A DNA stretch of 64,000 bases from Pararhodobacter aggregans (GTDB lineage Bacteria > Pseudomonadota > Alphaproteobacteria > Rhodobacterales > Rhodobacteraceae), in the NCBI RefSeq assembly GCF_003075525.1, contig NZ_QDDR01000004.1, positions 62,001 to 126,000 on the forward strand, given 5' to 3'. Position 1 is the first letter of the stretch; the number at the start of each line of letters is the position of its first letter. The notes under the pieces were generated by a model that did no database searches, had not been told where the DNA came from, and saw only the letters and a program-made list of their open reading frames with translations. Positions 1-64,000 of this stretch are shown here, one piece after another. Position numbers and translations under genes: made by a program.

Positions 1-843
1 CGCGCGCGGGCCTATATGCCCGATCATGCCCGCGTCCTCGACGCCCCGGCCGAGGAAAACGCCGCCTATCACGGCAATCCCCGCCGCATCCGCGAGGTCC
101 GGCGCCAGTTCGAGGCCCTGCGCCCGCGCCGCCTGCTGCAACCGCGGCAGGTGGAGGGTGCTGAGCTGGACCTCGACGCGCTGCTGACCGCACAGACCGA
201 CCTGCGCGCTACCGGGCGGGGGTCGGACCGCATCTGGCAGGCCGCGCGGCAGGTGGAACGTGACCTGAGCGTCGCTTTCCTGATCGACACCTCGCGCTCG
301 ACCGAGTCGGCGATCGGCGACACGTCCGTGATCGAAGTCGCACGCGAAGCCATGGCAGCGATGGCCGAGGGCATCGAGGCCGCGGGCGACCGGCTGGGGA
401 TCTGGGGTTTCTCCTCCTTGCGCCGGGACCGGGTGTTCCTGAGCCGCGTCAAGGATTTCGCCGATCCGGTCAGCCCACAGACCCGGGCCCGTATCGGTGG
501 TCTGAGGCCCGGGCATTACACCCGCCTCGGGGCCGCGATCCGCCACGTCTCGGCCCAGTTGCAGCAGGAGAGCGCCACCCGCCGCCTGCTCATCGTTCTG
601 ACCGACGGCAAGCCCAACGACCTTGACCATTACGAGGGCCAGCACGGGATCGAGGACAGCCGCATGGCGGTGCGCGAGGCGCGGCGCGCGGGGCTTGCCC
701 TGCATGGCGTGGTCATCGACGAGGACGGGCAGGACTGGTTCCCCCGCATCTTCGGCCGCGGCGGTTTCACTCTGCTGCCCGATCCCGGCCGCCTGACCCG
801 CGCCCTTCCCGACATCTATCGCCACCTCACGCAGGAGACCTGA
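1..843 (+). CDS. norD: NorD, nitric oxide reductase activation protein (5' end outside window)
   Basis: C-terminal part of NorD, the VWA-domain protein that works with the AAA+ ATPase NorQ to mature cytochrome-c-type nitric oxide reductase. The frame is open from base 1, so the gene begins upstream; the first Met at base 16 is internal. Full NorD proteins are about 600 residues and about 280 are seen here. The VWA domain carries the MIDAS motif DTSRS (residues 91-95 counted from the Met at 16) followed by the LTDGKPND strand. The stop is followed at once by small membrane-protein genes and nnrS, as expected at the end of a nor operon. norCBQ should lie to the left. Confidence 0.93.
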   Translation, partial: RARAYMPDHARVLDAPAEENAAYHGNPRRIREVRRQFEALRPRRLLQPRQVEGAELDLDALLTAQTDLRATGRGSDRIWQAARQVERDLSVAFLIDTSRSTESAIGDTSVIEVAREAMAAMAEGIEAAGDRLGIWGFSSLRRDRVFLSRVKDFADPVSPQTRARIGGLRPGHYTRLGAAIRHVSAQLQQESATRRLLIVLTDGKPNDLDHYEGQHGIEDSRMAVREARRAGLALHGVVIDEDGQDWFPRIFGRGGFTLLPDPGRLTRALPDIYRHLTQET

Positions 844-844
844 C

Positions 845-1018
845 ATGCGCGTCCTTCCCTTCATCCTGTCCCTGATCGCCACCCCGGTGGTGGCCGAGGC
901 CTTCGACCGGCCGATCCCGCAGGCCCAGACCGCCGAGGCGGAAGTCTGGTATCTGGTGGCCTCGCTGGCCTTTGTCGCGGCGCTGGTGGGTGTGCAATGG
1001 CTGGTCCGCCGGTCATGA
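845..1018 (+). CDS. Small membrane protein in nor operon (57 aa)
   Basis: A 57-residue protein starting one base after the norD stop and overlapping the next start codon by ATGA. It has a hydrophobic N-terminus ending in VVAEA (signal peptide or first helix, residues 3-18), a short polar stretch FDRPIPQAQ and a second hydrophobic segment (about 36-53) followed by RRS. The tight coupling to norD and nnrS suggests a role in nitric oxide reductase assembly or nitrogen-oxide metabolism, in the position held by NorE/NorF or NnrT-type small proteins in relatives. I cannot assign it to one of these families by sequence alone. Confidence 0.7.
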   Translation: MRVLPFILSLIATPVVAEAFDRPIPQAQTAEAEVWYLVASLAFVAALVGVQWLVRRS

Positions 1019-1251
1019 GCGCGCCGGGCTGGAGCGTGCCGCGCCTGACGCTGGCCTTGTTTCCCTTCGGCTGGGGGGCGATGGCGGTGAACGTGTTCTT
1101 CGCCTCGTTGATCGGCTCCTGGGTCGGGTTGCCGGTGCTGGGCACAGGGCCCTCGGCCGCGCTCGGCGCCCTGATCGCGCTGCCCGCCACCTGGGCCTTT
1201 GCCCGCCACATCCGCCAGCTGATCGACCGGGCCGAGGAGGGCAGGGCATGA
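1015..1251 (+). CDS. Small two-helix membrane protein in nor operon (78 aa)
   Basis: Encodes 78 residues from the ATG that overlaps the previous stop (ATGA). An alternative in-frame Met lies at 997, but the overlap favours 1015. Two hydrophobic segments are visible, around residues 11-35 and 47-60, and the tail RQLIDRAEEGRA is charged. Size and position resemble NorF/NnrT-like accessory proteins of alphaproteobacterial nor operons; this is inference from position. The stop overlaps the nnrS start by ATGA, so the three genes are translationally coupled. Confidence 0.75.
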   Translation: MSAPGWSVPRLTLALFPFGWGAMAVNVFFASLIGSWVGLPVLGTGPSAALGALIALPATWAFARHIRQLIDRAEEGRA

Positions 1252-2444
1252 GGACGATGGACCGGCACAGGGCCTGGACCGGGCCCGCGCTCTTCAGCTT
1301 CGGTTTCCGGCCGTTCTTTCTGGGCGCCGGGATCTGGGCGGCGCTGACCATGGCGCTGTGGATCGCCATGCTGTCGGGTCTTCTGGACCTGCCGACGCGC
1401 TTTGACCCCGTTGCCTGGCACGCGCATGAGTTCCTGTTCGGCTATCTCGGCGCGGTGTTGGCGGGCTTCCTGATGACCGCCGTGCCCAACTGGACCGGCC
1501 GCATGCCGCTGGTCGGCTGGCCGCTGGTGGTCCTGTTCACGCTGTGGCTCACGGGCCGGGTCGCCGTCACCATCTCTGCCCTGCTGCCGCCCCTTGCCGC
1601 GCCGGTCGCCGATCTCGCCTTCCCGCTGGCCCTGCTGGCGGCGATGGGGCGAGAGGTGGTGGCCGGGCGCAACTGGCGCAACCTTGTCGTGCTGGGCATG
1701 CTGGCACTCTTCACGCTCGGGAACGCGGCCTTCCATCTCGACGCCATGCGCGGCGGAACCCCGGCTCAGGGTGCAGGTCTGCGGCTGGGGCTGGGCGCGG
1801 CGATCCTGCTGGTGGCGCTGATCGGCGGGCGGATCATCCCCTCCTTCACCCGCAACTGGCTGGCCAAACGCGGCCCCGGCCGCCTGCCGACCCCGCCCGA
1901 CCGGCGCTTCGACAAGGTGGCGCTTCTGGCCCTGCTGGGCGCCGTCCTGCTCTGGATCACGCTGCCCGAGGCGCCGCTGACCGCCGTGGCGCTGATCCTC
2001 GCCGGGGGGCTGCACGCCGTGCGGCTTGGCCGCTGGGCCGGGGGCCGTTGCCGGGCCGAGCCGCTGGTCTGGGTCCTGCACCTGGCCTATGGCTTCGTGC
2101 CGCTGGGGGCGCTGGCCCTGGGCGGGGCGATCCTGTTTCCCGCCCTGCTGGCGCCCGCGGTCGCGCAGCATCTGTGGATGGCGGGCGGGATCGGGCTGAT
2201 GACGCTGGCGGTGATGACCCGCGCCACACTGGGCCATACCGGACAGGCGCTGACCGCGAGCCGGGGAACGACCGCACTGTATCTGGCGGTGGTGCTGGCG
2301 GTTCTGGCGCGGCTTGCCGCGGGGCTGGCGCCGGGCAGCGCCGATCTGCTGCTGAGGCTCTCGGCCCTGGGCTGGATCGCCGGGTTCGGCGGCTTCACCC
2401 TGCTTTACGGCGGGCTCCTGCTGCGCCCGCGCGCGCTGCGCTAG
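1248..2444 (+). CDS. nnrS: NnrS family haem-copper membrane protein
   Basis: A 398-residue polytopic protein of the NnrS family, inner-membrane haem/copper proteins linked to nitric oxide stress and denitrification. Family hallmarks are visible: the N-terminal FGFRPFFLGA, the WHAHEFLFGY segment with two histidines, and the TAVPNWTGR motif, followed by about ten more hydrophobic segments. The start at 1248 overlaps the previous stop by ATGA; a second Met lies at 1257. Its place at the end of a nor operon agrees with regulation by nitric-oxide-responsive NnrR/Dnr proteins, although no promoter of its own is visible here. The stop overlaps the convergent gene at 2441. Confidence 0.93.
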   Translation: MRTMDRHRAWTGPALFSFGFRPFFLGAGIWAALTMALWIAMLSGLLDLPTRFDPVAWHAHEFLFGYLGAVLAGFLMTAVPNWTGRMPLVGWPLVVLFTLWLTGRVAVTISALLPPLAAPVADLAFPLALLAAMGREVVAGRNWRNLVVLGMLALFTLGNAAFHLDAMRGGTPAQGAGLRLGLGAAILLVALIGGRIIPSFTRNWLAKRGPGRLPTPPDRRFDKVALLALLGAVLLWITLPEAPLTAVALILAGGLHAVRLGRWAGGRCRAEPLVWVLHLAYGFVPLGALALGGAILFPALLAPAVAQHLWMAGGIGLMTLAVMTRATLGHTGQALTASRGTTALYLAVVLAVLARLAAGLAPGSADLLLRLSALGWIAGFGGFTLLYGGLLLRPRALR

Positions 2445-3466
2445 AGCCGCGCCCGCCAGAGGCGGAAACGCCCCTGGCCGGTGATCTCCTCGATCAGGCC
2501 GCGCTCGGTCAGCCGGTCCAGATTGCGCTGGACCGCGGCGCGCGACGCGCGGGTCTCCGCCTCGGCCAAGGGAGCGGCGACCAGCGGCCAGCCTTCGATC
2601 ACATCGAGCAACAGCGCCGGAACCCGCCCCGAGAGGTCGCCGGTCGCCTCCTCGGCCCGCTGCCGCCAGGCCGTCAGCCGTTCGAGGTGCAAGAGCGCCG
2701 CCAGAACCGATTGCTCTGCCCCGGCGATCCAGGCGGCGAGTTTGCGGCGGGGCTCGCCCTGTCCCTGCAACCCGCCCGGCCCGCCGGTCGCCAGCGGCAG
2801 GAAGGGCGCACCCTGCCCGGGCAGGCGGCTCATCGCCGCGCCATGACGGGCGGCAAGGACCGCGGCCTCCAGATCGCGGGCGGTCTCGGGGCCGATGAGG
2901 CGCCAGGCCTGAAACAGGACCGCCGCCTGCGTCACCGGATGCAGGCCCGCCATGCTGCGCAGCAGAACCGCCAGATCCTCGATCGTCTCGCCCGGGCGGT
3001 CGAGGAAACCGCCGATGTCCTGCGCGGGTGCCGGGCCATGCGTCAGCCGTCGCGTCGCCCAACCGGCGCGGGCCAGGGCGGCCTCGCTCTCGGCCGTGCT
3101 GCCGACGCGGAGCGCCAGCCACAGGCCCAGCCGCTCGACCGGGAAGCGGGTTCCGGCCCACCAGGAGAGCGTCGCCACCTCCTGCAACGCCAGCCGCAGC
3201 CTGAGGCCGGGCGGACCCTGCCGCAGCCGCAGGTCCAGCTCGCCGAAAGCCAGGCTCAGCCCGGCCAGCGGTCCCGCCAGCGCCTGCTCGGCCGCGCGCC
3301 ATTCGTCCGGCTCGAACAGCGCGCGGCGGTCGGCCCGGGGCAGGGGCTGGTCAAGCGGGTCGTCATCCTCGAAGGGGCCGGGCAGGAACCAGAGGTCCTC
3401 CTCGGGGATGCCCTGGGGATCGTCCGGCAGATCACCGGGGAAGTCGTCGTCTACCGGGCGCGGCAT
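2441..3466 (-). CDS. DUF1612 winged-helix protein (RHE_PE00001-like)
   Basis: A 341-residue protein resembling the DUF1612/HTH_13 family found on alphaproteobacterial chromosomes and plasmids. The N-terminus is acidic (DDDFPGDLPDDPQG). The middle is rich in helices and includes a WWAGTRFPVERLGLWLALR stretch. The last 60 residues form a likely winged-helix domain (ASRAAVQRNLDRLTERGLI). The function of the family is unknown; DNA binding is likely. It is convergent with nnrS (the ends overlap by 4 bases) and lies just downstream of the WGR gene on the same strand, so the two may be co-transcribed. Confidence 0.75.
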   Translation of the reverse strand: MPRPVDDDFPGDLPDDPQGIPEEDLWFLPGPFEDDDPLDQPLPRADRRALFEPDEWRAAEQALAGPLAGLSLAFGELDLRLRQGPPGLRLRLALQEVATLSWWAGTRFPVERLGLWLALRVGSTAESEAALARAGWATRRLTHGPAPAQDIGGFLDRPGETIEDLAVLLRSMAGLHPVTQAAVLFQAWRLIGPETARDLEAAVLAARHGAAMSRLPGQGAPFLPLATGGPGGLQGQGEPRRKLAAWIAGAEQSVLAALLHLERLTAWRQRAEEATGDLSGRVPALLLDVIEGWPLVAAPLAEAETRASRAAVQRNLDRLTERGLIEEITGQGRFRLWRARL

Positions 3467-3469
3467 GGC

Positions 3470-3700
3470 TCAGCCCCGCGCCACATAGCCGCGGCGGTGC
3501 TTGGCGGCTTCCAGCGCGCGGAACGCCTGCAGCGCGTCACGGGCCGAGGGGAAGGAATCGATCTTCTGCCTGCCATAGGTGCCGTTCCGGCCCCAGCCGC
3601 GCGTCACGCACCATTGCCCGAAAAGATCCCGCCCGAGGTCGATCCGGTAGAAGCGGTCGATGTTCTCAGGGGCGTCGCGCCGCTCCAGCGATCTGTGCAT
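3470..3700 (-). CDS. WGR domain protein
   Basis: A 76-residue protein that is essentially one WGR domain: FYRIDLGRDLFGQWCVTRGWGRNG, with the W-G-R triad at residues 36-38 and the usual F-x-S-x-x-x-A-x-x-A-F tail. WGR domains are thought to bind nucleic acid; stand-alone short versions are common in alphaproteobacteria and their role is unknown. I chose the Met at 3700, because the longer frame to 3754 adds a Cys/Arg-rich stretch without domain character. It ends 3 bases before the start of the DUF1612 gene. Confidence 0.8.
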   Translation of the reverse strand: MHRSLERRDAPENIDRFYRIDLGRDLFGQWCVTRGWGRNGTYGRQKIDSFPSARDALQAFRALEAAKHRRGYVARG

Positions 3701-3787
3701 GCCCTGCCCCCGGCTGATCCCCCTGATTCTGGGCGCGCAGCGCGCAAAAGGCAAGGATTTTGCGCATTGGGGCGGCGGGAACCCGCC

Positions 3788-4966
3788 TCAGGCAGCCTCG
3801 AGGCAGATCGCTACCCCCATACCCCCGCCAATGCAGAGGGACGCCAGACCCTTCTGCGCCCCGCTGCGCCGCATCTCGTGCACCAGGGTGGTGACGATGC
3901 GGTTGCCGCTCGCTGCCAGCGGATGGCCCAGGGCGATGGCCCCGCCGTTCACGTTGATCCGCGCGGGGTCCCAGTCCATGTGCCGGTTGACCGCCAGCGA
4001 CTGGGCGGCGAAGGCCTCGTTGATCTCCAGCCTGTCCAGATCGGCGGCGTTCCACCCCGCCCGGACCAGCGCCGCGCGCGAGGCTTCGACCGGCCCCAGC
4101 CCCATGTCCATCGGGTCGAGCGCGGCGGCGGCGTAGCTGGCGATCCGGGCGAGCGGGGTCAGGTTCAGTTCCCGCATCCGCTGCTCGGACACGACCAGCA
4201 CCGCCGAGGCGCCGTCGTTCAGGCCCGAGGCATTGCCGGCGGTGATCGTCCCCTCGGGGTCGAAGGCCGGCGCCATGGCGGCCAGACGCTCCAGCGTGGT
4301 GGCGCGGGGCGATTCATCCTCGGTCACCACGCGCTCGCCGCCCCGGACCGGCAGGGTGATCGGCACGATCTCATCGGCGAAGAGCCCGGCCTTCTGCGCC
4401 GCCGCCGCCCGCTGCTGCGAGGTCAGCGCGAAGGTATCCTGCGCCTCTCGCGTGATCTGGAAGCGGCGGGCCAGTTGCTCGACCGTGGTGCCCATGTGGA
4501 TGTCGTTGAACACATCCCAGAGGCCGTCGACGACCATCATGTCCTCAAGCGCGAGGTCCCCCATGCGCGCGGGCGCCCGGCTCTGCCGCAGCAGGCGCGG
4601 GGCCTCGGTCATGCTGTCCTGCCCGCTGGCCAGCACGATCCCGGCGTCACCCGCCCGGATCGCCTGCGCGGCAAGATGGATGGATTTTTGCCCGGCGCCG
4701 CAGACCTTGTTGATGGTCATGGCGGGCACCCGGTCGGGGATGCCCGCCCAGATCGCCGCCTGCCGCGCCGGGTTCTGCCCGGCGCCGCCCTGCAGGACCT
4801 GCCCGGCGATCACCTCGTCGATCAGGGCGGGGTCGATCCCGGCATCGGCGATCACGCCGCGCATCACCGCGGCCCCCAGCCGCGCCGCCGGAACCCCGGC
4901 ATAGGCGCCGCCCAGCTTGCCGATCGGTGCGCGGCGCGCAGCGACGATGAAGACACCTGTGGACAT
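3788..4966 (-). CDS. atoB/phaA-like: Acetyl-CoA C-acetyltransferase (thiolase)
   Basis: A 392-residue biosynthetic/degradative thiolase that splits acetoacetyl-CoA into two acetyl-CoA (or the reverse). The three catalytic positions are intact: Cys89 in NKVCGAG, His348 in GHPLAASG, and Cys378 in CIGGGMG. The start is fixed by the Shine-Dalgarno GGAGGA 5 bases upstream; the longer upstream frame would run into the tetR gene. Together with acetoacetyl-CoA synthetase at 7462 and the fatty acid transporter at 5733 it completes acetoacetate breakdown to acetyl-CoA. The promoter carries the shared palindrome at 4987-5002. Confidence 0.95.
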   Translation of the reverse strand: MSTGVFIVAARRAPIGKLGGAYAGVPAARLGAAVMRGVIADAGIDPALIDEVIAGQVLQGGAGQNPARQAAIWAGIPDRVPAMTINKVCGAGQKSIHLAAQAIRAGDAGIVLASGQDSMTEAPRLLRQSRAPARMGDLALEDMMVVDGLWDVFNDIHMGTTVEQLARRFQITREAQDTFALTSQQRAAAAQKAGLFADEIVPITLPVRGGERVVTEDESPRATTLERLAAMAPAFDPEGTITAGNASGLNDGASAVLVVSEQRMRELNLTPLARIASYAAAALDPMDMGLGPVEASRAALVRAGWNAADLDRLEINEAFAAQSLAVNRHMDWDPARINVNGGAIALGHPLAASGNRIVTTLVHEMRRSGAQKGLASLCIGGGMGVAICLEAA

Positions 4967-4986
4967 GTGATCCTCCCTGACGAATC

Positions 4987-5002
4987 TGGACCGAACGGTA
5001 CA
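4987..5002. promoter_or_regulatory. Operator palindrome, thiolase promoter
   Basis: TGGACCG-AA-CGGTACA, an imperfect inverted repeat with 7-base arms and a 2-base centre, 21 bases upstream of the thiolase start codon. The same core recurs at 5666-5680, 7130-7145 and 7401-7416. It is probably bound by the TetR encoded at 5032-5625; this is inference. Confidence 0.65.
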
Positions 5003-5031
5003 GTTTCGCGGAGGGCAGGTAAAGCCCGCTC

Positions 5032-5625
5032 TCAGCCCTTGCGGCAGGCGCGCAGCACCAGGCCCGCGAATTTCTCGGCCAGGGCCTCGATATCGCCCGC
5101 GCGTTGCGGCCCGACCCAGAGGAAGGCGTAGAAATACATGCCCAGCAGGGCCTTCAGCTCGTCGGGATCGACGGCGCGCAGGCGGGCGGTGTCGCGCGCC
5201 TCGTTCATCACCCGCTCCCACAGGCGGAAGTAATCGCCGTGCAGCCTGAGGACCGCGCGGCGGTATTCGGGCGAGAGCGCGTGCACCTCGCGGAAGCAGA
5301 CGGTCATCTCGGCGTTGTCCTGCACCACGGCCTGCATCAGGCCCAGGGACAGCGCGCGGATCCGCTGTTCGGGATCGTCGCTTTGCGCGAGGATCGTCTC
5401 GGCCCCGGCCAGAAGATCGTGCAGATAGACGGTCATGATGTCGAAGAGCAGATCCTCTTTCGACCGGATATGATGATAGAGCGCGCCCTTGCCGTGGTTG
5501 GTGGCGCTGCTCAGCTCGGCGGTGCCGACGCTGCCATAGCCCTTCTCGGCGAAAAGCTGGGCGGCAGTCTTCATGATCGCACGCTTGGTGTCGCTGATCG
5601 GGCGCTTCTCGGCCGGGGTCTGCAT
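5032..5625 (-). CDS. TetR family regulator of acetoacetate genes
   Basis: A 197-residue TetR repressor. The N-terminal HTH is clear (TKRAIMKTAAQLFAEKGYGSVGTAEL, then KGALYHHIRSKEDLLFDI); the C-terminal ligand domain ends in a short basic tail. The start at 5625 has a weak GAGAGAG ribosome site; an alternative Met at 5652 has none. It lies between the thiolase and the transporter on the same strand. Four copies of one palindrome flank its neighbours, so it probably represses its own gene, the thiolase, the transporter and the synthetase, with an acyl-CoA or short-chain acid as ligand (inference). Confidence 0.88.
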   Translation of the reverse strand: MQTPAEKRPISDTKRAIMKTAAQLFAEKGYGSVGTAELSSATNHGKGALYHHIRSKEDLLFDIMTVYLHDLLAGAETILAQSDDPEQRIRALSLGLMQAVVQDNAEMTVCFREVHALSPEYRRAVLRLHGDYFRLWERVMNEARDTARLRAVDPDELKALLGMYFYAFLWVGPQRAGDIEALAEKFAGLVLRACRKG

Positions 5626-5665
5626 GGGGGCTCTCTCGATTCTCTGCGCCATCCATATCAGTGAG

Positions 5666-5680
5666 TGACCGGTCGGACCA
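5666..5680. promoter_or_regulatory. Operator palindrome, tetR promoter
   Basis: TGACCG-GT-CGGACCA, the most diverged of four related palindromes, about 41 bases upstream of the chosen tetR start. It would allow autoregulation. The arms keep ACCG/CGG.CC of the consensus TGGACCG-N2-CGGTCCA. Confidence 0.5.
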
Positions 5681-5685
5681 GTCTG

Positions 5686-5715
5686 CTCCGATGCCCGGAG
5701 GGCCGGGCATCGGAG
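5686..5715 (-). terminator. Hairpin downstream of the fatty acid transporter
   Basis: Perfect 13-base stem (CTCCGATGCCCGG and its complement) with loop AGGG, 18 bases past the stop of the transporter gene. No T-tract follows on the minus strand, so it may act as a Rho-assisted terminator or 3' stabiliser and separates this gene from tetR. Confidence 0.65.
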
Positions 5716-5732
5716 ACTTTCTGTCGCAGGGC

Positions 5733-7097
5733 CTAGAGAATGAGCGGCAACAGCGTCACGCCCGCGCCGAAGATGACCAGACCGAAGATCATCATCACGG
5801 CGGTATAGCCCAGGATGTCGCCGGCGCGCAGCTTGGTCACGCCCAGCAGCGGCAGCATCCACATCGGCTGCAAGCCGTTGGTCAGCTGGTCGCCATAGCC
5901 GAAGGCGATGATGGTCTGGCCCATGTCGGCGCCGATGTTGCGCGCGGCCTCGATCAGGACCGGCCCCTGCACCGCCCATTGGCCGCCGGCCGAGGGCACG
6001 AAGAGGTTGACGATGGCCGAGCTGAGCATGGCGAAGAAGGGGAAGGTGAATTCGGTCGAGATCGACACCAGACCGGCGGCAAAGATGGTGATCAGGCCCG
6101 AGCCCGACATGATCCCCATGATCCCGGCGTAGAACGGGAATTGCAGCGCCACCTGACCGCAGGCGCCGATCGCCTTGTCCACCGCCTGCACATAGGCAAT
6201 CGGCGTGCCATGCGCGGCCATCCCGGCCAGCAGCAGGATGAAGTTCACCATGTTGAGGTTGAGGTCGAAGCCGTTGGTCATGAAATGCCAGACGACATAG
6301 CCCAGGCCCACCACGACCACCGCCCAGCTCATCAGATAGGAGCGTTCCATCCGCGCGGCGACGGTGCGGTCGCGGGCGTCGGTCAGGCTGGCGTCCCCGG
6401 CCAGCGCGTTCTCGGCCGCCGGGGTCGGCGGTTCGGGATCGACGGTGAGGCGCTCATGCTCCGGCGGCTGCATCGCGGCATAGACGAAGGGGATCACCAG
6501 CAGGAAGATCAGCAGCGTCACCAGATTGTAGCCGGTGAGGATGGTGTTCTCGAGGCCGATCAGCCCGATCTCGCTGGACAGGAAATGCCCGGGCGTGTTG
6601 ACCAGCAGCGGCGCCGAGGCCGAGAAGCCGCAGTTGAAGACGATCAGGCCCGAGAAACCGGCCGCGGCGGCCAGCGGGTAATGCACCCGGATGCCGCGCT
6701 CCAGACAGTTCTGGCTGACCCTGCGGGCCGAGATGGCGCCGATAATCAGCCCGAGCCCCCAGCTGATGGCGCCGAAGATCACCGCCAGCGCGGTGATCAT
6801 GACGATGGCCTGCGTCGCGGTCTTGGGGATCCGGGCCACCCGGTCGATGGCGCGTTCGACCGGCGGCGAGGAGGCCAGCACATAGCCGAACAGCAGGATC
6901 ACCGTCATCTGCATGGCGAAGGTCAACAGGTTCCAGAACCCGCCGTACCACAGGCCCACCACCTCGGCCGGGCCGGTCGGGGTGAGCGTCATGGCCAGCA
7001 CGGCGGTGAGGCCGGTCAGCACGATGGCGAAGATGAATGGATTGGGGATGAAGGCGCGCGTGAATGTCGAGCACGCAAGCCCGAGTCGGTATAGCAT
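5733..7097 (-). CDS. atoE: Short-chain fatty acid transporter (AtoE family)
   Basis: A 454-residue inner-membrane permease of the AtoE family, which imports short-chain fatty acids such as acetoacetate or butyrate. It has about 12 hydrophobic segments, the FNCGFSASAPLLVNTPGH motif in the middle and the FVPSAGGQWAVQGP motif near residue 365, both characteristic of the family. The start at 7097 has GGGAGGA as ribosome site; the longer frame adds no family sequence. It lies upstream of tetR and thiolase on the same strand and is divergent from acetoacetyl-CoA synthetase. The operator at 7130-7145 sits 33 bases upstream of the start codon. Confidence 0.93.
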   Translation of the reverse strand: MLYRLGLACSTFTRAFIPNPFIFAIVLTGLTAVLAMTLTPTGPAEVVGLWYGGFWNLLTFAMQMTVILLFGYVLASSPPVERAIDRVARIPKTATQAIVMITALAVIFGAISWGLGLIIGAISARRVSQNCLERGIRVHYPLAAAAGFSGLIVFNCGFSASAPLLVNTPGHFLSSEIGLIGLENTILTGYNLVTLLIFLLVIPFVYAAMQPPEHERLTVDPEPPTPAAENALAGDASLTDARDRTVAARMERSYLMSWAVVVVGLGYVVWHFMTNGFDLNLNMVNFILLLAGMAAHGTPIAYVQAVDKAIGACGQVALQFPFYAGIMGIMSGSGLITIFAAGLVSISTEFTFPFFAMLSSAIVNLFVPSAGGQWAVQGPVLIEAARNIGADMGQTIIAFGYGDQLTNGLQPMWMLPLLGVTKLRAGDILGYTAVMMIFGLVIFGAGVTLLPLIL

Positions 7098-7129
7098 GAT
7101 GGTTCCTCCCTTGGACCCCACGGACCTTG

Positions 7130-7145
7130 TGGACCGAACGGTCTG
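7130..7145. promoter_or_regulatory. Operator palindrome, atoE promoter
   Basis: TGGACCG-AA-CGGTCTG, sharing 13 contiguous bases with the thiolase operator. It is located 33-48 bases upstream of the transporter start codon. Probable TetR site (inference). Confidence 0.65.
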
Positions 7146-7400
7146 ATGCACGATACGCGCGGTTTTCCGCCTGCGTCAATTTAAACTGATCGGTCCGGCG
7201 CGGTTTCTGAGCGGGTTTCCTGAAGGTTTCGTGCTGATGGCAGCCGAAGCAAGGCTGTAGGGAAGGGAATGGCTTGCCTGCGCCTCTGATGAATAATGTG
7301 CGATAAATCAATGGATTGGCTCTGGCTCTGGATGTTCCGTCATGGTTCAAGTCCCGCGGAACAGGCGGTGGTCGAAATTTTTTGCTTGCAGAGACGAGTC

Positions 7401-7416
7401 TGGACCGAATAGTCCA
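7401..7416. promoter_or_regulatory. Operator palindrome, acetoacetyl-CoA synthetase promoter
   Basis: TGGACCG-AA-TAGTCCA: the outer five bases of each arm (TGGAC/GTCCA) are perfectly inverted. It lies 46-61 bases upstream of the synthetase start and is the fourth member of the local palindrome set. Confidence 0.65.
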
Positions 7417-7461
7417 TAGTCATCAGGTTGGGAGCCTCGATAGTCTCGGGAGGGGGATGAA

Positions 7462-9405
7462 ATGGACAGATCGGTACTCTGGCGGCCAGACGCTGCGGCC
7501 CTGCGGGAAACCGCCCTGGCGCGCTTCGCGCAGGAGAACGGATTCGGGGTCGCGGAATACGAATCGCTGCATGCCTGGAGCATCGCCGATCCCGCCGCCT
7601 TCTGGTCGCGCCTGTGGGATTTCGCGGGCATCAAGGGCGAAAAGGGCAGCGTCGCGCTGCACCGCGACCCCGCCGCCTGGATGACTGGCGCGCGATTCTT
7701 CCCCGAGGCGCGGCTCAACATGGCGGAGAACCTGCTGGCCCGCGCCGACGCCGCGCAGGCGGTGATCGAGCTGGACGAATCGGGCAACCGCCGGGCTCTT
7801 TCGGCCGATCAGCTGCGGGCCGAAGTGGCGCGGGTCGCCCGCGGCCTGCGCGCGGCGGGCGTGGTCAAGGGCGACCGGGTGGCGGCGATCCTGCCGAACC
7901 GGATCGACTGTCTGGTCACGCTGCTGGCCTCGCTCGCCATCGGCGCGGTCTGGACCTCGTGCTCGCCCGATTTCGGCGCGGCGGCAATCCTCGACCGGAT
8001 CGGGCAGGTGCAGCCGAAGGTCCTGTTCGCCCAGACCCGCGTGACCTATGGCGGCAAGAGCGTCGACCTCACCTCCCGCATCGCCGAGATCGCGGGGCAG
8101 ATCCCCGAGCTGGGCGCGCTGGTGCTGGTCGGTTCCGGGGCCGAGGCGATGGACCGCCCCTCGATCCTCTGGGAGGCGTTCGGCAGCCCGGGCGCCTTGG
8201 ACTTCGCGCCGCTCGCCTTCGATGACCCCTGCTATATCCTCTATACCTCGGGCACGACCGGGGCGCCCAAGGCCATCGTTCACCGCACCGGCGGCGTGCT
8301 GCTGCAGAAGCTGAAAGAGCATCTGCTGCACGGCGATGTGCGGCCGGGCGACCGCTTCCTGTGGTACACCAACACCGCGTGGATGATGTATCATTGGGTC
8401 GTCGCCAGCATGGGCTGCGGCGCCACGCTGGTGCTCTATGACGGCGCGCCGATCCTGAAGCGGGACGGCGGCTATGAGTGCGGGCCACTCTGGCGCGCGG
8501 TCGAGGCCGAGGGGATCACCCATCTGGGCATCAGCCCGAAATACCTGTCGACGCTGATGGAGCAGGGTTATCGCCCCGGCGCCGAGCACGACCTGTCGTC
8601 GCTGCGCTGGCTGATGTCGGCGGGCAGCCCGGTGTCGCCGGATCAATACGACTGGATCTATGACGCGGTCGGGAAGCACCCGGGCTTTGCCTCGATCTCG
8701 GGCGGGACCGAGATCATGGGCTGCTTCCTGCTGGGCTCGCCGCTGCATCCGGTCAAGCGCGGGCAGCTGACGGTCAAGGCCCTCGGCATGGCGGTCAATG
8801 TGCTGGACGAGCGCGGCGCCCCGGTGCGCGGCCGCCCGGGCGAGCTGGTCTGCACCGAGCCCTTCCCCTCGATGCCCGCGACTTTCTGGGGCGAGGGGGG
8901 TGCCGCGCGCTACCGCAAGAGCTATTTCGCCGACCGGCCCGAGATCTGGACCCATGGCGACCATGCGACGCTGAACATCGACGGCACGGCGGTGATCCAT
9001 GGCCGCTCGGATTGCACGCTGAACCCGGGCGGGGTGCGGATCGGCACGGCCGATATCTACAACGTCTGCCAGAAATTCCCCGAACTGACCGACGCGCTGG
9101 TCTTCGGCCGCGCGGTGCCGGGGGATGAGGAAATCGTCCTCTGCGTCAAGCTGGCCGAAGCGGCCGACCTGACCCCGGATCTGGCGCAGGCGATCCGCTC
9201 GCGGGTCCGCGCCGAATGTTCGCCCCGCCATGTGCCGGGCGCGATCTATGCGGTGGCCGACATCCCGATGACGGTGAACGGCAAGCGGGTCGAGGGCGCG
9301 GCGCGGTCCATCGTCGCCGGGCAGGTGGTGGCCAACCTCGCCTCGCTCGCCAATGCGGATTGCCTGGCGGAATACGCCGCGCTTTCGGAAAGGACCGCGC
9401 TATGA
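7462..9405 (+). CDS. aacS: Acetoacetyl-CoA synthetase (acetoacetate-CoA ligase)
   Basis: A 647-residue ANL-superfamily ligase that converts acetoacetate, ATP and CoA to acetoacetyl-CoA. The AACS type is recognised by the N-terminal ARFPAE-like segment GARFFPEARLNMAENLL, the phosphate loop LYTSGTTGAPK near residue 260, the segment WMMYHWVVASMGCGATLVLYDG, the SGGTEI motif and the C-terminal catalytic lysine in VNGKRVEGA near residue 606. The length matches the family. The start has a strong GGGAGGGGG ribosome site. With the transporter and thiolase it completes acetoacetate use. Its stop overlaps the next start by ATGA, so the thiolase-like/DUF35/MaoC genes downstream are in the same operon. 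Confidence 0.96.
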   Translation: MDRSVLWRPDAAALRETALARFAQENGFGVAEYESLHAWSIADPAAFWSRLWDFAGIKGEKGSVALHRDPAAWMTGARFFPEARLNMAENLLARADAAQAVIELDESGNRRALSADQLRAEVARVARGLRAAGVVKGDRVAAILPNRIDCLVTLLASLAIGAVWTSCSPDFGAAAILDRIGQVQPKVLFAQTRVTYGGKSVDLTSRIAEIAGQIPELGALVLVGSGAEAMDRPSILWEAFGSPGALDFAPLAFDDPCYILYTSGTTGAPKAIVHRTGGVLLQKLKEHLLHGDVRPGDRFLWYTNTAWMMYHWVVASMGCGATLVLYDGAPILKRDGGYECGPLWRAVEAEGITHLGISPKYLSTLMEQGYRPGAEHDLSSLRWLMSAGSPVSPDQYDWIYDAVGKHPGFASISGGTEIMGCFLLGSPLHPVKRGQLTVKALGMAVNVLDERGAPVRGRPGELVCTEPFPSMPATFWGEGGAARYRKSYFADRPEIWTHGDHATLNIDGTAVIHGRSDCTLNPGGVRIGTADIYNVCQKFPELTDALVFGRAVPGDEEIVLCVKLAEAADLTPDLAQAIRSRVRAECSPRHVPGAIYAVADIPMTVNGKRVEGAARSIVAGQVVANLASLANADCLAEYAALSERTAL

Positions 9406-10547
9406 GGCCGCAGGCCGCACTGATCGGCGTGGGCTCGCTGGCCCCGCAACGACGGACCGAGGGCGCCTCGACGCTGGGCATGCTGGCCCGGGCCGCGAAA
9501 GCCGCGCTGGACGATTCCGGGCTGGAGAAATCCGCCATCGACGGGCTGCTGGTCGGCCCGCAGGTCGGCGAGACGCCGCAGCATGTGCCGGCGACCGTGG
9601 CCGAATATCTGGGCCTGCAGCCGGTCATGGGCAATGTCGTCGATCTGGGCGGGGCCTCGGGCCCCGGGATGATCTGGCGGGCGGCGGCGGCGATTCAGGC
9701 GGGGATGTGCGAGACGGTGCTCTGCGTCATCGGCAACCACCGCAACCCCGAGGCACCGCGCAGCCCCAACCGCAACCCGATCCGCGAATTCGACGTGCCC
9801 TTCGGCGCCTCGGGCGCGAATATCTCCTACGCGCTGCTGAAACAGGCGCATATGGCGCGCTATGGCAGCACGGACGAGGATTTCGCCCTGATCGCCCATT
9901 GGGCGCGGGCCAATGCCCAGCGGATGCCGGAGGCGATCTTTCACGGCCAGCCCGCCAGCGTCGACGAGGTTCTGGCCTCGCCCCTGGTGGCAAGCCCGCT
10001 GCATCTGTTCGAGATCGTCATGCCGGTTGCGGGGGCCGAGGCGGTGATCGTCACCTCCGCCGCGCGGGCGAAGGGCAGGCGCGCGGCCTATCTGCTGGGC
10101 GCGGGCGAAAAGATCACCCACCGCGCGGTCAGCCAGGCGCCGGATCTGACCTCGGGGCCGCTGAAACCCTCGATGACGCGGGCCTTCGCGCAATCGGGGC
10201 TGGGCGTGGAGCGGATGTCGCTGCTCTCGCTCTATGATTGCTACACGATCATGGTGGCGACGACGCTGGAGGACAGCGGGCTCTGCCCGCCCGGCCAGTT
10301 CGGCGCCTTCATGCGGGCGCATGATTTCGGGCCCGAGGGCGATTGGCCGCTGAACACCCATGGCGGGCAGCTGGGCTATGGCCAGCCGGATCTGGCCGGT
10401 GGCATGACCCATGTGACCGAAGCCGTGCGCCAGCTGCGCGGCAGCGCCGAGGGGCGGCAGATCAAGGATGCGGAATTCGCGCTGGTGACGGGCAACGGGG
10501 CCACCATGTCCGAAGCCGTGGCGCTTGTCCTGGGAGCCGAGCCATGA
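9402..10547 (+). CDS. Thiolase-fold protein with aldolase-type active site (Ltp2-like)
   Basis: A 381-residue member of the SCP2-thiolase/lipid-transfer-protein branch. The residues needed for thiolysis are missing. The nucleophilic Cys of the usual CASG motif is Gly84 (DLGGASGPGM). The His of the usual HDCF motif is Tyr278 (LYDCYTIMV). The GHPxGATG loop is replaced by GYGQPDLAGG with Tyr326. Tyrosines at these two positions and a DUF35 partner are known from Ltp2-type retro-aldolases of steroid side-chain degradation. A DUF35 gene and a MaoC hydratase follow directly. The natural substrate is unknown; carbon-carbon cleavage of a beta-hydroxyacyl-CoA is the best guess. Confidence 0.82.
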   Translation: MRPQAALIGVGSLAPQRRTEGASTLGMLARAAKAALDDSGLEKSAIDGLLVGPQVGETPQHVPATVAEYLGLQPVMGNVVDLGGASGPGMIWRAAAAIQAGMCETVLCVIGNHRNPEAPRSPNRNPIREFDVPFGASGANISYALLKQAHMARYGSTDEDFALIAHWARANAQRMPEAIFHGQPASVDEVLASPLVASPLHLFEIVMPVAGAEAVIVTSAARAKGRRAAYLLGAGEKITHRAVSQAPDLTSGPLKPSMTRAFAQSGLGVERMSLLSLYDCYTIMVATTLEDSGLCPPGQFGAFMRAHDFGPEGDWPLNTHGGQLGYGQPDLAGGMTHVTEAVRQLRGSAEGRQIKDAEFALVTGNGATMSEAVALVLGAEP

Positions 10548-10948
10548 CCGACCTTTCCACCCTCAAGGTCCCCGGGCCGACCGAGATTGCGCTGACGCAA
10601 CCCTTCTGGGACGCCGCCGCCGAGGGGCGTCTGGTGATCCCGCATTGCCGCGCCTGCGATCAGCCCTTCTTCTACCCGCGCGAGATCTGTCCGCATTGCT
10701 GGGCCGATGCCTGGGACTGGCGTCAGGCCAGCGGGCAGGGCCGGTTGAAGAGCTTCAGCATGGTCTGGAAACCGGGTCATCCCGGCTGGGCCCCCGCCGC
10801 GCCCTATGCCGTGGGGCTGGTCGCGCTGGCCGAGGGGCCGGTGATGCTGAGCCATATCCTGAGCCCTGCGCCGGTGGTCGGCATGGTCCTGACGCTGGCG
10901 CCCACCGACATTGGCGGGCGGGTGCTGCCCGCCTTCCGCCCCGCCTGA
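10544..10948 (+). CDS. DUF35 OB-fold/zinc-ribbon protein
   Basis: A 134-residue DUF35 protein. The N-terminal helix (TQPFWDAAAEGRLVIPHC) leads to a rubredoxin-like zinc ribbon with Cys35-x2-Cys38 and Cys49-x2-Cys52, followed by an OB-fold (residues 60-125). Such proteins are obligate partners of SCP2-type thiolase-fold enzymes, shaping the acyl-CoA pocket or supporting the fold. It overlaps the thiolase-like gene by ATGA, which supports a heteromeric complex of the two. Confidence 0.92.
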   Translation: MTDLSTLKVPGPTEIALTQPFWDAAAEGRLVIPHCRACDQPFFYPREICPHCWADAWDWRQASGQGRLKSFSMVWKPGHPGWAPAAPYAVGLVALAEGPVMLSHILSPAPVVGMVLTLAPTDIGGRVLPAFRPA

Positions 10949-10971
10949 AACTCAATGCCAAGGAGCACGCA

Positions 10972-11418
10972 ATGACCACGAAAAACGGCTGGACCGGCAC
11001 GATCAACGGAATGCCCCGGGTGGGGCAGGCGGCCGAACGCAGCCGCACCACCTCGATGGCGGATATCGAGGCCTTCACCGCCATGACCGGCGACCGCAAC
11101 CCGGTGCATTACGACGAGGCGCTGGCCAGCAAGACCGCTTTCGGCAAGCTGATCGTGCAGGGCGGCGTCACCACCGGCATTCTCAACGCCGTGGTGGCCG
11201 AGGATCTGCCGGGGCCGGGGACGGTGTTCCTGAACACCAACCTCAACTTCCGCAAGGCGGTGGGCGTCGGCGAGACGATCACGGGCCGGGTCGAGGTTCT
11301 GACCGTGCGCGAGGACAAGCCGCTTTGCACGCTCAAGGTCAGCGTCACCGACAGCACCGGCGCGATCTGCGTCGAGGGCGAGGCGACGACCTTCACCATG
11401 CCGCTCGAAGGGCTCTGA
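10972..11418 (+). CDS. MaoC family (R)-specific enoyl-CoA hydratase
   Basis: A 148-residue hot-dog-fold hydratase of the MaoC type, adding water across the double bond of an enoyl-CoA. The hydratase-2 motif is present: FTAMTGDRNPVHYDEALA with Asp41 and His46 as catalytic pair. The start at 10972 follows AAGGAGC by 6 bases. Placed after the thiolase-fold/DUF35 pair, it would supply the beta-hydroxyacyl-CoA that an Ltp2-like aldolase cleaves, as in steroid side-chain degradation. The two stretches NLNFRKAVGVGETI and VEGEATTF are also typical. Confidence 0.92.
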   Translation: MTTKNGWTGTINGMPRVGQAAERSRTTSMADIEAFTAMTGDRNPVHYDEALASKTAFGKLIVQGGVTTGILNAVVAEDLPGPGTVFLNTNLNFRKAVGVGETITGRVEVLTVREDKPLCTLKVSVTDSTGAICVEGEATTFTMPLEGL

Positions 11419-11419
11419 C

Positions 11420-12640
11420 ATGACCCCCGCCCCGCAGGCCGAGGGCCGCTGGCGCATGCTGGCCATCCTCTGTCTGGGGGTGGCGGGGGTGCTGGCGACC
11501 TGGTTCTCGGCCACGGCGATCCTGCCGGAACTGGTCACGCTCTGGGACCTGGACGCCGCGCGGACCTCGTGGCTGACCAATGCGGTGCAGCTGGGGTTCG
11601 TGGTGGGAGCGATCGGTGCCTCGCTGGTCAATCTGCCCGATATCGTGCCGATGCCGCGGCTGATGGCGGTGTCGGCGGTGCTGGCGGCGGCGTCGAACGC
11701 GGCGCTGCTGGTGGTGGGGCCGGACGGCGCCATCCTCGCGCGCTTCGTCACCGGCGTGGCGCTGGCCGGGGTCTATCCGCCCGCCATGAAGCTGATGGCG
11801 ACCTGGTTCGTGCGGGGGCGGGGGCTGGCCTTGGGCCTTCTGATCGGGGCGCTGACCTTGGGCTCGTCGATGCCGCATCTGGTGCGCGCGCTGGCCGAGG
11901 GGATCGACTGGCGGCTGGTGGTCTGGGTGACCTCGGGTCTGGCGCTGGCCGCCGCACTGGTCTTCGCGAGCATGGTGCATGAAGGGCCCTCGCCCTTCGC
12001 CCGCGCCACCTTCGACCCGCGCCAATCGCTCAGCGTCTTCACCAACCGGCCGCTGTTTCTGGCGAACCTCGGCTATTTCGGCCATATGTGGGAACTCTAC
12101 GCGCTCTGGGCCTGGATCCTCGCCTTCGCCGCCGCGGCCGAGGCCGGGATGCAGCCCTTTCCCTTCGGCTCGGCCTCGATGCTCAGCTTCGTTGTCGTGG
12201 CCTCGGGCGCGGTCGGCTGCCTTCTGGGCGGCTGGCTGTCGGACCGGATCGGGCGCTGCCTGACCTGCGCCGGGATGATGCTTATCTCGGGCGGCTGCGC
12301 GGCGCTGATCGGCTTCTTCTTCGACGGCCCGCCGCTGGTGCTGGCCCTGATCGCGCTGCTGTGGGGCATCACGGTGATCGGCGACAGCGCGCAATTCTCG
12401 GCCGCGGTCACCGAACTGGCCGAGGGCGCCTTTGTCGGCACGGCGCTGGCCCTGCAGATGGGGCTGGGCTTCGGCCTGACCGTGCTGGCGATCTGGGCCC
12501 TGCCGCATTTCGCCGAATGGATCGGCGGCTGGCGATGGGCCTTCCTGTTCCTCGTGCCCGGACCGCTGATCGGCGCCGCCGCCATGCTGGCCCTGCGCCG
12601 CCTGCCCGAGGCGACGCGGCTGGCCCAGGGCGCGCGCTGA
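11420..12640 (+). CDS. MFS transporter
   Basis: A 406-residue major facilitator carrier with 12 hydrophobic segments. The start lies 1 base after the MaoC stop. The cytoplasmic loop motif GGWLSDRIGR after helix 8 and the ARFVTGVALAGVYPPAMKL segment of helix 4 are typical of organic-acid MFS members. As last gene of the operon that starts with acetoacetyl-CoA synthetase, it probably imports the substrate degraded by the ligase/aldolase module, or exports a product. It is convergent with the next gene. Confidence 0.88.
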   Translation: MTPAPQAEGRWRMLAILCLGVAGVLATWFSATAILPELVTLWDLDAARTSWLTNAVQLGFVVGAIGASLVNLPDIVPMPRLMAVSAVLAAASNAALLVVGPDGAILARFVTGVALAGVYPPAMKLMATWFVRGRGLALGLLIGALTLGSSMPHLVRALAEGIDWRLVVWVTSGLALAAALVFASMVHEGPSPFARATFDPRQSLSVFTNRPLFLANLGYFGHMWELYALWAWILAFAAAAEAGMQPFPFGSASMLSFVVVASGAVGCLLGGWLSDRIGRCLTCAGMMLISGGCAALIGFFFDGPPLVLALIALLWGITVIGDSAQFSAAVTELAEGAFVGTALALQMGLGFGLTVLAIWALPHFAEWIGGWRWAFLFLVPGPLIGAAAMLALRRLPEATRLAQGAR

Positions 12641-12661
12641 GCGCCGCGCGCCCCTTGCCGG

Positions 12662-13402
12662 TCACTTCCGCGGCGGGGTGCGGTCGATCAGGCGCAGCGT
12701 GGCGGCCATGGCGTCAGCCGCCTGCGCGGTGGCTGGCGAGGCATCGAGCCATTGGCAGAGCTGACCCGCCGCCGTCTCCTGGCAGGGGCCGTTGGCCATC
12801 AGCCATTGATGCGGGTTGAGGTGCAGCGAGGCTCCGCCCGGCCCGTGGAAATCGACCCGCGGGAAATCGAGCGGATGGGCGCCCAGGGTGGCGCTGGTCC
12901 AGGCGGGGGGTTCCATCCACCAGCCCTGCCTCAGGGTCACCGCCAGCCCGTCCACGGCGACCGGGCACACGGCTGTCTCGCAGGCTGATCCGGCATCGAA
13001 GGTGGTCCGGGGCTCGGGCTCGGCCGTCACCGTCAGGGTGATGTCCGCCATCTGCCCCGGCGCCAGTGTCACGATGGTCGAGAAGGTCACCTCGCCCGGC
13101 ACATGGGCGCTGATGCGCCAGCGCCCCGGTTCGAACATGCCGCGGATGGTCGGGCCGGTCTCCATCGGTGCCCAGGCCTCTGGGCTCATCGCAGGGTTAA
13201 GCGGCACGCCCTCCCATGAAACGGGCAGGTCCGGCGCGCCGGGGGGCAGGCGGAAGGTGGCGCTGGCCGCTGGCTGGTACTGCGCGGGATAGAGGCCGAC
13301 GGCCGCGGGCGCCACGCCGCGGAGCGGCTCGGCCGCGGCGGAGAGGGGCAGCCATGCGACCAGCATCAGGCCGCTGGCCATGGGGGCAAGGGATCGGGTC
13401 AT
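12662..13402 (-). CDS. Secreted protein of unknown function (246 aa)
   Basis: I do not recognise the family. The 246-residue product starts with a signal peptide (about residues 1-25, LVAWLPLSAAAEP), so it is exported to the periplasm or beyond. The mature part has beta-rich stretches (GRWRISAHVPGEVTFSTIVTLAPGQMADITLTV) suggesting an immunoglobulin-like fold, and four cysteines, in two pairs, that may form disulfides (ACETAVC; PCQETAAGQLC). The start at 13402 has GGAAGGA 8 bases upstream. It is likely the downstream gene of the unit starting at 14013, or has its own promoter in 13403-13521. Confidence 0.7.
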   Translation of the reverse strand: MTRSLAPMASGLMLVAWLPLSAAAEPLRGVAPAAVGLYPAQYQPAASATFRLPPGAPDLPVSWEGVPLNPAMSPEAWAPMETGPTIRGMFEPGRWRISAHVPGEVTFSTIVTLAPGQMADITLTVTAEPEPRTTFDAGSACETAVCPVAVDGLAVTLRQGWWMEPPAWTSATLGAHPLDFPRVDFHGPGGASLHLNPHQWLMANGPCQETAAGQLCQWLDASPATAQAADAMAATLRLIDRTPPRK

Positions 13403-13521
13403 GAAAAATTCCTTCCGTCTCAAAAGCGCGCCCGCCGGGGGCGGGGGCGTGAGGAAGGAATAGGCGTTCCGCGTGGTGCCGGTCTTGACACCTGCGTGAT
13501 CGGGGCGGGTGTGGCGGGCCG

Positions 13522-14013
13522 TCAGACACCCTCGCTTTCGGCGCGGGCCAGCGTCAGGACCATGACCTGACCGGCCTGATCGTCCTGCTCCCGGGCCAGC
13601 GCCCGGCGCAGATGGGGCAGGGCGGCGCGCCGGTCCAGCGCATCCAGCGCCATGGCGACATGGATCCGGGTGCGCCATTCGGGGCTTTTCAGCCCGGCGG
13701 CCACGGCCTCGAAATGGCAACCGGGCACCCGGCAGAGGATTGCGTGCAGCAGGTCCTGCACCCGGAGCAGCTCGTTCAGGGCGGTGCGGTCCCAGTCCTG
13801 CACCGCGCGCCGCTCGCAGGCGAGCTCGTCGAGCCAGGCGATGGCTGCCGCGATCTCTTCCTCGCCGCATTGCGCGCCGATGGCGGCGACCATTGCCTCG
13901 GGCACCCGGCTCAGGGGTTTGAGGTCGCACAGCGCCCGATGGACCAGCGCGGCAAGGGCAGAGACGGGTTGCGGGATCGGGCCCTCGGCCTGGTGGTGCA
14001 TCTGTTGGATCAT
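13522..14013 (-). CDS. HEAT-repeat-like protein of unknown function (163 aa)
   Basis: A 163-residue all-helical protein. The C-terminal third (SPEWRTRIHVAMALDALDRRAALPHLRRALARE) looks like HEAT-type repeats, which mediate protein contacts. The N-terminus is polar (MIQQMHHQAEGPIPQ). Three or four cysteines are scattered and no enzyme motif is visible. I chose the Met at 14013, preceded by a G-rich ribosome site; the longer open frame upstream is arginine/serine-rich non-coding-looking sequence. It is divergent from the sensor kinase gene, so a link to that signalling system is possible. Confidence 0.6.
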   Translation of the reverse strand: MIQQMHHQAEGPIPQPVSALAALVHRALCDLKPLSRVPEAMVAAIGAQCGEEEIAAAIAWLDELACERRAVQDWDRTALNELLRVQDLLHAILCRVPGCHFEAVAAGLKSPEWRTRIHVAMALDALDRRAALPHLRRALAREQDDQAGQVMVLTLARAESEGV

Positions 14014-14107
14014 GCTCTGGCCCCCCGTCGGCCCCCCGGTACGCGCAACCGGCACCCGGTCGCGTGCCGTACGGGGCGCGAGACTACGCGCCCCGCGCGC
14101 CCGCGCA

Positions 14108-14213
14108 CCCCCCCGTTCAGGGGGGCTGAGGACTTGGGATCTGGTGCGGAGACCGGACATATGGTCCAGTTCGCCAGTACCGGGCCGAACCGGCGCCCCT
14201 CTGTTCAGGGGGG
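14108..14213. repeat. Two CCCC-GTTCA-GGGG inverted repeats upstream of the sensor kinase
   Basis: Two related sites: 14109-14125 is a C-tract, GTTCA, G-tract hairpin; 14196-14213 reads CCCC-TCTGTTCA-GGGGGG. Both share GTTCAGGGGGG in the same orientation and are about 88 bases apart in the divergent region 14014-14248. They could be binding sites for the response regulator at 16537 or just GC-tract hairpins. Confidence 0.4.
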
Positions 14214-14251
14214 CCACGGCAGGCCGGACGGGACCGAGATGTCGAGGGATG

Positions 14252-16540
14252 ATGACGGCGATGCAAGACCGGCGCTCTGACCGAAGGATGCCGACCCCGG
14301 GCAGGCCTGCGGCCCTGACGCGTCGGCTGGCGCCCAGTCTGGCCCTCTTGGCTGCCGTCGCGCTGAGTGTCCTTTTCGCCGGGGTGATGCTGGGCCTCGC
14401 GACCAGCCGCCCCTGGCTTGGCCTGTCGCTGAGCCCGGTCCCGCCGGTCGCCAAGGCCGAAGAGGACGGCGCGCTCTGGCTGATCGAGGCCGAGGGGCCG
14501 GCGGCACGGGCAGGTGTTCCCTCCGCCGCGGCCCGGGTGCTGAGCGTCGCCGGTGCCGGGGGCGCGGTCACCCTGAACGGCGCCGACCTGATCGAGGAGC
14601 CCGACGCGCTGCCAAGCTATGCCGCGATGACCGAGTATTTCGCGCGTCAGGACCGGATCGCGGCGCTGATGGGCGGGCCGGTCGAACCCGGGCCGGTCGA
14701 ACTCGGGCCGATCGAACTTGGGCTGGCCGAACCCGGTGAGGACGGAGCCGAGGCCGCCGCACCCCCGGCCCTCTACCGGATCACGCCCGAGGCGCGGCGC
14801 CCCCTGACCAGCCTGCCCGTCGCCTTCTGGATGCAGATCGGCGTCGGTCTGGCCGGGTTCTGGATCGGCGTCTGGATCTGGGCGCTGCGCCGGGGTGATT
14901 GGGCGGCGCGGTTTCTGGCGCTGGCGGGGGCGGGGCTGATGATCTCGGCCTTTCCCGCCGCGGTCTATTCGACGCGGGAACTGGCGCTGCCCGATCCGCT
15001 GTTCCGGGCCCTGTCGTCGCTCAACGCCACCGGGTCGCTGACCTTCGGCGTCGGCATGATCGGCCTTTTCCTGATCTATCCGCGCCGTCTGGTCCGGGAT
15101 CGGTTTCTGCTGTTGCCGGCGCTCGTGCTGGGGCTGTGGCGGCTGGCCGATGCCCTGGAATGGGCGTCGGGGCCCGCCCTGGGCCGCCATCTGGCGATCC
15201 TGACCGCAATGCTGGTCATCGTCGTTCTGGTCGCCCTGCAATTCCGCGCCACCAAGGGCGATCCGCGCGACCGGGCCGCGCTGGCCTGGCTGGGCCTGGC
15301 GGTGATCGTCGGCGCGGGAACCTTCGTGGCGACGGTGATCCTGCCCGTCGCCCTCGGCATCGACGCGCTGCTGTCGCAGGGCCAGGCCTTCCTGTTCTTC
15401 CTGCTGATCTATGGCGGGGTGGCGCTGGGGGTTGCCCGCTACCGGCTGTTCCAGCTGGACGATTGGGCGTTCCGTATCCTGTTCTACGTGGTGGGCGTGC
15501 TGCTGCTGCTGGTGCTTGACGCCCTGCTGATCGTCACCGTCATCGACGAGCGCGCCCCGGCCTTTGCCCTGTCGCTGCTGGTGGTCGGGCTCGTCTGGCT
15601 GCCGCTGCGCGACATGCTGGCCCGGCTGGTGCTGCGGCGGACCGATCCGGTGCAGGGCGCGCTGTTCCGGCAGGTGATGGATGTGGCGCTGACCCCGCCC
15701 GGCCGCGACCAGCGCGCGCGCTGGGGCGCGCTGCTGGAGGGGCTGTTCCATCCCCTCACCCTGACCCCGCAGGAGGACGCCGTGCATTCGGCCCTCACCG
15801 ACGAGGGGGGCGGGCTTGTGGTGGGCGGTGCGGGCGGCCTGCCCGGCTACCGGCTGGAATACGCGGGGCAGGGGCGCAAGCTTTTCGCGCCCGCCGATGT
15901 GACGCTGGTGGACGAATTGCGGGCGATGCTGACCAACGCGCTGGAAAGCCGCGCGGCCTATGAAAAGGGCGTGGCCGAGGAACGGCTGCGCATCGCCCGC
16001 GATATCCACGACAATATCGGCGTCCAGCTGATGGGCGCGCTGCACAGCCACGAGGTCCGGCGCAAGGACCAGCTGATCCGCGAGACGCTGACTGACCTTC
16101 GGGATATCGTGAACAATGCCAGCAACCCGGATCTGTCCTTCGAGGAATTGCTGGCCGATCTGCGTGCGCAGATCTCGGAGCATGTTTTCGCCGCCGGGGT
16201 GCGGATGGACTGGCGGGCCGAGGGGGGCGACGCGGTGATCCTGCCGCTGGCCAAGGCCCATACCCTGCGGTCGGTGGTGCGCGAAGCGGTGCAGAACGCG
16301 CTGAAACACGCCGACCCCGGGCTGGTCCGCATCGTCATCCGGCTGGGCGCGGACATGATCGACGTCAGGGTCGAGGACGACGGCAAGGGGTTCGACGTGG
16401 CAAATGAGCATCGCGGCAACGGGCTGGAGAACATGCGCGCCCGGATCACCAGCCTGGGCGGGCAATTCTCGCTGGTCAGCGGCGCGGCGGGCACGCGGAT
16501 CGAGGCGCAGTTTCCCTATGAAGCCGGGCGGGTGCGATGA
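14252..16540 (+). CDS. Polytopic sensor histidine kinase, NarX/DesK class
   Basis: About 762 residues. A first membrane helix (around 25-50) is followed by an extracytoplasmic segment that looks PDZ-like (LGLSLS...GPAARAGV...ARVLSV) and an acidic PVEPGPVELGPIELG repeat. Then come about nine membrane helices (residues 175-460). A cytoplasmic HisKA_3 dimerisation helix holds the phospho-acceptor His586 in RIARDIHDNIGVQ, and the ATPase domain has an N-box REAVQNALKHA and G-box DDGKGFD. Starts at 14249, 14252 or 14261 are all possible; GAGGG at 14244-14248 favours 14252. It is coupled to the response regulator by an ATGA overlap. The stimulus is unknown. Confidence 0.85.
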   Translation: MTAMQDRRSDRRMPTPGRPAALTRRLAPSLALLAAVALSVLFAGVMLGLATSRPWLGLSLSPVPPVAKAEEDGALWLIEAEGPAARAGVPSAAARVLSVAGAGGAVTLNGADLIEEPDALPSYAAMTEYFARQDRIAALMGGPVEPGPVELGPIELGLAEPGEDGAEAAAPPALYRITPEARRPLTSLPVAFWMQIGVGLAGFWIGVWIWALRRGDWAARFLALAGAGLMISAFPAAVYSTRELALPDPLFRALSSLNATGSLTFGVGMIGLFLIYPRRLVRDRFLLLPALVLGLWRLADALEWASGPALGRHLAILTAMLVIVVLVALQFRATKGDPRDRAALAWLGLAVIVGAGTFVATVILPVALGIDALLSQGQAFLFFLLIYGGVALGVARYRLFQLDDWAFRILFYVVGVLLLLVLDALLIVTVIDERAPAFALSLLVVGLVWLPLRDMLARLVLRRTDPVQGALFRQVMDVALTPPGRDQRARWGALLEGLFHPLTLTPQEDAVHSALTDEGGGLVVGGAGGLPGYRLEYAGQGRKLFAPADVTLVDELRAMLTNALESRAAYEKGVAEERLRIARDIHDNIGVQLMGALHSHEVRRKDQLIRETLTDLRDIVNNASNPDLSFEELLADLRAQISEHVFAAGVRMDWRAEGGDAVILPLAKAHTLRSVVREAVQNALKHADPGLVRIVIRLGADMIDVRVEDDGKGFDVANEHRGNGLENMRARITSLGGQFSLVSGAAGTRIEAQFPYEAGRVR

Positions 16541-17193
16541 TGACACGGGTCTTGATCGTCGAGGATCTGAGCGAGACGCGCCGCTGGCTGGCCGAGATCG
16601 TCACCACCGCCTTTCCCGGTTGCGAGATCCACGAGGCCGCCAGCATGCGCGCGGGCATCGGCCAGGTGGCGGCGCGGGATTTCGACGTGGCGCTGATCGA
16701 CCTCGGCCTGCCGGATGGCTCGGGCCTCGATGTGATGCGCAACCTGCGCCTTCTGCGGCCGCAGACGATCTGCGTCGTGACCACGGTGATGGGGGACGAT
16801 GCCTCGATCGTCGGGGCGCTGTCGGCCGGGGCGCAGGGGTATCTGTTGAAGGAACAGCCGCAGGACCTGCTGACCCGGCAGCTGCGGCAGATGGCCGAGG
16901 GGATCCCGGCGCTGTCGCCCTCGGTGGCGCGGCGGATCATGGAGCATTTCCGCCGCACCGGCCCCGCCGCCCCCGACGACGACCTGACCGCGCGTGAGCG
17001 CGAGGTGCTGGGCCTGATCGGCCGCGGCCTGCGCAACGGCGAAGTGGCGGCGCAGCTGACCATCGCCGAGACCACGGTCGCGGGCTACATCAAGTCGATC
17101 TACCGCAAACTGGGCATCTCCTCGCGCGCCGAGGCCTCGTGGCACGCCGCCCGGCTGGGGCTGAGCGACGATCTGACCGGGAACCGTCGGTAA
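16537..17193 (+). CDS. LuxR/NarL family response regulator
   Basis: A 218-residue two-component regulator. The receiver domain covers residues 1-125 with phospho-acceptor Asp55 (VALIDLGLPDGSG), the conserved early acidic pair ED at 9-10 and Lys in YLLKEQP. A LuxR-type HTH spans about 150-210 (LTAREREVLGLIGRGLRNGEVAAQL). Its start overlaps the sensor kinase stop, so the two form a cognate pair. Targets may include the divergent gene at 13522 and its own promoter region, where two GC inverted repeats lie. Confidence 0.93.
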   Translation: MMTRVLIVEDLSETRRWLAEIVTTAFPGCEIHEAASMRAGIGQVAARDFDVALIDLGLPDGSGLDVMRNLRLLRPQTICVVTTVMGDDASIVGALSAGAQGYLLKEQPQDLLTRQLRQMAEGIPALSPSVARRIMEHFRRTGPAAPDDDLTAREREVLGLIGRGLRNGEVAAQLTIAETTVAGYIKSIYRKLGISSRAEASWHAARLGLSDDLTGNRR

Positions 17194-17306
17194 TCCCTCG
17201 CTGTGAACCGGGATGGTGCAGGGCAAACGCGCCTTGCGTCGCCTGCAGGACCGCGATGGCACGGTCGGCACCACCCGCGCCCTGCGCCCGGTCCGAAGCG
17301 TTCTGG

Positions 17307-18494
17307 CTATTCCCGACAGAGCCGGAGCGCGGTATCGACCAGCGACCGGCCCCTGTCGTCGAGGAGGAAGCTGCCTCCCAACCGGTTCATCGTATAGCCG
17401 AAGGCCAGCCCCCGCGCAGGATCGGCAAAGCCGACCGACCCCCCCATGCCGACATGCCCGAACGCCCCTTCCGGCAGGGGCAGCCCGCCGCCGTCCGGAT
17501 GTTCGATGCCGAGCATGAAGCCCGGCCCGAACCGCATCGGCGCAAGCAGGGTCTGGCAGCGCGCCGTCTCGGCCGAGAGCCGGCCGAAGGTCCCGGTCTG
17601 GCCCGGCGCAAAGCCCAGGGGGTTGGCCGGGTCGATGAGCGCGGCGTATAGCCCGGCAAGGCCGCGGGCATGGGTGATGCCACCCGCTGCCGGAACCTCG
17701 ACCTTGCGCCCGGCAGGGGTGTTGACCCCGCGCCAGCTCCAGTCGCCACAGTTCAGCAGCATCAGGTTGGTGGGGCTGCCGGGCGTGGTCAGCGCCTGCT
17801 GAAACGGCGTCGGGGCGGTGCCGCGCGGGGGCGCATAGGGCAGGACCGGCGCCACCCGTGCCTCCACCGCCGGGGTGGCGCCGATGGTGAAATCGAGGCC
17901 GAGGGGCTCGGCGATCAGCTGGCGGAACAGCGTGCCGAGGCTGTCCCCGGTAACCCGGCGCACCACCTCGCCCAGGATCAGCCCATAGGTTACCGCATGA
18001 TAGCCCAGCCGGGTTCCCGGCTCCCAGAACGGCGGTTCGGCGGCAAGATGGCGGGCCATCGCCTGCGGATCGAGCAGGCAGTCGCGCGGCATCGGGGCGC
18101 GGATCGCGGGGATGCCGGCGGTGTGGTTCAGCACCATCCGCAGCGTGATCCCCGCCTTGCCGGCGGCGGCGAAGTCCGGCCAGAAGCTGGCGATGGTCTG
18201 GTCGAGGGCGATCAGACCCCGCGCCACCAGCAGATGGACGAGCGCGGCACTGGCGGCCTTGGTGCAGGAAAAGACAACCGAGACGGTGTCATCGCGCCAG
18301 GGGGCACCCGTTGCCGGGTCGGCGATGCCGCCGTGGAGATCGACGAGGAGCCTGCCCTCGTGCCGAAGGCAAAGCGAGGCGCCCAATTCGTCGCGGCTGC
18401 GGAAATTCTCGGCAAAGGCCGCGCGCAGCGGCTCGAAACCCGGTGCGCAATGCCCGGTGACCACGGTGTCGGCTCTGGCGGTGCTGGATTTCAT
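17307..18494 (-). CDS. Serine hydrolase/esterase of beta-lactamase fold (EstB-like)
   Basis: A 395-residue class C beta-lactamase-fold hydrolase, family VIII esterase type. The catalytic Ser76-x-x-Lys79 (SCTK) and Tyr165 (YHAVTYG) are present; GHVGMGGSVGF near residue 345 matches the third motif region. There is no clear signal peptide, so it is probably cytoplasmic. The start is supported by GGGAGG 8 bases upstream. It is transcribed divergently from the Baeyer-Villiger monooxygenase, which makes esters or lactones. Hydrolysis of that product is its likely role (inference from context). Confidence 0.88.
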   Translation of the reverse strand: MKSSTARADTVVTGHCAPGFEPLRAAFAENFRSRDELGASLCLRHEGRLLVDLHGGIADPATGAPWRDDTVSVVFSCTKAASAALVHLLVARGLIALDQTIASFWPDFAAAGKAGITLRMVLNHTAGIPAIRAPMPRDCLLDPQAMARHLAAEPPFWEPGTRLGYHAVTYGLILGEVVRRVTGDSLGTLFRQLIAEPLGLDFTIGATPAVEARVAPVLPYAPPRGTAPTPFQQALTTPGSPTNLMLLNCGDWSWRGVNTPAGRKVEVPAAGGITHARGLAGLYAALIDPANPLGFAPGQTGTFGRLSAETARCQTLLAPMRFGPGFMLGIEHPDGGGLPLPEGAFGHVGMGGSVGFADPARGLAFGYTMNRLGGSFLLDDRGRSLVDTALRLCRE

Positions 18495-18588
18495 GACTGG
18501 CCTCCCTGGCGGGGAGGATTGCAAAATCATTTGATTAATGCAAACGTTTTACTTAGATCCTGAAGGACCAAGGGAGAAGGGAAACGCG
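18495..18588. promoter_or_regulatory. Divergent esterase/monooxygenase promoter
   Basis: A 94-base AT-rich region between divergent genes. It contains the short palindrome AAACGTTT within GCAAACGTTTTAC (18540-18552). The reverse complement, GTAAAACGTTTGC, resembles ATAAAACGTTCGA at 25065-25077 in the SDR/ABC divergent promoter. Ribosome site GGGAGAAGGG precedes 18589. Confidence 0.45.
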
Positions 18589-20499
18589 ATGCAGCACCAT
18601 GCGGAGGCAGGGGACGAATTGGCCGCGGGGGTCGGGATCGCCAACATCCCGACCCTGTTGATGGTCCTCTACCAGATGACCGGCGACGCGCGTTGGCTGG
18701 CGGCGCCTTACGCACCGAACCGACCCTATGGGATCGACGACAACGACAGCGGCCGCCTGCCCGAAGCGATCCAGGCCGAGATCCGGGCCGCCGCGCTGGC
18801 GGCGATCCGCGCGCATCTCGCCGGGCGCCCGCTTGCCGTGCCACGCCCTTCGGACGCCCAGCTGGTGCGGATGCTCTCGGTCTCGATGGCCGACGAGGTG
18901 CCGCCCAGCTATGGGCAGATCATCGCCCATGGCCTGGGACTGCCGCCGGAAAAAGCGCCCCAGCGCGTGCCGCTGCGCATCCCGTCCGGCTTCAAGGTCG
19001 TGGTGATCGGCGCCGGCGTCTCGGGGATCATCGCCGGGGTCGGCTTGCAGGATGCGGGTTTCGACTTCGAGATATTGGAGAAGAACGAGGATTTCGGCGG
19101 GACTTGGTACGGCAACCGCTATCCGGGGGCCGGTGTCGACACGCCAAACCATCTCTATTCGTTCTCTTTCTCCGACTACGACTGGCCGAAGTACTTTTCC
19201 CTGCGCGACGAGATCCACGATTATCTGCAATCCACCGCGCGCCGCTTCGGTCTGGATGAGCGGACCCGCTTTGGCACCAGGGTCGAGCGTCTGGCCTATG
19301 ATCCCTCGTCCGCGGAATGGCGCATCTCCGGGATCGGGGCGAACGGTCAGCCCTTCGAGCAGCGGGCGAATGCCGTCATCTCGGCGGTGGGCGTGCTCGA
19401 CATTCCGCTGGTGCCCGAGATCCCGGGCCTCGACAGCTTCCCGGGCGATTGCTTCCACACGGCGCAATGGCCCGCCGGGCTGGATCTGACCGGCCGACGG
19501 GTGGCGGTGATCGGCAATGGCGCCAGTTCCATGCAGGTGGTGCCGGCGATTGCCGATCAGGTCGCGGCGGTGACCATCTTCGCGCGGTCGAAGCAATGGG
19601 CGGCGCCCTTTCCCAAGTTCAAGGCCCCGGTGCCGGCCCCGATCCGGGCGCTGTTCCGCAGCGTGCCGCTTTATCAGCAATGGTATCGCCAGCGTCTGGC
19701 CTGGACCTTCAACGACCGCATCCATCCGACGATTCAGGTCGATCCCGACTGGCCCCATCCCGAGCGTTCGCTCAACGCCACCAACGAAGCGCACCGGCGT
19801 GCCTTCGAGGCCTATGTCCGGGACGAGTTGGGTGACCGTCAGGACCTTTTCGACGCGGTCGTGCCGGATTTCCCGCCCTTCGCCAAACGCATGCTGCTCG
19901 ACAACGGCTGGTTCCGCACCGTTGCCCGCGATCACGTGACACTGGTTCCCGACCGTTTGGCACGGGTTGAGGGCAGCACCCTGATCGGCGCCGATGGCAG
20001 CCGTCACGAGGCCGACGTGCTGATCCTGGGCACCGGGTTCCGCGCCGCCGACTTCCTCGCCTCGCTCGAGGTTACGGGCGCCGAAGGACAGCGCCTGTCC
20101 GAGGTCTGGAACGGCGACGACGCCCGCGCCTATCTGGGGACGGCGATCCCCGGGTTCCCCAATCTCTTCACGCTGCTCGGGCCGAATGTGGGGCTTGGCC
20201 ATGGCGGCAGCGTCATCGCGCCGATCGAGGCGCAGATGGGCTATCTGTGCGACCTGCTGGCGCGGATGTTCGACAGCGGGGCCGCGGCGGTCGAGGTAAA
20301 GCCCGAGGTTCACGACGCCTACAATGTCCGGGTGGATGCGGCGCATGAACGGATGGTCTTTGCCCACAAGGGAACCAGCAACTGGTATCGCAATTCCCGG
20401 GGACGGATCGTGGCGATCACGCCCTGGCGGCATGACGATTTCTGGCGGATGATGCACCAGGCCGATCTGTCGGATTATCGCCTGCTTGGCACCGGCTGA
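18589..20499 (+). CDS. Flavin-containing Baeyer-Villiger monooxygenase
   Basis: A 636-residue type I BVMO, inserting oxygen next to a ketone with NADPH and O2 to give an ester or lactone. An FAD Rossmann motif GAGVSG is at 141-146, the BVMO fingerprint FPGDCFHTAQW at 284-294 (F-x-G-x-x-x-H-x-x-x-W), and the NADPH motif GNGASS at 309-314. The GGTWYGNRYPGAGVD stretch after the first Rossmann is also typical. About 130 residues precede the FAD domain, an N-terminal extension seen in some BVMOs. The start at 18589 is chosen for the GGGAGAAGGG site. It ends before a strong bidirectional terminator. Confidence 0.95.
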   Translation: MQHHAEAGDELAAGVGIANIPTLLMVLYQMTGDARWLAAPYAPNRPYGIDDNDSGRLPEAIQAEIRAAALAAIRAHLAGRPLAVPRPSDAQLVRMLSVSMADEVPPSYGQIIAHGLGLPPEKAPQRVPLRIPSGFKVVVIGAGVSGIIAGVGLQDAGFDFEILEKNEDFGGTWYGNRYPGAGVDTPNHLYSFSFSDYDWPKYFSLRDEIHDYLQSTARRFGLDERTRFGTRVERLAYDPSSAEWRISGIGANGQPFEQRANAVISAVGVLDIPLVPEIPGLDSFPGDCFHTAQWPAGLDLTGRRVAVIGNGASSMQVVPAIADQVAAVTIFARSKQWAAPFPKFKAPVPAPIRALFRSVPLYQQWYRQRLAWTFNDRIHPTIQVDPDWPHPERSLNATNEAHRRAFEAYVRDELGDRQDLFDAVVPDFPPFAKRMLLDNGWFRTVARDHVTLVPDRLARVEGSTLIGADGSRHEADVLILGTGFRAADFLASLEVTGAEGQRLSEVWNGDDARAYLGTAIPGFPNLFTLLGPNVGLGHGGSVIAPIEAQMGYLCDLLARMFDSGAAAVEVKPEVHDAYNVRVDAAHERMVFAHKGTSNWYRNSRGRIVAITPWRHDDFWRMMHQADLSDYRLLGTG

Positions 20500-20504
20500 G
20501 CACA

Positions 20505-20537
20505 GGGAAAGGCCCGCTGTTTCAGCGGGCCTTTCCC
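20505..20537. terminator. Bidirectional terminator
   Basis: Perfect 15-base stem (GGGAAAGGCCCGCTG) with loop TTT between the convergent monooxygenase and thiolase genes. The A-rich/T-rich base of the stem allows termination in both directions. Confidence 0.85.
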
Positions 20538-20557
20538 TTGCCGGGGGGCGGCAGGTA

Positions 20558-21820
20558 TCAGGCCGGGCCCTGCCCGACGACGAAGGCGGCGATGGTCGTG
20601 GCCGAGCCTCCGATATTGAGGATCCCGGCCCGCCGCGCGCCCTCGACCTGCATGTCGTCGGCGCGGCCGGTGACCTGGTTCGCGGCGTCCAGCATCATCC
20701 GCACCCCCGTCGCGCCCACCGGATGGCCAAGCCCGATCAGCCCGCCCGAAGGATTGACCGGCAAGCGTCCGTCGGCGGCGATCACCCCGTCCTCGACCGC
20801 CTTCCAGGCTTCCCCCGGGGCGGTGATGCCGAAGGCGTCGATAGCCATGTATTCGGTCATCGCAAAGCAATCATGGGTCTCGATCAGATCAAGCTCGAAA
20901 GCGTCGGCGATCCCGGCCCGGCCGAAGGCGTCGCGGATCGTTGCATGGACATGCGGCAGGACGAAGGGCGTCGATGCCCCCTCGCGCAGCTTGTCGGCAA
21001 AGCGCATCGGCGCCGTGCGGTGGCCCCAGCCGTCGATTAGGGCCAGATCCGACAGCGCCAATCCGCGCGCCGCGGCGTAGCGGGCGGCGCGCGCCTCGGA
21101 GGCCAGGAAGACCACCGCCGCGCCGTCGGTAACCTGCCCGCAATCGTTGCGTCGGACATTGCCCTCGATCACCGGGTTCTCGGCATCATCGGCCTGAAAG
21201 GACCGCGGCCCGAAGTGCCAGCCCCGGGTCTGCGCCTTGGGATTGCGGCGGGCGTTGGCGTAGTTGATGCGCGCAATCTCGCCCAGATGGCGATAATCGA
21301 GCGGACCGTAGCGCTCGCCATAGACCTCGGCGAGATCGGAGAAGGCGCGGGGCCAGAGATAGCGGGCGTCCTGCCATTCACAGCCTGCCAGCGCCGCGGC
21401 CCCCAGATGCCGGGCCGCTGTCTCGCCCGGCACATTGCGCATGAATTCCACCCCCAGTACCGCCACCAGATCCTGCCGACCGGCCTCGATATCGGCCATC
21501 GCCGCCATCAGCGCCATCGAGCCCGAGGCACAGGCGGCCTCGTGGCGGCTGGTCGGAATGCCCGAGAATTCAGGCGCGAGCCCAGCCAGGATCCCACCCA
21601 GCTGCCCCTGCCCGCAGAACAATTCCGCGACGAAATTGCCCAGATGAGCGGCCTCGACATCGCTGGGCTCCAGCCCCGCCGCGGCCAGTCCCTCGGTCAT
21701 CACCTCGCGCATCATCGCCTCGATGCCCAGGCCCTCGCGGTGCCAGTTGCGGGCGAAATCGGTCTGAGCGCCGCCCAGGACATAGACGCGGGGGCGGTTC
21801 GGGCGATGGTCAGTCATCAT
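20558..21820 (-). CDS. SCP2-type thiolase (acetyl-CoA acetyltransferase family)
   Basis: A 420-residue thiolase of the SCP2/lipid-transfer branch with an intact active site: Cys97 in HEAACASGS, His in ETHDCFAMTE and His in GLGHPVGATG. It should therefore catalyse true thiolytic cleavage of a 3-ketoacyl-CoA, unlike the altered relative at 9402. It is the last gene of a minus-strand operon SDR, CoA ligase, TetR, thiolase; the start overlaps the TetR stop by 11 bases. No DUF35 gene is adjacent. Substrate chain type is unknown. Confidence 0.92.
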   Translation of the reverse strand: MMTDHRPNRPRVYVLGGAQTDFARNWHREGLGIEAMMREVMTEGLAAAGLEPSDVEAAHLGNFVAELFCGQGQLGGILAGLAPEFSGIPTSRHEAACASGSMALMAAMADIEAGRQDLVAVLGVEFMRNVPGETAARHLGAAALAGCEWQDARYLWPRAFSDLAEVYGERYGPLDYRHLGEIARINYANARRNPKAQTRGWHFGPRSFQADDAENPVIEGNVRRNDCGQVTDGAAVVFLASEARAARYAAARGLALSDLALIDGWGHRTAPMRFADKLREGASTPFVLPHVHATIRDAFGRAGIADAFELDLIETHDCFAMTEYMAIDAFGITAPGEAWKAVEDGVIAADGRLPVNPSGGLIGLGHPVGATGVRMMLDAANQVTGRADDMQVEGARRAGILNIGGSATTIAAFVVGQGPA

Positions 21821-22541
21821 TCGGTCCTTCGGAAGGGGTCTGGGTCAGTGGTCCGGCGGCCTGTGCCGAGGGGGGGGCACGGAAGATCGCCTCGCAGGCA
21901 TCGGTGATGCGGGTGAGGGTCTGCTCGAAATCATTGGTGTCGCAGCGCCCGTCCGACAGCGCGGCCAGACGCGGGAGGCCGGTGATCGTGTAGTGCAATG
22001 CGCCCAGGGCGAAATGCATGCGCCACATGATGTCGATGTCATCGAGGTCCGGCAGCGCTGCCCGCAAATGCGGGAGGAAGCGCTGCAAATGCAGGACATC
22101 CTTGTGCAGGATGTCATGGCTGGACGAGGTAATCTCGGCCAGCCCGGCGGCGAGGAACTGGATGAACAGCGCCCTCCCGCCCTCGTCGTAGGACCAGCGC
22201 ACCCCGGGACGCAGCAGAGCGTCGAGCAAGGCGCGCAGACTGGCGGGCCCCCCGGCCGTGGCGCGCTGCAGCAGGTCGTGCCGCTCGCGGTTCAGGATCC
22301 GCGCCCGGCGCAGGAAGGCCGCGCGGAACAATTCGTCCTTGCTGCCGAAATGGTAATTGGCGACCGACAGCGACACTTCCGCCGCCGCGGTGATCTCGCG
22401 CATCGAGACGGCGGCGAGCGGGTTTCGTACCAGCAGCCGTTCGGCGGCGTCCAGAAGCTTGGACTTGGTCTCGTCGCTGCGGGTCAGCCGGCGGTCGCGC
22501 GGGCGGGGCACCCTGGGCGCCGCGGGGTCCTCTGGGCTCAT
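21810..22541 (-). CDS. TetR family regulator
   Basis: A 243-residue TetR protein. The HTH is at residues 20-70 (TKSKLLDAAERLLVRNPLAAVSMREITAAAEVSLSVANYHFGSKDELFRAAF). The C-terminal domain ends with a Pro/Ala-rich tail. It is embedded in the operon between CoA ligase (4-base overlap) and thiolase (11-base overlap), so it is co-transcribed with the pathway it probably controls. Candidate sites are the AAACGTT-containing promoters at 18495-18588 and 24968-25111. Confidence 0.9.
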   Translation of the reverse strand: MSPEDPAAPRVPRPRDRRLTRSDETKSKLLDAAERLLVRNPLAAVSMREITAAAEVSLSVANYHFGSKDELFRAAFLRRARILNRERHDLLQRATAGGPASLRALLDALLRPGVRWSYDEGGRALFIQFLAAGLAEITSSSHDILHKDVLHLQRFLPHLRAALPDLDDIDIMWRMHFALGALHYTITGLPRLAALSDGRCDTNDFEQTLTRITDACEAIFRAPPSAQAAGPLTQTPSEGPNDD

Positions 22542-24196
22542 CGTGGCCTCACTCCCGAGAACCGCTCGGCGTCGCCTTTCAGCGCGAGCTTGAGCAGCTT
22601 GCCATTGGCATTGCGCGGCAAGGGCTCGGCACGGATCACGACGAAATCGGGTTGCTTGTAATCCGCGAGCCGGTCGGCCAGCGCGCGACGGATTGTCCCT
22701 TCGTCCAGCGTGTCGGTCGGGGCGTATAGGTACAGGCAGATCCGCTCTCCCAGCACCGGATCCGCCACCGCGACCGCCGCCGATTCGCTGACGCCCGGCA
22801 GGCTCTGGCAGACGTTTTCGATTTCGGCGCTGAAGACCTTGTAGCCCCCGCGATTGATGAGATCCTTCTTGCGGTCATGGATGAACAGAAAGCCCTCGGA
22901 GTCGATGGTGACGATATCGCCCGTCTTCCAATAGCCATCCTTGAAAGCCTCGGCCGTCTGCCCGGCCGCGTTCCAATAGCCCGGAATGACCATCGGACCG
23001 CGCACCCAGAGCTCTCCTGCGGTGCCCGGCGCGACCTCTCGTCCCTGGTCGTCCATCACCAGAAGCTCGGCGCATTGCACGGCGAGCCCGACCGAATCGG
23101 GCCGACCGGCGCTGGAATCGGCGGGCATGATCGACACGGGCGAGGTGGTTTCGGTGGCGCCATAGGCATTGATCAGGCGCAGGCCGGGCAACCGCTCCGC
23201 CAGATGCAGAACCGTCGAGGGCGGCATGATCCCACCGCCGAAGATCCCGGTCCGCCAGTGCGACAACCCGTCGGGGGCAAAGCCGGGTTCCATCAGCAGG
23301 CGGGTGTAGATCGCCGGCACGAAAACGGTGAAACTGATCGCCTGGGCCTTGAGAGCGGCGAGGATGGCGGCGGTGTCCGCACCGCGCAGGATCACCGTGG
23401 CGCTCTGTGATTGCAGCATGTTCACGAAGACCGCAAAAAAGCCCGAGATATGCGAGGCCGGAATTGCCAGCAGGCCGCGCTGGCCCGGTTGCAGGTCGAT
23501 GCCATAGGCGTAATGGCGCGCCGAATTGGTCAGATTGACATGGGCGATGGCGGCGCCCTTGGGTTTGCCCGTGGTGCCCGAGGTGTAGAACAGGAGGGCG
23601 ATCTCGTCCTCGTCTCCCGGGGCCTCGAAGGGTCCGGCAGGGGGGAAGAGAGCGGGCAGATTGCCCAGGTCGCCGCCGCCCGAGACCGCCCAGACATGGC
23701 GCAGCGCTGGACACTCGGCGAGGTCGGGCAGGCGGTCGGCCAACGCCTCGTCATGCAGCAGCGCCACGGCCTCGCATTGGCCGAGAATATGGGTCAGCTC
23801 GGGGCCGCGCTGGCGGGCGCCGATCGGTACGGCGATGGCGCCGCGCCGGACGATGCCCATCACGGTCAGAAAAAACGGCAGCCCGTTGTCGCAAAAGACC
23901 GCGACCCGCTCCCCCTGGCCGATGCCGGCCGCAGCAAGACCGGTGGCGATGCGGTCCGCCCAGAAGTCGAAAGAGGCGTAATCCAGCGTGCTGTCGGCAA
24001 ACACCAGGGCAGGGGCCTGCGGGGCCCCCTGCGCCGCCTGCCGCAAAAGCGCGTCGAACCGCGGTGCGCGCCGGGTGAAGCAGCGAAACACCCGATCGTC
24101 GAAATGCAGCTCGGTGCGCGTCGGGTTGTCGGCGGGGTCGGCCTCGAACCGGTGGTTCCTGACCCTTGGGGCATACCGTTCCATGGAGGTGGGCAT
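22538..24196 (-). CDS. AMP-forming acyl-CoA ligase
   Basis: A 552-residue ANL-family ligase that activates a carboxylic acid to its CoA thioester. The phosphate loop FYTSGTTGKPKG, the adenine motif INAYGATETTS, the hinge region HDRKKDLINRGGYKVFSAEIE and the C-terminal catalytic Lys in NANGKLLKLAL are all visible. Substrate cannot be read from the sequence. It lies 9 bases downstream of the SDR and overlaps the TetR gene by ATGA, placing it after ketone oxidation and ester cleavage in the proposed route. Confidence 0.93.
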   Translation of the reverse strand: MPTSMERYAPRVRNHRFEADPADNPTRTELHFDDRVFRCFTRRAPRFDALLRQAAQGAPQAPALVFADSTLDYASFDFWADRIATGLAAAGIGQGERVAVFCDNGLPFFLTVMGIVRRGAIAVPIGARQRGPELTHILGQCEAVALLHDEALADRLPDLAECPALRHVWAVSGGGDLGNLPALFPPAGPFEAPGDEDEIALLFYTSGTTGKPKGAAIAHVNLTNSARHYAYGIDLQPGQRGLLAIPASHISGFFAVFVNMLQSQSATVILRGADTAAILAALKAQAISFTVFVPAIYTRLLMEPGFAPDGLSHWRTGIFGGGIMPPSTVLHLAERLPGLRLINAYGATETTSPVSIMPADSSAGRPDSVGLAVQCAELLVMDDQGREVAPGTAGELWVRGPMVIPGYWNAAGQTAEAFKDGYWKTGDIVTIDSEGFLFIHDRKKDLINRGGYKVFSAEIENVCQSLPGVSESAAVAVADPVLGERICLYLYAPTDTLDEGTIRRALADRLADYKQPDFVVIRAEPLPRNANGKLLKLALKGDAERFSGVRPR

Positions 24197-24205
24197 CGCG
24201 CGCTC

Positions 24206-24967
24206 CTATCGAGGGGGCATGCGCAGCCCACCGTCAAGGCGGATCACATGACCATTGAGGTAGTGCTGCGATACGATGGTCATCACCAGATCGGCGAATT
24301 CCTCGGGGCGTCCGATGCGGTCGGGATGCGGCGGGCGCATGGCGGTGACGATGTCACGTGACTTGCTGTTCATGCCGTTGACCATCGGGGTCGAGAAGAC
24401 CCCGGGCGCAATCGCCATGACCCTGATGCCGAATTTCCCCAGTTCGCGCGCCAGCGGCAGGGTCATCGCCGCCACCGCCCCTTTTGATGCCGCATAGGCA
24501 GCCTGCCCGACCATGCCGTCGAACGCGGCGATGGAGCTGGTGTTGACGATCACCCCGCGCTCGCCATCGGCATCGGCAGGGGCGTCCTGCATGGCGCGGG
24601 CGACGAGGCGCAGGTAGTTGAAACTGCCCGCAACATTCACCTCCAGCACATGGCGGAACTCGTCCAGCGGCATCGGACCCTCCGGGCGCAGGGTGGCGCC
24701 GGGCGCGGCGATCCCGGCGCAGTTGACCAGCACGCGCGGGGGGCCCCAGCGGGCGACATGCGCATCGACGATCCGAGCCGCGCCCGCCTCGTCGGCGACA
24801 TCCGCCGCAGCCTGATGCAGGCCCGGGTCGCTGTCGCCCCCGGCCGCGAAAGCCCGGTCTACCCCGGTCACCATGAACCCTTCGGCGCGCAGCCGCGCCG
24901 TGGTTGCCGCCCCGAGCCCGGACGCGGCTCCGGTGACGATTGCGCTGCGCATGATTGCTTCCGCCAT
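24206..24967 (-). CDS. Short-chain dehydrogenase/reductase
   Basis: A 253-residue classical SDR: cofactor motif TGAASGLG, NCAG-type strand VLVNCAGIAAPG, catalytic Ser in NTSSIAAFDG and YAASKGA active site. The end VIRLDGGLRMPPR is typical. An NAD preference is suggested by the Asp in TGVDRAF. The start at 24967 uses GGGAGGAAG; an alternative Met at 24952 is closer to the Rossmann strand. First gene of the minus-strand operon. It probably oxidises an alcohol released by the esterase or a hydroxyacyl-CoA (inference). Confidence 0.92.
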   Translation of the reverse strand: MAEAIMRSAIVTGAASGLGAATTARLRAEGFMVTGVDRAFAAGGDSDPGLHQAAADVADEAGAARIVDAHVARWGPPRVLVNCAGIAAPGATLRPEGPMPLDEFRHVLEVNVAGSFNYLRLVARAMQDAPADADGERGVIVNTSSIAAFDGMVGQAAYAASKGAVAAMTLPLARELGKFGIRVMAIAPGVFSTPMVNGMNSKSRDIVTAMRPPHPDRIGRPEEFADLVMTIVSQHYLNGHVIRLDGGLRMPPR

Positions 24968-25111
24968 CCCTGGTCTTCCTCCCTGCAACGGGCCGCGACC
25001 GCCTCGGATCATGGCCTTCCCAGAGGTTTCTTAGCGCAAAGAAAAGATGCAAGAAAGATCTTGATAAAACGTTCGACTTCTATAGCGTGAGCCCCCGGAG
25101 GAGGACCACAC
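24968..25111. promoter_or_regulatory. Divergent SDR/ABC importer promoter
   Basis: 144 AT-richer bases between divergent operons. They hold an inverted repeat CAAGA-AAGA-TCTTG (25050-25063), the motif ATAAAACGTTCGA (25065-25077) that resembles the monooxygenase promoter, a possible -10 TATAGC (25081-25086), and a strong GGAGGAGGA ribosome site before 25112. Confidence 0.5.
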
Positions 25112-26350
25112 ATGAATCGTAACCGCTTGATTGCGGCCGCTTTTGCGGCTGCCCTGATGCCTGCTGCCGTCGCGGCCCAGTCCGTTCGCGTGGCGCATAT
25201 CGACCCGTTCTCGGGCGCCTTCGCGAATGTCGGTGCGCTCAATGGCATGCATGTGGAATACGGCGCCGCGCTGGTGAACCAGTCTGGCGGCGTGCTGGGC
25301 GGACGTCAGCTCGAGGTCATCCGCTTCGACAACAATGCCAATCCGCAGGATGCGGTGGTCGTCTTGCAGGAGGCCATCGACCAGGGCATCCGCATCATCA
25401 CCCAGGCGACCAATTCCGGCATCGCCCTGGCGGTGCAGGAAGCCATCGTGCGCCACAACCGGCGCAACCCCGACGACCCGGTGCTCTATCTCAATTACGG
25501 CTCGGCCGATCCCTCGCTGACCCGCGACCACTGCGACTATTACTCGTTCCGCTTCGAGGTGCATTCGGGGATGAAGCAGCTGGCCATCGTCGATGCCATC
25601 GCCGCCAATCCCGAAATCGACAGCGTCTACATCATCGGCCAGGACTACAGCCACGGTCATGAGGTCAGCCGTTATACCCGCGCCTATCTGGCCGAGCGGC
25701 GCCCGGATATCGAGGTCGTCGGCGACGAATTCCACCCGGTTGGGCGGGTGCGCGATTTCACCCCCTATATCGCCCGGATCCAGGCCAGCGGCGCCGATGC
25801 GGTGATTACCGGCAATTTCGGCACCGACCTGTCGCTCTTGATCCGCGCCGCCAACGAGGGCGGGCTCACCTCGACGATCTACACCCAATACGCCAGCACC
25901 TTCGGCGCCCCGACCGCCATCGGGCCGGACGGGATCGGCAGGGTGATCGACACCGCGCACTGGACGCCCGATGTCTGGCTCACCCACAACACCGAGGCCG
26001 GGCGGCAGCTGGTCGAGGATTTCGAGCGGACCTACAACGCCGAGATCGGCAGCTACCAGATCCTGGTGCAGATGCAGATGCTGGGCGCGGCGATCAACGC
26101 CGCGGGGTCCGACAATCCGACCCAGATCGCCGCTGCGCTGTCCGGGGCGACCTTCGACGCGGTCACCGGCCCGGTGATGATGCGCGAAAGCGATCACCAG
26201 CTGCTGCATCCGCTCTTCGTTTCGGTCTTCACCGACGAGGGCATCACCAACGATTCCGAAGGGACCGGTATCGGCTGGCGGACCCTGCGCGAAATTCCGG
26301 CGTCCGAGCTGAGCGACGATTCGACCTGTCAGGTCAGCGTTCCGGGCTGA
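25112..26350 (+). CDS. livK-like: LIV-type ABC transporter substrate-binding protein
   Basis: A 412-residue periplasmic binding protein of the branched-chain amino acid family. A signal peptide covers residues 1-22 (AALMPAAVAAQ); the mature part begins SVRVAHIDPFSGAFANVGALNGMH with the usual Ser/Gly ligand-contact region, and TQATNSGIALAV is conserved. Many members bind aromatic or dicarboxylic acids, not amino acids. First gene of a LIV operon (binding protein, two permeases, two ATPases) that continues into a CoA ligase, suggesting uptake of the acid that the ligase activates. Confidence 0.93.
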   Translation: MNRNRLIAAAFAAALMPAAVAAQSVRVAHIDPFSGAFANVGALNGMHVEYGAALVNQSGGVLGGRQLEVIRFDNNANPQDAVVVLQEAIDQGIRIITQATNSGIALAVQEAIVRHNRRNPDDPVLYLNYGSADPSLTRDHCDYYSFRFEVHSGMKQLAIVDAIAANPEIDSVYIIGQDYSHGHEVSRYTRAYLAERRPDIEVVGDEFHPVGRVRDFTPYIARIQASGADAVITGNFGTDLSLLIRAANEGGLTSTIYTQYASTFGAPTAIGPDGIGRVIDTAHWTPDVWLTHNTEAGRQLVEDFERTYNAEIGSYQILVQMQMLGAAINAAGSDNPTQIAAALSGATFDAVTGPVMMRESDHQLLHPLFVSVFTDEGITNDSEGTGIGWRTLREIPASELSDDSTCQVSVPG

Positions 26351-26364
26351 GGCCAAAGGCACCA

Positions 26365-26394
26365 TTCCTGCGCCGCGACAGCGCGGCGCAGGAA
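26365..26394 (+). terminator. Hairpin between binding protein and permease genes
   Basis: Perfect 13-base stem TTCCTGCGCCGCG with loop ACAG, 14 bases after the binding-protein stop. No T-tract follows. It most likely works as a partial terminator or 3' stabiliser that raises binding-protein expression over the permeases. Confidence 0.6.
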
Positions 26395-26422
26395 ACAGGG
26401 TTGGGAAGAACGGGAAGGCGAC

Positions 26423-27370
26423 GTGGAGTATCTGGCATTCGCACTTGTGAACGGGCTGCTGTACGGCATGTTGCTGTTCATGCTGGCCAGCGGCCTCACG
26501 CTGATCTTCAGCATGATGGGCGTGTTGAACTTCGCCCATGGCAGTTTCTACATGCTGGGGGCCTATTTCGCCTATCAGATCGGCGCCATGGGATCATTCT
26601 GGGTGGCGCTCTTCGTGGCGCCGGTCCTGGTCGGCGTCATCGGCATGGCGGTCGAGCGCTACGGTCTGCGCGTGGTCCACAAGCATGGCCATGTCGCGGA
26701 ACTGCTGTTCACCTTCGGGCTGGCCTATCTGATCGAGGAAGTCGTGCTGATGGTCTGGGGCCGCCAGCCGATGCCCTACCGGGTGCCCGAGGCGCTGAAC
26801 TTCCCGCTGTTCACGCTGGGCGAGGTCAGCTTCTCGGCCTATCGCGGGTTCATGTTCCTGATCGCGCTGGCGATCTTCGTCGTGCTGATCGTCATCCTGC
26901 GCAAGACCCGGCTGGGGATGCTGGTGCAGGCCGCGCTGAGCCATCCGGATGTGCTCTGGTCACTCGGCCATGACGTGCCGCGGCTTTTCATGCTGGTCTT
27001 CGGTGGCGGCGTGGCGCTGGCGGGGCTGGCCGGGGTGATCGGCGGCAATTTCCTGATTACCGAACCGGGCATGGCGCATCACGTCGGCACCATTCTTTTC
27101 GTCATCGTGGTGATCGGCGGGCTGGGGTCGCTGGCCGGCGCCTTCATCGCCTCGGTCGGGATCGGCATCCTGCAAACCCTGATGGTCGCCTATGACCTGC
27201 GCCTGGCCGATGTGCTGGTGCCGGGCCTGGCCGAGAGCGGCTATCGCGGCCCGTTCCAGGAGATCACCACCATGACCCTCGCCAATCTGGGGCCAGTGAT
27301 GCCCTATCTGCTGCTGGTGGTGCTGATGGCACTGCGTCCCCGCGGTCTGCTGGGCAAACGGGACCACTGA
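26423..27370 (+). CDS. livH-like: LIV-type ABC permease LivH
   Basis: A 315-residue inner-membrane permease, first of the two subunits of the importer. It starts at GTG (26423) with GGGAAGG upstream; family sequence begins right at the start (VEYLAFALVNGLLYGMLLFMLASGLTLIFSMMGVLNFAHG), including the LNFAHG motif of LivH. About eight helices follow, with the GGLGSLAGAFIAS coupling segment near residue 235. It is followed 1 base later by livM. Confidence 0.95.
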   Translation: MEYLAFALVNGLLYGMLLFMLASGLTLIFSMMGVLNFAHGSFYMLGAYFAYQIGAMGSFWVALFVAPVLVGVIGMAVERYGLRVVHKHGHVAELLFTFGLAYLIEEVVLMVWGRQPMPYRVPEALNFPLFTLGEVSFSAYRGFMFLIALAIFVVLIVILRKTRLGMLVQAALSHPDVLWSLGHDVPRLFMLVFGGGVALAGLAGVIGGNFLITEPGMAHHVGTILFVIVVIGGLGSLAGAFIASVGIGILQTLMVAYDLRLADVLVPGLAESGYRGPFQEITTMTLANLGPVMPYLLLVVLMALRPRGLLGKRDH

Positions 27371-27371
27371 C

Positions 27372-28637
27372 ATGCCGAACGCCAATCTTCGTACGCTGAT
27401 CGCAGCGCTGCTGCTGCTGGTGATCGCCGGGCTGTTCCTCGCGGCTCCGTGGCTGGGCAGCCGGGCGACCATCCTCATGGTCACCCAGGCGGTGATCCTG
27501 GCCTGTTTCGCCATGGCCTATAACGTGCTGCTGGGTCAGACCGGCCTCTTGTCCTTTGGTCCGGCGGTCTATTTCGGCATTGGCGCCTTCAGCGCCCTCT
27601 ATGCGGTCAACGGCATCTCGTCGGGGCAATTGCCGCTGCCGCTGGAGCTGGTGCCGCTGCTCGCAGGGGGGGCGGGGCTGGTCGCGGCGCTGGTCTTCGG
27701 GCTGATCTCGCTGCGCAGCGGGCAGATCGCCTTCGCCATGATTACCATGGGCCTGGCCGAGCTGACCCATGTGTTCGCCATGGTCTTTCCCTCGGTTTTC
27801 GGTGGCGAGCGCGGGGTCTCCATCGACCGGATGGTGGAGAACACGCTCACCGGCTGGGGCTACGGACGCCCGGACGAGATCTATTGGCTGGTCCTCTTCT
27901 GGGCCGTCCTCAGCATCGCCACGCTGGCCTGGCTGACCCGTACGCCGCTCGGCCGCCTGGCCAATGCCGTGCGCGACAACGAGCAGCGCGTGGCCTTCCT
28001 CGGCTACAGCCCGGCCCGCATCCGATACCTGCAATTCGCCCTCTCGGGCCTGTTCTCGGGCCTCGCAGGCGGGCTCTTCGCGCTGACCTACGAGATTGCG
28101 AATGCCGATATCTTCGGGCTGCAGACCTCGGCCGGGGTGCTGATCGCCGCCTATGTCGGCGGGATCGGCAGCGTTTTCGGCCCGGCGCTCGGCGCCATCG
28201 TGGTGACGCTGCTGGAATTCAGGCTCGCCCGGGCGACCGAGGCTTGGCTCCTCTATTACGGATTGATCTTCATGGGCATCGTCATGTTTGCGCCGCAGGG
28301 GCTTTGGGGGTTGCTGACCGGCGTGCCGACGGCGATCGGTCGCGAGGGTTTCGCCGTCTGGCTGACGCAGAGGCTGAAGGGGCTGGCCCTGCTTCTGCCC
28401 GGCTTTGTCGGCGGCGTGCTGATCGTCGAGATGTCGAGCCACCGCGCCAATGCCTATGATCCGCATCTGCCGATGCATCTGCTGGGCCTCGACGCTTTCT
28501 CGCCGCTCAACTGGGTGCTGGCCCTGGGGCTGGTGGCGGTGAGCGCGGCCCTCCTTCTGGCCCGGCGCCGCCAGGCCGGGCGCCGCCGCCGCGACGGGCT
28601 GACGGCCGGTGCCGCCTTGGCCGGGGGGGCGGAATGA
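27372..28637 (+). CDS. livM-like: LIV-type ABC permease LivM with C-terminal extension
   Basis: A 421-residue second permease subunit. Core LivM sequence covers residues 1 to about 310: LLGQTGLLSFGPAVYFGIGAF, then the GGIGSVFGPALGA coupling segment near 265 and the closing APQGLWGLL. Ordinary LivM ends near here. This protein goes on for about 110 residues with two more hydrophobic segments (around 340-355 and 382-397) and an Arg-rich tail, an unusual extension of unknown role. It overlaps livG by ATGA. Confidence 0.93.
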   Translation: MPNANLRTLIAALLLLVIAGLFLAAPWLGSRATILMVTQAVILACFAMAYNVLLGQTGLLSFGPAVYFGIGAFSALYAVNGISSGQLPLPLELVPLLAGGAGLVAALVFGLISLRSGQIAFAMITMGLAELTHVFAMVFPSVFGGERGVSIDRMVENTLTGWGYGRPDEIYWLVLFWAVLSIATLAWLTRTPLGRLANAVRDNEQRVAFLGYSPARIRYLQFALSGLFSGLAGGLFALTYEIANADIFGLQTSAGVLIAAYVGGIGSVFGPALGAIVVTLLEFRLARATEAWLLYYGLIFMGIVMFAPQGLWGLLTGVPTAIGREGFAVWLTQRLKGLALLLPGFVGGVLIVEMSSHRANAYDPHLPMHLLGLDAFSPLNWVLALGLVAVSAALLLARRRQAGRRRRDGLTAGAALAGGAE

Positions 28638-29404
28638 TGGCCCGCGCCGACCGCCGCCCGCCCCTGGCCCTGGAATTGCGGGAGGTGAGCAAATCCTTCG
28701 GCGCCGCCCGGATCATTCCCGGCGTCTCGCTGACCGTGCCAGCGGGCGAGTTCCACGCCGTGATCGGTCCGAATGGCGCCGGGAAATCCACGCTTTTCAA
28801 CCTGATCTCGGGTCGTTTCGCGCCGAGTTCCGGCCAGATCCTGCTGGGCGGCCAGCCGATCGAGGGGCGCTCGCCCAGCGTAATCAACCGGATGGGCCTG
28901 TCGCGCTCGTTCCAGATCACCAATATCTTCAAGAACATCAGCGTCTTCGAGAATATCCGCTGCGCCCTGCTGGGTCCGATGGGCGCGGCATACAGCTTCT
29001 GGCGTCGGGCCTCGGCCTGGCGCGAGATCACCCGCGAGACCGAACGCCTGATCGAGGAAATCGGCCTCACCGCCCGGCGCGACACGATCGCGGGCAGCCT
29101 GTCCTATGCCGAGCAGCGCCTGCTGGAAGTCGGCATGACCATTGCCGGGGATGCCAGCGTGCTGCTGCTCGACGAGCCGATGGCCGGCATGAACCATAAC
29201 GAGATCGACCAGTTCTCGGACTTTCTGCGCCGGATCGGCGAGGGACGGACGGTGATGATGGTCGAGCATGACATGAACGTCGTCTTCACTCTGGCCGACC
29301 GGATTTCGGTGCTGGTCTATGGCGAGCTGATCGCCACCGGCACCCCGGCCGAGATCCGCCAGGACCAGCGTGTGCGCGACGCCTATCTGGGAGCCGAGGC
29401 ATGA
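28634..29404 (+). CDS. livG-like: LIV-type ABC ATPase LivG
   Basis: A 256-residue ATP-binding subunit. Walker A is intact (GPNGAGKST near residues 46-54), the signature is degenerate (LSYAEQRLLEVG), as is normal for LivG, and Walker B is VLLLDEPMAGM. The long LivG insertion with RSFQITNIFKNISVFENI is present. It overlaps both neighbours by ATGA and pairs with LivF to power the importer. Confidence 0.95.
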   Translation: MMARADRRPPLALELREVSKSFGAARIIPGVSLTVPAGEFHAVIGPNGAGKSTLFNLISGRFAPSSGQILLGGQPIEGRSPSVINRMGLSRSFQITNIFKNISVFENIRCALLGPMGAAYSFWRRASAWREITRETERLIEEIGLTARRDTIAGSLSYAEQRLLEVGMTIAGDASVLLLDEPMAGMNHNEIDQFSDFLRRIGEGRTVMMVEHDMNVVFTLADRISVLVYGELIATGTPAEIRQDQRVRDAYLGAEA

Positions 29405-30129
29405 TCCGCGATTCAGCTGCCCCGTTCCTGGCCCTCGAAGGGGTGCATGCCTGGTACGGGCTCAGCCATATCCTGCAGGGCGTGGACCTCGAGGTCTCGC
29501 GGGGCGAGGTCGTCGCCGTGCTGGGGCGCAACGGTGTCGGCCGGTCGACCATGTGCAAGGCGATCATGGGGATCGTCACGCGCAGCGGCTCGGTCCGGGT
29601 CGATGGCGTCGAGATGGGGGCGGCAAAGCCCCATCAGATCGCGCAGCGTGGCATCGGCTACGTGCCCGAGGAACGCGCGGTCTTTCCCGGGCTCAGCGTC
29701 GAGCAGAACCTCCTTCTGGGCATCAACCGCTCGGCTCCGCCGCCGGCCGAGCGGCGCTGGACGCTGGCCACGATCTACGAGATGTTTCCCAATCTGTTGC
29801 GCCGCCGCGATCAGGCGGCCGAGGTGCTGTCGGGCGGCGAACAGCAGATGCTGGCCATCGGCCGCGCACTGATGAGCGATCCCGCGCTGCTGGTGGTGGA
29901 CGAGCCGACCGAGGGCCTCGCGCCGCTCATCGTCGAGCAGGTGGGCGACCTTCTGGCCGAGATCGCCGCGCGCGACGTGGCGGTGCTGCTGGTCGAACAG
30001 AAGCTGACCATCGCCATGCGCATCGCGCAGCGGGTCTATGTCATGGGGCAGGGGCGGGTCGTGTTCGGCGGCACGCCTGACGCCCTGCGCGCGGCGCCGG
30101 ATGTACGCGGCGCCTGGCTCGAAGTCTGA
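29401..30129 (+). CDS. livF-like: LIV-type ABC ATPase LivF with Arg in Walker A
   Basis: A 242-residue ATP-binding subunit, second ATPase of the importer. The signature LSGGEQQML, Walker B LLVVDEPTEGLAP and the C-terminal LVEQ switch are normal. The Walker A motif reads GRNGVGRST (residues 42-50): the usual invariant Lys is Arg48 (codon cgg). This should weaken ATP hydrolysis at one of the two sites in the LivG/LivF dimer unless Arg is tolerated in this subfamily. No frameshift or other damage is seen, so the gene looks functional. Confidence 0.93.
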   Translation: MIRDSAAPFLALEGVHAWYGLSHILQGVDLEVSRGEVVAVLGRNGVGRSTMCKAIMGIVTRSGSVRVDGVEMGAAKPHQIAQRGIGYVPEERAVFPGLSVEQNLLLGINRSAPPPAERRWTLATIYEMFPNLLRRRDQAAEVLSGGEQQMLAIGRALMSDPALLVVDEPTEGLAPLIVEQVGDLLAEIAARDVAVLLVEQKLTIAMRIAQRVYVMGQGRVVFGGTPDALRAAPDVRGAWLEV

Positions 30130-30151
30130 CAGGAAAACGAGGAGACCCATC

Positions 30152-31729
30152 ATGACGGTATCCGAAACCCCGGGATCCGCATCCTTCGTCCCGCTTTACC
30201 GCGATCCCGTGCGCTTCCATGCCGAGCGCCGTCCACAGAAAATCGCCATCCGCGACCTCAGTTCCGGTCGCGCCTTCAGCTATGCCGGGCTCGACCAGCG
30301 CGTCGACCGTTTGGCGGCCCATCTGCGGCAGGTCGGGCTGGGCCCGGGCGACCGGGTGGCGGTCCTGTCGCAGAATGGCCCGCTGGTCTTCGAGGTGCAG
30401 TTCGGTGCCAACCGGATCGGCGCGGTTATGGTGCCGCTGAACATGCGCCTGGCGGTGCCGGAACTGGCCTATATCCTGGCGGATTCGGGCGCCGCCCTGC
30501 TGATCGCCGATGCGCCTTTCGCCGAGACCGCGCGCCAGCTTGCCAGCCTGCCGCAACTCGTCGGACTGCGCCTGCTGATCGCCGATCAGACGGGCGGGGC
30601 CGAAGCCTATGACCGGATCCTCGCGGCAGAGGCGGAGCGGGTCGCGCCCTATCCCGCCACCCATGATGACCCCTGCATGATCATCTACACCTCAGGCACG
30701 ACCGGCCGACCGAAAGGCGCGGTCATCACCTTCGGCATCATGATCTGGCAATACGTGAACACCACGGCGATCTGCGCGGTGACCCACCGCACGGTCGAGC
30801 TGATCCTGCTGCCCCTCTTCCATATCGGCGGGCTCAACGCCAATGCCAACAATACCCTGCGCGCGGGAGGCACGATCCTGCTGTCGCGGGTCTTCGATCC
30901 GGCGGCGGCGCTGGCGCTGCTTGCCGATCCCGAAAGCGGCGTCAACAATGTCACCGGCGTTCCCGCGCAATACCAGTTCATGAGCTACGAGCCGGGCTTT
31001 GCCGAGGCCGATTTCAGCCATCTCGATTATGCCGGGATCGGCGGGGCGCCGACGCCGGTGCCGGTGATCGTGCAATACGCCGAGCGCAACGCGCCGATTT
31101 TCGAGGGTCTCGGCATGACCGAGGCCGGGCCAGCCATCGCCTCGATCGACGTAGAGAATGTGCTGCGCAAGCGCGGCTCGGTCGGCAAGCCGGTGATCTG
31201 CGTCGATCTGCGGATCGTCGGACCGGACGGGCGGGATGTGCCGACCGGCGCGGTGGGCGAGATGTGGCTCCGGGGGCCCAACCTGATCCGCAGCTACTGG
31301 AACAACCCGCCGGGCAGCGAAAACGCCTTCGTCGATGGCTGGTTCCGCAGCGGCGACATGGCGCGGCTCGACGACGAGGGTTTCCTGTTCATCGTCGACC
31401 GGCTCAAGGACATGTACATCTCGGGCGGCGAGAACGTCTATCCGGCCGAGGTCGAGCGCGTCCTGCAACAGGTCGAGGGGATCCGCGAGGTCGCGGTCTT
31501 CGGCGTACCGCATCCGCGCTGGGGCGAGACGGGGCATGCCGCGGTGGTCCTTGCGCCCGGCAGCACGCTGGACGAGGACCGGATCATCGCCATCTGCCGC
31601 GAGGCGCTGGCGCGCTACAAGCTGCCTTCGGGCGTCACCTTCCTGGAGGCGCTGCCGCGCAACGCCACCGGCAAGATCCAGAAAAACGTGCTGCGCGAGC
31701 GGTTCTCACCGGCGGAGGCCCAGGAATGA
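30152..31729 (+). CDS. AMP-forming acyl-CoA ligase
   Basis: A 525-residue ANL ligase, second of the island. The phosphate loop IIYTSGTTGRPKGA lies near residue 178; then LLPLFHIGGLN, EGLGMTEAGP, the hinge VDRLKDMYISGGENVYPAEVE, and the catalytic Lys in NATGKIQKNVLRE. The start has GAGGAG 7 bases upstream. It is 22 bases downstream of livF and overlaps the VOC gene by ATGA, so the imported compound is probably a carboxylic acid activated by this enzyme. Confidence 0.93.
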   Translation: MTVSETPGSASFVPLYRDPVRFHAERRPQKIAIRDLSSGRAFSYAGLDQRVDRLAAHLRQVGLGPGDRVAVLSQNGPLVFEVQFGANRIGAVMVPLNMRLAVPELAYILADSGAALLIADAPFAETARQLASLPQLVGLRLLIADQTGGAEAYDRILAAEAERVAPYPATHDDPCMIIYTSGTTGRPKGAVITFGIMIWQYVNTTAICAVTHRTVELILLPLFHIGGLNANANNTLRAGGTILLSRVFDPAAALALLADPESGVNNVTGVPAQYQFMSYEPGFAEADFSHLDYAGIGGAPTPVPVIVQYAERNAPIFEGLGMTEAGPAIASIDVENVLRKRGSVGKPVICVDLRIVGPDGRDVPTGAVGEMWLRGPNLIRSYWNNPPGSENAFVDGWFRSGDMARLDDEGFLFIVDRLKDMYISGGENVYPAEVERVLQQVEGIREVAVFGVPHPRWGETGHAAVVLAPGSTLDEDRIIAICREALARYKLPSGVTFLEALPRNATGKIQKNVLRERFSPAEAQE

Positions 31730-32142
31730 TCGAACGGCTGGACAGGGTGGCGCTCGCCGTCGGGGATCTGGAGGGCGCCACCGGGTTCTTCGAACGGCTC
31801 CTCGGTATCCGTTTCGACCCGCCCCTTTCGGACGAGACGATGGGGCTCGATGCGCGCTACTCGCCCGAGGGGGTGGAACTGGTGGCAGGCAAGCCCGGCT
31901 CCTTCATGGAGAAGCTGGTGCAGGACCGTGGCGAGGGGGTCTTCTGCCTGGTGTTCAAGGTGCGCGATATGGAGGCCGCGGTGGCCCATTTTCGCCAGAT
32001 GGGTCTTGAGCCACAGAACGACGTGCATTTCGGTGCGCTGCGCGAGGTGGCGTTTCATCCGCGCGATGCCCATGGTCTGCGGATTGTCCTTGCCGCCTAT
32101 CCCGAGGCGCATCCGGCCTCGGTGGCGGTTCTGGGCGGTTGA
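31726..32142 (+). CDS. VOC (glyoxalase/bleomycin-resistance) family protein
   Basis: A 138-residue vicinal-oxygen-chelate protein with the usual opening IERLDRVALAVGDLEGATGFFERLLGIRF and a paired second module (VFKVRDMEAAVAHFRQMGLE). Several VOC proteins next to CoA ligases act as acyl-CoA epimerases or isomerases; metal ligands can only be guessed (His absent at the first usual position, where Arg7-Val8-Ala9 is seen). Last gene of the LIV/ligase operon. Confidence 0.85.
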   Translation: MIERLDRVALAVGDLEGATGFFERLLGIRFDPPLSDETMGLDARYSPEGVELVAGKPGSFMEKLVQDRGEGVFCLVFKVRDMEAAVAHFRQMGLEPQNDVHFGALREVAFHPRDAHGLRIVLAAYPEAHPASVAVLGG

Positions 32143-32191
32143 TTGCGTTCGGGCCCTCGCCTTGGGGGTTCGGCCGCGCTATTCTGCCCGG

Positions 32192-32899
32192 ATGAAGGCC
32201 AGGACCCAGCGCCGCCAGGGCGCCAACGCGACGACAGAACCGCCCGGGCAAGCCCCGGCACGGCCCACCGAGGAATCCTCACGCGAGCGGCTGAAGCTGA
32301 CCGCGTTGCAATTGTTCTCGCAATCGGGCGTCGACGGCGTGTCGGTGCGCGACATCGTCTCGGCGGCGCAGATGCGCAACGGCGCTTCGGTGCATTACTA
32401 TTTCGGCTCCAAGGAAAACCTGGTCCGTGAACTGGTGCTCGAATCCGCGGTCAAGAGCGATGCCAGGCGCCGCGAACAGCTTGACCGCTACGAGCGCGAG
32501 GGCGGCGTCCGGGGCCTTGAGGATGTCGTGCGGATGCTGATCGCCGGCGAGGTCGAGCCGGACGAAAGCCGCGGCGTCGTCGGTCGGCACGGTCTGGGGC
32601 ATATGCGCTTCATCCTGTCCCTGCAGATCAACAACCGTGCCCTGATGATGCAGGCCATCGTCGGCACGGATGTGCGCCAGGCCTACCGGCAGTGCATTCA
32701 CCTGGCGCGACGCTTCCTGCCCGACCTCTCGGATACCGCCTTTCGCAACCGGATCGGGCTGCTTTACACCTATATCGCCGCTGCGCTGGCCTCACGCGAA
32801 GCGGCGCTGAGCGGCCCGGCCGAGGCCTGGGGCATGTGGGGCGACGAGGATTTCGTCGATCAGCTGGTCAGGACGAGCTGCGCTTTGCTGCAAGCCTGA
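32192..32899 (+). CDS. TetR family regulator
   Basis: A 235-residue TetR protein with a disordered N-terminus (residues 1-30, Gln/Pro/Ala-rich) before the HTH (RERLKLTALQLFSQSGVDGVSVRDIVSAAQMRNGASVHYYFGSKENLV). It follows the VOC gene by 49 bases, so it may be the last gene of the LIV operon or have its own promoter. It probably responds to a CoA ester or acid of the island. It is convergent with the gene at 32920. Confidence 0.88.
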   Translation: MKARTQRRQGANATTEPPGQAPARPTEESSRERLKLTALQLFSQSGVDGVSVRDIVSAAQMRNGASVHYYFGSKENLVRELVLESAVKSDARRREQLDRYEREGGVRGLEDVVRMLIAGEVEPDESRGVVGRHGLGHMRFILSLQINNRALMMQAIVGTDVRQAYRQCIHLARRFLPDLSDTAFRNRIGLLYTYIAAALASREAALSGPAEAWGMWGDEDFVDQLVRTSCALLQA

Positions 32900-32919
32900 A
32901 ACGGCGCCTCGGGGCTGCG

Positions 32920-33777
32920 TCACCCCATCCCCGCCAGCACCCCCCTCAGATAGGCCAGCGACCGGGTCACCGCCGCCTCCTCCGTGCCATGGCCGGGGGC
33001 GAGGTAGTCGATCTCGACCGCGAGGATGCCGTGATAGCCCGCCTTGCGCAGCTCCTCCAGGATCAGGGGCATCTTCAGCAGGCCGTCGCCCACCGGGACC
33101 GAGGGCCAGAAGGCGATCGTCTCGGGGTCGCCACCCAAAGGCCGGACGTCCTTGATATGGGTGGCGCGGGCGTAGGGGGCGAGTTTGCGGGCGACCGCGT
33201 GCGGATCCTCGTACAGGCGCAGATTGTTGGCGGTGTCGAAGCACAGGCCGAGGTGGTCGGAGCCGATGCTTTCGATCAGGTCGATCACCTCATCGGCGTA
33301 AAGGTCGATGTGGTTCTCCACCGCCAGGGTGATGCCGAGCGCCCGTGCCTCGGCCTCGAAACGGGCGAGGAGCGGCAGCAGCGCCTCGCGCTGGTCGGCC
33401 CAGGTGCCGAAGCGCGTGCCCCGTCCGCCGGTGCAGATCCGCATGACACGCGCGCCCACGGCGGCCGCGTCCTGAAGGCTGGCGATCCCCTCGGCCAGCG
33501 CCTCGGGCGCCTGACCGGAATGCAGGCCGCGCGGATGGCCCCAGGCCCAGACCCTGTCGATCGCGCCCTGATCGAGGCGGGCAGCCAGCGCCCGGGTCAG
33601 ATCGCGGTCGCCGACCGGCAGGAAGCAGCTTTCGAGCGACACCGCCTCGGCCGCCAGCCGCTGGGCTGTGTCGAGGAAGTCCCAGACGCTCCAGCGGGCT
33701 GCGGGCAGCGTCTCCAGCCCGGGATAGGCCTCGCCGAAATAGCGGTGGAAGGAATAGGAATCGATACCGAGTTTCAA
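32920..33777 (-). CDS. AP-endonuclease-type TIM-barrel enzyme (sugar isomerase or 3-dehydroshikimate dehydratase-like)
   Basis: A 285-residue xylose-isomerase-like TIM barrel. The metal tetrad is intact: Glu154 (VENH), Asp181 (FDTAN), His207 (THIKD) and Glu255 (VEID). Families with this fold include sugar-phosphate isomerases/epimerases and 3-dehydroshikimate dehydratases of about this length. Given the TRAP importer and shikimate-dehydrogenase-like gene on the same strand nearby, a dehydratase making protocatechuate is attractive but unproven. The start codon is TTG at 33777 with no strong ribosome site. It is divergent from the TetR at 33898, with an operator between. Confidence 0.82.
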   Translation of the reverse strand: MKLGIDSYSFHRYFGEAYPGLETLPAARWSVWDFLDTAQRLAAEAVSLESCFLPVGDRDLTRALAARLDQGAIDRVWAWGHPRGLHSGQAPEALAEGIASLQDAAAVGARVMRICTGGRGTRFGTWADQREALLPLLARFEAEARALGITLAVENHIDLYADEVIDLIESIGSDHLGLCFDTANNLRLYEDPHAVARKLAPYARATHIKDVRPLGGDPETIAFWPSVPVGDGLLKMPLILEELRKAGYHGILAVEIDYLAPGHGTEEAAVTRSLAYLRGVLAGMG

Positions 33778-33836
33778 GGGAATTGCCCCGATTTCAACGA
33801 TGTGGAATGTTCGGATTGCTCAGGCGGCGCTTGCGG

Positions 33837-33856
33837 AATATACTGGTTCGTATATT
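33837..33856. promoter_or_regulatory. Operator, perfect inverted repeat AATATAC-N6-GTATATT
   Basis: Seven-base perfect arms around TGGTTC, in the divergent promoter between the TIM-barrel gene and the TetR gene. The ATAC-N6-GTAT core recurs in the TRAP promoter at 38309-38322, so the TetR at 33898 probably binds both. Confidence 0.75.
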
Positions 33857-33897
33857 TTGATCGGCGCCACGACCGGCCTGCCAGGATGGACAATGCG

Positions 33898-34569
33898 ATG
33901 TCGGAAGCCGCCGCGACCGCCAAGAAGAGCGCGCGCGCCAAGCGCAAGAACGACCCCGAAGCGGTGCGGCAGGACCTGTTGCAGGTGGCGATCCAGGAAT
34001 TCGCCGAGCATGGCCTGGCCGGGGCGCGCGTCGACCGCATCGCCGCCAACAGCCGCGCCAGCAAGATGATGCTGTACTATTACTTCGACAACAAGGAAGG
34101 GCTCTACATCGCGGCGCTCGAGCAGAGCTACATCCAGATCCGCGAGGCCGAGCGCGACCTCGATGTCGACAGCCTGCCGCCGCTCGCGGCGCTGCGCAGC
34201 TTCATCCGCTTCACCTTCGAGCGCCACCAGAAGAACCCGGAATACGTCCGCCTCGTGGTGAACGAGAACCTCGCCTTCGGCGAGCACATCCGCAAATCCG
34301 AGAAACTGCGCAACCTCAATGCCTTCGCCATGGAGAAGGTGAGGTCGATCTTCGCGCGCGGCGTGGCCGATGGCACGCTGCGGCCCGGTATCGACCCCAC
34401 GCATTTCTTCATGACGGTGGGCGCGCTCAGCTTCTATCAGGTGTCGAACAAATACACCTTCGCCTCGGTGTTCGAGGTCGACATGGACACCAAGGCCGCG
34501 CTGGACGAGCGGCTGCACCAGATCACCGAGCTTCTGGTTCACGGGGTCAGCCGGCGGCCGGAAGACTGA
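33898..34569 (+). CDS. TetR family regulator of TRAP/shikimate-like cluster
   Basis: A 223-residue TetR protein. A lysine/arginine-rich N-terminus (AKKSARAKRKND) precedes the HTH (RQDLLQVAIQEFAEHGLAGARVDRIAANSRASKMMLYYYFDNKEGLY). The C-terminal domain resembles the TetR_C group with the KNPEYVRLVVNEN motif. The start at 33898 is preferred (AGGA 11 bases upstream); an in-frame Met at 33886 is possible. The two matching palindromes at its own promoter and upstream of the TRAP operon point to local control. Confidence 0.9.
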   Translation: MSEAAATAKKSARAKRKNDPEAVRQDLLQVAIQEFAEHGLAGARVDRIAANSRASKMMLYYYFDNKEGLYIAALEQSYIQIREAERDLDVDSLPPLAALRSFIRFTFERHQKNPEYVRLVVNENLAFGEHIRKSEKLRNLNAFAMEKVRSIFARGVADGTLRPGIDPTHFFMTVGALSFYQVSNKYTFASVFEVDMDTKAALDERLHQITELLVHGVSRRPED

Positions 34570-34574
34570 CATCC

Positions 34575-35366
34575 TCACGGCCCCGGCGCCTCGTCCACGA
34601 AATCGAGGATGGTGCGCAGCTGGGCCTGATACATCGCATGGCCATCGACGGTGATGAGCCCCGCGGCCCGGCCCATGCCGATCATCATGCTGGTGTCCCG
34701 GGGCGTGGTCACGTCCGCGAGGCAGCGCGCGCTCAGGATCTCGGCCTCGGTGGCGGGCAGGGGATCCTGCGGGTCGAGGCCGAGGGGCGTGGCATTCACC
34801 ACCAGATCGGCGGAGCCCGCGGGATCCAGCGCCGGGAAATGCTGGCGCAGCAGCCGGGTCAGGTCGGCGGCACGCCGGGGGTCGGTGTCGCGGACCCTGA
34901 GCCCTGCCACCCCCGCCGCCGCCAGCGACAGGGCGATGGGCTTGCCGACGCCCCCCGCGCCGACCAGCAGGACGCGGGCGCCGCGCAGGTCGAAGCCCGC
35001 GGCACGGATCGCCTGCACCATCGCCTCGCCGTCGAAATTGTCACCGTACCAGCCGCCCTCGGGCAGGCGCCGCAGCACATTGACGGCGCCGCAGCGACGC
35101 GCGGCGTCGCTCAGTTCGCGGGCGATCTCCCGCGCTTCGATCTTGTGGGGCACGGTGACGATCAGCCCGCCGAGGTTCTCGACCGGCCAGAGCGCCGGGG
35201 CGAGCGTCCCCAGCGCTCCGGGCGGCACCGAGAGCGGCAGGACCATGGCATCCAGGCCGCGCTCGGCGTAGAGCCGGGTCATGGCGGTGGGCGATTTCGC
35301 CTGTACGGTCGGCTGGCCGATCAGGAAATGCACGCGGGTTGCGCCGGTGGGGAAGGCGGCGTTCAT
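34575..35366 (-). CDS. aroE-like: Shikimate/quinate dehydrogenase-like oxidoreductase
   Basis: A 263-residue AroE-family enzyme. Catalytic Lys75 (VTVPHK) and Asp112 (DNFDG) are present, and the Rossmann loop is GAGGVG near 137-142. Two departures from biosynthetic AroE stand out. The substrate-binding HSxSP motif is QAKSP (first Ser lost). The NADPH-specifying NRT motif is replaced by RDTDPRR with an acidic Asp, suggesting NAD use. Both fit a catabolic dehydrogenase for shikimate, quinate or a related acid. The start overlaps the TRAP large-subunit stop by ATGA. Confidence 0.85.
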   Translation of the reverse strand: MNAAFPTGATRVHFLIGQPTVQAKSPTAMTRLYAERGLDAMVLPLSVPPGALGTLAPALWPVENLGGLIVTVPHKIEAREIARELSDAARRCGAVNVLRRLPEGGWYGDNFDGEAMVQAIRAAGFDLRGARVLLVGAGGVGKPIALSLAAAGVAGLRVRDTDPRRAADLTRLLRQHFPALDPAGSADLVVNATPLGLDPQDPLPATEAEILSARCLADVTTPRDTSMMIGMGRAAGLITVDGHAMYQAQLRTILDFVDEAPGP

Positions 35367-36670
35367 CGCATCGCTCCGACCAGACCCATGGCCACCTGCG
35401 GGAAGGCGATGACCAGCCCCAGCACGACCAGCATGGAGACGATGAAGGGCAGGACGCCGATGACGATATCGGTCATCTTCCCGGCCTCGGCGCCATAGAG
35501 CCTGTGGCGCACGCCCTGCAGCACGAAGAGGTTCATGCCGATGGGCGGGGTGATGAGCCCCAGCTCGATCAGGATGACGACGATGATCCCGAACCACACC
35601 AGGTCGATGCCCTGCGCCTGCAACAGCGGCAGGAAGATCGGCACCACGGCCACGACGATCGGCAGCCCGTCCATGACCATGCCCAGCAGGATGAAGATCA
35701 CGCAGATCACCAGGATCAGCTCGGTGCTGCTGAGGCCGAAGGACAGGATCGATTGCGACAGCGCCCGCGGCACGCCGATGAACGACAGGACGAACTGCAG
35801 AAGGAAGGCCGCGTTCACCACGAAGAGGATCATGCCCGTGGTCATCGCCGTGCTGAGCAGCGCCTCTTTCAGCATCGGCCAGCTCAACCGGCGCTTGGCC
35901 AGCGCCACGACCAGCGCCCCGGTCGCGCCATAGGCGGCGGCCTCGGTCGCGGTGGCGACGCCCAGATAGATCGTGCCGATCACCAGCCCGATCAGCAGGG
36001 CGATGGGGACGATGTTGACGAGGCCCGCCAGCTTCTCGCGCAGGGAATAGCGGGTAATGGTCCGCTCGCCCTTCTCGCCGAACAGCGACAGCACGAGGAT
36101 CGCGGCGATGAAGCCGACCATCATCAGGATCCCCGGCACGATCCCCGCGATATAGAGGTCGCCGATCGAGACCTGCGCCACGAGGCCGTAGACGATCATG
36201 ATCAGCGAGGGCGGGATCAGGATGCCCAGCGTGCCCCCGGCGGCGATCGAGCCGAGGGTGATCCGCTCATTGTAGCCGTGCTGCTTCAAGGTTGGCAGGG
36301 CGACGGCGCCGATGGTGGTGGCCGTGGCGAGCGACGAGCCCGAGACCGCCGCGAAGACCCCGCTGGCAAGGATGTTGCTGTGCAGAAGACCCCCGGGCAG
36401 GCGCCCGACCAGCCGCGACAGGGCCGCGTAAAGGTCGTCGGTCAGACCGCTGCGCAGCAGCAGCTCGCCCATCAGCACGAAGAGCGGCACGACGGTCATC
36501 GTTACGCTGGAATTGGTGGTCCAGGGGATCTGGCCGAAGAAATCCCAGACCGGGCCGATGTAGATCAGGCCGGCGATCAGCGCCATCAGGCCGAGCGTGG
36601 TGCCGACATGCAGGCTGGCGGCAAAGCCGAGGCCCAGCAGCAGCAGGATCAGAAGGACGGGACCGATCAT
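35363..36670 (-). CDS. dctM-like: TRAP transporter large permease DctM
   Basis: A 435-residue TRAP large membrane subunit with about 12 helices, carrying substrate with sodium co-transport. Typical segments: VPLFVLMGELLLRSGL, SGSSLATATTIGAVALP, GILIPPSLIMIVYG and LITPPIGMNLFVLQGV. It overlaps the small subunit gene and the shikimate-dehydrogenase-like gene by ATGA, so binding protein, both permeases and the dehydrogenase form one operon. Confidence 0.96.
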   Translation of the reverse strand: MIGPVLLILLLLGLGFAASLHVGTTLGLMALIAGLIYIGPVWDFFGQIPWTTNSSVTMTVVPLFVLMGELLLRSGLTDDLYAALSRLVGRLPGGLLHSNILASGVFAAVSGSSLATATTIGAVALPTLKQHGYNERITLGSIAAGGTLGILIPPSLIMIVYGLVAQVSIGDLYIAGIVPGILMMVGFIAAILVLSLFGEKGERTITRYSLREKLAGLVNIVPIALLIGLVIGTIYLGVATATEAAAYGATGALVVALAKRRLSWPMLKEALLSTAMTTGMILFVVNAAFLLQFVLSFIGVPRALSQSILSFGLSSTELILVICVIFILLGMVMDGLPIVVAVVPIFLPLLQAQGIDLVWFGIIVVILIELGLITPPIGMNLFVLQGVRHRLYGAEAGKMTDIVIGVLPFIVSMLVVLGLVIAFPQVAMGLVGAMR

Positions 36671-37173
36671 GCGGTTTCCTCCGGGCGCGGGGCGACCAGC
36701 GCCAGGGCAAGGGCGGCCACGCCGTAGAGCACCAGCGCGCTGTAGCCGATCGCGGTGACGCCCTGCGGCCAGGCCAGGCGCAGTGTCACCAGTGATTGCG
36801 GCACATAGGCGCCGATGGACCAGCTTTCGAGCGTGACGAGCCAGGCCCGCCAGCAGAGCACGCCGGAAAAGACGGTGGTGGTCAGCAGCGCAAGGAAGGC
36901 GGACAGCCGGGTCATGCCTCGGCCATAGAGGCTTTGCAGCACGTCGATGCGGACATGCGCCCCACCGGCGAGGGCCTGCGCCAGGCTCCAGGTCGCGCCG
37001 AAGGCCATGACGAAGGCGGCGAGCGTGTCGGTGATGCCGCTGAACGGCCCGCCCAGCTTGCGGCTGGTCACGTCGAGGGTGGTGAAGATGGCCAGCAGCA
37101 GGAAAGCCAGCCCGCTGGCGATGGCCATGCCCTCGCTCAGTCGGCGGAGCGCGCGTTCGGTCGCCTGGATCAT
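36667..37173 (-). CDS. dctQ-like: TRAP transporter small permease DctQ
   Basis: A 168-residue four-helix small TRAP subunit. The pattern R-K-L-G-G-P-F-S-G-I-T-D-T and GGAHVRIDVL after helix 2 are typical of DctQ. It overlaps the large subunit by ATGA and lies 63 bases downstream of the binding-protein gene. Confidence 0.94.
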   Translation of the reverse strand: MIQATERALRRLSEGMAIASGLAFLLLAIFTTLDVTSRKLGGPFSGITDTLAAFVMAFGATWSLAQALAGGAHVRIDVLQSLYGRGMTRLSAFLALLTTTVFSGVLCWRAWLVTLESWSIGAYVPQSLVTLRLAWPQGVTAIGYSALVLYGVAALALALVAPRPEETA

Positions 37174-37236
37174 GATATGCCTTGGTTCGGGGTGACAGCG
37201 GGGGGCGACGAGCTGGCCGCCGCCCCGCCTGGCGGA

Positions 37237-38256
37237 TCAGTCGATGGTCACACCGCTGATCGGACCGATGACAGAGTTGAAGGCGGCGACGGCGTCCGGG
37301 CCGACGCGCGAGCTCCACATCGGCACCACATGCTCGCGCGCGGCGGCGGCGAGTTCGGGTTGCCATTCGGCCGGGGCCGGGATGGTCAGCGACATGCCAT
37401 GGTCGCGCGCGGCATTCAGGCCGACCTGGTTGTTGGCGTCACCCAGGCGCCAGCCCTCGTCCGTCAGGTCCTGCGACAGGCCGTCGACAATCTCCTTCAG
37501 GTCGTCCGGCAGCGCGTTGTAGCTGCGCTGGCCGACGATCACATAGGCGCCGAACGGGGCGAGGTTGATGTCGGTCAGCGCCGGGGTCACCTCCCACAGC
37601 TGCAGGGCCGAGATCTGGTCCGAGCCGGTCAGCAGCCCGTCCATCACCCCGCGTTGCAGCGCGGAATAGACCTCGGAGATCGGCATCGAGATCGGCTCGG
37701 CGCCGAAAGCCTCGACATAGGCGGCGAGGCCCGGCGAATAGACGCGGATCTTCTGGCCGCGCAGATCCGAGAGCGAGGCCAGCGGCTCGCGGGTGAACAG
37801 ATAGGCCGAGTTCCAGGCGAAATTGGCCAGCACCTTGCCGCCGATCTGCGGCTCCAGCGGGCGGACCACGTCATTCATCCAGGCGCTCAGCAGGTCCTTG
37901 CCATTGTCGAAGCTGCTGGCCAGGCCGGGGATCTCGGTTGCTTCGAGGATCGGCAGGTCGCTGGCGACGTAGCTGACATTCGCCTCGGCGATATCGACGA
38001 GCCCGGTGCGCAGCACGCGCAGCACCTCGGTCCCGGTCAGGCCGAGTTCCTGCACCGTGGTCAGTTCCAGCCGGATACGCCCGCCGGTGCGCTGGTCCAG
38101 CTGCTCGGCCAGCCAGGCCCATTTGCGATAGCTTTCGCCGTTGGTGTGCATGGCCATCGCCTTCCAGGTGATGACCTCCTGGGCACGGGCGCGGGCGCCG
38201 CCAAGGCCGAGCCCAGCGGTGCCGGCGGCAAGCTGCATGAAAGTGCGACGATCCAT
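37237..38256 (-). CDS. dctP-like: TRAP transporter substrate-binding protein DctP, Tat-type signal
   Basis: A 339-residue periplasmic TRAP receptor. The signal peptide starts MDRRTFMQLAAGTAG, a twin-arginine pattern, and ends near ARAQE, so it is probably exported folded. The mature domain has the DctP stretch LRGQKIRVYSPGLAAYVEAFGAEPISMPISEVYSALQRGVMDG, with the Arg that salt-bridges a carboxylate ligand. This supports an organic acid substrate, possibly shikimate or quinate by context. First gene of the TRAP operon. Confidence 0.95.
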   Translation of the reverse strand: MDRRTFMQLAAGTAGLGLGGARARAQEVITWKAMAMHTNGESYRKWAWLAEQLDQRTGGRIRLELTTVQELGLTGTEVLRVLRTGLVDIAEANVSYVASDLPILEATEIPGLASSFDNGKDLLSAWMNDVVRPLEPQIGGKVLANFAWNSAYLFTREPLASLSDLRGQKIRVYSPGLAAYVEAFGAEPISMPISEVYSALQRGVMDGLLTGSDQISALQLWEVTPALTDINLAPFGAYVIVGQRSYNALPDDLKEIVDGLSQDLTDEGWRLGDANNQVGLNAARDHGMSLTIPAPAEWQPELAAAAREHVVPMWSSRVGPDAVAAFNSVIGPISGVTID

Positions 38257-38567
38257 GATGTCCCTCCTGAGGTTCGCGACAGCCCCTCCCGGCTGCGTGG
38301 GCGTTTTTATACTAACTAGTATGTTTGTAAAGTGCCGCCGTGGTGCCGCCGGGAAAAACCTCGGTCCAGCTTGGCCTGGGCGGCTCCTTGCCTTGATCCG
38401 GGGGGCTGAATCGTCCGGGGCGGGGCCAGGCAGGCAGACCGGAACGCGGCTTGCCAGGAAGGGGATTTACAAATCCGACTATTTTGATAAGAATTAAGTG
38501 ACCCCAGTGACGCGCCCCTCCGGCGGCGCACGCCCGGCCGCCCTCGTCCCGCAGAACGGAGCTGACC
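38257..38567. promoter_or_regulatory. Divergent region upstream of TRAP operon
   Basis: 311 bases without a gene between the TRAP binding protein and the small gene at 38568. It contains the operator at 38309-38322, a likely minus-strand promoter overlapping it (TTTACA ... TATAAA), and an AT-rich stretch at 38464-38500 (ATTTACAAATCC...TTTTGATAAGAATTAA) that probably serves the plus-strand genes. Confidence 0.5.
38309..38322. promoter_or_regulatory. Operator ATAC-N6-GTAT in the TRAP promoter
   Basis: ATACTA-AC-TAGTAT, a perfect inverted repeat 53 bases upstream of the binding-protein start. It shares ATAC-N6-GTAT with 33837-33856 and overlaps a plausible promoter, so it is a probable repressor site for the TetR at 33898. 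Confidence 0.7.
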
Positions 38568-38744
38568 GTGCGTCTCGATCCCCCGCCCTCCCTTTACCGC
38601 GATCTCCTCGCCTCCGGCATGGCCGCGCCCGAACGGATCGCGCCCGATCCCTGGTATCTCGAAAGCCTTGCCGACCGGGCCGAAGCCGAGGATCGCCGGA
38701 CCTTGCCGCGCGAGCCGAAAGGGATCCGTCATGGGCGCGGCTGA
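38568..38744 (+). CDS. Small hypothetical protein (58 aa), GTG start
   Basis: A possible 58-residue gene starting at GTG 38568 with GGAG 7 bases upstream. The product is polar, with DPPPSLYRDLLASGMAAPERIAPDPWYLESLADRAEAEDRR-like composition and no hydrophobic segment. It overlaps the following gene by 14 bases in another frame, which supports coupling. I recognise no family, and the call rests on start signals and codon-like composition only. Confidence 0.45.
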   Translation: MRLDPPPSLYRDLLASGMAAPERIAPDPWYLESLADRAEAEDRRTLPREPKGIRHGRG

Positions 38745-39234
38745 GCGGCACCCCCTGAGGCCCGATCCGGTCCGCCGCCCCGGCCGGCCCGAGGAATGGC
38801 GGCTCGACGACCTGGGCCTGACCCCGTTCCAGCACCTGACGCTGCAACTCTGCCGCTGGCATTTCCACGCCTTCAACGCCCCGGAATCGCAGGGCTGGCT
38901 GAGGGCATTGCAGCTTGCGACCGGCGAGGTCGGCGCGGCGCAGGCGGGTGCGCTTTGCTACGATGTGGTGGCGCTGGTCGAGGCCTTGCGGGCGGTCCGC
39001 CGTTCGACCTTCCGCTTCAACCCCGAAGCCTGCGCCGGGTGCCGGTGCTGGGCAACCGCGGACGAGCGCCGCCTGCTGGCGCTGCTGGGCGCGGTGGCCC
39101 GGGGGCAGGAGGGGCGGGCACAGACAGAGGCGCAACTGCTGTCGGACGGCACCCCGAACCCCGACCTTGTTGCGGCCGCGCGCAGTTACACGGCGCGGCA
39201 CGCCATGGGCCTGTCGGCGCTGCCGCTGGCCTGA
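38731..39234 (+). CDS. Hypothetical Cys-containing protein (167 aa)
   Basis: A 167-residue soluble protein I do not recognise. It has an aromatic/His segment (LCRWHFHAFNAPESQGWL, residues 40-57) and a compact Cys cluster Cys101-x2-Cys104-x-Cys106 (EACAGCRCW) that could bind metal or form a disulfide; two more Cys are at 41 and 76. The start overlaps the preceding small gene. It ends 42 bases before a T-rich terminator and upstream of a haem-receptor operon, so it may be linked to metal handling, but this is only position. Confidence 0.6.
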   Translation: MGAAERHPLRPDPVRRPGRPEEWRLDDLGLTPFQHLTLQLCRWHFHAFNAPESQGWLRALQLATGEVGAAQAGALCYDVVALVEALRAVRRSTFRFNPEACAGCRCWATADERRLLALLGAVARGQEGRAQTEAQLLSDGTPNPDLVAAARSYTARHAMGLSALPLA

Positions 39235-39276
39235 CCCTCCCTCAGCGACCCGCCCTTGCAGGTGGGGCCGCTCTTG

Positions 39277-39308
39277 CCGCGCCAGCTTCCCCTGGCGCGG
39301 TCTTTTCT
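39277..39308 (+). terminator. Rho-independent terminator
   Basis: Nine-base GC stem CCGCGCCAG with loop CTTCCC, followed by TCTTTTCT. It ends the two-gene unit 38568-39234. Confidence 0.8.
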
Positions 39309-39400
39309 GTCGATATTCCAGTCCCTTGCATCAGTGATGCGCTTTCGCCACAGGATCGACGCGATCACGGTGGGGAAAGCGATATCTGCCTTGTATAATA

Positions 39401-39415
39401 TGACAAAAATTGTCA
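39401..39415. promoter_or_regulatory. Iron-responsive-type palindrome TGA-N9-TCA
   Basis: TGACAA-AAA-TTGTCA, a perfect six-base inverted repeat immediately after a TATAAT box. It has the TGA-N9-TCA layout of the iron-responsive operators bound by RirA in alphaproteobacteria. Its place upstream of a TonB receptor fits iron control; the regulator is not identified here. Confidence 0.6.
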
Positions 39416-39631
39416 GGAATCCGCCATCCAGCGACCCCCCGTGTCACCGAGGCGTGACTCGGGACGACGTCGGCCAGATCCCCCGAACAACAGTATGACC
39501 GTCCCGCCCTGCCATGGAGCGGGCTCGGGCGCTTGTTGCAAGGGCCGCGCCCCCCCGGCGCGAACCCCGCAATGCCAGCATCCAGCCAGCACCGAGATGC
39601 CGCCGCCCGGCGGCCCGATGGAGTGATCGCG

Positions 39632-41968
39632 ATGCGATATGAAACGACCGCCCCGGGGCGGATGATGGCGCGTGCCGGAACGCAGGCGGCGCTCTGGCTC
39701 TGCCTGCCCGCCGCCCTGCTGGCCCAGGTCCCCGAAGACAGCCAGACCTTGCGCGAAGAAAGCGCGCGACCTGCCACCCAAAGCGAGGCACCGGCCGACC
39801 CGGCGCCGGGCCTTTTCGAGATGCTGGGCCGGATCACCTATTTCACCGGCCGCCTGCCGCGCCCGGTGCTGGAAGTGCCCGCAAGCGTGACGGTGGTCGA
39901 TGGCCAGGACCTGCAGGATCAGGCCGTCACCGACATGCAGCAGCTGACCCGCTACGTGCCGGGCCTGTCGGTCAACCGGCAGATCAACGCAGCGCAACCC
40001 TTCAACGATTTCGACGGATTCAGCATGCGCGGCGTCGGCGGCAACCGGGTGCTGATGCTGGTCGACGGCTCGCGCGTGGCCGAGCGGATCACCGACGGCA
40101 CCCGCGATTACCTCGATTTCTCGTTCGTCCGGCAGGCCGAGGTCGTGGGTGGCCCGGCCTCGGTGGTCTGGGGCGCCGATGCCCTGGGCGGCGTGGTGGC
40201 GCTGCGCACCGTCACGCCCGACGACATCCTGCAAGGGCGCGAGCGCGGCGCCGAACTGCGCTCCAGCTACGACAGTTTCACCAATACCTATACGGTGACC
40301 GGTACGTTCGCGCAGCAGCTGTCAGAGCGGCTGTCGATGCTGATCGGCTATTCGCATCTCAGGGCGAACGAGCCCCGTCTCAGCAATGCCGCGCCGAATG
40401 GCGGGCTTTACAGCGACATTCACGGTGGCTGTCCGCGTGACCTCGCGGCCGGGGCCACGCCCTGCAACGAATTCGACCCGACCGATATCGAGATGCATCA
40501 CGGCCTGGTGCGGTTTGACTTCCGGCCCAATGACGAACACCGCTTCGGCTTCACCGCCGACCTCATGCGGCGCGTGACCGCGCTCGATTTCAACCAGAAC
40601 CTTGGCAATACCGGCTCGGCCAGCACCTATGTCATGTCGGACCAGCGGGTGCAGACCCTCTCGCGCCAGCGCTTCGCCCTCGAGCATGAATGGACCCCCG
40701 GCGGCGGCTTCCTCGATCAGCTGACCACGACGCTGGCCTTTGTGCCGCACAGCTACGAGCGCAGCGGCGAGCGGCGCTCGATCACCGGCGGCGAGACCTC
40801 GGTGCAATACGACACGCTCAACCTGTACGAAGACTTCTTCGAACTGGACATCCAGGGCGTCCGGCGCTTCGCGGTCGGGGGGACGCGGCACGAGCTGACC
40901 TTCGGCTTCGACGGCGACCACACGACGACCGATTACCAGCGCCTCACGCGGGTGGTGAACCTGACCACCGGCTCGGATGTCACGACCCGGGCGGGCGGAT
41001 TCAACTTTGCCAATGCCACCACCCGGCGGGCGGATATCTACCTTCAGGACCGCATCACCTGGGCCGATGGCCGGTTCGAACTGACCCCGGGCCTGCGCTA
41101 TGCGACCTATGTGATCGACCCGCGGCCCGATCCCGATTACGTCGCCGTGCCGGGCTCCGAACCCCAGCGGCGGCAGGACCAGGCGCTGCTGGGCAGCCTT
41201 GGCGCGCGCTGGCGGGTCAGCGACCAGTGGACCATCTGGGGCAATGTCGGGCAGGGCTTCAAGATGCCGACCGCCGAACAGCTCTATACCTCGCTGGACG
41301 GCAACGGCTTCGACCTGATCCCGGCGCCGAACCTGCGGCCCGAGTTCGTCACCAGCCTTGAAATCGGCGCGCGCGGTGAATTCGCCGATGGCTATGTCTC
41401 GGTCAGCGCCTATCGGGCCAATTACACCGACTTCATCCAGAGCTTCTACAACCCGCCCGGGACCGACGATTACACCTATCGCAACATCGAGGAGCGCGAG
41501 GTCTGGGGCATCGAACTGGCCGGCGAATACCAGATCAGCCCTGACCTGACCCTCACCGGCTCGCTGGCCTGGCAGCGCGGGCGCCAGCGCGTCGATCCCG
41601 CCTCGGCCGAGACCGCGGCCAATCTGCGCCCCTTGCGCGGCGTGCTGGGGCTGAGCTGGGAAGTGCCGAACTCGCGGCTCACGCTCGACGCCTATTCGCG
41701 CTTCGCCAGCGGCGTCCGGGAAACGGCGAGCGCGGATGGCTTCCGTCCGGCGGGCTATGCCCTTCTCGACCTTTATGCGCGCTATGCGCTGACCGATCAG
41801 GCCGCGATCACCTTCGGCATCACCAACCTGTTCGACACCGCCTATTACGAGGATTCGGCGATCGGCGCGACCACCAGCCCCTCGCTCGCTGTGGCCCGCC
41901 AGAACCCGCTGGATCTGCGCATGGGCGCGGGGCGCGTGTTCACGCTGGCGCTTGAGACGCGGTTCTGA
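39632..41968 (+). CDS. TonB-dependent haem/haemoglobin-type receptor
   Basis: A 778-residue outer-membrane receptor. A hydrophobic export signal (about residues 13-31) is followed by a spacer and a plug domain (PASVTVVDGQDLQDQAV...; SMRGVGGNRVLMLVDGSR) and a 22-strand barrel ending in the C-terminal Phe (LALETRF). The overall pattern, PNLRPE segment included, matches the haemoglobin/transferrin/lactoferrin receptor family. I chose the ATG at 39632 (GGAG upstream); the frame is open further 5' but without family sequence. Likely iron-regulated via 39401-39415. It is 4 bases from the ABC gene and co-occurs with a ChaN gene, consistent with haem uptake. Confidence 0.9.
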   Translation: MRYETTAPGRMMARAGTQAALWLCLPAALLAQVPEDSQTLREESARPATQSEAPADPAPGLFEMLGRITYFTGRLPRPVLEVPASVTVVDGQDLQDQAVTDMQQLTRYVPGLSVNRQINAAQPFNDFDGFSMRGVGGNRVLMLVDGSRVAERITDGTRDYLDFSFVRQAEVVGGPASVVWGADALGGVVALRTVTPDDILQGRERGAELRSSYDSFTNTYTVTGTFAQQLSERLSMLIGYSHLRANEPRLSNAAPNGGLYSDIHGGCPRDLAAGATPCNEFDPTDIEMHHGLVRFDFRPNDEHRFGFTADLMRRVTALDFNQNLGNTGSASTYVMSDQRVQTLSRQRFALEHEWTPGGGFLDQLTTTLAFVPHSYERSGERRSITGGETSVQYDTLNLYEDFFELDIQGVRRFAVGGTRHELTFGFDGDHTTTDYQRLTRVVNLTTGSDVTTRAGGFNFANATTRRADIYLQDRITWADGRFELTPGLRYATYVIDPRPDPDYVAVPGSEPQRRQDQALLGSLGARWRVSDQWTIWGNVGQGFKMPTAEQLYTSLDGNGFDLIPAPNLRPEFVTSLEIGARGEFADGYVSVSAYRANYTDFIQSFYNPPGTDDYTYRNIEEREVWGIELAGEYQISPDLTLTGSLAWQRGRQRVDPASAETAANLRPLRGVLGLSWEVPNSRLTLDAYSRFASGVRETASADGFRPAGYALLDLYARYALTDQAAITFGITNLFDTAYYEDSAIGATTSPSLAVARQNPLDLRMGAGRVFTLALETRF

Positions 41969-41972
41969 GCGG

Positions 41973-43682
41973 ATGCGGGTGATCCTCAACCGGATGGGGC
42001 GGCTGGCCTGGCTGGCCGCCTCGGGTCCCGGGGCCTGGAAGGGCCTGTGGCTCTTTGCGCTGATCCTGGCGCTGGAGTTCGTCGGAGTCTGGCTCAGCGT
42101 CCAGATGATCAACTGGTCGCGCGCGTTCTATGACGCGCTCGAACAACTCGACGCGGCCGAGGCGCTGCGGCAGATCGGGGTCTTCGGCCTGATCGTCGCC
42201 GTCCTGTCGGCCAGCACGCTCTCGGGCGCCTGGTTGCGCAAATGGCTGCAGATCGGCTGGCGCCAGCGCCTGACCGACCGGGCGCTGACCCTCTGGCTGG
42301 ACGGCGGCGCCTATTGGCACCTGCGGCCCGGCCTCAGTCCGCAGCCGGTCGAGAACCCGGACCAGCGCATCGCCCAGGACTGCGCGCAATTCATCAGCTA
42401 CCTGCTGGAATTCACCCTGGACCTGATTACGCGGGTGGTGTCGCTTATCACTTATCTGGCGGTCCTCTGGTCGCTGTCCAACTTCCCGCTGTCGCTGGGC
42501 TTTCTGGGGATCGAGGCCGAGATCCCGCGCTATATGGTCTGGGCCTCGTTCCTTTATGTCTTCGGTTCCAGCCTGATTACCCATTGGCTGGGCCGACCGA
42601 TCAAGCGGCTGGCCTATGACCAGGAACGCTACGAAGCCGATTTCCGCCACGCGCTGGTGCAGGTGCGCGACGGGGCCGATCAGATTGCCCAGGCCGGGGG
42701 CGAGGGGGCCGAACGGCGGCGGCTGGACCGGCGCTTCGACAGCCTGCGCGCCAATTGGAAGCGGCTCATCGGGCAGGAGTTCATCCTGGGCCTCTTCGTC
42801 ACCCCCTATTACCGGACCGTGCTGCGCATTCCGACCTTTCTGGCGCTTCCGGCCTATTTCGGCGGGGCGGTGACGCTGGGCGGGCTGATGCAGCTGGCCT
42901 CGGCCTTTTCGAACGTCACCACGACGCTGAGCTGGTTCATCTTCGACTACTCGAAGCTCGCGCGGTTCGTTGCGGTTTCCGAGCGGCTCGAGGGGCTGTT
43001 CAGCGCCGCATCGGCACCGCAGCCAGCGCCGGATGTACCCCGCGCACTGGAGGTTGTTTCGGGCGGTGACGGGCTGCTGCGTCTGCGCGACCTGCACCTC
43101 TATACGCCCAGCGGGCAGGCGCTGGATCCGGTCCCCGACACGACGATCCGTCCGGGGCAGCGGGTCTGGATCCATGGTGCCTCGGGCCGCGGCAAGACGA
43201 CGCTCTTGTCGGCGCTGCGCGGTGTCTGGCCCTATGGCACCGGCCGCGTGAGCCTGCCCGAGGCGCCGATCCTGGCCCTGCCGCAGCAACCGCTGGCCTT
43301 TGCCGAGGGGTTGTTGCCGACGCTGACCTATCCGCATGATCCGGCCAGCTTCGACTCCGCCCTGCTGGAGGGCATCCTGCGCAAGGTGGGGCTCGAGCGC
43401 CGCATCGGCGGCCCGGATGGTCCCGAGGCATTGCAGGGCCTGTCGATGGGCGAACGCCAGCGGCTGGCGCTGGCACGGGTATTGCTGCTCAAACCTGCCT
43501 GGGTGCTGCTGGACGAGGCGACGAGCGCCCTCGACCCGGCGTCCGAAGCCCGGCTTCTGGCGCTCTTGCGCAACGACCTGCCGCGCAGCACGATCCTGTG
43601 CGTGGCGCATCGCGTACCGGCCGGGCTGGACCACGATTCCGAACTCTGGATCGGACCTGACGACGAAAGGATGACCGCATGA
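41973..43682 (+). CDS. SbmA/BacA-like ABC transporter with fused ATPase (ABC_membrane_2 family)
   Basis: A 569-residue half-transporter: membrane domain (residues 1-330) of the SbmA/BacA/YddA group (VQMINWSRAFYDALE, PENPDQRI-like VENPDQRIAQD, and the RHALVQVRDGADQIA stretch), followed by an ATPase with Walker A GASGRGKTT (about 401-409), signature LSMGERQR (about 490) and Walker [13 protein letters not shown]. Members of the family move vitamins, peptides or long-chain substrates. Its operon position between a haem-type receptor and a ChaN-like protein suggests a haem/siderophore role, which would be unusual for the family. Confidence 0.88.
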   Translation: MRVILNRMGRLAWLAASGPGAWKGLWLFALILALEFVGVWLSVQMINWSRAFYDALEQLDAAEALRQIGVFGLIVAVLSASTLSGAWLRKWLQIGWRQRLTDRALTLWLDGGAYWHLRPGLSPQPVENPDQRIAQDCAQFISYLLEFTLDLITRVVSLITYLAVLWSLSNFPLSLGFLGIEAEIPRYMVWASFLYVFGSSLITHWLGRPIKRLAYDQERYEADFRHALVQVRDGADQIAQAGGEGAERRRLDRRFDSLRANWKRLIGQEFILGLFVTPYYRTVLRIPTFLALPAYFGGAVTLGGLMQLASAFSNVTTTLSWFIFDYSKLARFVAVSERLEGLFSAASAPQPAPDVPRALEVVSGGDGLLRLRDLHLYTPSGQALDPVPDTTIRPGQRVWIHGASGRGKTTLLSALRGVWPYGTGRVSLPEAPILALPQQPLAFAEGLLPTLTYPHDPASFDSALLEGILRKVGLERRIGGPDGPEALQGLSMGERQRLALARVLLLKPAWVLLDEATSALDPASEARLLALLRNDLPRSTILCVAHRVPAGLDHDSELWIGPDDERMTA

Positions 43683-44494
43683 TCCCCGAACCCGGCCAAT
43701 GGCTGCGCCCCGATACCGGCGACATACCCTCCCATCCCGCCTTGATGGCCGAAATGGCCGAAGCGCCCGTTGTCCTGCTGGGCGAGCGCCATGACCGCGC
43801 CGACAACCACCGCTGGCAGATGCAGGTCGCGGCCGGGCTGCTGGCCCGTCGCGACAGGCTGGTCCTGGGGTTCGAGATGTTCCCCGCCCGGCTGGACCCG
43901 GTGCTGGCCGACTGGGTGGCGGGCGTGCTGGACGAGGCCGCGTTCCTCGAGCGGGCCGAATGGGGCAGCGTCTGGGGCTTCCCGCCCGACCTCTATCTGC
44001 CGCTCTTCCATTTCTGCCGCCTGCACCGGGTGCCGATGATCGGCCTCAACTGCCGCCGCGATCTGGTGCGCGAGGTCGGCGCAGGCGGCTGGGACAGCGT
44101 CCCCGAGGCGGCGCGTGAGGGCCTGACCCCCGCCGCCCCTGCCAGCCCCGCCTATCGCCGCTACCTGTTCGAGGTGACCGGCGGCCCGCGCCCCGACCGG
44201 GCCGCGCAAAGCCCCGAAGATCCCGCCTTCGACCGTTTCGTGCGCGCCCAGCAGACCTGGGACCGTGCCTTCGCCTGCCGCATCGCCGACGCGCGGGCGC
44301 GCGATCCCGGGGCGCTGGTCGTCGGCATCATCGGCCGCGGGCATCTGGAATACCGCGGCGGCACCCCGGCACAGCTGGCCGATCTGGGCATCCCGGAGGC
44401 CCGCGTCCTGCTGCCCTGGGAGGGCGCCCGCCCGGTCCCCGCGGGCATCGGCTGCGCGGTCTTCGGCTTGCAGGAAACCGCGGGTCAGGCCTGA
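43679..44494 (+). CDS. ChaN-like haem-binding protein
   Basis: A 271-residue protein of the ChaN/Cofac_haem_bdg family. The fold signature LLGERHDRADNHRWQ (residues 33-47, Glu36 and His38) and LVLGFEMFP are clear. Known ChaN proteins are iron-regulated haem-binding lipoproteins; here no signal peptide or lipobox is visible, so this version may be cytoplasmic. It overlaps the ABC gene by ATGA. The end overlaps the convergent TetR gene by 10 bases. Confidence 0.88.
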   Translation: MIPEPGQWLRPDTGDIPSHPALMAEMAEAPVVLLGERHDRADNHRWQMQVAAGLLARRDRLVLGFEMFPARLDPVLADWVAGVLDEAAFLERAEWGSVWGFPPDLYLPLFHFCRLHRVPMIGLNCRRDLVREVGAGGWDSVPEAAREGLTPAAPASPAYRRYLFEVTGGPRPDRAAQSPEDPAFDRFVRAQQTWDRAFACRIADARARDPGALVVGIIGRGHLEYRGGTPAQLADLGIPEARVLLPWEGARPVPAGIGCAVFGLQETAGQA

Positions 44495-45156
44495 CCCGCG
44501 GCCCTTGCGCCTGTCGCCAGCCCCGCCGCGCAGAACCGCACCAGATGGTCGATCTGCGCGGCCTCCGCCACCCGCCCGTCGCCCAGCGTGCCGATGCGTT
44601 CCTGCGAGGTCAGCAGCGCCAGCATGGCCGAAACGGAGAAAACGAAGCCCTCGGCGACGCCCTGTTCCGAGGCGCCGGGCAGCAGCGCCCGGATCTCGGC
44701 CAGAAAGACCCGCGCCGTGGGGTCGAAGAACCGGGCCGAAAGCGCCCGCCAGCGATCATCGGCCGAGACAAAGGCCACCAGCCGCGCGTAATGGCGCCAG
44801 CGCGGTTCCTTTTGCGACAGATCGAAGAACGGCCGCATGAAGGCGCCCAGCACGGCGGGCAGATCGGCCGCGCCCCCGGCCTGCGCCCGGGCCAGCGCCT
44901 CCAGCCGGGCCCCTGACAGCGCCTCGGCCCGGCGTGCCACCACCTGCTGGAACAGGACCTCCTTGCCGCCGCCGTGGTGATGGATCGTGCCCAGCGGCTC
45001 GCCCGATTCCGCCACGATGTCGCGAATCGTCGCCCCGTCGAATCCACGCAGCGCAAAGACCGCCTCGGCCGCGTCCAGCACCCGTTCCCGGGTTTCCAGC
45101 GAGCGTTTCGACGGCGCTCTTTGTCGTTTTTTCTCAGAGGTTTGAGCAATAGGCAT
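44485..45156 (-). CDS. TetR family regulator divergent from monooxygenase operon
   Basis: A 223-residue TetR regulator. The N-terminus is basic (EKKRQRAPSKRSLETRERVLDAAEAVFALRGFDGATIRDIVAESGEPLGTIHHHGGGKEVLF). In the recognition region the usual YHHFGSK is HHHGGGK, a small departure. The start at 45156 is chosen; a longer form from 45183 would begin inside the operator. It is divergent from the flavin monooxygenase gene with a 10-base inverted repeat between them, so it probably represses both directions. Confidence 0.88.
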   Translation of the reverse strand: MPIAQTSEKKRQRAPSKRSLETRERVLDAAEAVFALRGFDGATIRDIVAESGEPLGTIHHHGGGKEVLFQQVVARRAEALSGARLEALARAQAGGAADLPAVLGAFMRPFFDLSQKEPRWRHYARLVAFVSADDRWRALSARFFDPTARVFLAEIRALLPGASEQGVAEGFVFSVSAMLALLTSQERIGTLGDGRVAEAAQIDHLVRFCAAGLATGARAAGQA

Positions 45157-45158
45157 AA

Positions 45159-45198
45159 GTTTAACTTGCCTTATTTCGAACATCTGTTCAAGTTAAAC
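45159..45198. promoter_or_regulatory. Operator pair, inverted repeat GTTTAACTTG-N20-CAAGTTAAAC
   Basis: Perfect 10-base arms separated by 20 bases fill the gap between the divergent TetR and monooxygenase genes. The left arm is itself within the palindrome AAGTT-T-AACTT (45157-45167). Likely a tandem TetR binding site. Confidence 0.75.
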
Positions 45199-45217
45199 CC
45201 GTACGTGGGAGGACGTC

Positions 45218-46531
45218 ATGAGTATTGCGCGCGGGAGGCTCGCCCTGATCGGGGCGGGGCCGATGGGGCTGGCGGCGGCCAAGCTGCTCAAGGAACACGG
45301 GCTGGAGTTTCAGGGGTTCGAGCTGAACAGCGGCGTGGGCGGGCTTTGGGATATCGAGGGCCCGCGCTCGACCATGTACGAGACGGCGCATCTGATTTCT
45401 TCGAAGCGGATGACCGAATTCACCGATTTCCCGATGCGGGCCGAGGTCGCCGATTACCCCTCGCACCGCGAGATGAAGCGCTATTTCCGGGACTTCGCCG
45501 AGCATTTCGACCTGCTGCCGCATTACCGCTTCGGGGCGGAAGTCCTGCGCACCGAACCCCTGGGCGGGCCGGGCGAGGGCTGGCGCGTCACCTGGCGCGA
45601 TGCCGAGGGGGAACATGCCGAGGATTTCGCCGGGCTCCTCATCGCCAACGGCACGCTCAGCACCCCCAACATGCCCGCCTTCAAGGGGCAGTTCGACGGC
45701 GCGCTGATCCATTCCTCGGCCTACAAATCCGCCCGGCAATTCGACGACAAGCGCGTGCTGATCGTCGGCGCCGGGAATTCCGGCTGCGACATCGCGGTCG
45801 ATGCCATCCACCACGGGGTGGCCTGCGACCTGTCGATGCGGCGGGGCTATTACTTCGTGCCGAAATACGTCTTCGGCAAACCGGCCGACACGCTGGGCGG
45901 CGCGGTCAAGCTGCCGATGCCGATCAAGCGGGTGATCGACGGGACGATCCTGAAATGGTTCGTCGGCGACCCGCAGCGCTATGGCTTCCCCAAGCCCGAT
46001 TACAAGCTCTACGAAAGCCATCCGGTGGTGAATTCGCTGGTCCTTTACCACGCGGGCCATGGCGATCTGACGATCCGCCCCGATATCGCGCGACTTGACG
46101 GCAAGACCGTGCATTTCAAGGACGGCAGCCATGCTGACTATGACCTGATCCTCGCCGCCACCGGCTACAAGCTGGATTACCCCTTCATCGACAAGGCGCT
46201 GCTGAACTGGCAGGGCGATGCGCCGCATCTTTACCTCAACTGCCTGCACCCCGGGCGCGACGACCTCTTCCTTCTCGGCATGGTCGAGGCCTCGGGTCTG
46301 GGCTGGCAGGGGCGCCACGAACAGGCCGAGATGGTGGTGCGCTACATCAAGGGGCTGCGCGAAGGCTCGCCGGGGGCTGCGGCGTTGAAGAAGACCAAGG
46401 AACAGGGGTTCGAGAGGGCCACGGGCGGGGTCAATTACATCAACCTGCCGCGCATGGCCTATTACGTCAACAAGGCGACCTATCGCAAAGCCGTCACCGG
46501 CTGGGTCCGTCGCATGGCCGGGGGGAAGTGA
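45218..46531 (+). CDS. Flavin-containing monooxygenase (FMO/BVMO-like)
   Basis: A 437-residue FAD/NADPH oxidoreductase. The FAD motif GAGPMG is at residues 12-17, the FMO fingerprint FKGQFDGALIHSSAY at about 155-169 (F-x-G-type with His-Ser), and the NADPH motif GAGNSG follows in VLIVGAGNSGCDIA. The ATGYKLDYPF segment is also characteristic. It can oxygenate an amine, sulfide or ketone; which one is not visible. It opens an operon with a BASS transporter, an epimerase and an SDR, under the TetR operator just upstream. Confidence 0.92.
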   Translation: MSIARGRLALIGAGPMGLAAAKLLKEHGLEFQGFELNSGVGGLWDIEGPRSTMYETAHLISSKRMTEFTDFPMRAEVADYPSHREMKRYFRDFAEHFDLLPHYRFGAEVLRTEPLGGPGEGWRVTWRDAEGEHAEDFAGLLIANGTLSTPNMPAFKGQFDGALIHSSAYKSARQFDDKRVLIVGAGNSGCDIAVDAIHHGVACDLSMRRGYYFVPKYVFGKPADTLGGAVKLPMPIKRVIDGTILKWFVGDPQRYGFPKPDYKLYESHPVVNSLVLYHAGHGDLTIRPDIARLDGKTVHFKDGSHADYDLILAATGYKLDYPFIDKALLNWQGDAPHLYLNCLHPGRDDLFLLGMVEASGLGWQGRHEQAEMVVRYIKGLREGSPGAAALKKTKEQGFERATGGVNYINLPRMAYYVNKATYRKAVTGWVRRMAGGK

Positions 46532-47427
46532 TGATCGACGACGCGGTACTCGATTTCTCGGCGGGCTCGCTGACGCTGTTGAACGCGATCCTCGCGGTGG
46601 TGATGTTCTCCATCGCCATCGACCTGAAACTCTCGGATTTCAAGGTCCTGGCCCGGTCGCCGAAACCTGTGCTGGTGGGCCTCGCCTCGCAATTCCTGCT
46701 GCTGCCCGCGCTCACCTATCTGCTGGTGATCGTCGCCCAGCCGCGCCCCTCGGTGGCGCTGGGGCTGATGCTGGTGGCGGCCTGCCCGGGCGGCAATATC
46801 TCGAATTTCATCACCCACCGGGCGGGGGGCAATGCCGCGCTCTCGGTGTCGATGACCGCCATCGCCACGGTCGGCGCCATCCTGCTGACGCCCCTGAACA
46901 TCGCCTTCTGGGGCAGCCTCTATGCGCCGACGGCCGAGATCCTGCGCGCCACCTCCATTGATCCCGTCAGCATTGCCGTGACCGTCGGCCTGATGCTGGT
47001 GCTGCCCTTGGTGCTGGGCATCCTGCTGAACGCCCGGCGCCCGGATCTGACGGCGCGGATCCGGCCGCCGCTGCAATATCTCTCGATGGGCATTTTCCTG
47101 GCCTTCATCGCCATCGCGCTGGTCAGCAACTGGGGCCTGTTCCTGACCTTCGGCCCTGCCATTGCCGGGCTGGTCATCGTCCACAACGCGCTGGGGCTGG
47201 GCGGGGGCTATGCGCTGGCGACACTGGCGGGGCTGTCGCCCTTTGACCGCCGGGCGGTGACGATCGAGACGGGGATCCAGAATTCGGGCCTGGGCCTTGT
47301 GCTGATCTTCAGCTTCTTCGGGGGTTTGGGCGGCATGGCCATCGTCGCGGGCTTCTGGGGCATCTGGCACGCGATCTCGGGCCTCGCGCTCGCCAGCCTG
47401 ATGCGCCGGACCGAGGCCGCGCGATGA
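46531..47427 (+). CDS. BASS family (bile acid:sodium symporter-like) transporter
   Basis: A 298-residue membrane protein of the bile acid:Na+ symporter family with about nine helices. The motif AACPGGNISNFITHRAGGNAALSVSMTA near residue 85-112 and the later ETGIQNSGLGL crossover region contain the sodium and substrate contacts. BASS members carry bile acids, keto-acids or other organic anions. It overlaps the monooxygenase stop (TGATG), and its substrate is probably what the monooxygenase and dehydrogenases degrade. Confidence 0.92.
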   Translation: MIDDAVLDFSAGSLTLLNAILAVVMFSIAIDLKLSDFKVLARSPKPVLVGLASQFLLLPALTYLLVIVAQPRPSVALGLMLVAACPGGNISNFITHRAGGNAALSVSMTAIATVGAILLTPLNIAFWGSLYAPTAEILRATSIDPVSIAVTVGLMLVLPLVLGILLNARRPDLTARIRPPLQYLSMGIFLAFIAIALVSNWGLFLTFGPAIAGLVIVHNALGLGGGYALATLAGLSPFDRRAVTIETGIQNSGLGLVLIFSFFGGLGGMAIVAGFWGIWHAISGLALASLMRRTEAAR

Positions 47428-48353
47428 CCCGCATCCTGATTACCGGCGCCGCCGGGATGGTCGGGCGCTCGCTGGTCCGGGCGCTGCCCCCGGACGAGGT
47501 TCTGGCCACCGACCTCGCCCCGGGAAAGCTGCCCGATACCACGCGCTTTCGCCGCATGGACGTGACCGGAGGCGACCCCGAAACGATCATCGCCGAGGAA
47601 AGGCCCGAAGTCGTCGTCCACCTCGCCTCCATCGTCACGCCGCCGCCGGGGATGAGCCGCGCGGCGGCCGAGGCGGTCGATGTCACCGGCACCCGCAACG
47701 TGCTGGGGGCCTGCCTGCGCCATGGGGTGCGGCGGCTGGTGGTGACGAGTTCCGGCGCCGCCTATGGCTATCACGCCGACAACCCGGTGCCCCTGACCGA
47801 AGACGCGCCCTGCCGCGGCAATCCCGAATTCGCCTATGCCGACCACAAGCGCCGGGTCGAGGAGATGCTGGCCGAGGCACGCCGCGACGCGCCGGGGCTG
47901 GAGCAGGTGGTGCTCAGGGTCGGCACCGTGCTGGGGCAGGGGACCGACAACCAGATCACCGCGCTCTTCCACCGCAGGCGGCTGCTGGCGGTGCGGGGCT
48001 GCGATTCCCCCTTCGTCTTCATCTGGACCGAGGATCTGGCCCGCATCGTCCAGCGCGCCGCGACCGAGGCGCCGCCCGGCATCTACAATGTGGCGGGCGA
48101 CGGCTGGATGACTGTGGACGATCTGGCCCGCGCCCTCGGCAAGCCGGTGCTCAGGCTGCCCGCCTGGGCGCTGAAGGCGGCGCTGGCATTGGCGCGTCCG
48201 CTGGGCCTGTCACGCTATGGGCCCGAGCAGGTGCGCTTCCTGCAATACCGCCCGGTCCTGTCCAACGAGCGGCTCAAATCCGTCTTCGGCTATACCCCGA
48301 CGCTGTCCTCGGCCGAGGTCTTCGCCCTCTGGCAGAAGGAGGCGGGGCTGTGA
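47424..48353 (+). CDS. NAD-dependent epimerase/dehydratase family protein
   Basis: A 309-residue extended SDR. The cofactor motif is TGAAGMVG (residues 7-14), and strand VVHLASIVTPP and the SSGAAYGYH region follow. The usual YxxxK is YADHK (residues 134-138), so Tyr and Lys are kept. Related proteins act on sugars, hydroxysteroids or cinnamoyl-type ketones. With the flavin monooxygenase, BASS carrier and second SDR this would suit a steroid- or terpenoid-like substrate (inference). It overlaps both neighbours by 4 bases. Confidence 0.88.
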   Translation: MTRILITGAAGMVGRSLVRALPPDEVLATDLAPGKLPDTTRFRRMDVTGGDPETIIAEERPEVVVHLASIVTPPPGMSRAAAEAVDVTGTRNVLGACLRHGVRRLVVTSSGAAYGYHADNPVPLTEDAPCRGNPEFAYADHKRRVEEMLAEARRDAPGLEQVVLRVGTVLGQGTDNQITALFHRRRLLAVRGCDSPFVFIWTEDLARIVQRAATEAPPGIYNVAGDGWMTVDDLARALGKPVLRLPAWALKAALALARPLGLSRYGPEQVRFLQYRPVLSNERLKSVFGYTPTLSSAEVFALWQKEAGL

Positions 48354-49120
48354 AGACAGCTGTGATCTCGGGCGGGAACGGCGGGCTGGGCCGTGCGCTG
48401 GCCGCAGGGCTGGAGGCGCAGGGCTGGCACAGCGTCCTGATGGACCGCACCACCGCGGGGCTGGAGGCGACGGCCAGCCGCACCCCCGTCACGGTGGACC
48501 TGACGGATACCGACGCGCTGCACCGGGCGGCGGCGCAGGTGATCGCGACGCGGCCCTCCATCGACCTCGTGATCTATAACGCGGGCGTGTCACAGATCGG
48601 CCCTTTCGCCGACAGCGACCTCGCCAGTCACCGCCGGGTGTTCGAAATCAACTATTTCGCCGCGGTCGAGATGGCGCGGGCCTTCCTGCTGCCCCTGCGA
48701 CAAAGCCGGGGCACCCATCTGGCGATTTCCTCGGTCGCGGGTTTCGCGCCCTTGCACCACCGCACCGCCTATGCCGGGTCGAAACACGCGCTGCAGGGGT
48801 TCTTCGCCTCGCTCAGGTCCGAGGAGGCCGCGCATGGGGTGCGCTGCCAGATCGCCGCGCCGAGTTTCGTCGCCACCAATATCGGGCAGGCCGAAAGGGG
48901 CGCCGACGGGATCGTCCGGCCGGGTTCGGCGCCTGACGGGATCGACTACATGACGCCCGAGGACGCGGCGGCGGTCATCCTGAAGGGCCTGGCCCGGGGG
49001 CGCGATTTCATTCCGGTCGGCCGGGTCGCGGCACTGGCGGCGTTGGTGATGCGCGCCTCGCCCGGCCTCTACCAGCGCCTGATGCGCCGCAAGATCGCGA
49101 CGGCCGGGACCGACGGGTGA
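48350..49120 (+). CDS. Short-chain dehydrogenase/reductase, GTG start
   Basis: A 256-residue classical SDR starting at GTG 48350, overlapping the epimerase stop. Cofactor motif SGGNGGLG (residues 7-14), NAG motif in VIYNAGVSQIG, catalytic Ser in AISSVAGFAP and YAGSK. The C-terminal stretch YQRLMRRKI is basic and hydrophobic, as in membrane-associated SDRs acting on lipids. Last gene of the monooxygenase operon, 39 bases before the convergent crotonase gene. Confidence 0.9.
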   Translation: MKTAVISGGNGGLGRALAAGLEAQGWHSVLMDRTTAGLEATASRTPVTVDLTDTDALHRAAAQVIATRPSIDLVIYNAGVSQIGPFADSDLASHRRVFEINYFAAVEMARAFLLPLRQSRGTHLAISSVAGFAPLHHRTAYAGSKHALQGFFASLRSEEAAHGVRCQIAAPSFVATNIGQAERGADGIVRPGSAPDGIDYMTPEDAAAVILKGLARGRDFIPVGRVAALAALVMRASPGLYQRLMRRKIATAGTDG

Positions 49121-49159
49121 TGGCCGTTCATGGTCTGCAGGCCCGCCCTGTCCGCCCGG

Positions 49160-49903
49160 TCAGCGGCGGGTGAAATCCGGGCGGCGCTTCTCGCGGAAGG
49201 CGCGCAGCCCTTCCCCTGCGTCGGGACCCTGCATCATCGCCTCCTCCAGCCGCCGGACCGCGTAGTGCTGCTGCGACGGCGTTTCGCCCAGCACGTCGAG
49301 CGTCAGGCGCTTGAGGTTCCCCACCACATCCCGCGAATTCGCCGCCAGAGCCCGGGCCATCGCCTTGCCCGCCTCCAGCTGCGCGCCGGGTGGCACCAGA
49401 TCGTTGACAAAGCCGATGTCATAGGCCCGCCGGGCCGGGATCGGCCGGCCCAGCAGCAGGAGTTCCATCGCCATCCGAGGCGGCAGCCGGTTCGTCGCGG
49501 CGCTGACTGCGGCCAGCGAGAAGCCCAGTTTCGCTTCGGGGAAATGGAACTCGGTATCTTCGGCCGCGACGCAGAGGTCGCACATCGCCGACAGCATGAA
49601 GCCGAGCCCGATCACCTTGCCCCCCAGCGCCGCGACGATGGGCTTGTCGGTGCGAAAGCCGATCTCGGGCAGGGCGCGCCAGGCTTCGGTCGGCGGGTCG
49701 TGCAGATCGGCCCCGGCGCAGAAGATCCCGGGCGAGGCCGAGGTCAGCACCGCCGCCCGCGCAGGCCCCCGGGCGAAGCGCTGGAAGGCTGCGTCAAGCT
49801 CTGCCGCCATGCGGCTGTCGATGGCGTTGCGCTTGGCGGGACGGTCCAGGGCGATGACGGCGATGCCGTCGTCCTCGTCGTAGCGGATCAGGGGCTCGGT
49901 CAT
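49160..49903 (-). CDS. Enoyl-CoA hydratase/isomerase family (crotonase)
   Basis: A 247-residue crotonase. Oxyanion-hole segments FCAGADLHD and GGKVIGLGFMLSAMCDL are present. One catalytic acid is in place (HFPEAKLGF, Glu at about 121); the position of the first Glu is occupied by Leu/Met-rich sequence, so hydratase chemistry is uncertain and isomerase or lyase activity is possible. Last gene of the long minus-strand operon that starts with the amino-acid ABC importer; it overlaps the PLP-enzyme gene by ATGA. Confidence 0.9.
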   Translation of the reverse strand: MTEPLIRYDEDDGIAVIALDRPAKRNAIDSRMAAELDAAFQRFARGPARAAVLTSASPGIFCAGADLHDPPTEAWRALPEIGFRTDKPIVAALGGKVIGLGFMLSAMCDLCVAAEDTEFHFPEAKLGFSLAAVSAATNRLPPRMAMELLLLGRPIPARRAYDIGFVNDLVPPGAQLEAGKAMARALAANSRDVVGNLKRLTLDVLGETPSQQHYAVRRLEEAMMQGPDAGEGLRAFREKRRPDFTRR

Positions 49904-51081
49904 CGTCCCTCCGTCAGGGCGCGGGTCAGGCGGGCGCAGAGGTCATCCATCAGCGCGGGCGTGGTTGCATAGTTGAACCGCACATAGCCGTCCCAGCCCG
50001 GCCCGCACTGCGCGCCGTCATTGACGCCGACCCGCGCCCGGTCGAGGAAAAAGCGCGCAGGCCCGCCGGGCAGATCGGCGGCGCGGGCATCGACCCAGAG
50101 GAAATAGGTAGACTCCGGCAGGAAGCAGCGCAGGCGCGGCTCGGCCCGGGTCAGCGCCTCGACCAGTTGCTGGCGCTGCGCGGCAAGCCGGTCCATCAGC
50201 GCCGCCAGCCAGTCGTCGCATTCCTCCCAGGCGGCAAGCGTCGCCTCCATCGCCCCGACGCTGGGCAGGCCCAGCAGAACCTCGGGCACCCGCGCCTTGA
50301 ACCGGGCCATCAGCTCGGCCGAACCGAAATGCATGATCCCGCAGCGCAGGCCCGGGGTGTTGAAGCTCTTGGACGCGGAATAGAGGGTGACAATCCGCGC
50401 CGCCGCCTCGGGGAACATCTGCGCCAGCGGCTGATGCGCGCGGGGGGCGAAGACCAGATCGGCGTGGATCTCGTCCGAGATGATGACCATGTCCCGCGCC
50501 TCGGCCAGCCGGATATAGGGCGCCAGTTCCTCGCGGGTGAAGACCCGGCCGGTCGGGTTATGGGGATGGCAGAGCAGCAGGACCCGGGGCCTCAGACCCC
50601 GCGCGGCCAGAGTCGCGGCGGGGTCGGGATCGGCGCGCGGGCCGTCGGGCGTGTCGCGCATCGGCACGTCGTGCAGCGCCCGCTGCCCCTGATCCAGCGC
50701 GATCAGGAAGGCCGGGTAGCAGGGCGTCTGGATCAGGATCCCGTCGCCCGGGTCGCTATAGGCGGTGAGGCAGGCCGCAATCGCCTGCAACAGATCGACG
50801 CAAAGCTGGGTGTCGCCGGGCGCCACCGCCCAGCCGAAGCGCTGGCCCATGCGGCGGGCGAAGCTGGCGGCGACATCGGCCATCGGCCCGACCGGACCGC
50901 GCATCGGATAGCCGGTCCGCTCCGCCGCCAGCAGCGCTGCCAGCCGGGCGCGGATCGGGGTGGCGAGGTGGTAATCCATCTCGGCAATGCCCATGCCCAG
51001 CACATCGGGGGCGAAGGTCGACCATTTGGCGTTGTGCTTGTCCTTCAACGCCTCAAGGCTCATCGGGGCGAGGGGGTTCAT
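49900..51081 (-). CDS. patB-like: MalY/PatB-type PLP enzyme (aminotransferase or C-S lyase)
   Basis: A 393-residue fold-type I PLP enzyme of the MalY/PatB group: KWSTFAPDVLGMGIAEMDYHLATPI at the N-terminus, the LLCHPHNPTGRVFTREEL stretch, ISDEIHADLVF, and the cofactor lysine in TLYSASKSFNTPGLRCG. This group contains cystathionine beta-lyases and other C-S lyases as well as aminotransferases. In this operon it probably acts on the imported amino acid. It overlaps both neighbours by ATGA, arguing for fixed stoichiometry. Confidence 0.92.
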   Translation of the reverse strand: MNPLAPMSLEALKDKHNAKWSTFAPDVLGMGIAEMDYHLATPIRARLAALLAAERTGYPMRGPVGPMADVAASFARRMGQRFGWAVAPGDTQLCVDLLQAIAACLTAYSDPGDGILIQTPCYPAFLIALDQGQRALHDVPMRDTPDGPRADPDPAATLAARGLRPRVLLLCHPHNPTGRVFTREELAPYIRLAEARDMVIISDEIHADLVFAPRAHQPLAQMFPEAAARIVTLYSASKSFNTPGLRCGIMHFGSAELMARFKARVPEVLLGLPSVGAMEATLAAWEECDDWLAALMDRLAAQRQQLVEALTRAEPRLRCFLPESTYFLWVDARAADLPGGPARFFLDRARVGVNDGAQCGPGWDGYVRFNYATTPALMDDLCARLTRALTEGR

Positions 51082-52508
51082 GCCTCGACACCCCGGTCCA
51101 GCCAGCTTGCGTCATGGCGCCCGGGCGGGCAGGGGGGAAGCGCCCAATCGCCCGGCGTGGCCGAGAAATGCGCGAAGGGCGCGAGGTGGCGCAGAAGGCC
51201 GAAGGGGCTGTCGCGCTCGATCGACGGCGGCAGGCCCGCCGCGGTGGGGAAGGGCGCGCCCGCGTGGCGGCCGGGGCCGGTCAGCCCTTGCGACCACATG
51301 GTGACACGGGCCAGCGAGACATGGACGCGGTAGCTGCCCCCCTCGCGCGCCCGGCGCATCAGGGCGGCGATGGTGCCGGTCGCGCCCAGATAGGCGGCGA
51401 GGTAATCGGCCAGCAGGCCCGTCGGCACGTAGCGTGGCTTGCCGCACTGACCTTCCTCCAGCGCGACGCCGGTCACCGATTGCGCCAGTTGCTCGAAGCC
51501 CTTGCGCCCGGCCCAGGGTCCGGTCCGCCCCCAGCTGTCGACGCTGACATGCACCAGACCCGGATGCCCCGCCGGCAGCGCGGCAACGAGGTCCTCGGCG
51601 CTCAGGCCGAAGCCCTCCATCGCGCCGGGCCGCCAGGATTGCACGACGACATCGCCCGAGAGCGCCAGCCGCCGCATCCGCTCCAGATCGCCGGGGCGGT
51701 GGAAATCGAGATAGGCGGCGCGCTTGCCCCAGCCGGTTTCCAGCAGGAACGCCTGCGGATCGGCATGGGCGGGGGCGCTGATCCTCAGGCAATCGACTCC
51801 TTGCTCGGCCAGCGTCCGGGTCAGGATCGGCCCGGCGATGACATGGGTGAAATCGAGGACACGCAGCCCCGACAGCGGCCGCGCGGCGGCGGGCAGGGGC
51901 TGAGGCGCGCCCTCGGCGACCTTCTCGACCGTGACGAGGGGGGCGGCGGCCAGCGCCTGGCCCTGCGGATGCGCGTGCCATTCGGCACGGCTGCGGACCA
52001 TGGTCCCGGCCAGATTGGCGGCGGCAAAGGCCTCCTCCCAGTCCAGCGCATCGCGCTTGGCCACGGCGCGGGCGATGGCCTCGGGCGTGTTGGCGCAATC
52101 GAGGACGGCCAGCGCCCCGTCGCGCAGGCCCGGATAGGTGCCCATCGGGTGGAACCAGCGCCCGTCCTTCGCCTGATAGAAGGTGCTCAGCGGCGCGGCG
52201 GCGCCGGAGGCCATGGTCATGTCCTGGCCATGGCAGGACTGGAAAAGCCCGCAGCAGAGCGCATAGACCGCCGCGTTGCGGTCAAGGCTCACCGCCTGCG
52301 CCGGACCGCCCCGCCGCGCGCCGAATTCCGCCGTGGCGAGGGCCTGCGCCATCACCGCGCTGCGCGCGGCGAGCGCCAGCGCCAGGTCGGTATCCAGCGG
52401 CGGCTCCTCGCCGGTGTATCCGGCGCGGGTGGTCAGCTCGGCCAGCGGCAGGCCAAGCGGGTCCAGCACGTCCGCAAGCGCGGCGCGTTCGGTTTGGCTC
52501 AGGGGCAT
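51078..52508 (-). CDS. Class III CoA-transferase with rearranged halves
   Basis: A 476-residue CaiB/BaiF-family protein. Residues about 215-400 match the N-terminal half of normal enzymes: LSGLRVLDFTHVIAGPI, VVVQSWRPGAMEGFGLS, GLVHVSVDSWGRTGPW, then the catalytic-Asp segment TGLLADYLAAYLGATG. The preceding residues 35-205 look like the C-terminal half of the family (SLDRNAAV..., DGRWFHPMGTYP..., DWEEAF...W...HPQGQALAAAPLVTVEKV). So a C-half-like module precedes the N-half, a permutation or partial duplication. It would transfer CoA to an acid in the pathway. It ends the part of the operon shared with the importer, 11 bases from the ATPase gene. Confidence 0.87.
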   Translation of the reverse strand: MPLSQTERAALADVLDPLGLPLAELTTRAGYTGEEPPLDTDLALALAARSAVMAQALATAEFGARRGGPAQAVSLDRNAAVYALCCGLFQSCHGQDMTMASGAAAPLSTFYQAKDGRWFHPMGTYPGLRDGALAVLDCANTPEAIARAVAKRDALDWEEAFAAANLAGTMVRSRAEWHAHPQGQALAAAPLVTVEKVAEGAPQPLPAAARPLSGLRVLDFTHVIAGPILTRTLAEQGVDCLRISAPAHADPQAFLLETGWGKRAAYLDFHRPGDLERMRRLALSGDVVVQSWRPGAMEGFGLSAEDLVAALPAGHPGLVHVSVDSWGRTGPWAGRKGFEQLAQSVTGVALEEGQCGKPRYVPTGLLADYLAAYLGATGTIAALMRRAREGGSYRVHVSLARVTMWSQGLTGPGRHAGAPFPTAAGLPPSIERDSPFGLLRHLAPFAHFSATPGDWALPPCPPGRHDASWLDRGVEA

Positions 52509-52519
52509 GTCGGGGCCTT

Positions 52520-53248
52520 TCAGTGTCCGAGAATGTCTTGCAGGAAGGCGCGCGCCCGCGCGCTTTCGGGGGCGGTGAAGAATTGCGCGGGGGTTGTGTC
52601 CTCGACAATGGCGCCCTCGGCCATGAAGATGATCCGGCTGGCCACGTCGCGGGCAAAGCCCATCTCGTGGGTGACGCAGAGCATGGTCATGCCGTCCTGC
52701 GCCAGCTCGCGGATCACCGCCAGAACCTCGCCCACCATCTCGGGGTCGAGGGCCGAGGTCGGCTCGTCAAACAACAGCACCGGCGGCTCCATGGCCAGCG
52801 CCCGGGCGATGGCGATGCGCTGCTGCTGGCCGCCCGAAAGCGTGTCGGTGTGGACGTCGCGCTTGTCGCGCAGCCCCACCCGGTCGAGGAGTTGCATCGC
52901 CTTGGCCTCGGCCGCCTCGCGGGTCAGGCCCTTCAGCTTGCGGGGCGCCAGCGTGATGTTGTCGATCACCGACAGATGCGGGAACAGGTTGAACTGCTGG
53001 AAGACGAAGCCGATCCCCTGTCGCAGCGCGCGGATCTCGCTGGTCTTGGGGTCAATGGTCTTGCCGTCGACGGTGATACTGCCCCTGTCGATGCTCTCCA
53101 GCCCGTTGATCGTGCGCAAGAGCGTGGTCTTGCCGGATCCCGAGGGGCCGCAGAGCACCAGCACCTCGCCGGTCTGGACCGTCAGGCTGATGTCCTTGAG
53201 GACGTGCAGCCGGTCGAAATGCTTGTCGAGATGGGAAATGGCGATCAT
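52520..53248 (-). CDS. glnQ-like: Polar amino acid ABC transporter ATPase
   Basis: A 242-residue ATPase of the GlnQ/HisP group. Walker [10 protein letters not shown] (34-42), signature LSGGQQQR, Walker [14 protein letters not shown] and the His switch (VTHEMGF) are all intact. It overlaps the permease by ATGA and completes a four-gene importer with two permeases and a binding protein. Confidence 0.95.
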
Positions 53249-53949
53249 GAGGCAGGTTCCAAAGCGATTTTCGCCGTGCGGCGGCCGCGCCGTTCCAGAC
53301 GGCGGCCCAGCAGCAGAAGCGGATAGCAGAGGGCGAAATAGGCGAGCGCCAGCAGCGCATAGGCCTGGATCGCCTGACCGGGCAGGTTGTTGGCGAGATC
53401 GAGGAAGGTCTGCGTGGCCTCGGTCGCGCCGATGGCGGCCCCCAGCGCGGTTTCCTTGATGAGAAGCGACAGCTGGCTGACCAGACTGGGCAGCATGTTG
53501 CGCAAGGCCTGCGGCAGGATGATGAAGCGCATGGTCTGCACCGGGCCGAAGCCCAGCGACATCGCCGCCTCGGTCTGGCCGCGGGGCAGGGCGTCGATGC
53601 CCGCCACGACGATCTTCGAGATATAGGCGCCGTTGAACAGGACCAGCGTGATGAGCATGGTGATCGCGGGCGGGAAGGAGACGCCAAGCGCCGCGGGCAG
53701 CAGGAAATAGACCCAGAGCACATGCAGGAGCAGCGGCACCGAGCGGATGTAGAAGATGATCAGCTCGGCCAGCGCCCGCACCGGCTTCAACCGGCTGCGC
53801 AGCGGCACGGCCATCAGCAAGCCAACGGGCATCGCCAGCACCAGCCCGCTCACCGCCAGCACCAGTGTCAGCGCCAGACCGCCCAGCGGCGTATGCGGGA
53901 AGCCGCCGATCAGCAGTTGCAGCCAGTATTCCTGAAGGATCTCGATCAT
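53245..53949 (-). CDS. Polar amino acid ABC permease
   Basis: A 234-residue permease of the HisMQ family with about five helices. The ATPase-contact EAA-like loop is [29 protein letters not shown]. It overlaps both the ATPase gene and the other permease gene by ATGA. Confidence 0.95.
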
Positions 53950-54641
53950 GCCTGCGCCCCCCGGGATTTGACGGCGGTGCGGCTGTAGGCGCGGCTGGCC
54001 AGCGTCAGCACGGTGCAGATCGCCAGATAGACGAGGGTCGCCGAGGCATAGGGCAGGAAGGGCTCATAGGTGATGTCCTGGATGCGCTGCGCCTGGTAGA
54101 CCAGCTCGGGCACGCCGATCATCAGCGCGATCGAGGTGTTCTTGGTGATGGTCATCGCCTGACCCAGCAGCGGCGGGACCGAGATGCGGAAGGCCTGTGG
54201 CAGGATCACGTAGCGGAAGGTCTCGAGGCCGGAGAAACCCAGCGACAGCGAGGCTTCGGTCTGGCCCTTGGGGATCGACCGGAGGCCCGAGCGCAGATCC
54301 TCGGAAATGAAGGCGCCCGCGTAGATCGAGATGGCGATGGCAGCGCAGATGAAGTTCACGTCCCGGGCATAAAGCCACATCCGCGGCCCGTCGGGCAGCA
54401 GTTCGGGCGCGCCGAAATACCAGAAGATGACATGCACCAGCAGCGGCACCGAGCGGATGGCGTCGACCAGCAGGCCCACGGCCTGCCGGACGATCCAGAA
54501 GGGCGACAGCCGGATCAGCGTCAGAAGGACGCCGATCACGAAGCCCGCCGCCAGCGTGACCCCGCTCAATTGCAGGGTGACGGTCAATCCCTTGAGCAAC
54601 AGCTCGCCGTATCGACCGCTCAGAAACTCGATCAGGGTCAC
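53946..54641 (-). CDS. Polar amino acid ABC permease
   Basis: A 231-residue HisMQ-type permease. The contact loop [31 protein letters not shown] is clear, after [23 protein letters not shown], typical of amino-acid permeases. It lies 12 bases downstream of the binding-protein gene. Confidence 0.95.
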
Positions 54642-54653
54642 GCGGCGGGGTCC

Positions 54654-55472
54654 TTACTCGGCGGGCTGGTTGTCGGCGGAAATGGTGAAGCTGCGCTCCA
54701 TCTGCATCGGCGTCGCGGCACCAAAGAAGCGGTCGAAGCTGGCCACGGCGCTGCCATCGGCCTCCATCCCCAGAAGCGCCTCGTTCACCGCCGCGCGCAG
54801 CGCCGGTTCGTCCTTGCGCAGGCCGACACCCAGCCAGTCGTCGGTCAGGAAGCCGTCGAGCAGGTGGTATTCACCCGGCGCGCCGCTCATCTGGCCCAGA
54901 AGCGTGCTCTCGTCGCCCGCCATCGCCTGCACCATGCCCCGCTGCAACGCGAGGAAGGTATTGGCCGGGTTGGGGAAGCCGACGGTGGTGGCCTCGGGGT
55001 AGCGCTCGGCGACGATCATCGAGGCCATGCCGCTTTCCGGCACGGCGATGCGGCGGCCTTCCAGCTGGTCCAGTGCGGTGATCTCGCTGCTGTTCGGCAC
55101 GGCGACGCGGACGCCGGTACGGAAATAGGGGATCGAGAAATCGACCTGCTGCGCCCGTTCGGGGGTGATGGTCAGCGCCGCGGTGGCGATGTCGATGCGG
55201 CCCGCCGTCAGGTCGGGGATGCGCGAGGCGCCGGTAACATAGCGCAATTCGGGCGTCACGCCGATATGGGCGGCGATGGCGTTGCAGACATCGACGTCAA
55301 AGCCCACGGGCGTGCGCTCGTTGCCGTTTTCCAGGAACGAGAAGGGCACGTAGTTGGACGGCACGCCGCAGACCAGCACCCCGGCGGCGCGGATATCGTC
55401 AAGCTGGTCGGCCTGGGCGGCACCAGCCACAGCAAGGCAGGCGCCTGCCAGCAGGATCGTGCGCAAAGTCAT
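54654..55472 (-). CDS. Polar amino acid ABC substrate-binding protein
   Basis: A 272-residue SBP_bac_3 periplasmic protein. Signal peptide residues 1-21 (ACLAVAGAAQA), mature start DQLDDIRAAGVLVCGVPSNYVPFSF. The ligand Asp/Arg positions lie in GFDVDVCNAIAAHIGV and ALTITPERAQQVDFSIPYF, typical of amino-acid binders. It is the promoter-proximal gene of a seven-gene operon that continues into CoA-transferase, PLP enzyme and crotonase, so its ligand is probably the substrate of those enzymes. Confidence 0.95.
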   Translation of the reverse strand: MTLRTILLAGACLAVAGAAQADQLDDIRAAGVLVCGVPSNYVPFSFLENGNERTPVGFDVDVCNAIAAHIGVTPELRYVTGASRIPDLTAGRIDIATAALTITPERAQQVDFSIPYFRTGVRVAVPNSSEITALDQLEGRRIAVPESGMASMIVAERYPEATTVGFPNPANTFLALQRGMVQAMAGDESTLLGQMSGAPGEYHLLDGFLTDDWLGVGLRKDEPALRAAVNEALLGMEADGSAVASFDRFFGAATPMQMERSFTISADNQPAE

Positions 55473-55496
55473 GGTCTTCTCTCCCTTGGATGAGGT

Positions 55497-55516
55497 GGAA
55501 ATTCAAAAGAATTTCC
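55497..55516. promoter_or_regulatory. Perfect inverted repeat upstream of amino-acid ABC operon
   Basis: GGAAATTC-AAAA-GAATTTCC: 8-base perfect arms, 24 bases upstream of the binding-protein start codon. Such AT-rich perfect symmetry is unusual in this GC-rich window. It may be an operator or an attenuating hairpin in the leader. Confidence 0.6.
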
Positions 55517-55592
55517 TTGTCCTTGCGGCAGTGGCATGCCGCGAAATCACGCTCCGAACATTCAGCTTTCAACGGAAGACCACAAGAAAATT

Positions 55593-55629
55593 CTCATTGC
55601 GCATTATCAAGTCTGGGCTTAGCAATGAG
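55593..55629. promoter_or_regulatory. Probable LysR-type binding region
   Basis: Perfect 8-base inverted repeat CTCATTGC-N21-GCAATGAG in the divergent gap between the ABC operon and the LysR gene, with ATTAT and T-N11-A type sequence inside. Position fits a LysR activation site. Confidence 0.55.
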
Positions 55630-55666
55630 GGATCGGAACAGCGCCGGTATGCCGCGCGGGAGCGTC

Positions 55667-56557
55667 ATGTTCAACCTCACCCTCCGCCAGCTGCGCGCCA
55701 TCCACACCATCAACGATTGCGGCAGTTTCGCCGCCGCGGCGCGCGGGCTGAACGTCTCGGCCGCGGCGCTGAGCGCGATGATGCGCGAGGCCGAGGCCGC
55801 GATCGGCTTTCGGCTCTTTGAACGGACCACCCGCTCGCTGCGCCTGACCGATACCGGGGCCGAGTTCCTGCCCCATGTGCAGCGCATCCTGGCCGAGCTC
55901 GAACGGGCCGACGCCTTCATCCAGCGCCAGCGCGAGGGCGAAAGCGCGACCCTGCGCATCGCCGCCACGCAATTCCTGTCCTGCGCCGTGCTGCCGCCGC
56001 TGCTCTATGCCTTCCGCAACGCCGTGCCCGAGGCCCGGATCCAGATGATCGACAGCGCCATCGATGACGTGATCGAGACCGTGCGCTCGGGCAAGGCCGA
56101 TCTGGGTGTCTATCTGGACGTGGACAGCGACGAGGGGCTGGAGGCGGTGCCGCTCTTCCGCTCGCCGCTCTGCGTGGTGCTGGGACAGACCCATCCCTTG
56201 GCCGATCAGCCCAGCATCACCTGGTCGCAGCTGGCCGGGCACAACATCATCTATGTCGGCCGCGAACAGAACCTGCGCCAGAATCTGGCCGAGGCGCAGG
56301 TCGATCTGGACATTCTGCCCCACCAGCAGGTCGCGCATGGGACCAGTGCGCTGACCCTCGTCGCCGCGGGCGAGGGGATCGCGGTGATGACGCGCTATGT
56401 GCAGCCGATGCTGCCGATCTATGGCTTGCGGATGGTGCCGCTGGTCGAACCCTCGCTGGACCGGCAGGTGATGGTGATCCACCGCCGCAAGCCGCATCTG
56501 TCGCGGCTGTCGCGGAAGTTCGTGGCCTTCGCGCAGGCAACGCGGCTGGGGGATTGA
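55667..56557 (+). CDS. LysR family regulator
   Basis: A 296-residue LysR protein. The N-terminal winged HTH is [65 protein letters not shown]. The effector domain follows (residues 90-295). The start at 55667 has GGGAG upstream; an in-frame Met at 55649 is possible. It is divergent from the amino-acid importer operon and probably activates it, with the imported compound or a product as co-inducer (inference). Confidence 0.93.
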
Positions 56558-56569
56558 GCGTCGCTGCCG

Positions 56570-57330
56570 GGGCGGCGGCCCGCCCCGTGTCCAGCTGCCC
56601 GTCGCGGAGCCCGGCATCGACACCGCCCGCCGCGGCCGGGGTCTTGTGGGTCTCGGCAACCCGGCCGTTCGGCATGACCACGATCAGGCCGGCGTCGCGG
56701 ATGCTCGAGAGGCGGTGCGCGATGGTGATCGTCGGGCGGCCCTTCGACGGCCCGTCCAGCGCCTGCGGCATGGTGCGTTCGGTCCGGGTATCGAGGGCGC
56801 TTGTCGCCTCGTCCAGCAGCAGGATCGGCGGATCGCGCGGCAGCGCGCGGGCCCGCGCCAGCCGCTGCTTCTCGCCACCCGAGAAGTGGAAGCCGCCTTC
56901 GCACAGAAACTGCTCCTGCAAAGCGATCATCGTCAGCAGCGTCAGGGCGGCCAGCGCGAAGCCGATCAGCGACCATTGCCAGTCGCCTGCGGTGTGCGAG
57001 CGGACCTCCAGCCCGGCCAGACCGCGCGGGATGCGGGCGAAGCGCTGCGCGAGCCAGGGACCGCGCCCTATGGTGCGGGCAAGGATGATGCCCGGGGGCG
57101 GAGAGCGTCTCGTGCGCCGCGGCGGGCATGTCGGCGGCGCGCCCCTGCGGCCCACAGATAAGCGCCTCGCGCAGCCTTGCGGCCGGGGCGCTGATCTGCA
57201 CGGTCACCGGCCCGATCACGGGGACGAAGGCGGCCAGCCGCCAGCCCAGAAGCACGATCGCCACCGCCGCCAGCACCACCGCGCCGAGCGAGCGCCCCAG
57301 CGCCGAGCCCTCGGGCAGGCCTCGCTGTCT
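56570..57330 (-). pseudogene. Remnant of ABC exporter
   Basis: Fragments of a fused ABC exporter. The ATPase C-terminal half is readable at about 56639-56909 on the minus strand ([45 protein letters not shown]), but the Walker A part is missing. Upstream, membrane-like sequence lies in different frames (LAAVAIVLLGWRLAAFVPVIG near 57230-57290; [19 protein letters not shown] near 56910-56985). No single frame joins them, so it is a decayed gene with deletions and frameshifts, next to remnants of other efflux genes. Confidence 0.75.
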
Positions 57331-58150
57331 ATCACCGCGCGATGGGCCTGCGACAACGACCGCGCCAGCCGCTCCATCTCGGCCATGGCGCCGCCGCGGG
57401 AGACCCCGCTTGCCCCCTCGCCCGCGGCGATCTCCGCGTCCAGGGTGGTCCGGCGGATGTCCCCGTCGAGCGTGCCGGTGAAGGCCTGCCCCGCATTCGG
57501 ATCCGAGCCGGAAATGCCGAAGCCCAGGATCACCGTCTTCTCGCGGATGTCGGGGCGGGTCGGGGTAGGGGCCTCGCAGGCGGCGATCATGGCGGGGGTG
57601 CGGTCGGCGGTGGCCCCGGCGGGCAGATCGAACATGGCCATGAAACTGCCCTGATCCCTTTCGGGGACGAACGAGGTCGGGATCCGGGCACAGCCCACAT
57701 CCAGTACCGCGATCAGGGCGACATAGAGGACCGGCATCCGCCCGCCACGGCGCAGGGTGACGCCGACCCAGCCGCCATAGCGCCGGGTCAGCGCGTCGAG
57801 GCGGCGGTTGAACCGGCCGAAGAAGCCGCGCGCCGCGCCGTGCCGGGTGACCGGTTGCAGGAGCGTGTCGCAGTGCGCGGGGGTCCCCGGCAAGGCGATG
57901 GGCGCGGCGATGGTCGGGATCAGCCTGTAGCGCGGCTTTGCAGGAAAAGCAGGATCACCAGGAAGATCATCCCCATCGCCTCGAACAGGGTCTGGATCAC
58001 CCTGGTGATCGAGACCCCCACGTAAGGCGCGGTGTTGTACGAGAGCGAGACCTCCATATCCGCGGGCATCGACTGGCGCGGGATGGCAAGGATCCCGGCC
58101 ACGCGATGACGATGGCGATGAGCGAGGCGCAGGATGAAGAACCGGGGCAT
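57216..58150 (-). pseudogene. Remnant of RND efflux pump (AcrB family)
   Basis: Decayed RND permease in at least two frames. 57920-58150 carries an N-terminal piece (MPRFFILRL, then MPADMEVSLSYNTAPYVGVSITRVIQTLFEAMG and LVILLFLQSRAT), with a jump that removes most of the first porter domain. A frameshift near 57940 leads to LIPTIAAPIALPGT and then, after another deletion, PVTRHGAARGFFGRFNRRLDALTRRYGGWV and FVPERDQGSFMAMFDLPAGAT (57216-57893). Full RND pumps have about 1,040 residues; here some 300 are left. The C-terminal membrane domain is absent. Confidence 0.85.
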
Positions 58151-58162
58151 GGGATCCGCTTC

Positions 58163-58945
58163 TCAGTAATGGGGATCGGAGGGGAGCACCCCGTCCGTCC
58201 GGGTGCTGGCCGGAACGGTCATTCCCTCGGGCATGCGGTGTTGCCTGCGGATTGCCAGCACCTCGCCCGGTGGCAGACCCGAGGCGACGATGACCCGCTC
58301 GCCCCTACTCACGTCACGGCGCGTGGCCTCGCTCCCGGGCGAGACGACGACAAGCTGGGCGCCGCCACCCCCCGTGCGCAGGACGGCTTCCCCGGGCACC
58401 AGCGGCGCGCCGGGAAGAACCCCGCGCGGCACGCTGGCGCGGGCGAACATGCCGGGCAGCAGGGTCAGGTCGGGCGTGTCGGCCTCGATCCGCAGGCTGG
58501 CTTAGCGGTTTCCAGGGTCGACGATCACGTCCGAGGATCGGACAAGGCCCGTCAGCGGCGCGGCCCCGTGCCAGGACACCAGCAGCCGGAGCGGGCCCAG
58601 CCCGTCCGCGGCGGCGATCAGCGCCGCGTCCAGAACATCCGCGGGCAGGCGGAGGTCGACGAAGACCGTGTAGAGAGCCTGAACCGCCGCCAGCGCCCCG
58701 TCGCCGCCCGGTGCCGCCAGCCCGCCAATGTCGGCCAGCCCGGCGCTGACATGGCCGTTGATCGGGCTGCGCCGCGTGGCGAAATCCGGCTCCAGCCGTT
58801 TGCGGGTCACCAGGGCGCGGGCTTCGGGGCCGCCGGCGTCGGCCAGCAACAGCTCGTCATGCGCTGTATCGCTGCGCTCGCGGCTGATGGCATTCTTGGC
58901 CAGCAGGGCAAGGACCAGAAGGGTCGAGAGGCTGCGGCGGGCCAT
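58163..58945 (-). pseudogene. Remnant of RND membrane-fusion adaptor (HlyD/AcrA family)
   Basis: Decayed periplasmic adaptor gene. A signal-like start at 58945 (MARRSLSTLLVLALLA) runs straight into hairpin sequence (NAISRERSDTAHDELLLADA), so the barrel-sandwich N-terminus is deleted. Then come FATRRSPINGHVS, ALYTVFVDLRLPADVL and PLTGLVRSSDVIVDPGNR. An in-frame TAA (58502-58504) follows, after which the same frame continues with ASLRIEADTPDLTLLPGMFARASVPRG to 58163. One nonsense mutation plus one deletion; the order adaptor then pump matches an intact ancestor operon. Confidence 0.85.
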
Positions 58946-59145
58946 ATTGCTGCCCATGAGTGGCACGGGGTCAGCCTGTGGCCCCCTCGGGTGGACGAAT
59001 GGCTCAGGTTCTCTGGAAATCATGGGAAGGCCGCCGAAAACGCGCCGCGGATCCCTGCCGCCCCCCGAAAATGTCGCCATTCTTCAAGACCCAGAGGGGC
59101 GTCTTGGCCGATAGGGGGGCCGAACACCTCTGCAGGAGCCGAACC

Positions 59146-59541
59146 TTGAAATTCCGATACACGATCCTCTATGTCGATGACGTCCCGGGCACGGTCGATT
59201 TCTTCCGGCGCGCCTTTGGCCTGCCACTCGGCATGCTGCACGAGGGGGGCGATTACGCCGAACTGGCGACCGGCGGGACCAGGCTCGCCTTTTCCTCGAC
59301 CGCGCTCATGCGGCAACTGGGAAAGACCCCGGCCGCGCCCTCGATCAACGCTCCGACCTTCGAGATCGCCTTCGAGGTGGCCGATGTGGCGGGGGCACTT
59401 GCCCGGGCCCTCGATGCCGGGGCGACGCTGGTGCAGGACCTGCGGCACGAGCCCTGGGGTCAGACCACGTCCTATGTCAGCGATCCGAACGGCTATCTGA
59501 TCGAAATCTGCTCACCCGTTCAGGCCCCGGACGAAAGCTGA
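59146..59541 (+). CDS. VOC family protein, TTG start
   Basis: A 131-residue VOC/glyoxalase-like protein. It starts at TTG 59146 (AGGAG 7 bases upstream), giving the canonical KFRYTILYVDDVPGTVDFFRRAFGL; earlier Mets add unrelated sequence. The second half has FEIAFEVADVAGALARALDAGA and the end WGQTTSYVSDPNGYLIEIC with the metal-ligand Glu. Function unknown; it is followed 1 base later by a DUF1801-type gene. Confidence 0.88.
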   Translation: MKFRYTILYVDDVPGTVDFFRRAFGLPLGMLHEGGDYAELATGGTRLAFSSTALMRQLGKTPAAPSINAPTFEIAFEVADVAGALARALDAGATLVQDLRHEPWGQTTSYVSDPNGYLIEICSPVQAPDES

Positions 59542-59542
59542 G

Positions 59543-59863
59543 ATGGATGCGTCAGACAAGGCCCGGATCCTCGATACGCTGCACACGATCATCATCTCTC
59601 TGTGCCCGGATGCCGCGTTTCTGGACAAGTACGGCGGCGAGGTTGTCGAGCGGGTGGCAGGCGGGCCAGAAGCGCCTTTCTGCGGGATCTTCGCCCATGC
59701 GCGGCACGTCTCGCTCGAGTTCTCGCAAGGGGCGCGCCTCGATGATCCCCGTGGCCTGCTGGAAGGGTCCGGCACGCAGCGGCGGCACCTGAAACTGCGA
59801 TCCGTTGCGGATATCGAGGCCAAGGCCTGCCGGGCCTTTCTGGAACAGGCCGGCCGTCTATAG
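59543..59863 (+). CDS. DUF1801-like protein (106 aa)
   Basis: A 106-residue protein of the DUF1801/YdhG-like type (GIFAHARHVSLEFSQGARLDDPRGLLEGSGTQRRHLKLRSVADIE). The family is of unknown biochemical role and small size. It is probably co-transcribed with the VOC gene (1-base gap). Its end overlaps the convergent AraC gene by 6 bases. Confidence 0.8.
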   Translation: MDASDKARILDTLHTIIISLCPDAAFLDKYGGEVVERVAGGPEAPFCGIFAHARHVSLEFSQGARLDDPRGLLEGSGTQRRHLKLRSVADIEAKACRAFLEQAGRL

Positions 59864-60502
59864 CCCGGCGGGTTCGGGCCAGTTGCCCAGCCCGGGCGCG
59901 AGGATCTGCTCAAGCCGGGCCGGATCGGCGCGCAGCCGGGCGGGGCTCTGGCCGAACCACCGGACAAACTCGCGCGTCATATGCGCCTGATCGCTGTAGT
60001 CGAAGGCAACGGCGATCTCGATCAGGGGCAGGGTGCCGGGAAGGGCCTGGGCCGCGCGCCGGGCCCGGCCCAGTTGCCGCCAGAAATCGGGGCTGGGCAG
60101 GGACAGGCCCGCGAACCGCCGCTGGAAGGTGCGCAGGGTGACCCCGCTTTGCCGCGCGACCCCGGCGACCGTTGCCGCCGGACAACCGAGTGCGCCGATG
60201 GCGTCGCTCAGGTCGGGATCGCAGCGGACCTCGGAGCCGAGGATCTCGGCCACAGGCGCCGCCTTCTCGTGCAACGCGGCGAGGGCCGCGGGTGACAGGA
60301 TGCTGCCAGGCGACAGCCGGTAGCCGGTCAGGCTGGTTCCGGCGGCCAGTTCGACGCTGCGCGGGGCGCTGTCCCAGCCGGTGTAAAGGACCTCCTGCGG
60401 GTCGTTGCCACGCGCGGCAACGATGATGTCCCGGCAGCCATCCGGCAGCACAGACGCGCCCTCGGGCTCTGTCGTCCTGTGTTCCCATCGCAGATACAGC
60501 AC
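59858..60502 (-). CDS. AraC family regulator, GTG start
   Basis: A 214-residue AraC-type regulator with a short N-terminal domain (DUF6597-like: SVLPDGCRDIIVAARG, residues 18-33) and a C-terminal HTH pair (VAGVARQSGVTLRTFQRRFAGLSLPSPDFWRQLGRARRA and IEIAVAFDYSDQAHMTREFVRWFGQSPARLR). The start is GTG at 60502. It is convergent with the VOC/DUF1801 pair and downstream of the TRAP operon on the same strand; targets are unknown. Confidence 0.9.
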   Translation of the reverse strand: MLYLRWEHRTTEPEGASVLPDGCRDIIVAARGNDPQEVLYTGWDSAPRSVELAAGTSLTGYRLSPGSILSPAALAALHEKAAPVAEILGSEVRCDPDLSDAIGALGCPAATVAGVARQSGVTLRTFQRRFAGLSLPSPDFWRQLGRARRAAQALPGTLPLIEIAVAFDYSDQAHMTREFVRWFGQSPARLRADPARLEQILAPGLGNWPEPAGL

Positions 60503-60590
60503 CGTCGAGACCCCTCATCATCGTCCGTTGCCGGACAGGTTCCACAAATGGCGCGCCCTGTCCAACAGCGGTTTCCGCCTCTGCGGGGGG

Positions 60591-61853
60591 TCAGCGGATC
60601 AGAACGGTCGACAGGATCGGCAGGAAGCACAGCACCAGCAGCAGGGCCACCGACACGGCGATATAGGGCAGCACGGCGCGAAACAGGGGGATCGGCCGCA
60701 CCCCGGATATCCCCGATGCCACATAGAGAGCCGCCCCCACCGGCGGGGTCAGCAGGCCCACCACCAGCGTCAGGGTGACGACGATGCCCAGATGCACCGG
60801 GTCGAGTCCATAGACCCCGGTGGCAATGGGCAGCAGGATCGGCACGGTGATGATCAGCGCGGCGATGCCGTCGATCAGCGTCCCCAGCACCAGCAGCGCC
60901 AGCATGACGACCAGCAGGAAGACATATTTGTTGTCGGTGAGGCCGGTCAGCAGCTCGGCCAGCCTGGCGGGCATGCGGCCATAGATGATGACCCAGCCGA
61001 ATACCGCCGAGGCGGCGACGATGGCCAGCACCATGGCCGTGTTGCGGCCGGCGCGTTCGAGGACGGCGGGCAGGCGGCGCAGATCCAGCTCGCGGTAGAC
61101 GAAGGCGCCGATCAGGATCGCCACCAGCGCGGCCGAGGCCGCCGCCTCGGTCGGCGAGCCGAAGCCACCGACGATGGTCGCGACGATGGCCAGCGGCACC
61201 AGCAGCGCGGGCAGGGCGCGCACCACGACCCTGAGCGCTTCGGCTCGGGCATAGGCCTCGGACCTTGGATAGTTGCGCCGGAAGCCGATCACCCCCGCCA
61301 GCACCAGAAAGGACGCGGCCATGATGAGGCCCGGCACCAGCCCCGAAATCAGCATGTCGGCGACGGGCACCTGTGCCAGCACGGCGAAGATGATGAGCGG
61401 CATCGACGGCGGGATGATCGGCCCCAGCAGGCCGCCGGCGCAGGTCATCGCCGCGGCATCGGCCTTGGGATAGCCCGCGCGCTCCATCTCGGGGACCATG
61501 ATGCGGGTCATCACCGCCGTCTGGGCGATGGCCGAGCCGATGATGGCGGCCATCATCGCATTGGCCAGGATGTTGACATAGGCAAGCCCGCCCCGCACCG
61601 ACCCCACCAGCACGCGGCTCAGGGCGATGAGCCGCGTGGTGATGCCGCATTCGTTCATCAGTTCACCGGCGATGATGAACAGCGGGATGGCGAGCAGGCT
61701 GAAATTGCCGAGCCCGCCGTTCAGCTGCACCAGCAGGTTGTCGAACAGCGCCGCGTGTCCGCCGCCGCCGATATAGACCATGCTGCTGAGCACGAGCACG
61801 GCAAAGACCGGCACCCCGAGGATCATGAGGGCGAGGAAGATCAGGGCGGTCAT
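60591..61853 (-). CDS. dctM-like: TRAP transporter large permease DctM (second system)
   Basis: A 420-residue TRAP large subunit with about 12 helices. Typical stretches: IPLFIIAGELMNECGITTRL, GSAIAQTAVMTRIMVPEM, GPIIPPSMPLIIFAVLAQV and LLTPPVGAALYVASGISG. Starts immediately after the small-subunit stop with no gap. Belongs to an operon with the binding protein at 62534 and, further upstream, an oxygenase reductase. Confidence 0.95.
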   Translation of the reverse strand: MTALIFLALMILGVPVFAVLVLSSMVYIGGGGHAALFDNLLVQLNGGLGNFSLLAIPLFIIAGELMNECGITTRLIALSRVLVGSVRGGLAYVNILANAMMAAIIGSAIAQTAVMTRIMVPEMERAGYPKADAAAMTCAGGLLGPIIPPSMPLIIFAVLAQVPVADMLISGLVPGLIMAASFLVLAGVIGFRRNYPRSEAYARAEALRVVVRALPALLVPLAIVATIVGGFGSPTEAAASAALVAILIGAFVYRELDLRRLPAVLERAGRNTAMVLAIVAASAVFGWVIIYGRMPARLAELLTGLTDNKYVFLLVVMLALLVLGTLIDGIAALIITVPILLPIATGVYGLDPVHLGIVVTLTLVVGLLTPPVGAALYVASGISGVRPIPLFRAVLPYIAVSVALLLVLCFLPILSTVLIR

Positions 61854-62426
61854 TCACACCTCCTGCGGGAGGATGGCGGCATCCTGCGGATCGAGCAGCC
61901 GGGCCAACGCGTGGATCCCCCCGAAGGCGAAGAACGGCACCGGCGCCAGCCAGATCCAGGCCTTGGCGATCCCCAGCGTGTTGGTCGGTTCGAGCCAGGT
62001 GAAATTCCCGGTCTCGATGGCCCGGGGCAGGGGATCCTGCCAGTTGGTCAAGAGGCCCGGCAGGTCGAACATCCGCCAGGCCAGCACCAGCAGCAGCGCC
62101 GACAGCCCCAGCAGCACCAGATCCGACGCCATCCGCAGCCAGCGCGCGGCACGCGGCGACAGCATGTCGGCCAACAGCGTGACGCCCGGGTGCTGGCCGG
62201 TACGGATCAGCATCGACTGGCCGACGAAGGCGGCGACGGTCATCAGCGCGACCAGCGCCTCGGCCGCCCAATAGAGCGAGCGGCCGCCGATGGTCAGGCC
62301 GATGTTGACCAGCGTCAGGATCAGGATCGCCGCCATCAACGCCTGCAACAGGCGCCGCTCAAGCGCGAAGAGGCCGCGCGAGACCCGGGTGACCGGATGC
62401 GGGCGGGTCGGGGACAGGGGGGGCAT
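61854..62426 (-). CDS. dctQ-like: TRAP transporter small permease DctQ (second system)
   Basis: A 190-residue small TRAP subunit with four helices; R-T-G-Q-H-P-G-V-T-L-L-A-D-M-L-S after helix 2 fits the family. The Met at 62426 is chosen; the longer frame to 62537 adds Arg/Pro-rich sequence and would overlap the binding-protein gene. It lies 107 bases after that gene and directly before the large subunit. Confidence 0.9.
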   Translation of the reverse strand: MPPLSPTRPHPVTRVSRGLFALERRLLQALMAAILILTLVNIGLTIGGRSLYWAAEALVALMTVAAFVGQSMLIRTGQHPGVTLLADMLSPRAARWLRMASDLVLLGLSALLLVLAWRMFDLPGLLTNWQDPLPRAIETGNFTWLEPTNTLGIAKAWIWLAPVPFFAFGGIHALARLLDPQDAAILPQEV

Positions 62427-62533
62427 GCAGGGGCTCCGGGTGCTGGGCGACGCCGACTTCGGCGGATGCGCGCCGCTGGCAGGGAAGGGGCGGGCCCGGT
62501 CGCGCCGGAACCGCCCGTGACCTTGGCCGGGGA

Positions 62534-63529
62534 TCACTCGGCGAAGCGAGCGGCCTCGGCCCTGAGGGCGGCGATGTCGCCGATGCCCTGGCCGAAGCTT
62601 TCGTCCCAGGCGGCCTGCAGATCGGCGTAGTCCGCGGGCGCGACCTCGACGATGGTCAGGGCGCCCTCGGCCGCCAGCTGCCGGAAATGCGCGCGCGAGA
62701 CGTCTTCCGCGGCCAGTGTCGCGTCGATCACGCCCCGGGCATAGGCGGCGCCGTGCTCGTCGAGCAGCGCGCGATCCTCTGCGGACAGACGTTGCAGGGT
62801 GCGGGCCGAGACGATGACCACCGCCGGGAACATGCCCTGGTTCGACATCAGCAGCGTGCGCGCGTGATCGGCGATGTTGAGCACGCGGAAGATATCCAGA
62901 TTGGTTTCCAGCGCGTCAACCTGCCCATTGGCGAAGGCGTCGTAGATCGCGGGCAGCGGCAGCGGCGTTGGCGCCGAACCGATCAGCTGGTTGAAGGCCA
63001 GGATCGCCGGGGACGCGGTGATCCGCACCCGGCGGCCCCGCAGATCGGCGGGCGATTGCGCGTCGAAGCTGGTCATCACCTGCGTCACCCCGGCCATGCC
63101 ATAGCCCAGCCCGTGCACGCCGACCCGGCTGTCGAGCAGCCCCATCAGGGCGCGCGGCGTCTCACCCTCGGTCAGGAAGCGGCCCGCCTGTTCGTTCGAG
63201 GCGACAAGCCCGGGCGCCAGCAAGAGGTTCATCTCGGGCACGCGGTTGGCCAGTTCCGAGACGGTGATGAGCATCATGTCCAGCGTGCCCGATTGCACCT
63301 GCCGCAGCATGTCGGCCTCGGTGCCCAGCTGGCCGGAATGGAAGACCTCGGTCTCGATCCGGCCCTCGGTCGCCTCGGTCAGCCCCTCGGCGAAGCGGAT
63401 CGTTTCCAGCGTCCAGGCCTGCTGCGGCGGCGTGACCACGCCGATGCGCAGGGTCTCGGCCCAGCCCGCGCCCGCCATCAGGACGCCAAGGCCTGCGGCC
63501 AAGGCGGCCGCCAATCTGGTCGTTGTCAT
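62534..63529 (-). CDS. dctP-like: TRAP transporter substrate-binding protein DctP (second system)
   Basis: A 331-residue periplasmic receptor with a Sec signal peptide (residues 1-24, VLMAGAGWAE). The DctP core ADLRGRRVRITASPAILAFNQLIGSAPTPLPLPAIYDAFANGQVDALE includes the ligand-binding Arg. The start at 63529 has GGGAGGAG 9 bases upstream. Probable organic (aromatic?) acid uptake, since the next gene upstream is an oxygenase reductase. Confidence 0.95.
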   Translation of the reverse strand: MTTTRLAAALAAGLGVLMAGAGWAETLRIGVVTPPQQAWTLETIRFAEGLTEATEGRIETEVFHSGQLGTEADMLRQVQSGTLDMMLITVSELANRVPEMNLLLAPGLVASNEQAGRFLTEGETPRALMGLLDSRVGVHGLGYGMAGVTQVMTSFDAQSPADLRGRRVRITASPAILAFNQLIGSAPTPLPLPAIYDAFANGQVDALETNLDIFRVLNIADHARTLLMSNQGMFPAVVIVSARTLQRLSAEDRALLDEHGAAYARGVIDATLAAEDVSRAHFRQLAAEGALTIVEVAPADYADLQAAWDESFGQGIGDIAALRAEAARFAE

Positions 63530-63585
63530 CGTGTTCTCCTCCCAAAAGAACGATGCTTGATTTCCCTGCGGGCGACGCTTTGTCG

Positions 63586-64000
63586 TCAGACCGAAGGGCC
63601 GTGTGAAATGGAATCGATGCGGATCTGCGCCGTGCCGCCCCTGAGGCGGGACACGCAGGCGCAGAGGGCGCCCTTGCGTCCCTGATCGCCCAGGAACACG
63701 TCGCGGTGGTCGATGTCGCCGTCGATCTCCTCGATTTCGACCTTGCACAGGCCGCATTCGCCGCGGCGGCAGTCGTACATCACCGGCTGGCCCGCCATCA
63801 GCAGCGCGTCGAGCAGCGACTGGTCGCGGCGCACCGTCACCTCGGCGCCGGTTTCGACCACGCGCACGCTGAAGGGCACAGACTCGCTGGCGCCGGAATT
63901 GGCGAAACTCTCATAGCGCAGCCGGGCGGGCGCGCGGCCCGCAGCGGCCCAGGCGGACTTAACGGCAGCCATCATCGGATAGGGGCCGCACATGTAGAGC
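63586..64000 (-). CDS. Ferredoxin-type oxygenase reductase (phthalate dioxygenase reductase/VanB-like), 5' end outside window
   Basis: C-terminal part of a class IA reductase that passes electrons from NAD(P)H via flavin and 2Fe-2S to a Rieske oxygenase. The frame is open to the window edge. Seen are the end of the NAD domain (LYMCGPYPMM) and the complete C-terminal plant-type 2Fe-2S domain with Cys-x4-Cys-x2-Cys (DCRRGECGLC) and the fourth Cys in ALCACVSR. The oxygenase component should lie to the right. It is the upstream gene of the TRAP operon, suggesting that TRAP brings in the oxygenase substrate. Confidence 0.92.
   Translation of the reverse strand, partial: LYMCGPYPMMAAVKSAWAAAGRAPARLRYESFANSGASESVPFSVRVVETGAEVTVRRDQSLLDALLMAGQPVMYDCRRGECGLCKVEIEEIDGDIDHRDVFLGDQGRKGALCACVSRLRGGTAQIRIDSISHGPSV

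Follow-up and report, generated by a model that had tools for sequence, protein, structure and literature searches.

The nearest relative with a solved structure of the protein studied here is CtSal, a bile-acid aldolase reported in 2025 that uses Tyr302 and Cys304 together with Gln347 and Gln352 (PMC12329534). Its Y302F variant has almost no activity, none is detected for C304A, C304S or C304H, and Cys304 is essential (PMC12329534, Table 3). The same work gives a Cys3His1 zinc finger as specific to Shy, reports thiolase-DUF35 pairs also in PhlABC, in BbsAB and in the archaeal thiolase/HMG-CoA synthase complex, and describes TbSLP as having no DUF35 partner (PMC12329534).

The window analysed here is a stretch of 64,000 nucleotides from Pararhodobacter aggregans (NZ_QDDR01000004.1). 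It contains an operon encoding a thiolase-fold protein, P0001, and a divergent group of neighbouring genes:

3788..4966, minus strand: true acetyl-CoA acetyltransferase (thiolase), divergent, a conserved partner; start estimated from the 392-aa orthologue of locus L127
5032..5625, minus strand: TetR-family regulator; start estimated from the L127 orthologue
5733..7151, minus strand: AtoE-like short-chain fatty acid transporter; Pfam SCFA_trans
7462..9405, plus strand: acetoacetate--CoA ligase family enzyme, 647 aa, heading the operon; above the TIGR01217 cut-off; Pfam AMP-binding
9402..10547, plus strand: P0001, predicted Sal-type thiolase-fold aldolase, 381 aa; Gly84, Tyr278-Asp-Cys280-Tyr281, Gln323, Gln328
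10544..10948, plus strand: DUF35 partner, 134 aa; Pfam zf-ChsH2 and OB_ChsH2_C; zinc pattern C-x2-C-x10-C-x2-C
10972..11418, plus strand: MaoC, PhaJ-like (R)-enoyl-CoA hydratase, 148 aa; Pfam MaoC_dehydratas; motif GDRNPVH
11420..12640, plus strand: MFS transporter, 406 aa, last gene of the operon; Pfam MFS_1

ATGA overlaps join the ligase stop to the aldolase start (9402-9405) and the aldolase stop to the DUF35 start (10544-10547). The sequence thus confirms the coupling to DUF35 and the MaoC gene downstream, both described in an earlier note on this DNA, as well as the placement in an acetoacetyl-CoA-synthetase-family ligase operon with an MFS carrier; the ligase operon is kept across phyla. 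With 686.7 bits against the TIGR01217 cut-off of 520.9, the operon ligase is one of three genes of the genome above that cut-off. The cluster ligases differ from two acetoacetyl-CoA synthetase (AACS) paralogs of this genome and from PDB 4WD1 in a segment close to the acyl pocket (Ala306, Tyr310).

Translation of 9402-10547 gives GGASG with Gly84 at the nucleophile position, YDCYT (Tyr278, with YDCY at 278-281) and GYGQP (325-329, including Tyr326), exactly as the earlier note had read them. Pfam recognizes Thiolase_C_1 with an E-value of 3.6e-43, and Thiolase_N, with 23.5 bits, falls short of its 26.4-bit cut-off. The nucleophilic Cys and the HDCF His of SCP2-type thiolases are absent, their places being taken by Gly84 and Tyr278, in line with the claim that both catalytic residues are replaced; however, the Cys of HDCF stays as Cys280. 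Gly84 rules out an ordinary thiolase identity, since thiolysis is not expected where there is no nucleophile, and the aldolase-like, non-thiolase character assigned to the active site has support from the sequence. The two-tyrosine site of Ltp2 that had been taken as its model is not. Ltp2, which is 30% identical to P0001, has its catalytic tyrosines at Tyr294 and Tyr344; the first corresponds to Tyr278 but the second aligns with Gln328, and the His of its YDHF motif aligns with Cys280 in YDCY, so that Ltp2 was rejected as a template. The alignment check proposed for Tyr326 also turned out negatively, as this residue pairs with Phe350 of CtSal and its position varies across the 88 family rows (Phe 72, Tyr 12, Cys 3, Val 1), which rules it out as the catalytic acid.

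The appropriate template is CtSal. Its structure, 9MYR chain A, is the best PDB sequence match of P0001 (E-value of 1.9e-83, against 2.6e-32 for Ltp2; 43% identity) and also the best Foldseek match of the predicted P0001 model (E-value of 3.4e-38, TM 0.88/0.85), the pLDDT of which falls below 50 at residues 121-139, 202-206 and 324-329, corresponding to a low-confidence pocket. Family members were found in Pseudomonadota, Bacilli and Rhodococcus. Their alignment has 88 rows for 87 distinct loci (L042 and L069 are one record), and the best 80 of the 147 loci confirmed after a pattern scan (YDCYTIM, VGPQVGET) were taken. Residues Tyr302, Cys304, Gln347 and Gln352 of CtSal correspond to Tyr278, Cys280, Gln323 and Gln328 of P0001, each invariant in 88/88 rows, although the scan patterns favour YDCY members, so that the search itself accounts in part for how conserved YDCY and the 52-58 stretch are; the patterns do not include Gly84, Gln323, Gln328 or the loop at 123-131. 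Gly84 and Asn140 (CtSal Gly89 and Asn162) are likewise present in all 88 rows, and Tyr143 (CtSal Tyr165) in 87, with an X in the remaining one. None of the 37 paralogs, some of which are fragments, has the four residues jointly; this check covers all 37, and the paralog residue table covers 23 of them, with minus-strand matches left out. At the level of sequence, the residue pattern exceeds chance, and the retention of the four CtSal active-site residues leads us to predict Sal-type retro-aldol chemistry for the family. Other CtSal positions differ: the proposed oxyanion-hole residues Gln161 and Gly391 are replaced by Ala139 and Ala367 and the CoA-binding Arg216 by Pro194, each in 88/88 rows, and Thr355 and His59 are not kept in P0001. 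The changes at Gln161, Gly391 and Arg216 suggest that CoA or the enolate is bound differently, or that the alignment is locally slipped. The pocket loop has 22-24 residues in the family compared to 39 in CtSal, and its residues Asn123, Arg124, Asn125, Pro126, Arg128, Glu129, Phe130 and Asp131 are found in 88/88 rows. The structure alignment (A2) includes 46 of the 88 rows, L059 being left out for an unknown residue.

In a tree of 57 rows, with 31 of the 88 family rows as representatives and 18 paralogs of at least 340 aa drawn from the 23 tabulated, the family forms one clade (100/99). It falls outside the Sal clade, to which it is sister (97/85) and which contains, besides CtSal, two Rhodococcus genes and a Vibrio gene that neighbours a 311-aa OB-fold protein of Shy size. 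The gene neighbourhoods were compared by tblastn matches within 11 kb, or up to the contig end where that came first, with at least 35% identity for core genes and at least 45% for MaoC, GntR and sugar genes. A DUF35 gene adjoins the aldolase in 87/87 loci and has the C-x2-C-x10-C-x2-C pattern in 86; a complex of the two proteins is predicted. Of the same loci, 84 have an AACS-type ligase, 75 the true thiolase and 45 a class II sugar aldolase. MaoC is found in 66 loci and was not recognized in the stretch examined of the other 21, 19 of them from Bacilli, so that the hydratase gene of the module suggested earlier is present here but is not obligatory. Small Bacilli operons such as L121 and L123 consist of thiolase, ligase, aldolase, DUF35 and symporter genes, and some loci encode, besides SDRs and a sugar ABC transporter, both a sugar kinase and a class II aldolase. 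Among solved structures, 3L49 and 4WT7, the latter reportedly determined with allitol, are nearest to the L127 sugar-binding protein. An aldehyde dehydrogenase is common to only seven loci (L066 and six others, with 54-75% identity to that of L066), and in six of them it lies downstream of the aldolase gene in the same orientation, as expected if the product is an aldehyde.

From the sequence, active-site identity, clade, gene neighbourhoods and predicted fold, we infer that P0001 and its DUF35 partner are probably a Sal-type CoA-dependent retro-aldolase of a clade of its own, not tied to steroids. The AACS-family ligase would form an acyl-CoA and the PhaJ-like MaoC, where present, would hydrate the enoyl-CoA to a 3-hydroxyacyl-CoA. 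Tyr278 would then deprotonate the 3-hydroxyl group, cleavage would occur between C2 and C3, and Cys280, which Gln323 and Gln328 would tune, would protonate the thioester enolate to give acetyl-CoA and an aldehyde or ketone, with DUF35 buttressing the aldolase. Two features, the short, polar substrate side of the pocket and a conserved gene set with no visible steroid link, suggest that the acyl-CoA split is small and polar. It is perhaps derived from sugars or cyclitols in those loci with the sugar ABC transporter, SDRs, class II aldolase and sugar kinase. The conserved true thiolase is left unaccounted for by a simple retro-aldol route. As a tentative proposal, possible rather than probable, polar acids that stem from sugars or cyclitols could be degraded by a new catabolic pathway that relies on a Sal-type retro-aldolase, not on a thiolase, to cut the acyl-CoA; the general form of this proposal fits the synteny. 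As a guess, a ring-opened gadusol- or valiolone-type C7-cyclitol might yield a 3-hydroxy-3-(hydroxymethyl)acyl-CoA, which the aldolase might cleave into acetyl-CoA and a ketose; the ketose might then pass to dihydroxyacetone phosphate through the sugar kinase and the class II aldolase of the linked genes.

Other readings account for part of these data. An ordinary bile-acid or steroid side-chain aldolase outside a steroid cluster would share the identity to CtSal and the four active-site residues, but it is very improbable considering the separate sister clade, the four-cysteine DUF35 without MaoC fusion, the shorter steroid-side loop, the absence of Thr355, His59 and Arg216, and the AACS-type ligase and, in 45 of 87 loci, sugar genes as neighbours. 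The one steroid marker family searched, KshA_C, has no match in the genome, the control genomes likewise lacking a match over the cut-off, in agreement with the view that there is no steroid setting. That P0001 is no aldolase but a thiolase-like scaffold, a partner without catalytic activity or an acyl-transferase resembling PhlC or BbsB is suggested by the roles of other thiolase-DUF35 pairs (PMC12329534) and by the BbsB and PhlC structures, which do match P0001, although less well. With no nucleophile and a complete catalytic Tyr/Cys/Gln set, we give it a very slight chance: the NCBIfam BbsB model NF053628 reaches 88.3 bits, far below its cut-off of 750, the BbsA model also scores far below its own, and PhlC is only a distant match in sequence and structure searches.

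Cleavage of HMG-CoA or a close analogue, in the manner of HMG-CoA lyase, would explain ligase, hydratase, aldolase and thiolase jointly, including the small Bacilli operons: MaoC would hydrate 3-methylglutaconyl-CoA, the aldolase would release acetyl-CoA and acetoacetate, and the ligase would recharge the acetoacetate for the thiolase to split acetoacetyl-CoA. The invariant Arg124 and Arg128 of the pocket loop could hold the carboxylate. However, this scheme leaves the sugar module of 45 loci unexplained, the acyl-pocket segment of the cluster ligases differs from that of the two AACS paralogs and 4WD1, and no second HMG-CoA-making enzyme was noticed in those operons that were read by eye; we consider it unlikely. 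It is highly improbable that carnitinyl-CoA, or another quaternary-ammonium 3-hydroxyacyl-CoA, is cleaved to acetyl-CoA and betaine aldehyde. Some marine loci have an aldehyde dehydrogenase with BADH as its best NCBIfam model, a GbdR-like regulator, a flavin monooxygenase with weak similarity to trimethylamine monooxygenase and a GcvT-like protein that most resembles TMAO demethylase, but all these model matches lie below curated cut-offs, the genes occur in few loci, and the sugar-catabolic module does not fit.

The P0001 family is thus predicted to extend known Sal-type aldolase chemistry to a separate, non-steroid clade. If true, the Tyr/Cys retro-aldol chemistry of bile acids would be no steroid speciality, being applied to other substrates by other bacteria, including Bacilli; small CoA-dependent C-C lyases would be gained for synthesis, proteins labelled merely 'thiolase family protein' could be re-annotated, and a route would open to a catabolic pathway with its gene set already listed. 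A literature search, made without bioRxiv preprints and most subscription papers, found neither this gene set nor a non-steroid Sal described, and the literature on mycosporine and on HMG gave no lead.

Among known systems, CtSal-CtShy is alike in its thiolase fold, Gly for the nucleophilic Cys, a YDCY motif that supplies the catalytic Tyr and Cys, the two supporting glutamines, an adjoining DUF35 partner gene and a MaoC hydratase nearby. It differs in that Shy is a DUF35-MaoC fusion with a C3H1 zinc pattern, whereas the P0001 partners are separate genes and the family DUF35 has a C4 pattern; its loop of 39 residues contrasts with the 22 of P0001, which include invariant polar residues, and its steroid genes with an AACS-type ligase and often sugar genes, the two proteins belonging to separate sister clades. 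TcLtp2-ChsH2 (PDB 6OK1) shares the thiolase fold, the DUF35 partner and the first catalytic Tyr of YDxx. TbSLP (PDB 5AB4-5AB7), a proposed aldolase, shares the YDC motif and likewise has Gly in place of the nucleophile, but has Leu and Ala for the supporting glutamines and 30% identity to P0001. The BbsAB benzoylsuccinyl-CoA thiolase and the PhlABC acyltransferase resemble P0001 as thiolase-fold/DUF35 pairs.

In the 5.08-Mb genome that holds the window, the thiolase-fold protein P0001 is encoded in an operon whose first three genes, for the ligase, P0001 and a DUF35 protein, are joined by ATGA overlaps:

7462-9405, + strand: acetoacetate--CoA ligase family (AACS) gene, first in order
9402-10547, + strand: thiolase-fold gene (P0001), second
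10544-10948, + strand: DUF35 gene, third
10972-11418, + strand: MaoC gene, fourth
11420-12640, + strand: MFS gene, fifth

Genes for an AtoE-like transporter, a TetR regulator and a true thiolase are divergent from these. A LuxR-type response regulator (16537-17193) lies behind a long ORF (13652-16540) resembling, by eye, a membrane sensor kinase; a LuxR-type regulator gene likewise follows the operon in L041, a close relative, and was not found there in L042.

A PDB sequence search with P0001 returned 9MYR chain A as the top solved relative (E 1.9e-83), with the steroid aldolase Ltp2 (6OK1) well behind (E 2.6e-32). According to the accessible text of PMC12329534, 9MYR is CtSal, a bile-acid aldolase of Comamonas testosteroni with Tyr302 and Cys304 of YDCY as catalytic residues; the cysteine thiolate may be stabilised by Gln347 and Gln352, the latter at the position of the Ltp2 acid Tyr344. 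These four residues align with Tyr278, Cys280, Gln323 and Gln328 of P0001, which are invariant in all 88 family rows, although the conservation of YDCY is partly chosen since one of the two search patterns (YDCYTIM and VGPQVGET) contains it. Gly84 occupies the thiolase nucleophile position in 88/88 rows; this residue, both glutamines and the 123-131 loop are absent from the patterns and hence were not selected for. None of 37 paralogs from the window's and related genomes carries the four residues together.

Translation confirmed the motifs read in the earlier note, which had considered both catalytic residues replaced. This holds for the nucleophile, now Gly84, and for the HDCF histidine, now Tyr278, but the HDCF cysteine survives as Cys280 and had been overlooked. 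Tyr326, taken there as the second tyrosine of an aldolase, lines up with CtSal Phe350, and its position is occupied by Phe (72 rows), Tyr (12), Cys (3) or Val (1). Because the four CtSal residues are kept and the Tyr326 position is variable, an Ltp2-type site was ruled out, and the predicted active site of P0001 is that of Sal. The proposal of a non-steroid aldolase with a DUF35 partner thus stands as a hypothesis, with Sal residues in place of the Ltp2 tyrosines.

The AlphaFold2 model of P0001, computed from 46 input sequences, has a mean pLDDT of 81.8 and a pTM of 0.87, with pLDDT below 50 at residues 121-139, 202-206 and 324-329. Foldseek ranked 9MYR first (E 3.4e-38, TM 0.88/0.85), followed by 4U4E and Ltp2. 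The model therefore supports the fold and kinship of P0001, not the detail of its pocket.

Scanning 84,980 species genomes with the two patterns confirmed 147 loci, of which the best 80 were taken (52 from Alphaproteobacteria, 21 Bacilli, 4 Gammaproteobacteria, 2 Betaproteobacteria, 1 unplaced). Matches of at least 70% occur in only 3 of 100 genomes near the window's genome, itself counted, so the gene is scattered rather than universal; among the matches listed, the closest relative is in MAG RHODO2 (98% identity).

Neighbourhoods were surveyed in 87 loci, namely these best 80 of 147, six on plasmids and the window. DUF35 is present in all 87, accompanied in 84 by an AACS-type ligase, in 75 by a true thiolase, in 66 by MaoC and in 62 by MFS. 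Less frequent are a class II aldolase of the fuculose-phosphate type (45 loci), a sugar ABC binding protein and an SDR (41 each), a GntR regulator (40) and a sugar kinase (36). In one locus scored ligase-negative (L132, Rhodococcus opacus plasmid), a 654-aa ORF fills the ligase position. Bacilli account for 19 of the 21 loci without a recognised MaoC; L121 and L123 comprise thiolase, ligase, aldolase, DUF35 and a sodium/solute symporter. Relative to the Sal-type gene, the class II aldolase gene occurs in several arrangements: downstream on the same strand with ABC genes (34 loci), likewise but on a contig with an early end (1), on the opposite strand upstream (6) or downstream (1), and just after the aldolase operon with ABC genes absent (3). 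The query genes were not found together beside the fetched paralogs and Sal-clade genes, a weak control because most of these loci span only ~4 kb. An aldehyde dehydrogenase is common to 7 loci (L066 and six whose copies are 54-75% identical to that of L066) and a flavin monooxygenase to 8 (L099 and seven at 44-56%).

Two marine alphaproteobacterial loci, L084 (6458-8050) and L107 (from about 5071), carry upstream of the ligase-aldolase operon genes that look sulfatase-like by eye and are 70% identical, possibly a sign that the starting compound is sulfated or phosphonylated. Marine loci L066 (2205-8023), L090, L097 and L110 share a GMC-type oxidoreductase with its small subunit, and three of the four also have ETF and a large Fe-S protein.

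The MaoC protein is nearest to PhaJ 1IQ6 (E 9.4e-26; GDRNPVH aligned with EDFNPLH), an enzyme that presumably prefers short chains. The ligase, one of three AACS-family genes above cut-off in the window's genome, shares 39% identity with 4WD1. Where 4WD1 and the genome's two other AACS carry Gly and Trp, at least 97% of 82 cluster ligases show Ala306 and Tyr310; we take these positions, from homology to acetyl-CoA synthetase, to lie near the acyl pocket, and a changed acid specificity is possible. By analogy with CtSal, the most likely route is one in which the ligase would charge an acid to acyl-CoA, MaoC, where present, would hydrate the enoyl-CoA, and aldolase-DUF35 would break the C2-C3 bond of the 3-hydroxyacyl-CoA, Tyr278 serving as base and Cys280 as acid, to release acetyl-CoA and a carbonyl compound. 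That a true thiolase is so often present suggests 3-oxoacyl-CoA as the end form of this carbonyl compound or of what the ligase itself makes. An HMG-like substrate would account for the thiolase and such an end form but leaves the sugar module unexplained, while a sugar- or cyclitol-like substrate would account for that module at the cost of the thiolase.

Evidence for a non-steroid setting is thin, and agrees with the neighbourhoods. KshA_C gave no match in the window's genome, with 14 control genomes also all below cut-off and hence no positive control; five zf-ChsH2 matches lie in open frames of 150-261 codons, the Vibrio partner being longer (311 aa). No description of a Sal clade unlinked to steroids was found in the literature searched, where the relevant work concerns steroid Sal, Ltp2 and Shy. 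The accessible text of PMC12329534 mentions that Actinobacteria able to degrade cholesterol have YDCY homologues, and that of PMC11321319 reports Shy-Sal association through DUF35.

Other thiolase-like genes were noticed. A YDDY group in relatives of the window's genome (L022, L023, L025, L026, L027, L028, L035), which has Asp for the catalytic Cys and retains both glutamines, is possibly another aldolase active-site variant. YDAF or YDSF paralogs with Gly at the nucleophile position (L003, L014, L016-L021, L024, L031-L034, L036-L040) belong to the wider group of the putative thiolase 4U4E, and a DUF35 match adjoins 15 of these 18. On a plasmid of Vibrio alfacsensis, a turbot gut isolate, an apparent Sal gene, a Shy-sized 311-aa OB-fold gene and an acyl-CoA synthetase (L144, 6089-10145), with an aldehyde dehydrogenase farther off, form a possible bile-acid side-chain module.

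The P0001 family is real and well conserved, with a predicted aldolase function. In a 57-row tree its 31 representatives form a single clade (support 100/99), sister (97/85) to a clade of CtSal, two Rhodococcus genes and one Vibrio gene, the last adjoining a Shy-sized 311-aa OB-fold gene; long-branch flags include Ltp2 and TbSLP, a proposed aldolase, whose placements are unsure, and CtSal and family rows are unflagged. Compared with CtSal, all 88 rows replace the CoA residue Arg216 by Pro194, and Gln161 and Gly391 of the proposed oxyanion hole by Ala139 and Ala367, which makes an identical mechanism less likely. The loop walling the steroid site spans 22-24 residues, compared with 39 (CtSal) and 32 (Ltp2) over the same columns, and is invariant at Asn123, Arg124, Asn125, Pro126, Arg128, Glu129, Phe130 and Asp131 (88/88); from this short loop with its invariant polar residues we infer a smaller, polar substrate. 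Finally, in 86 of 87 loci the DUF35 partner shows the widespread four-cysteine pattern, the remaining one having an unread residue there, whereas Shy has a Cys3His1 finger, described as Shy-specific in the accessible text of PMC12329534.
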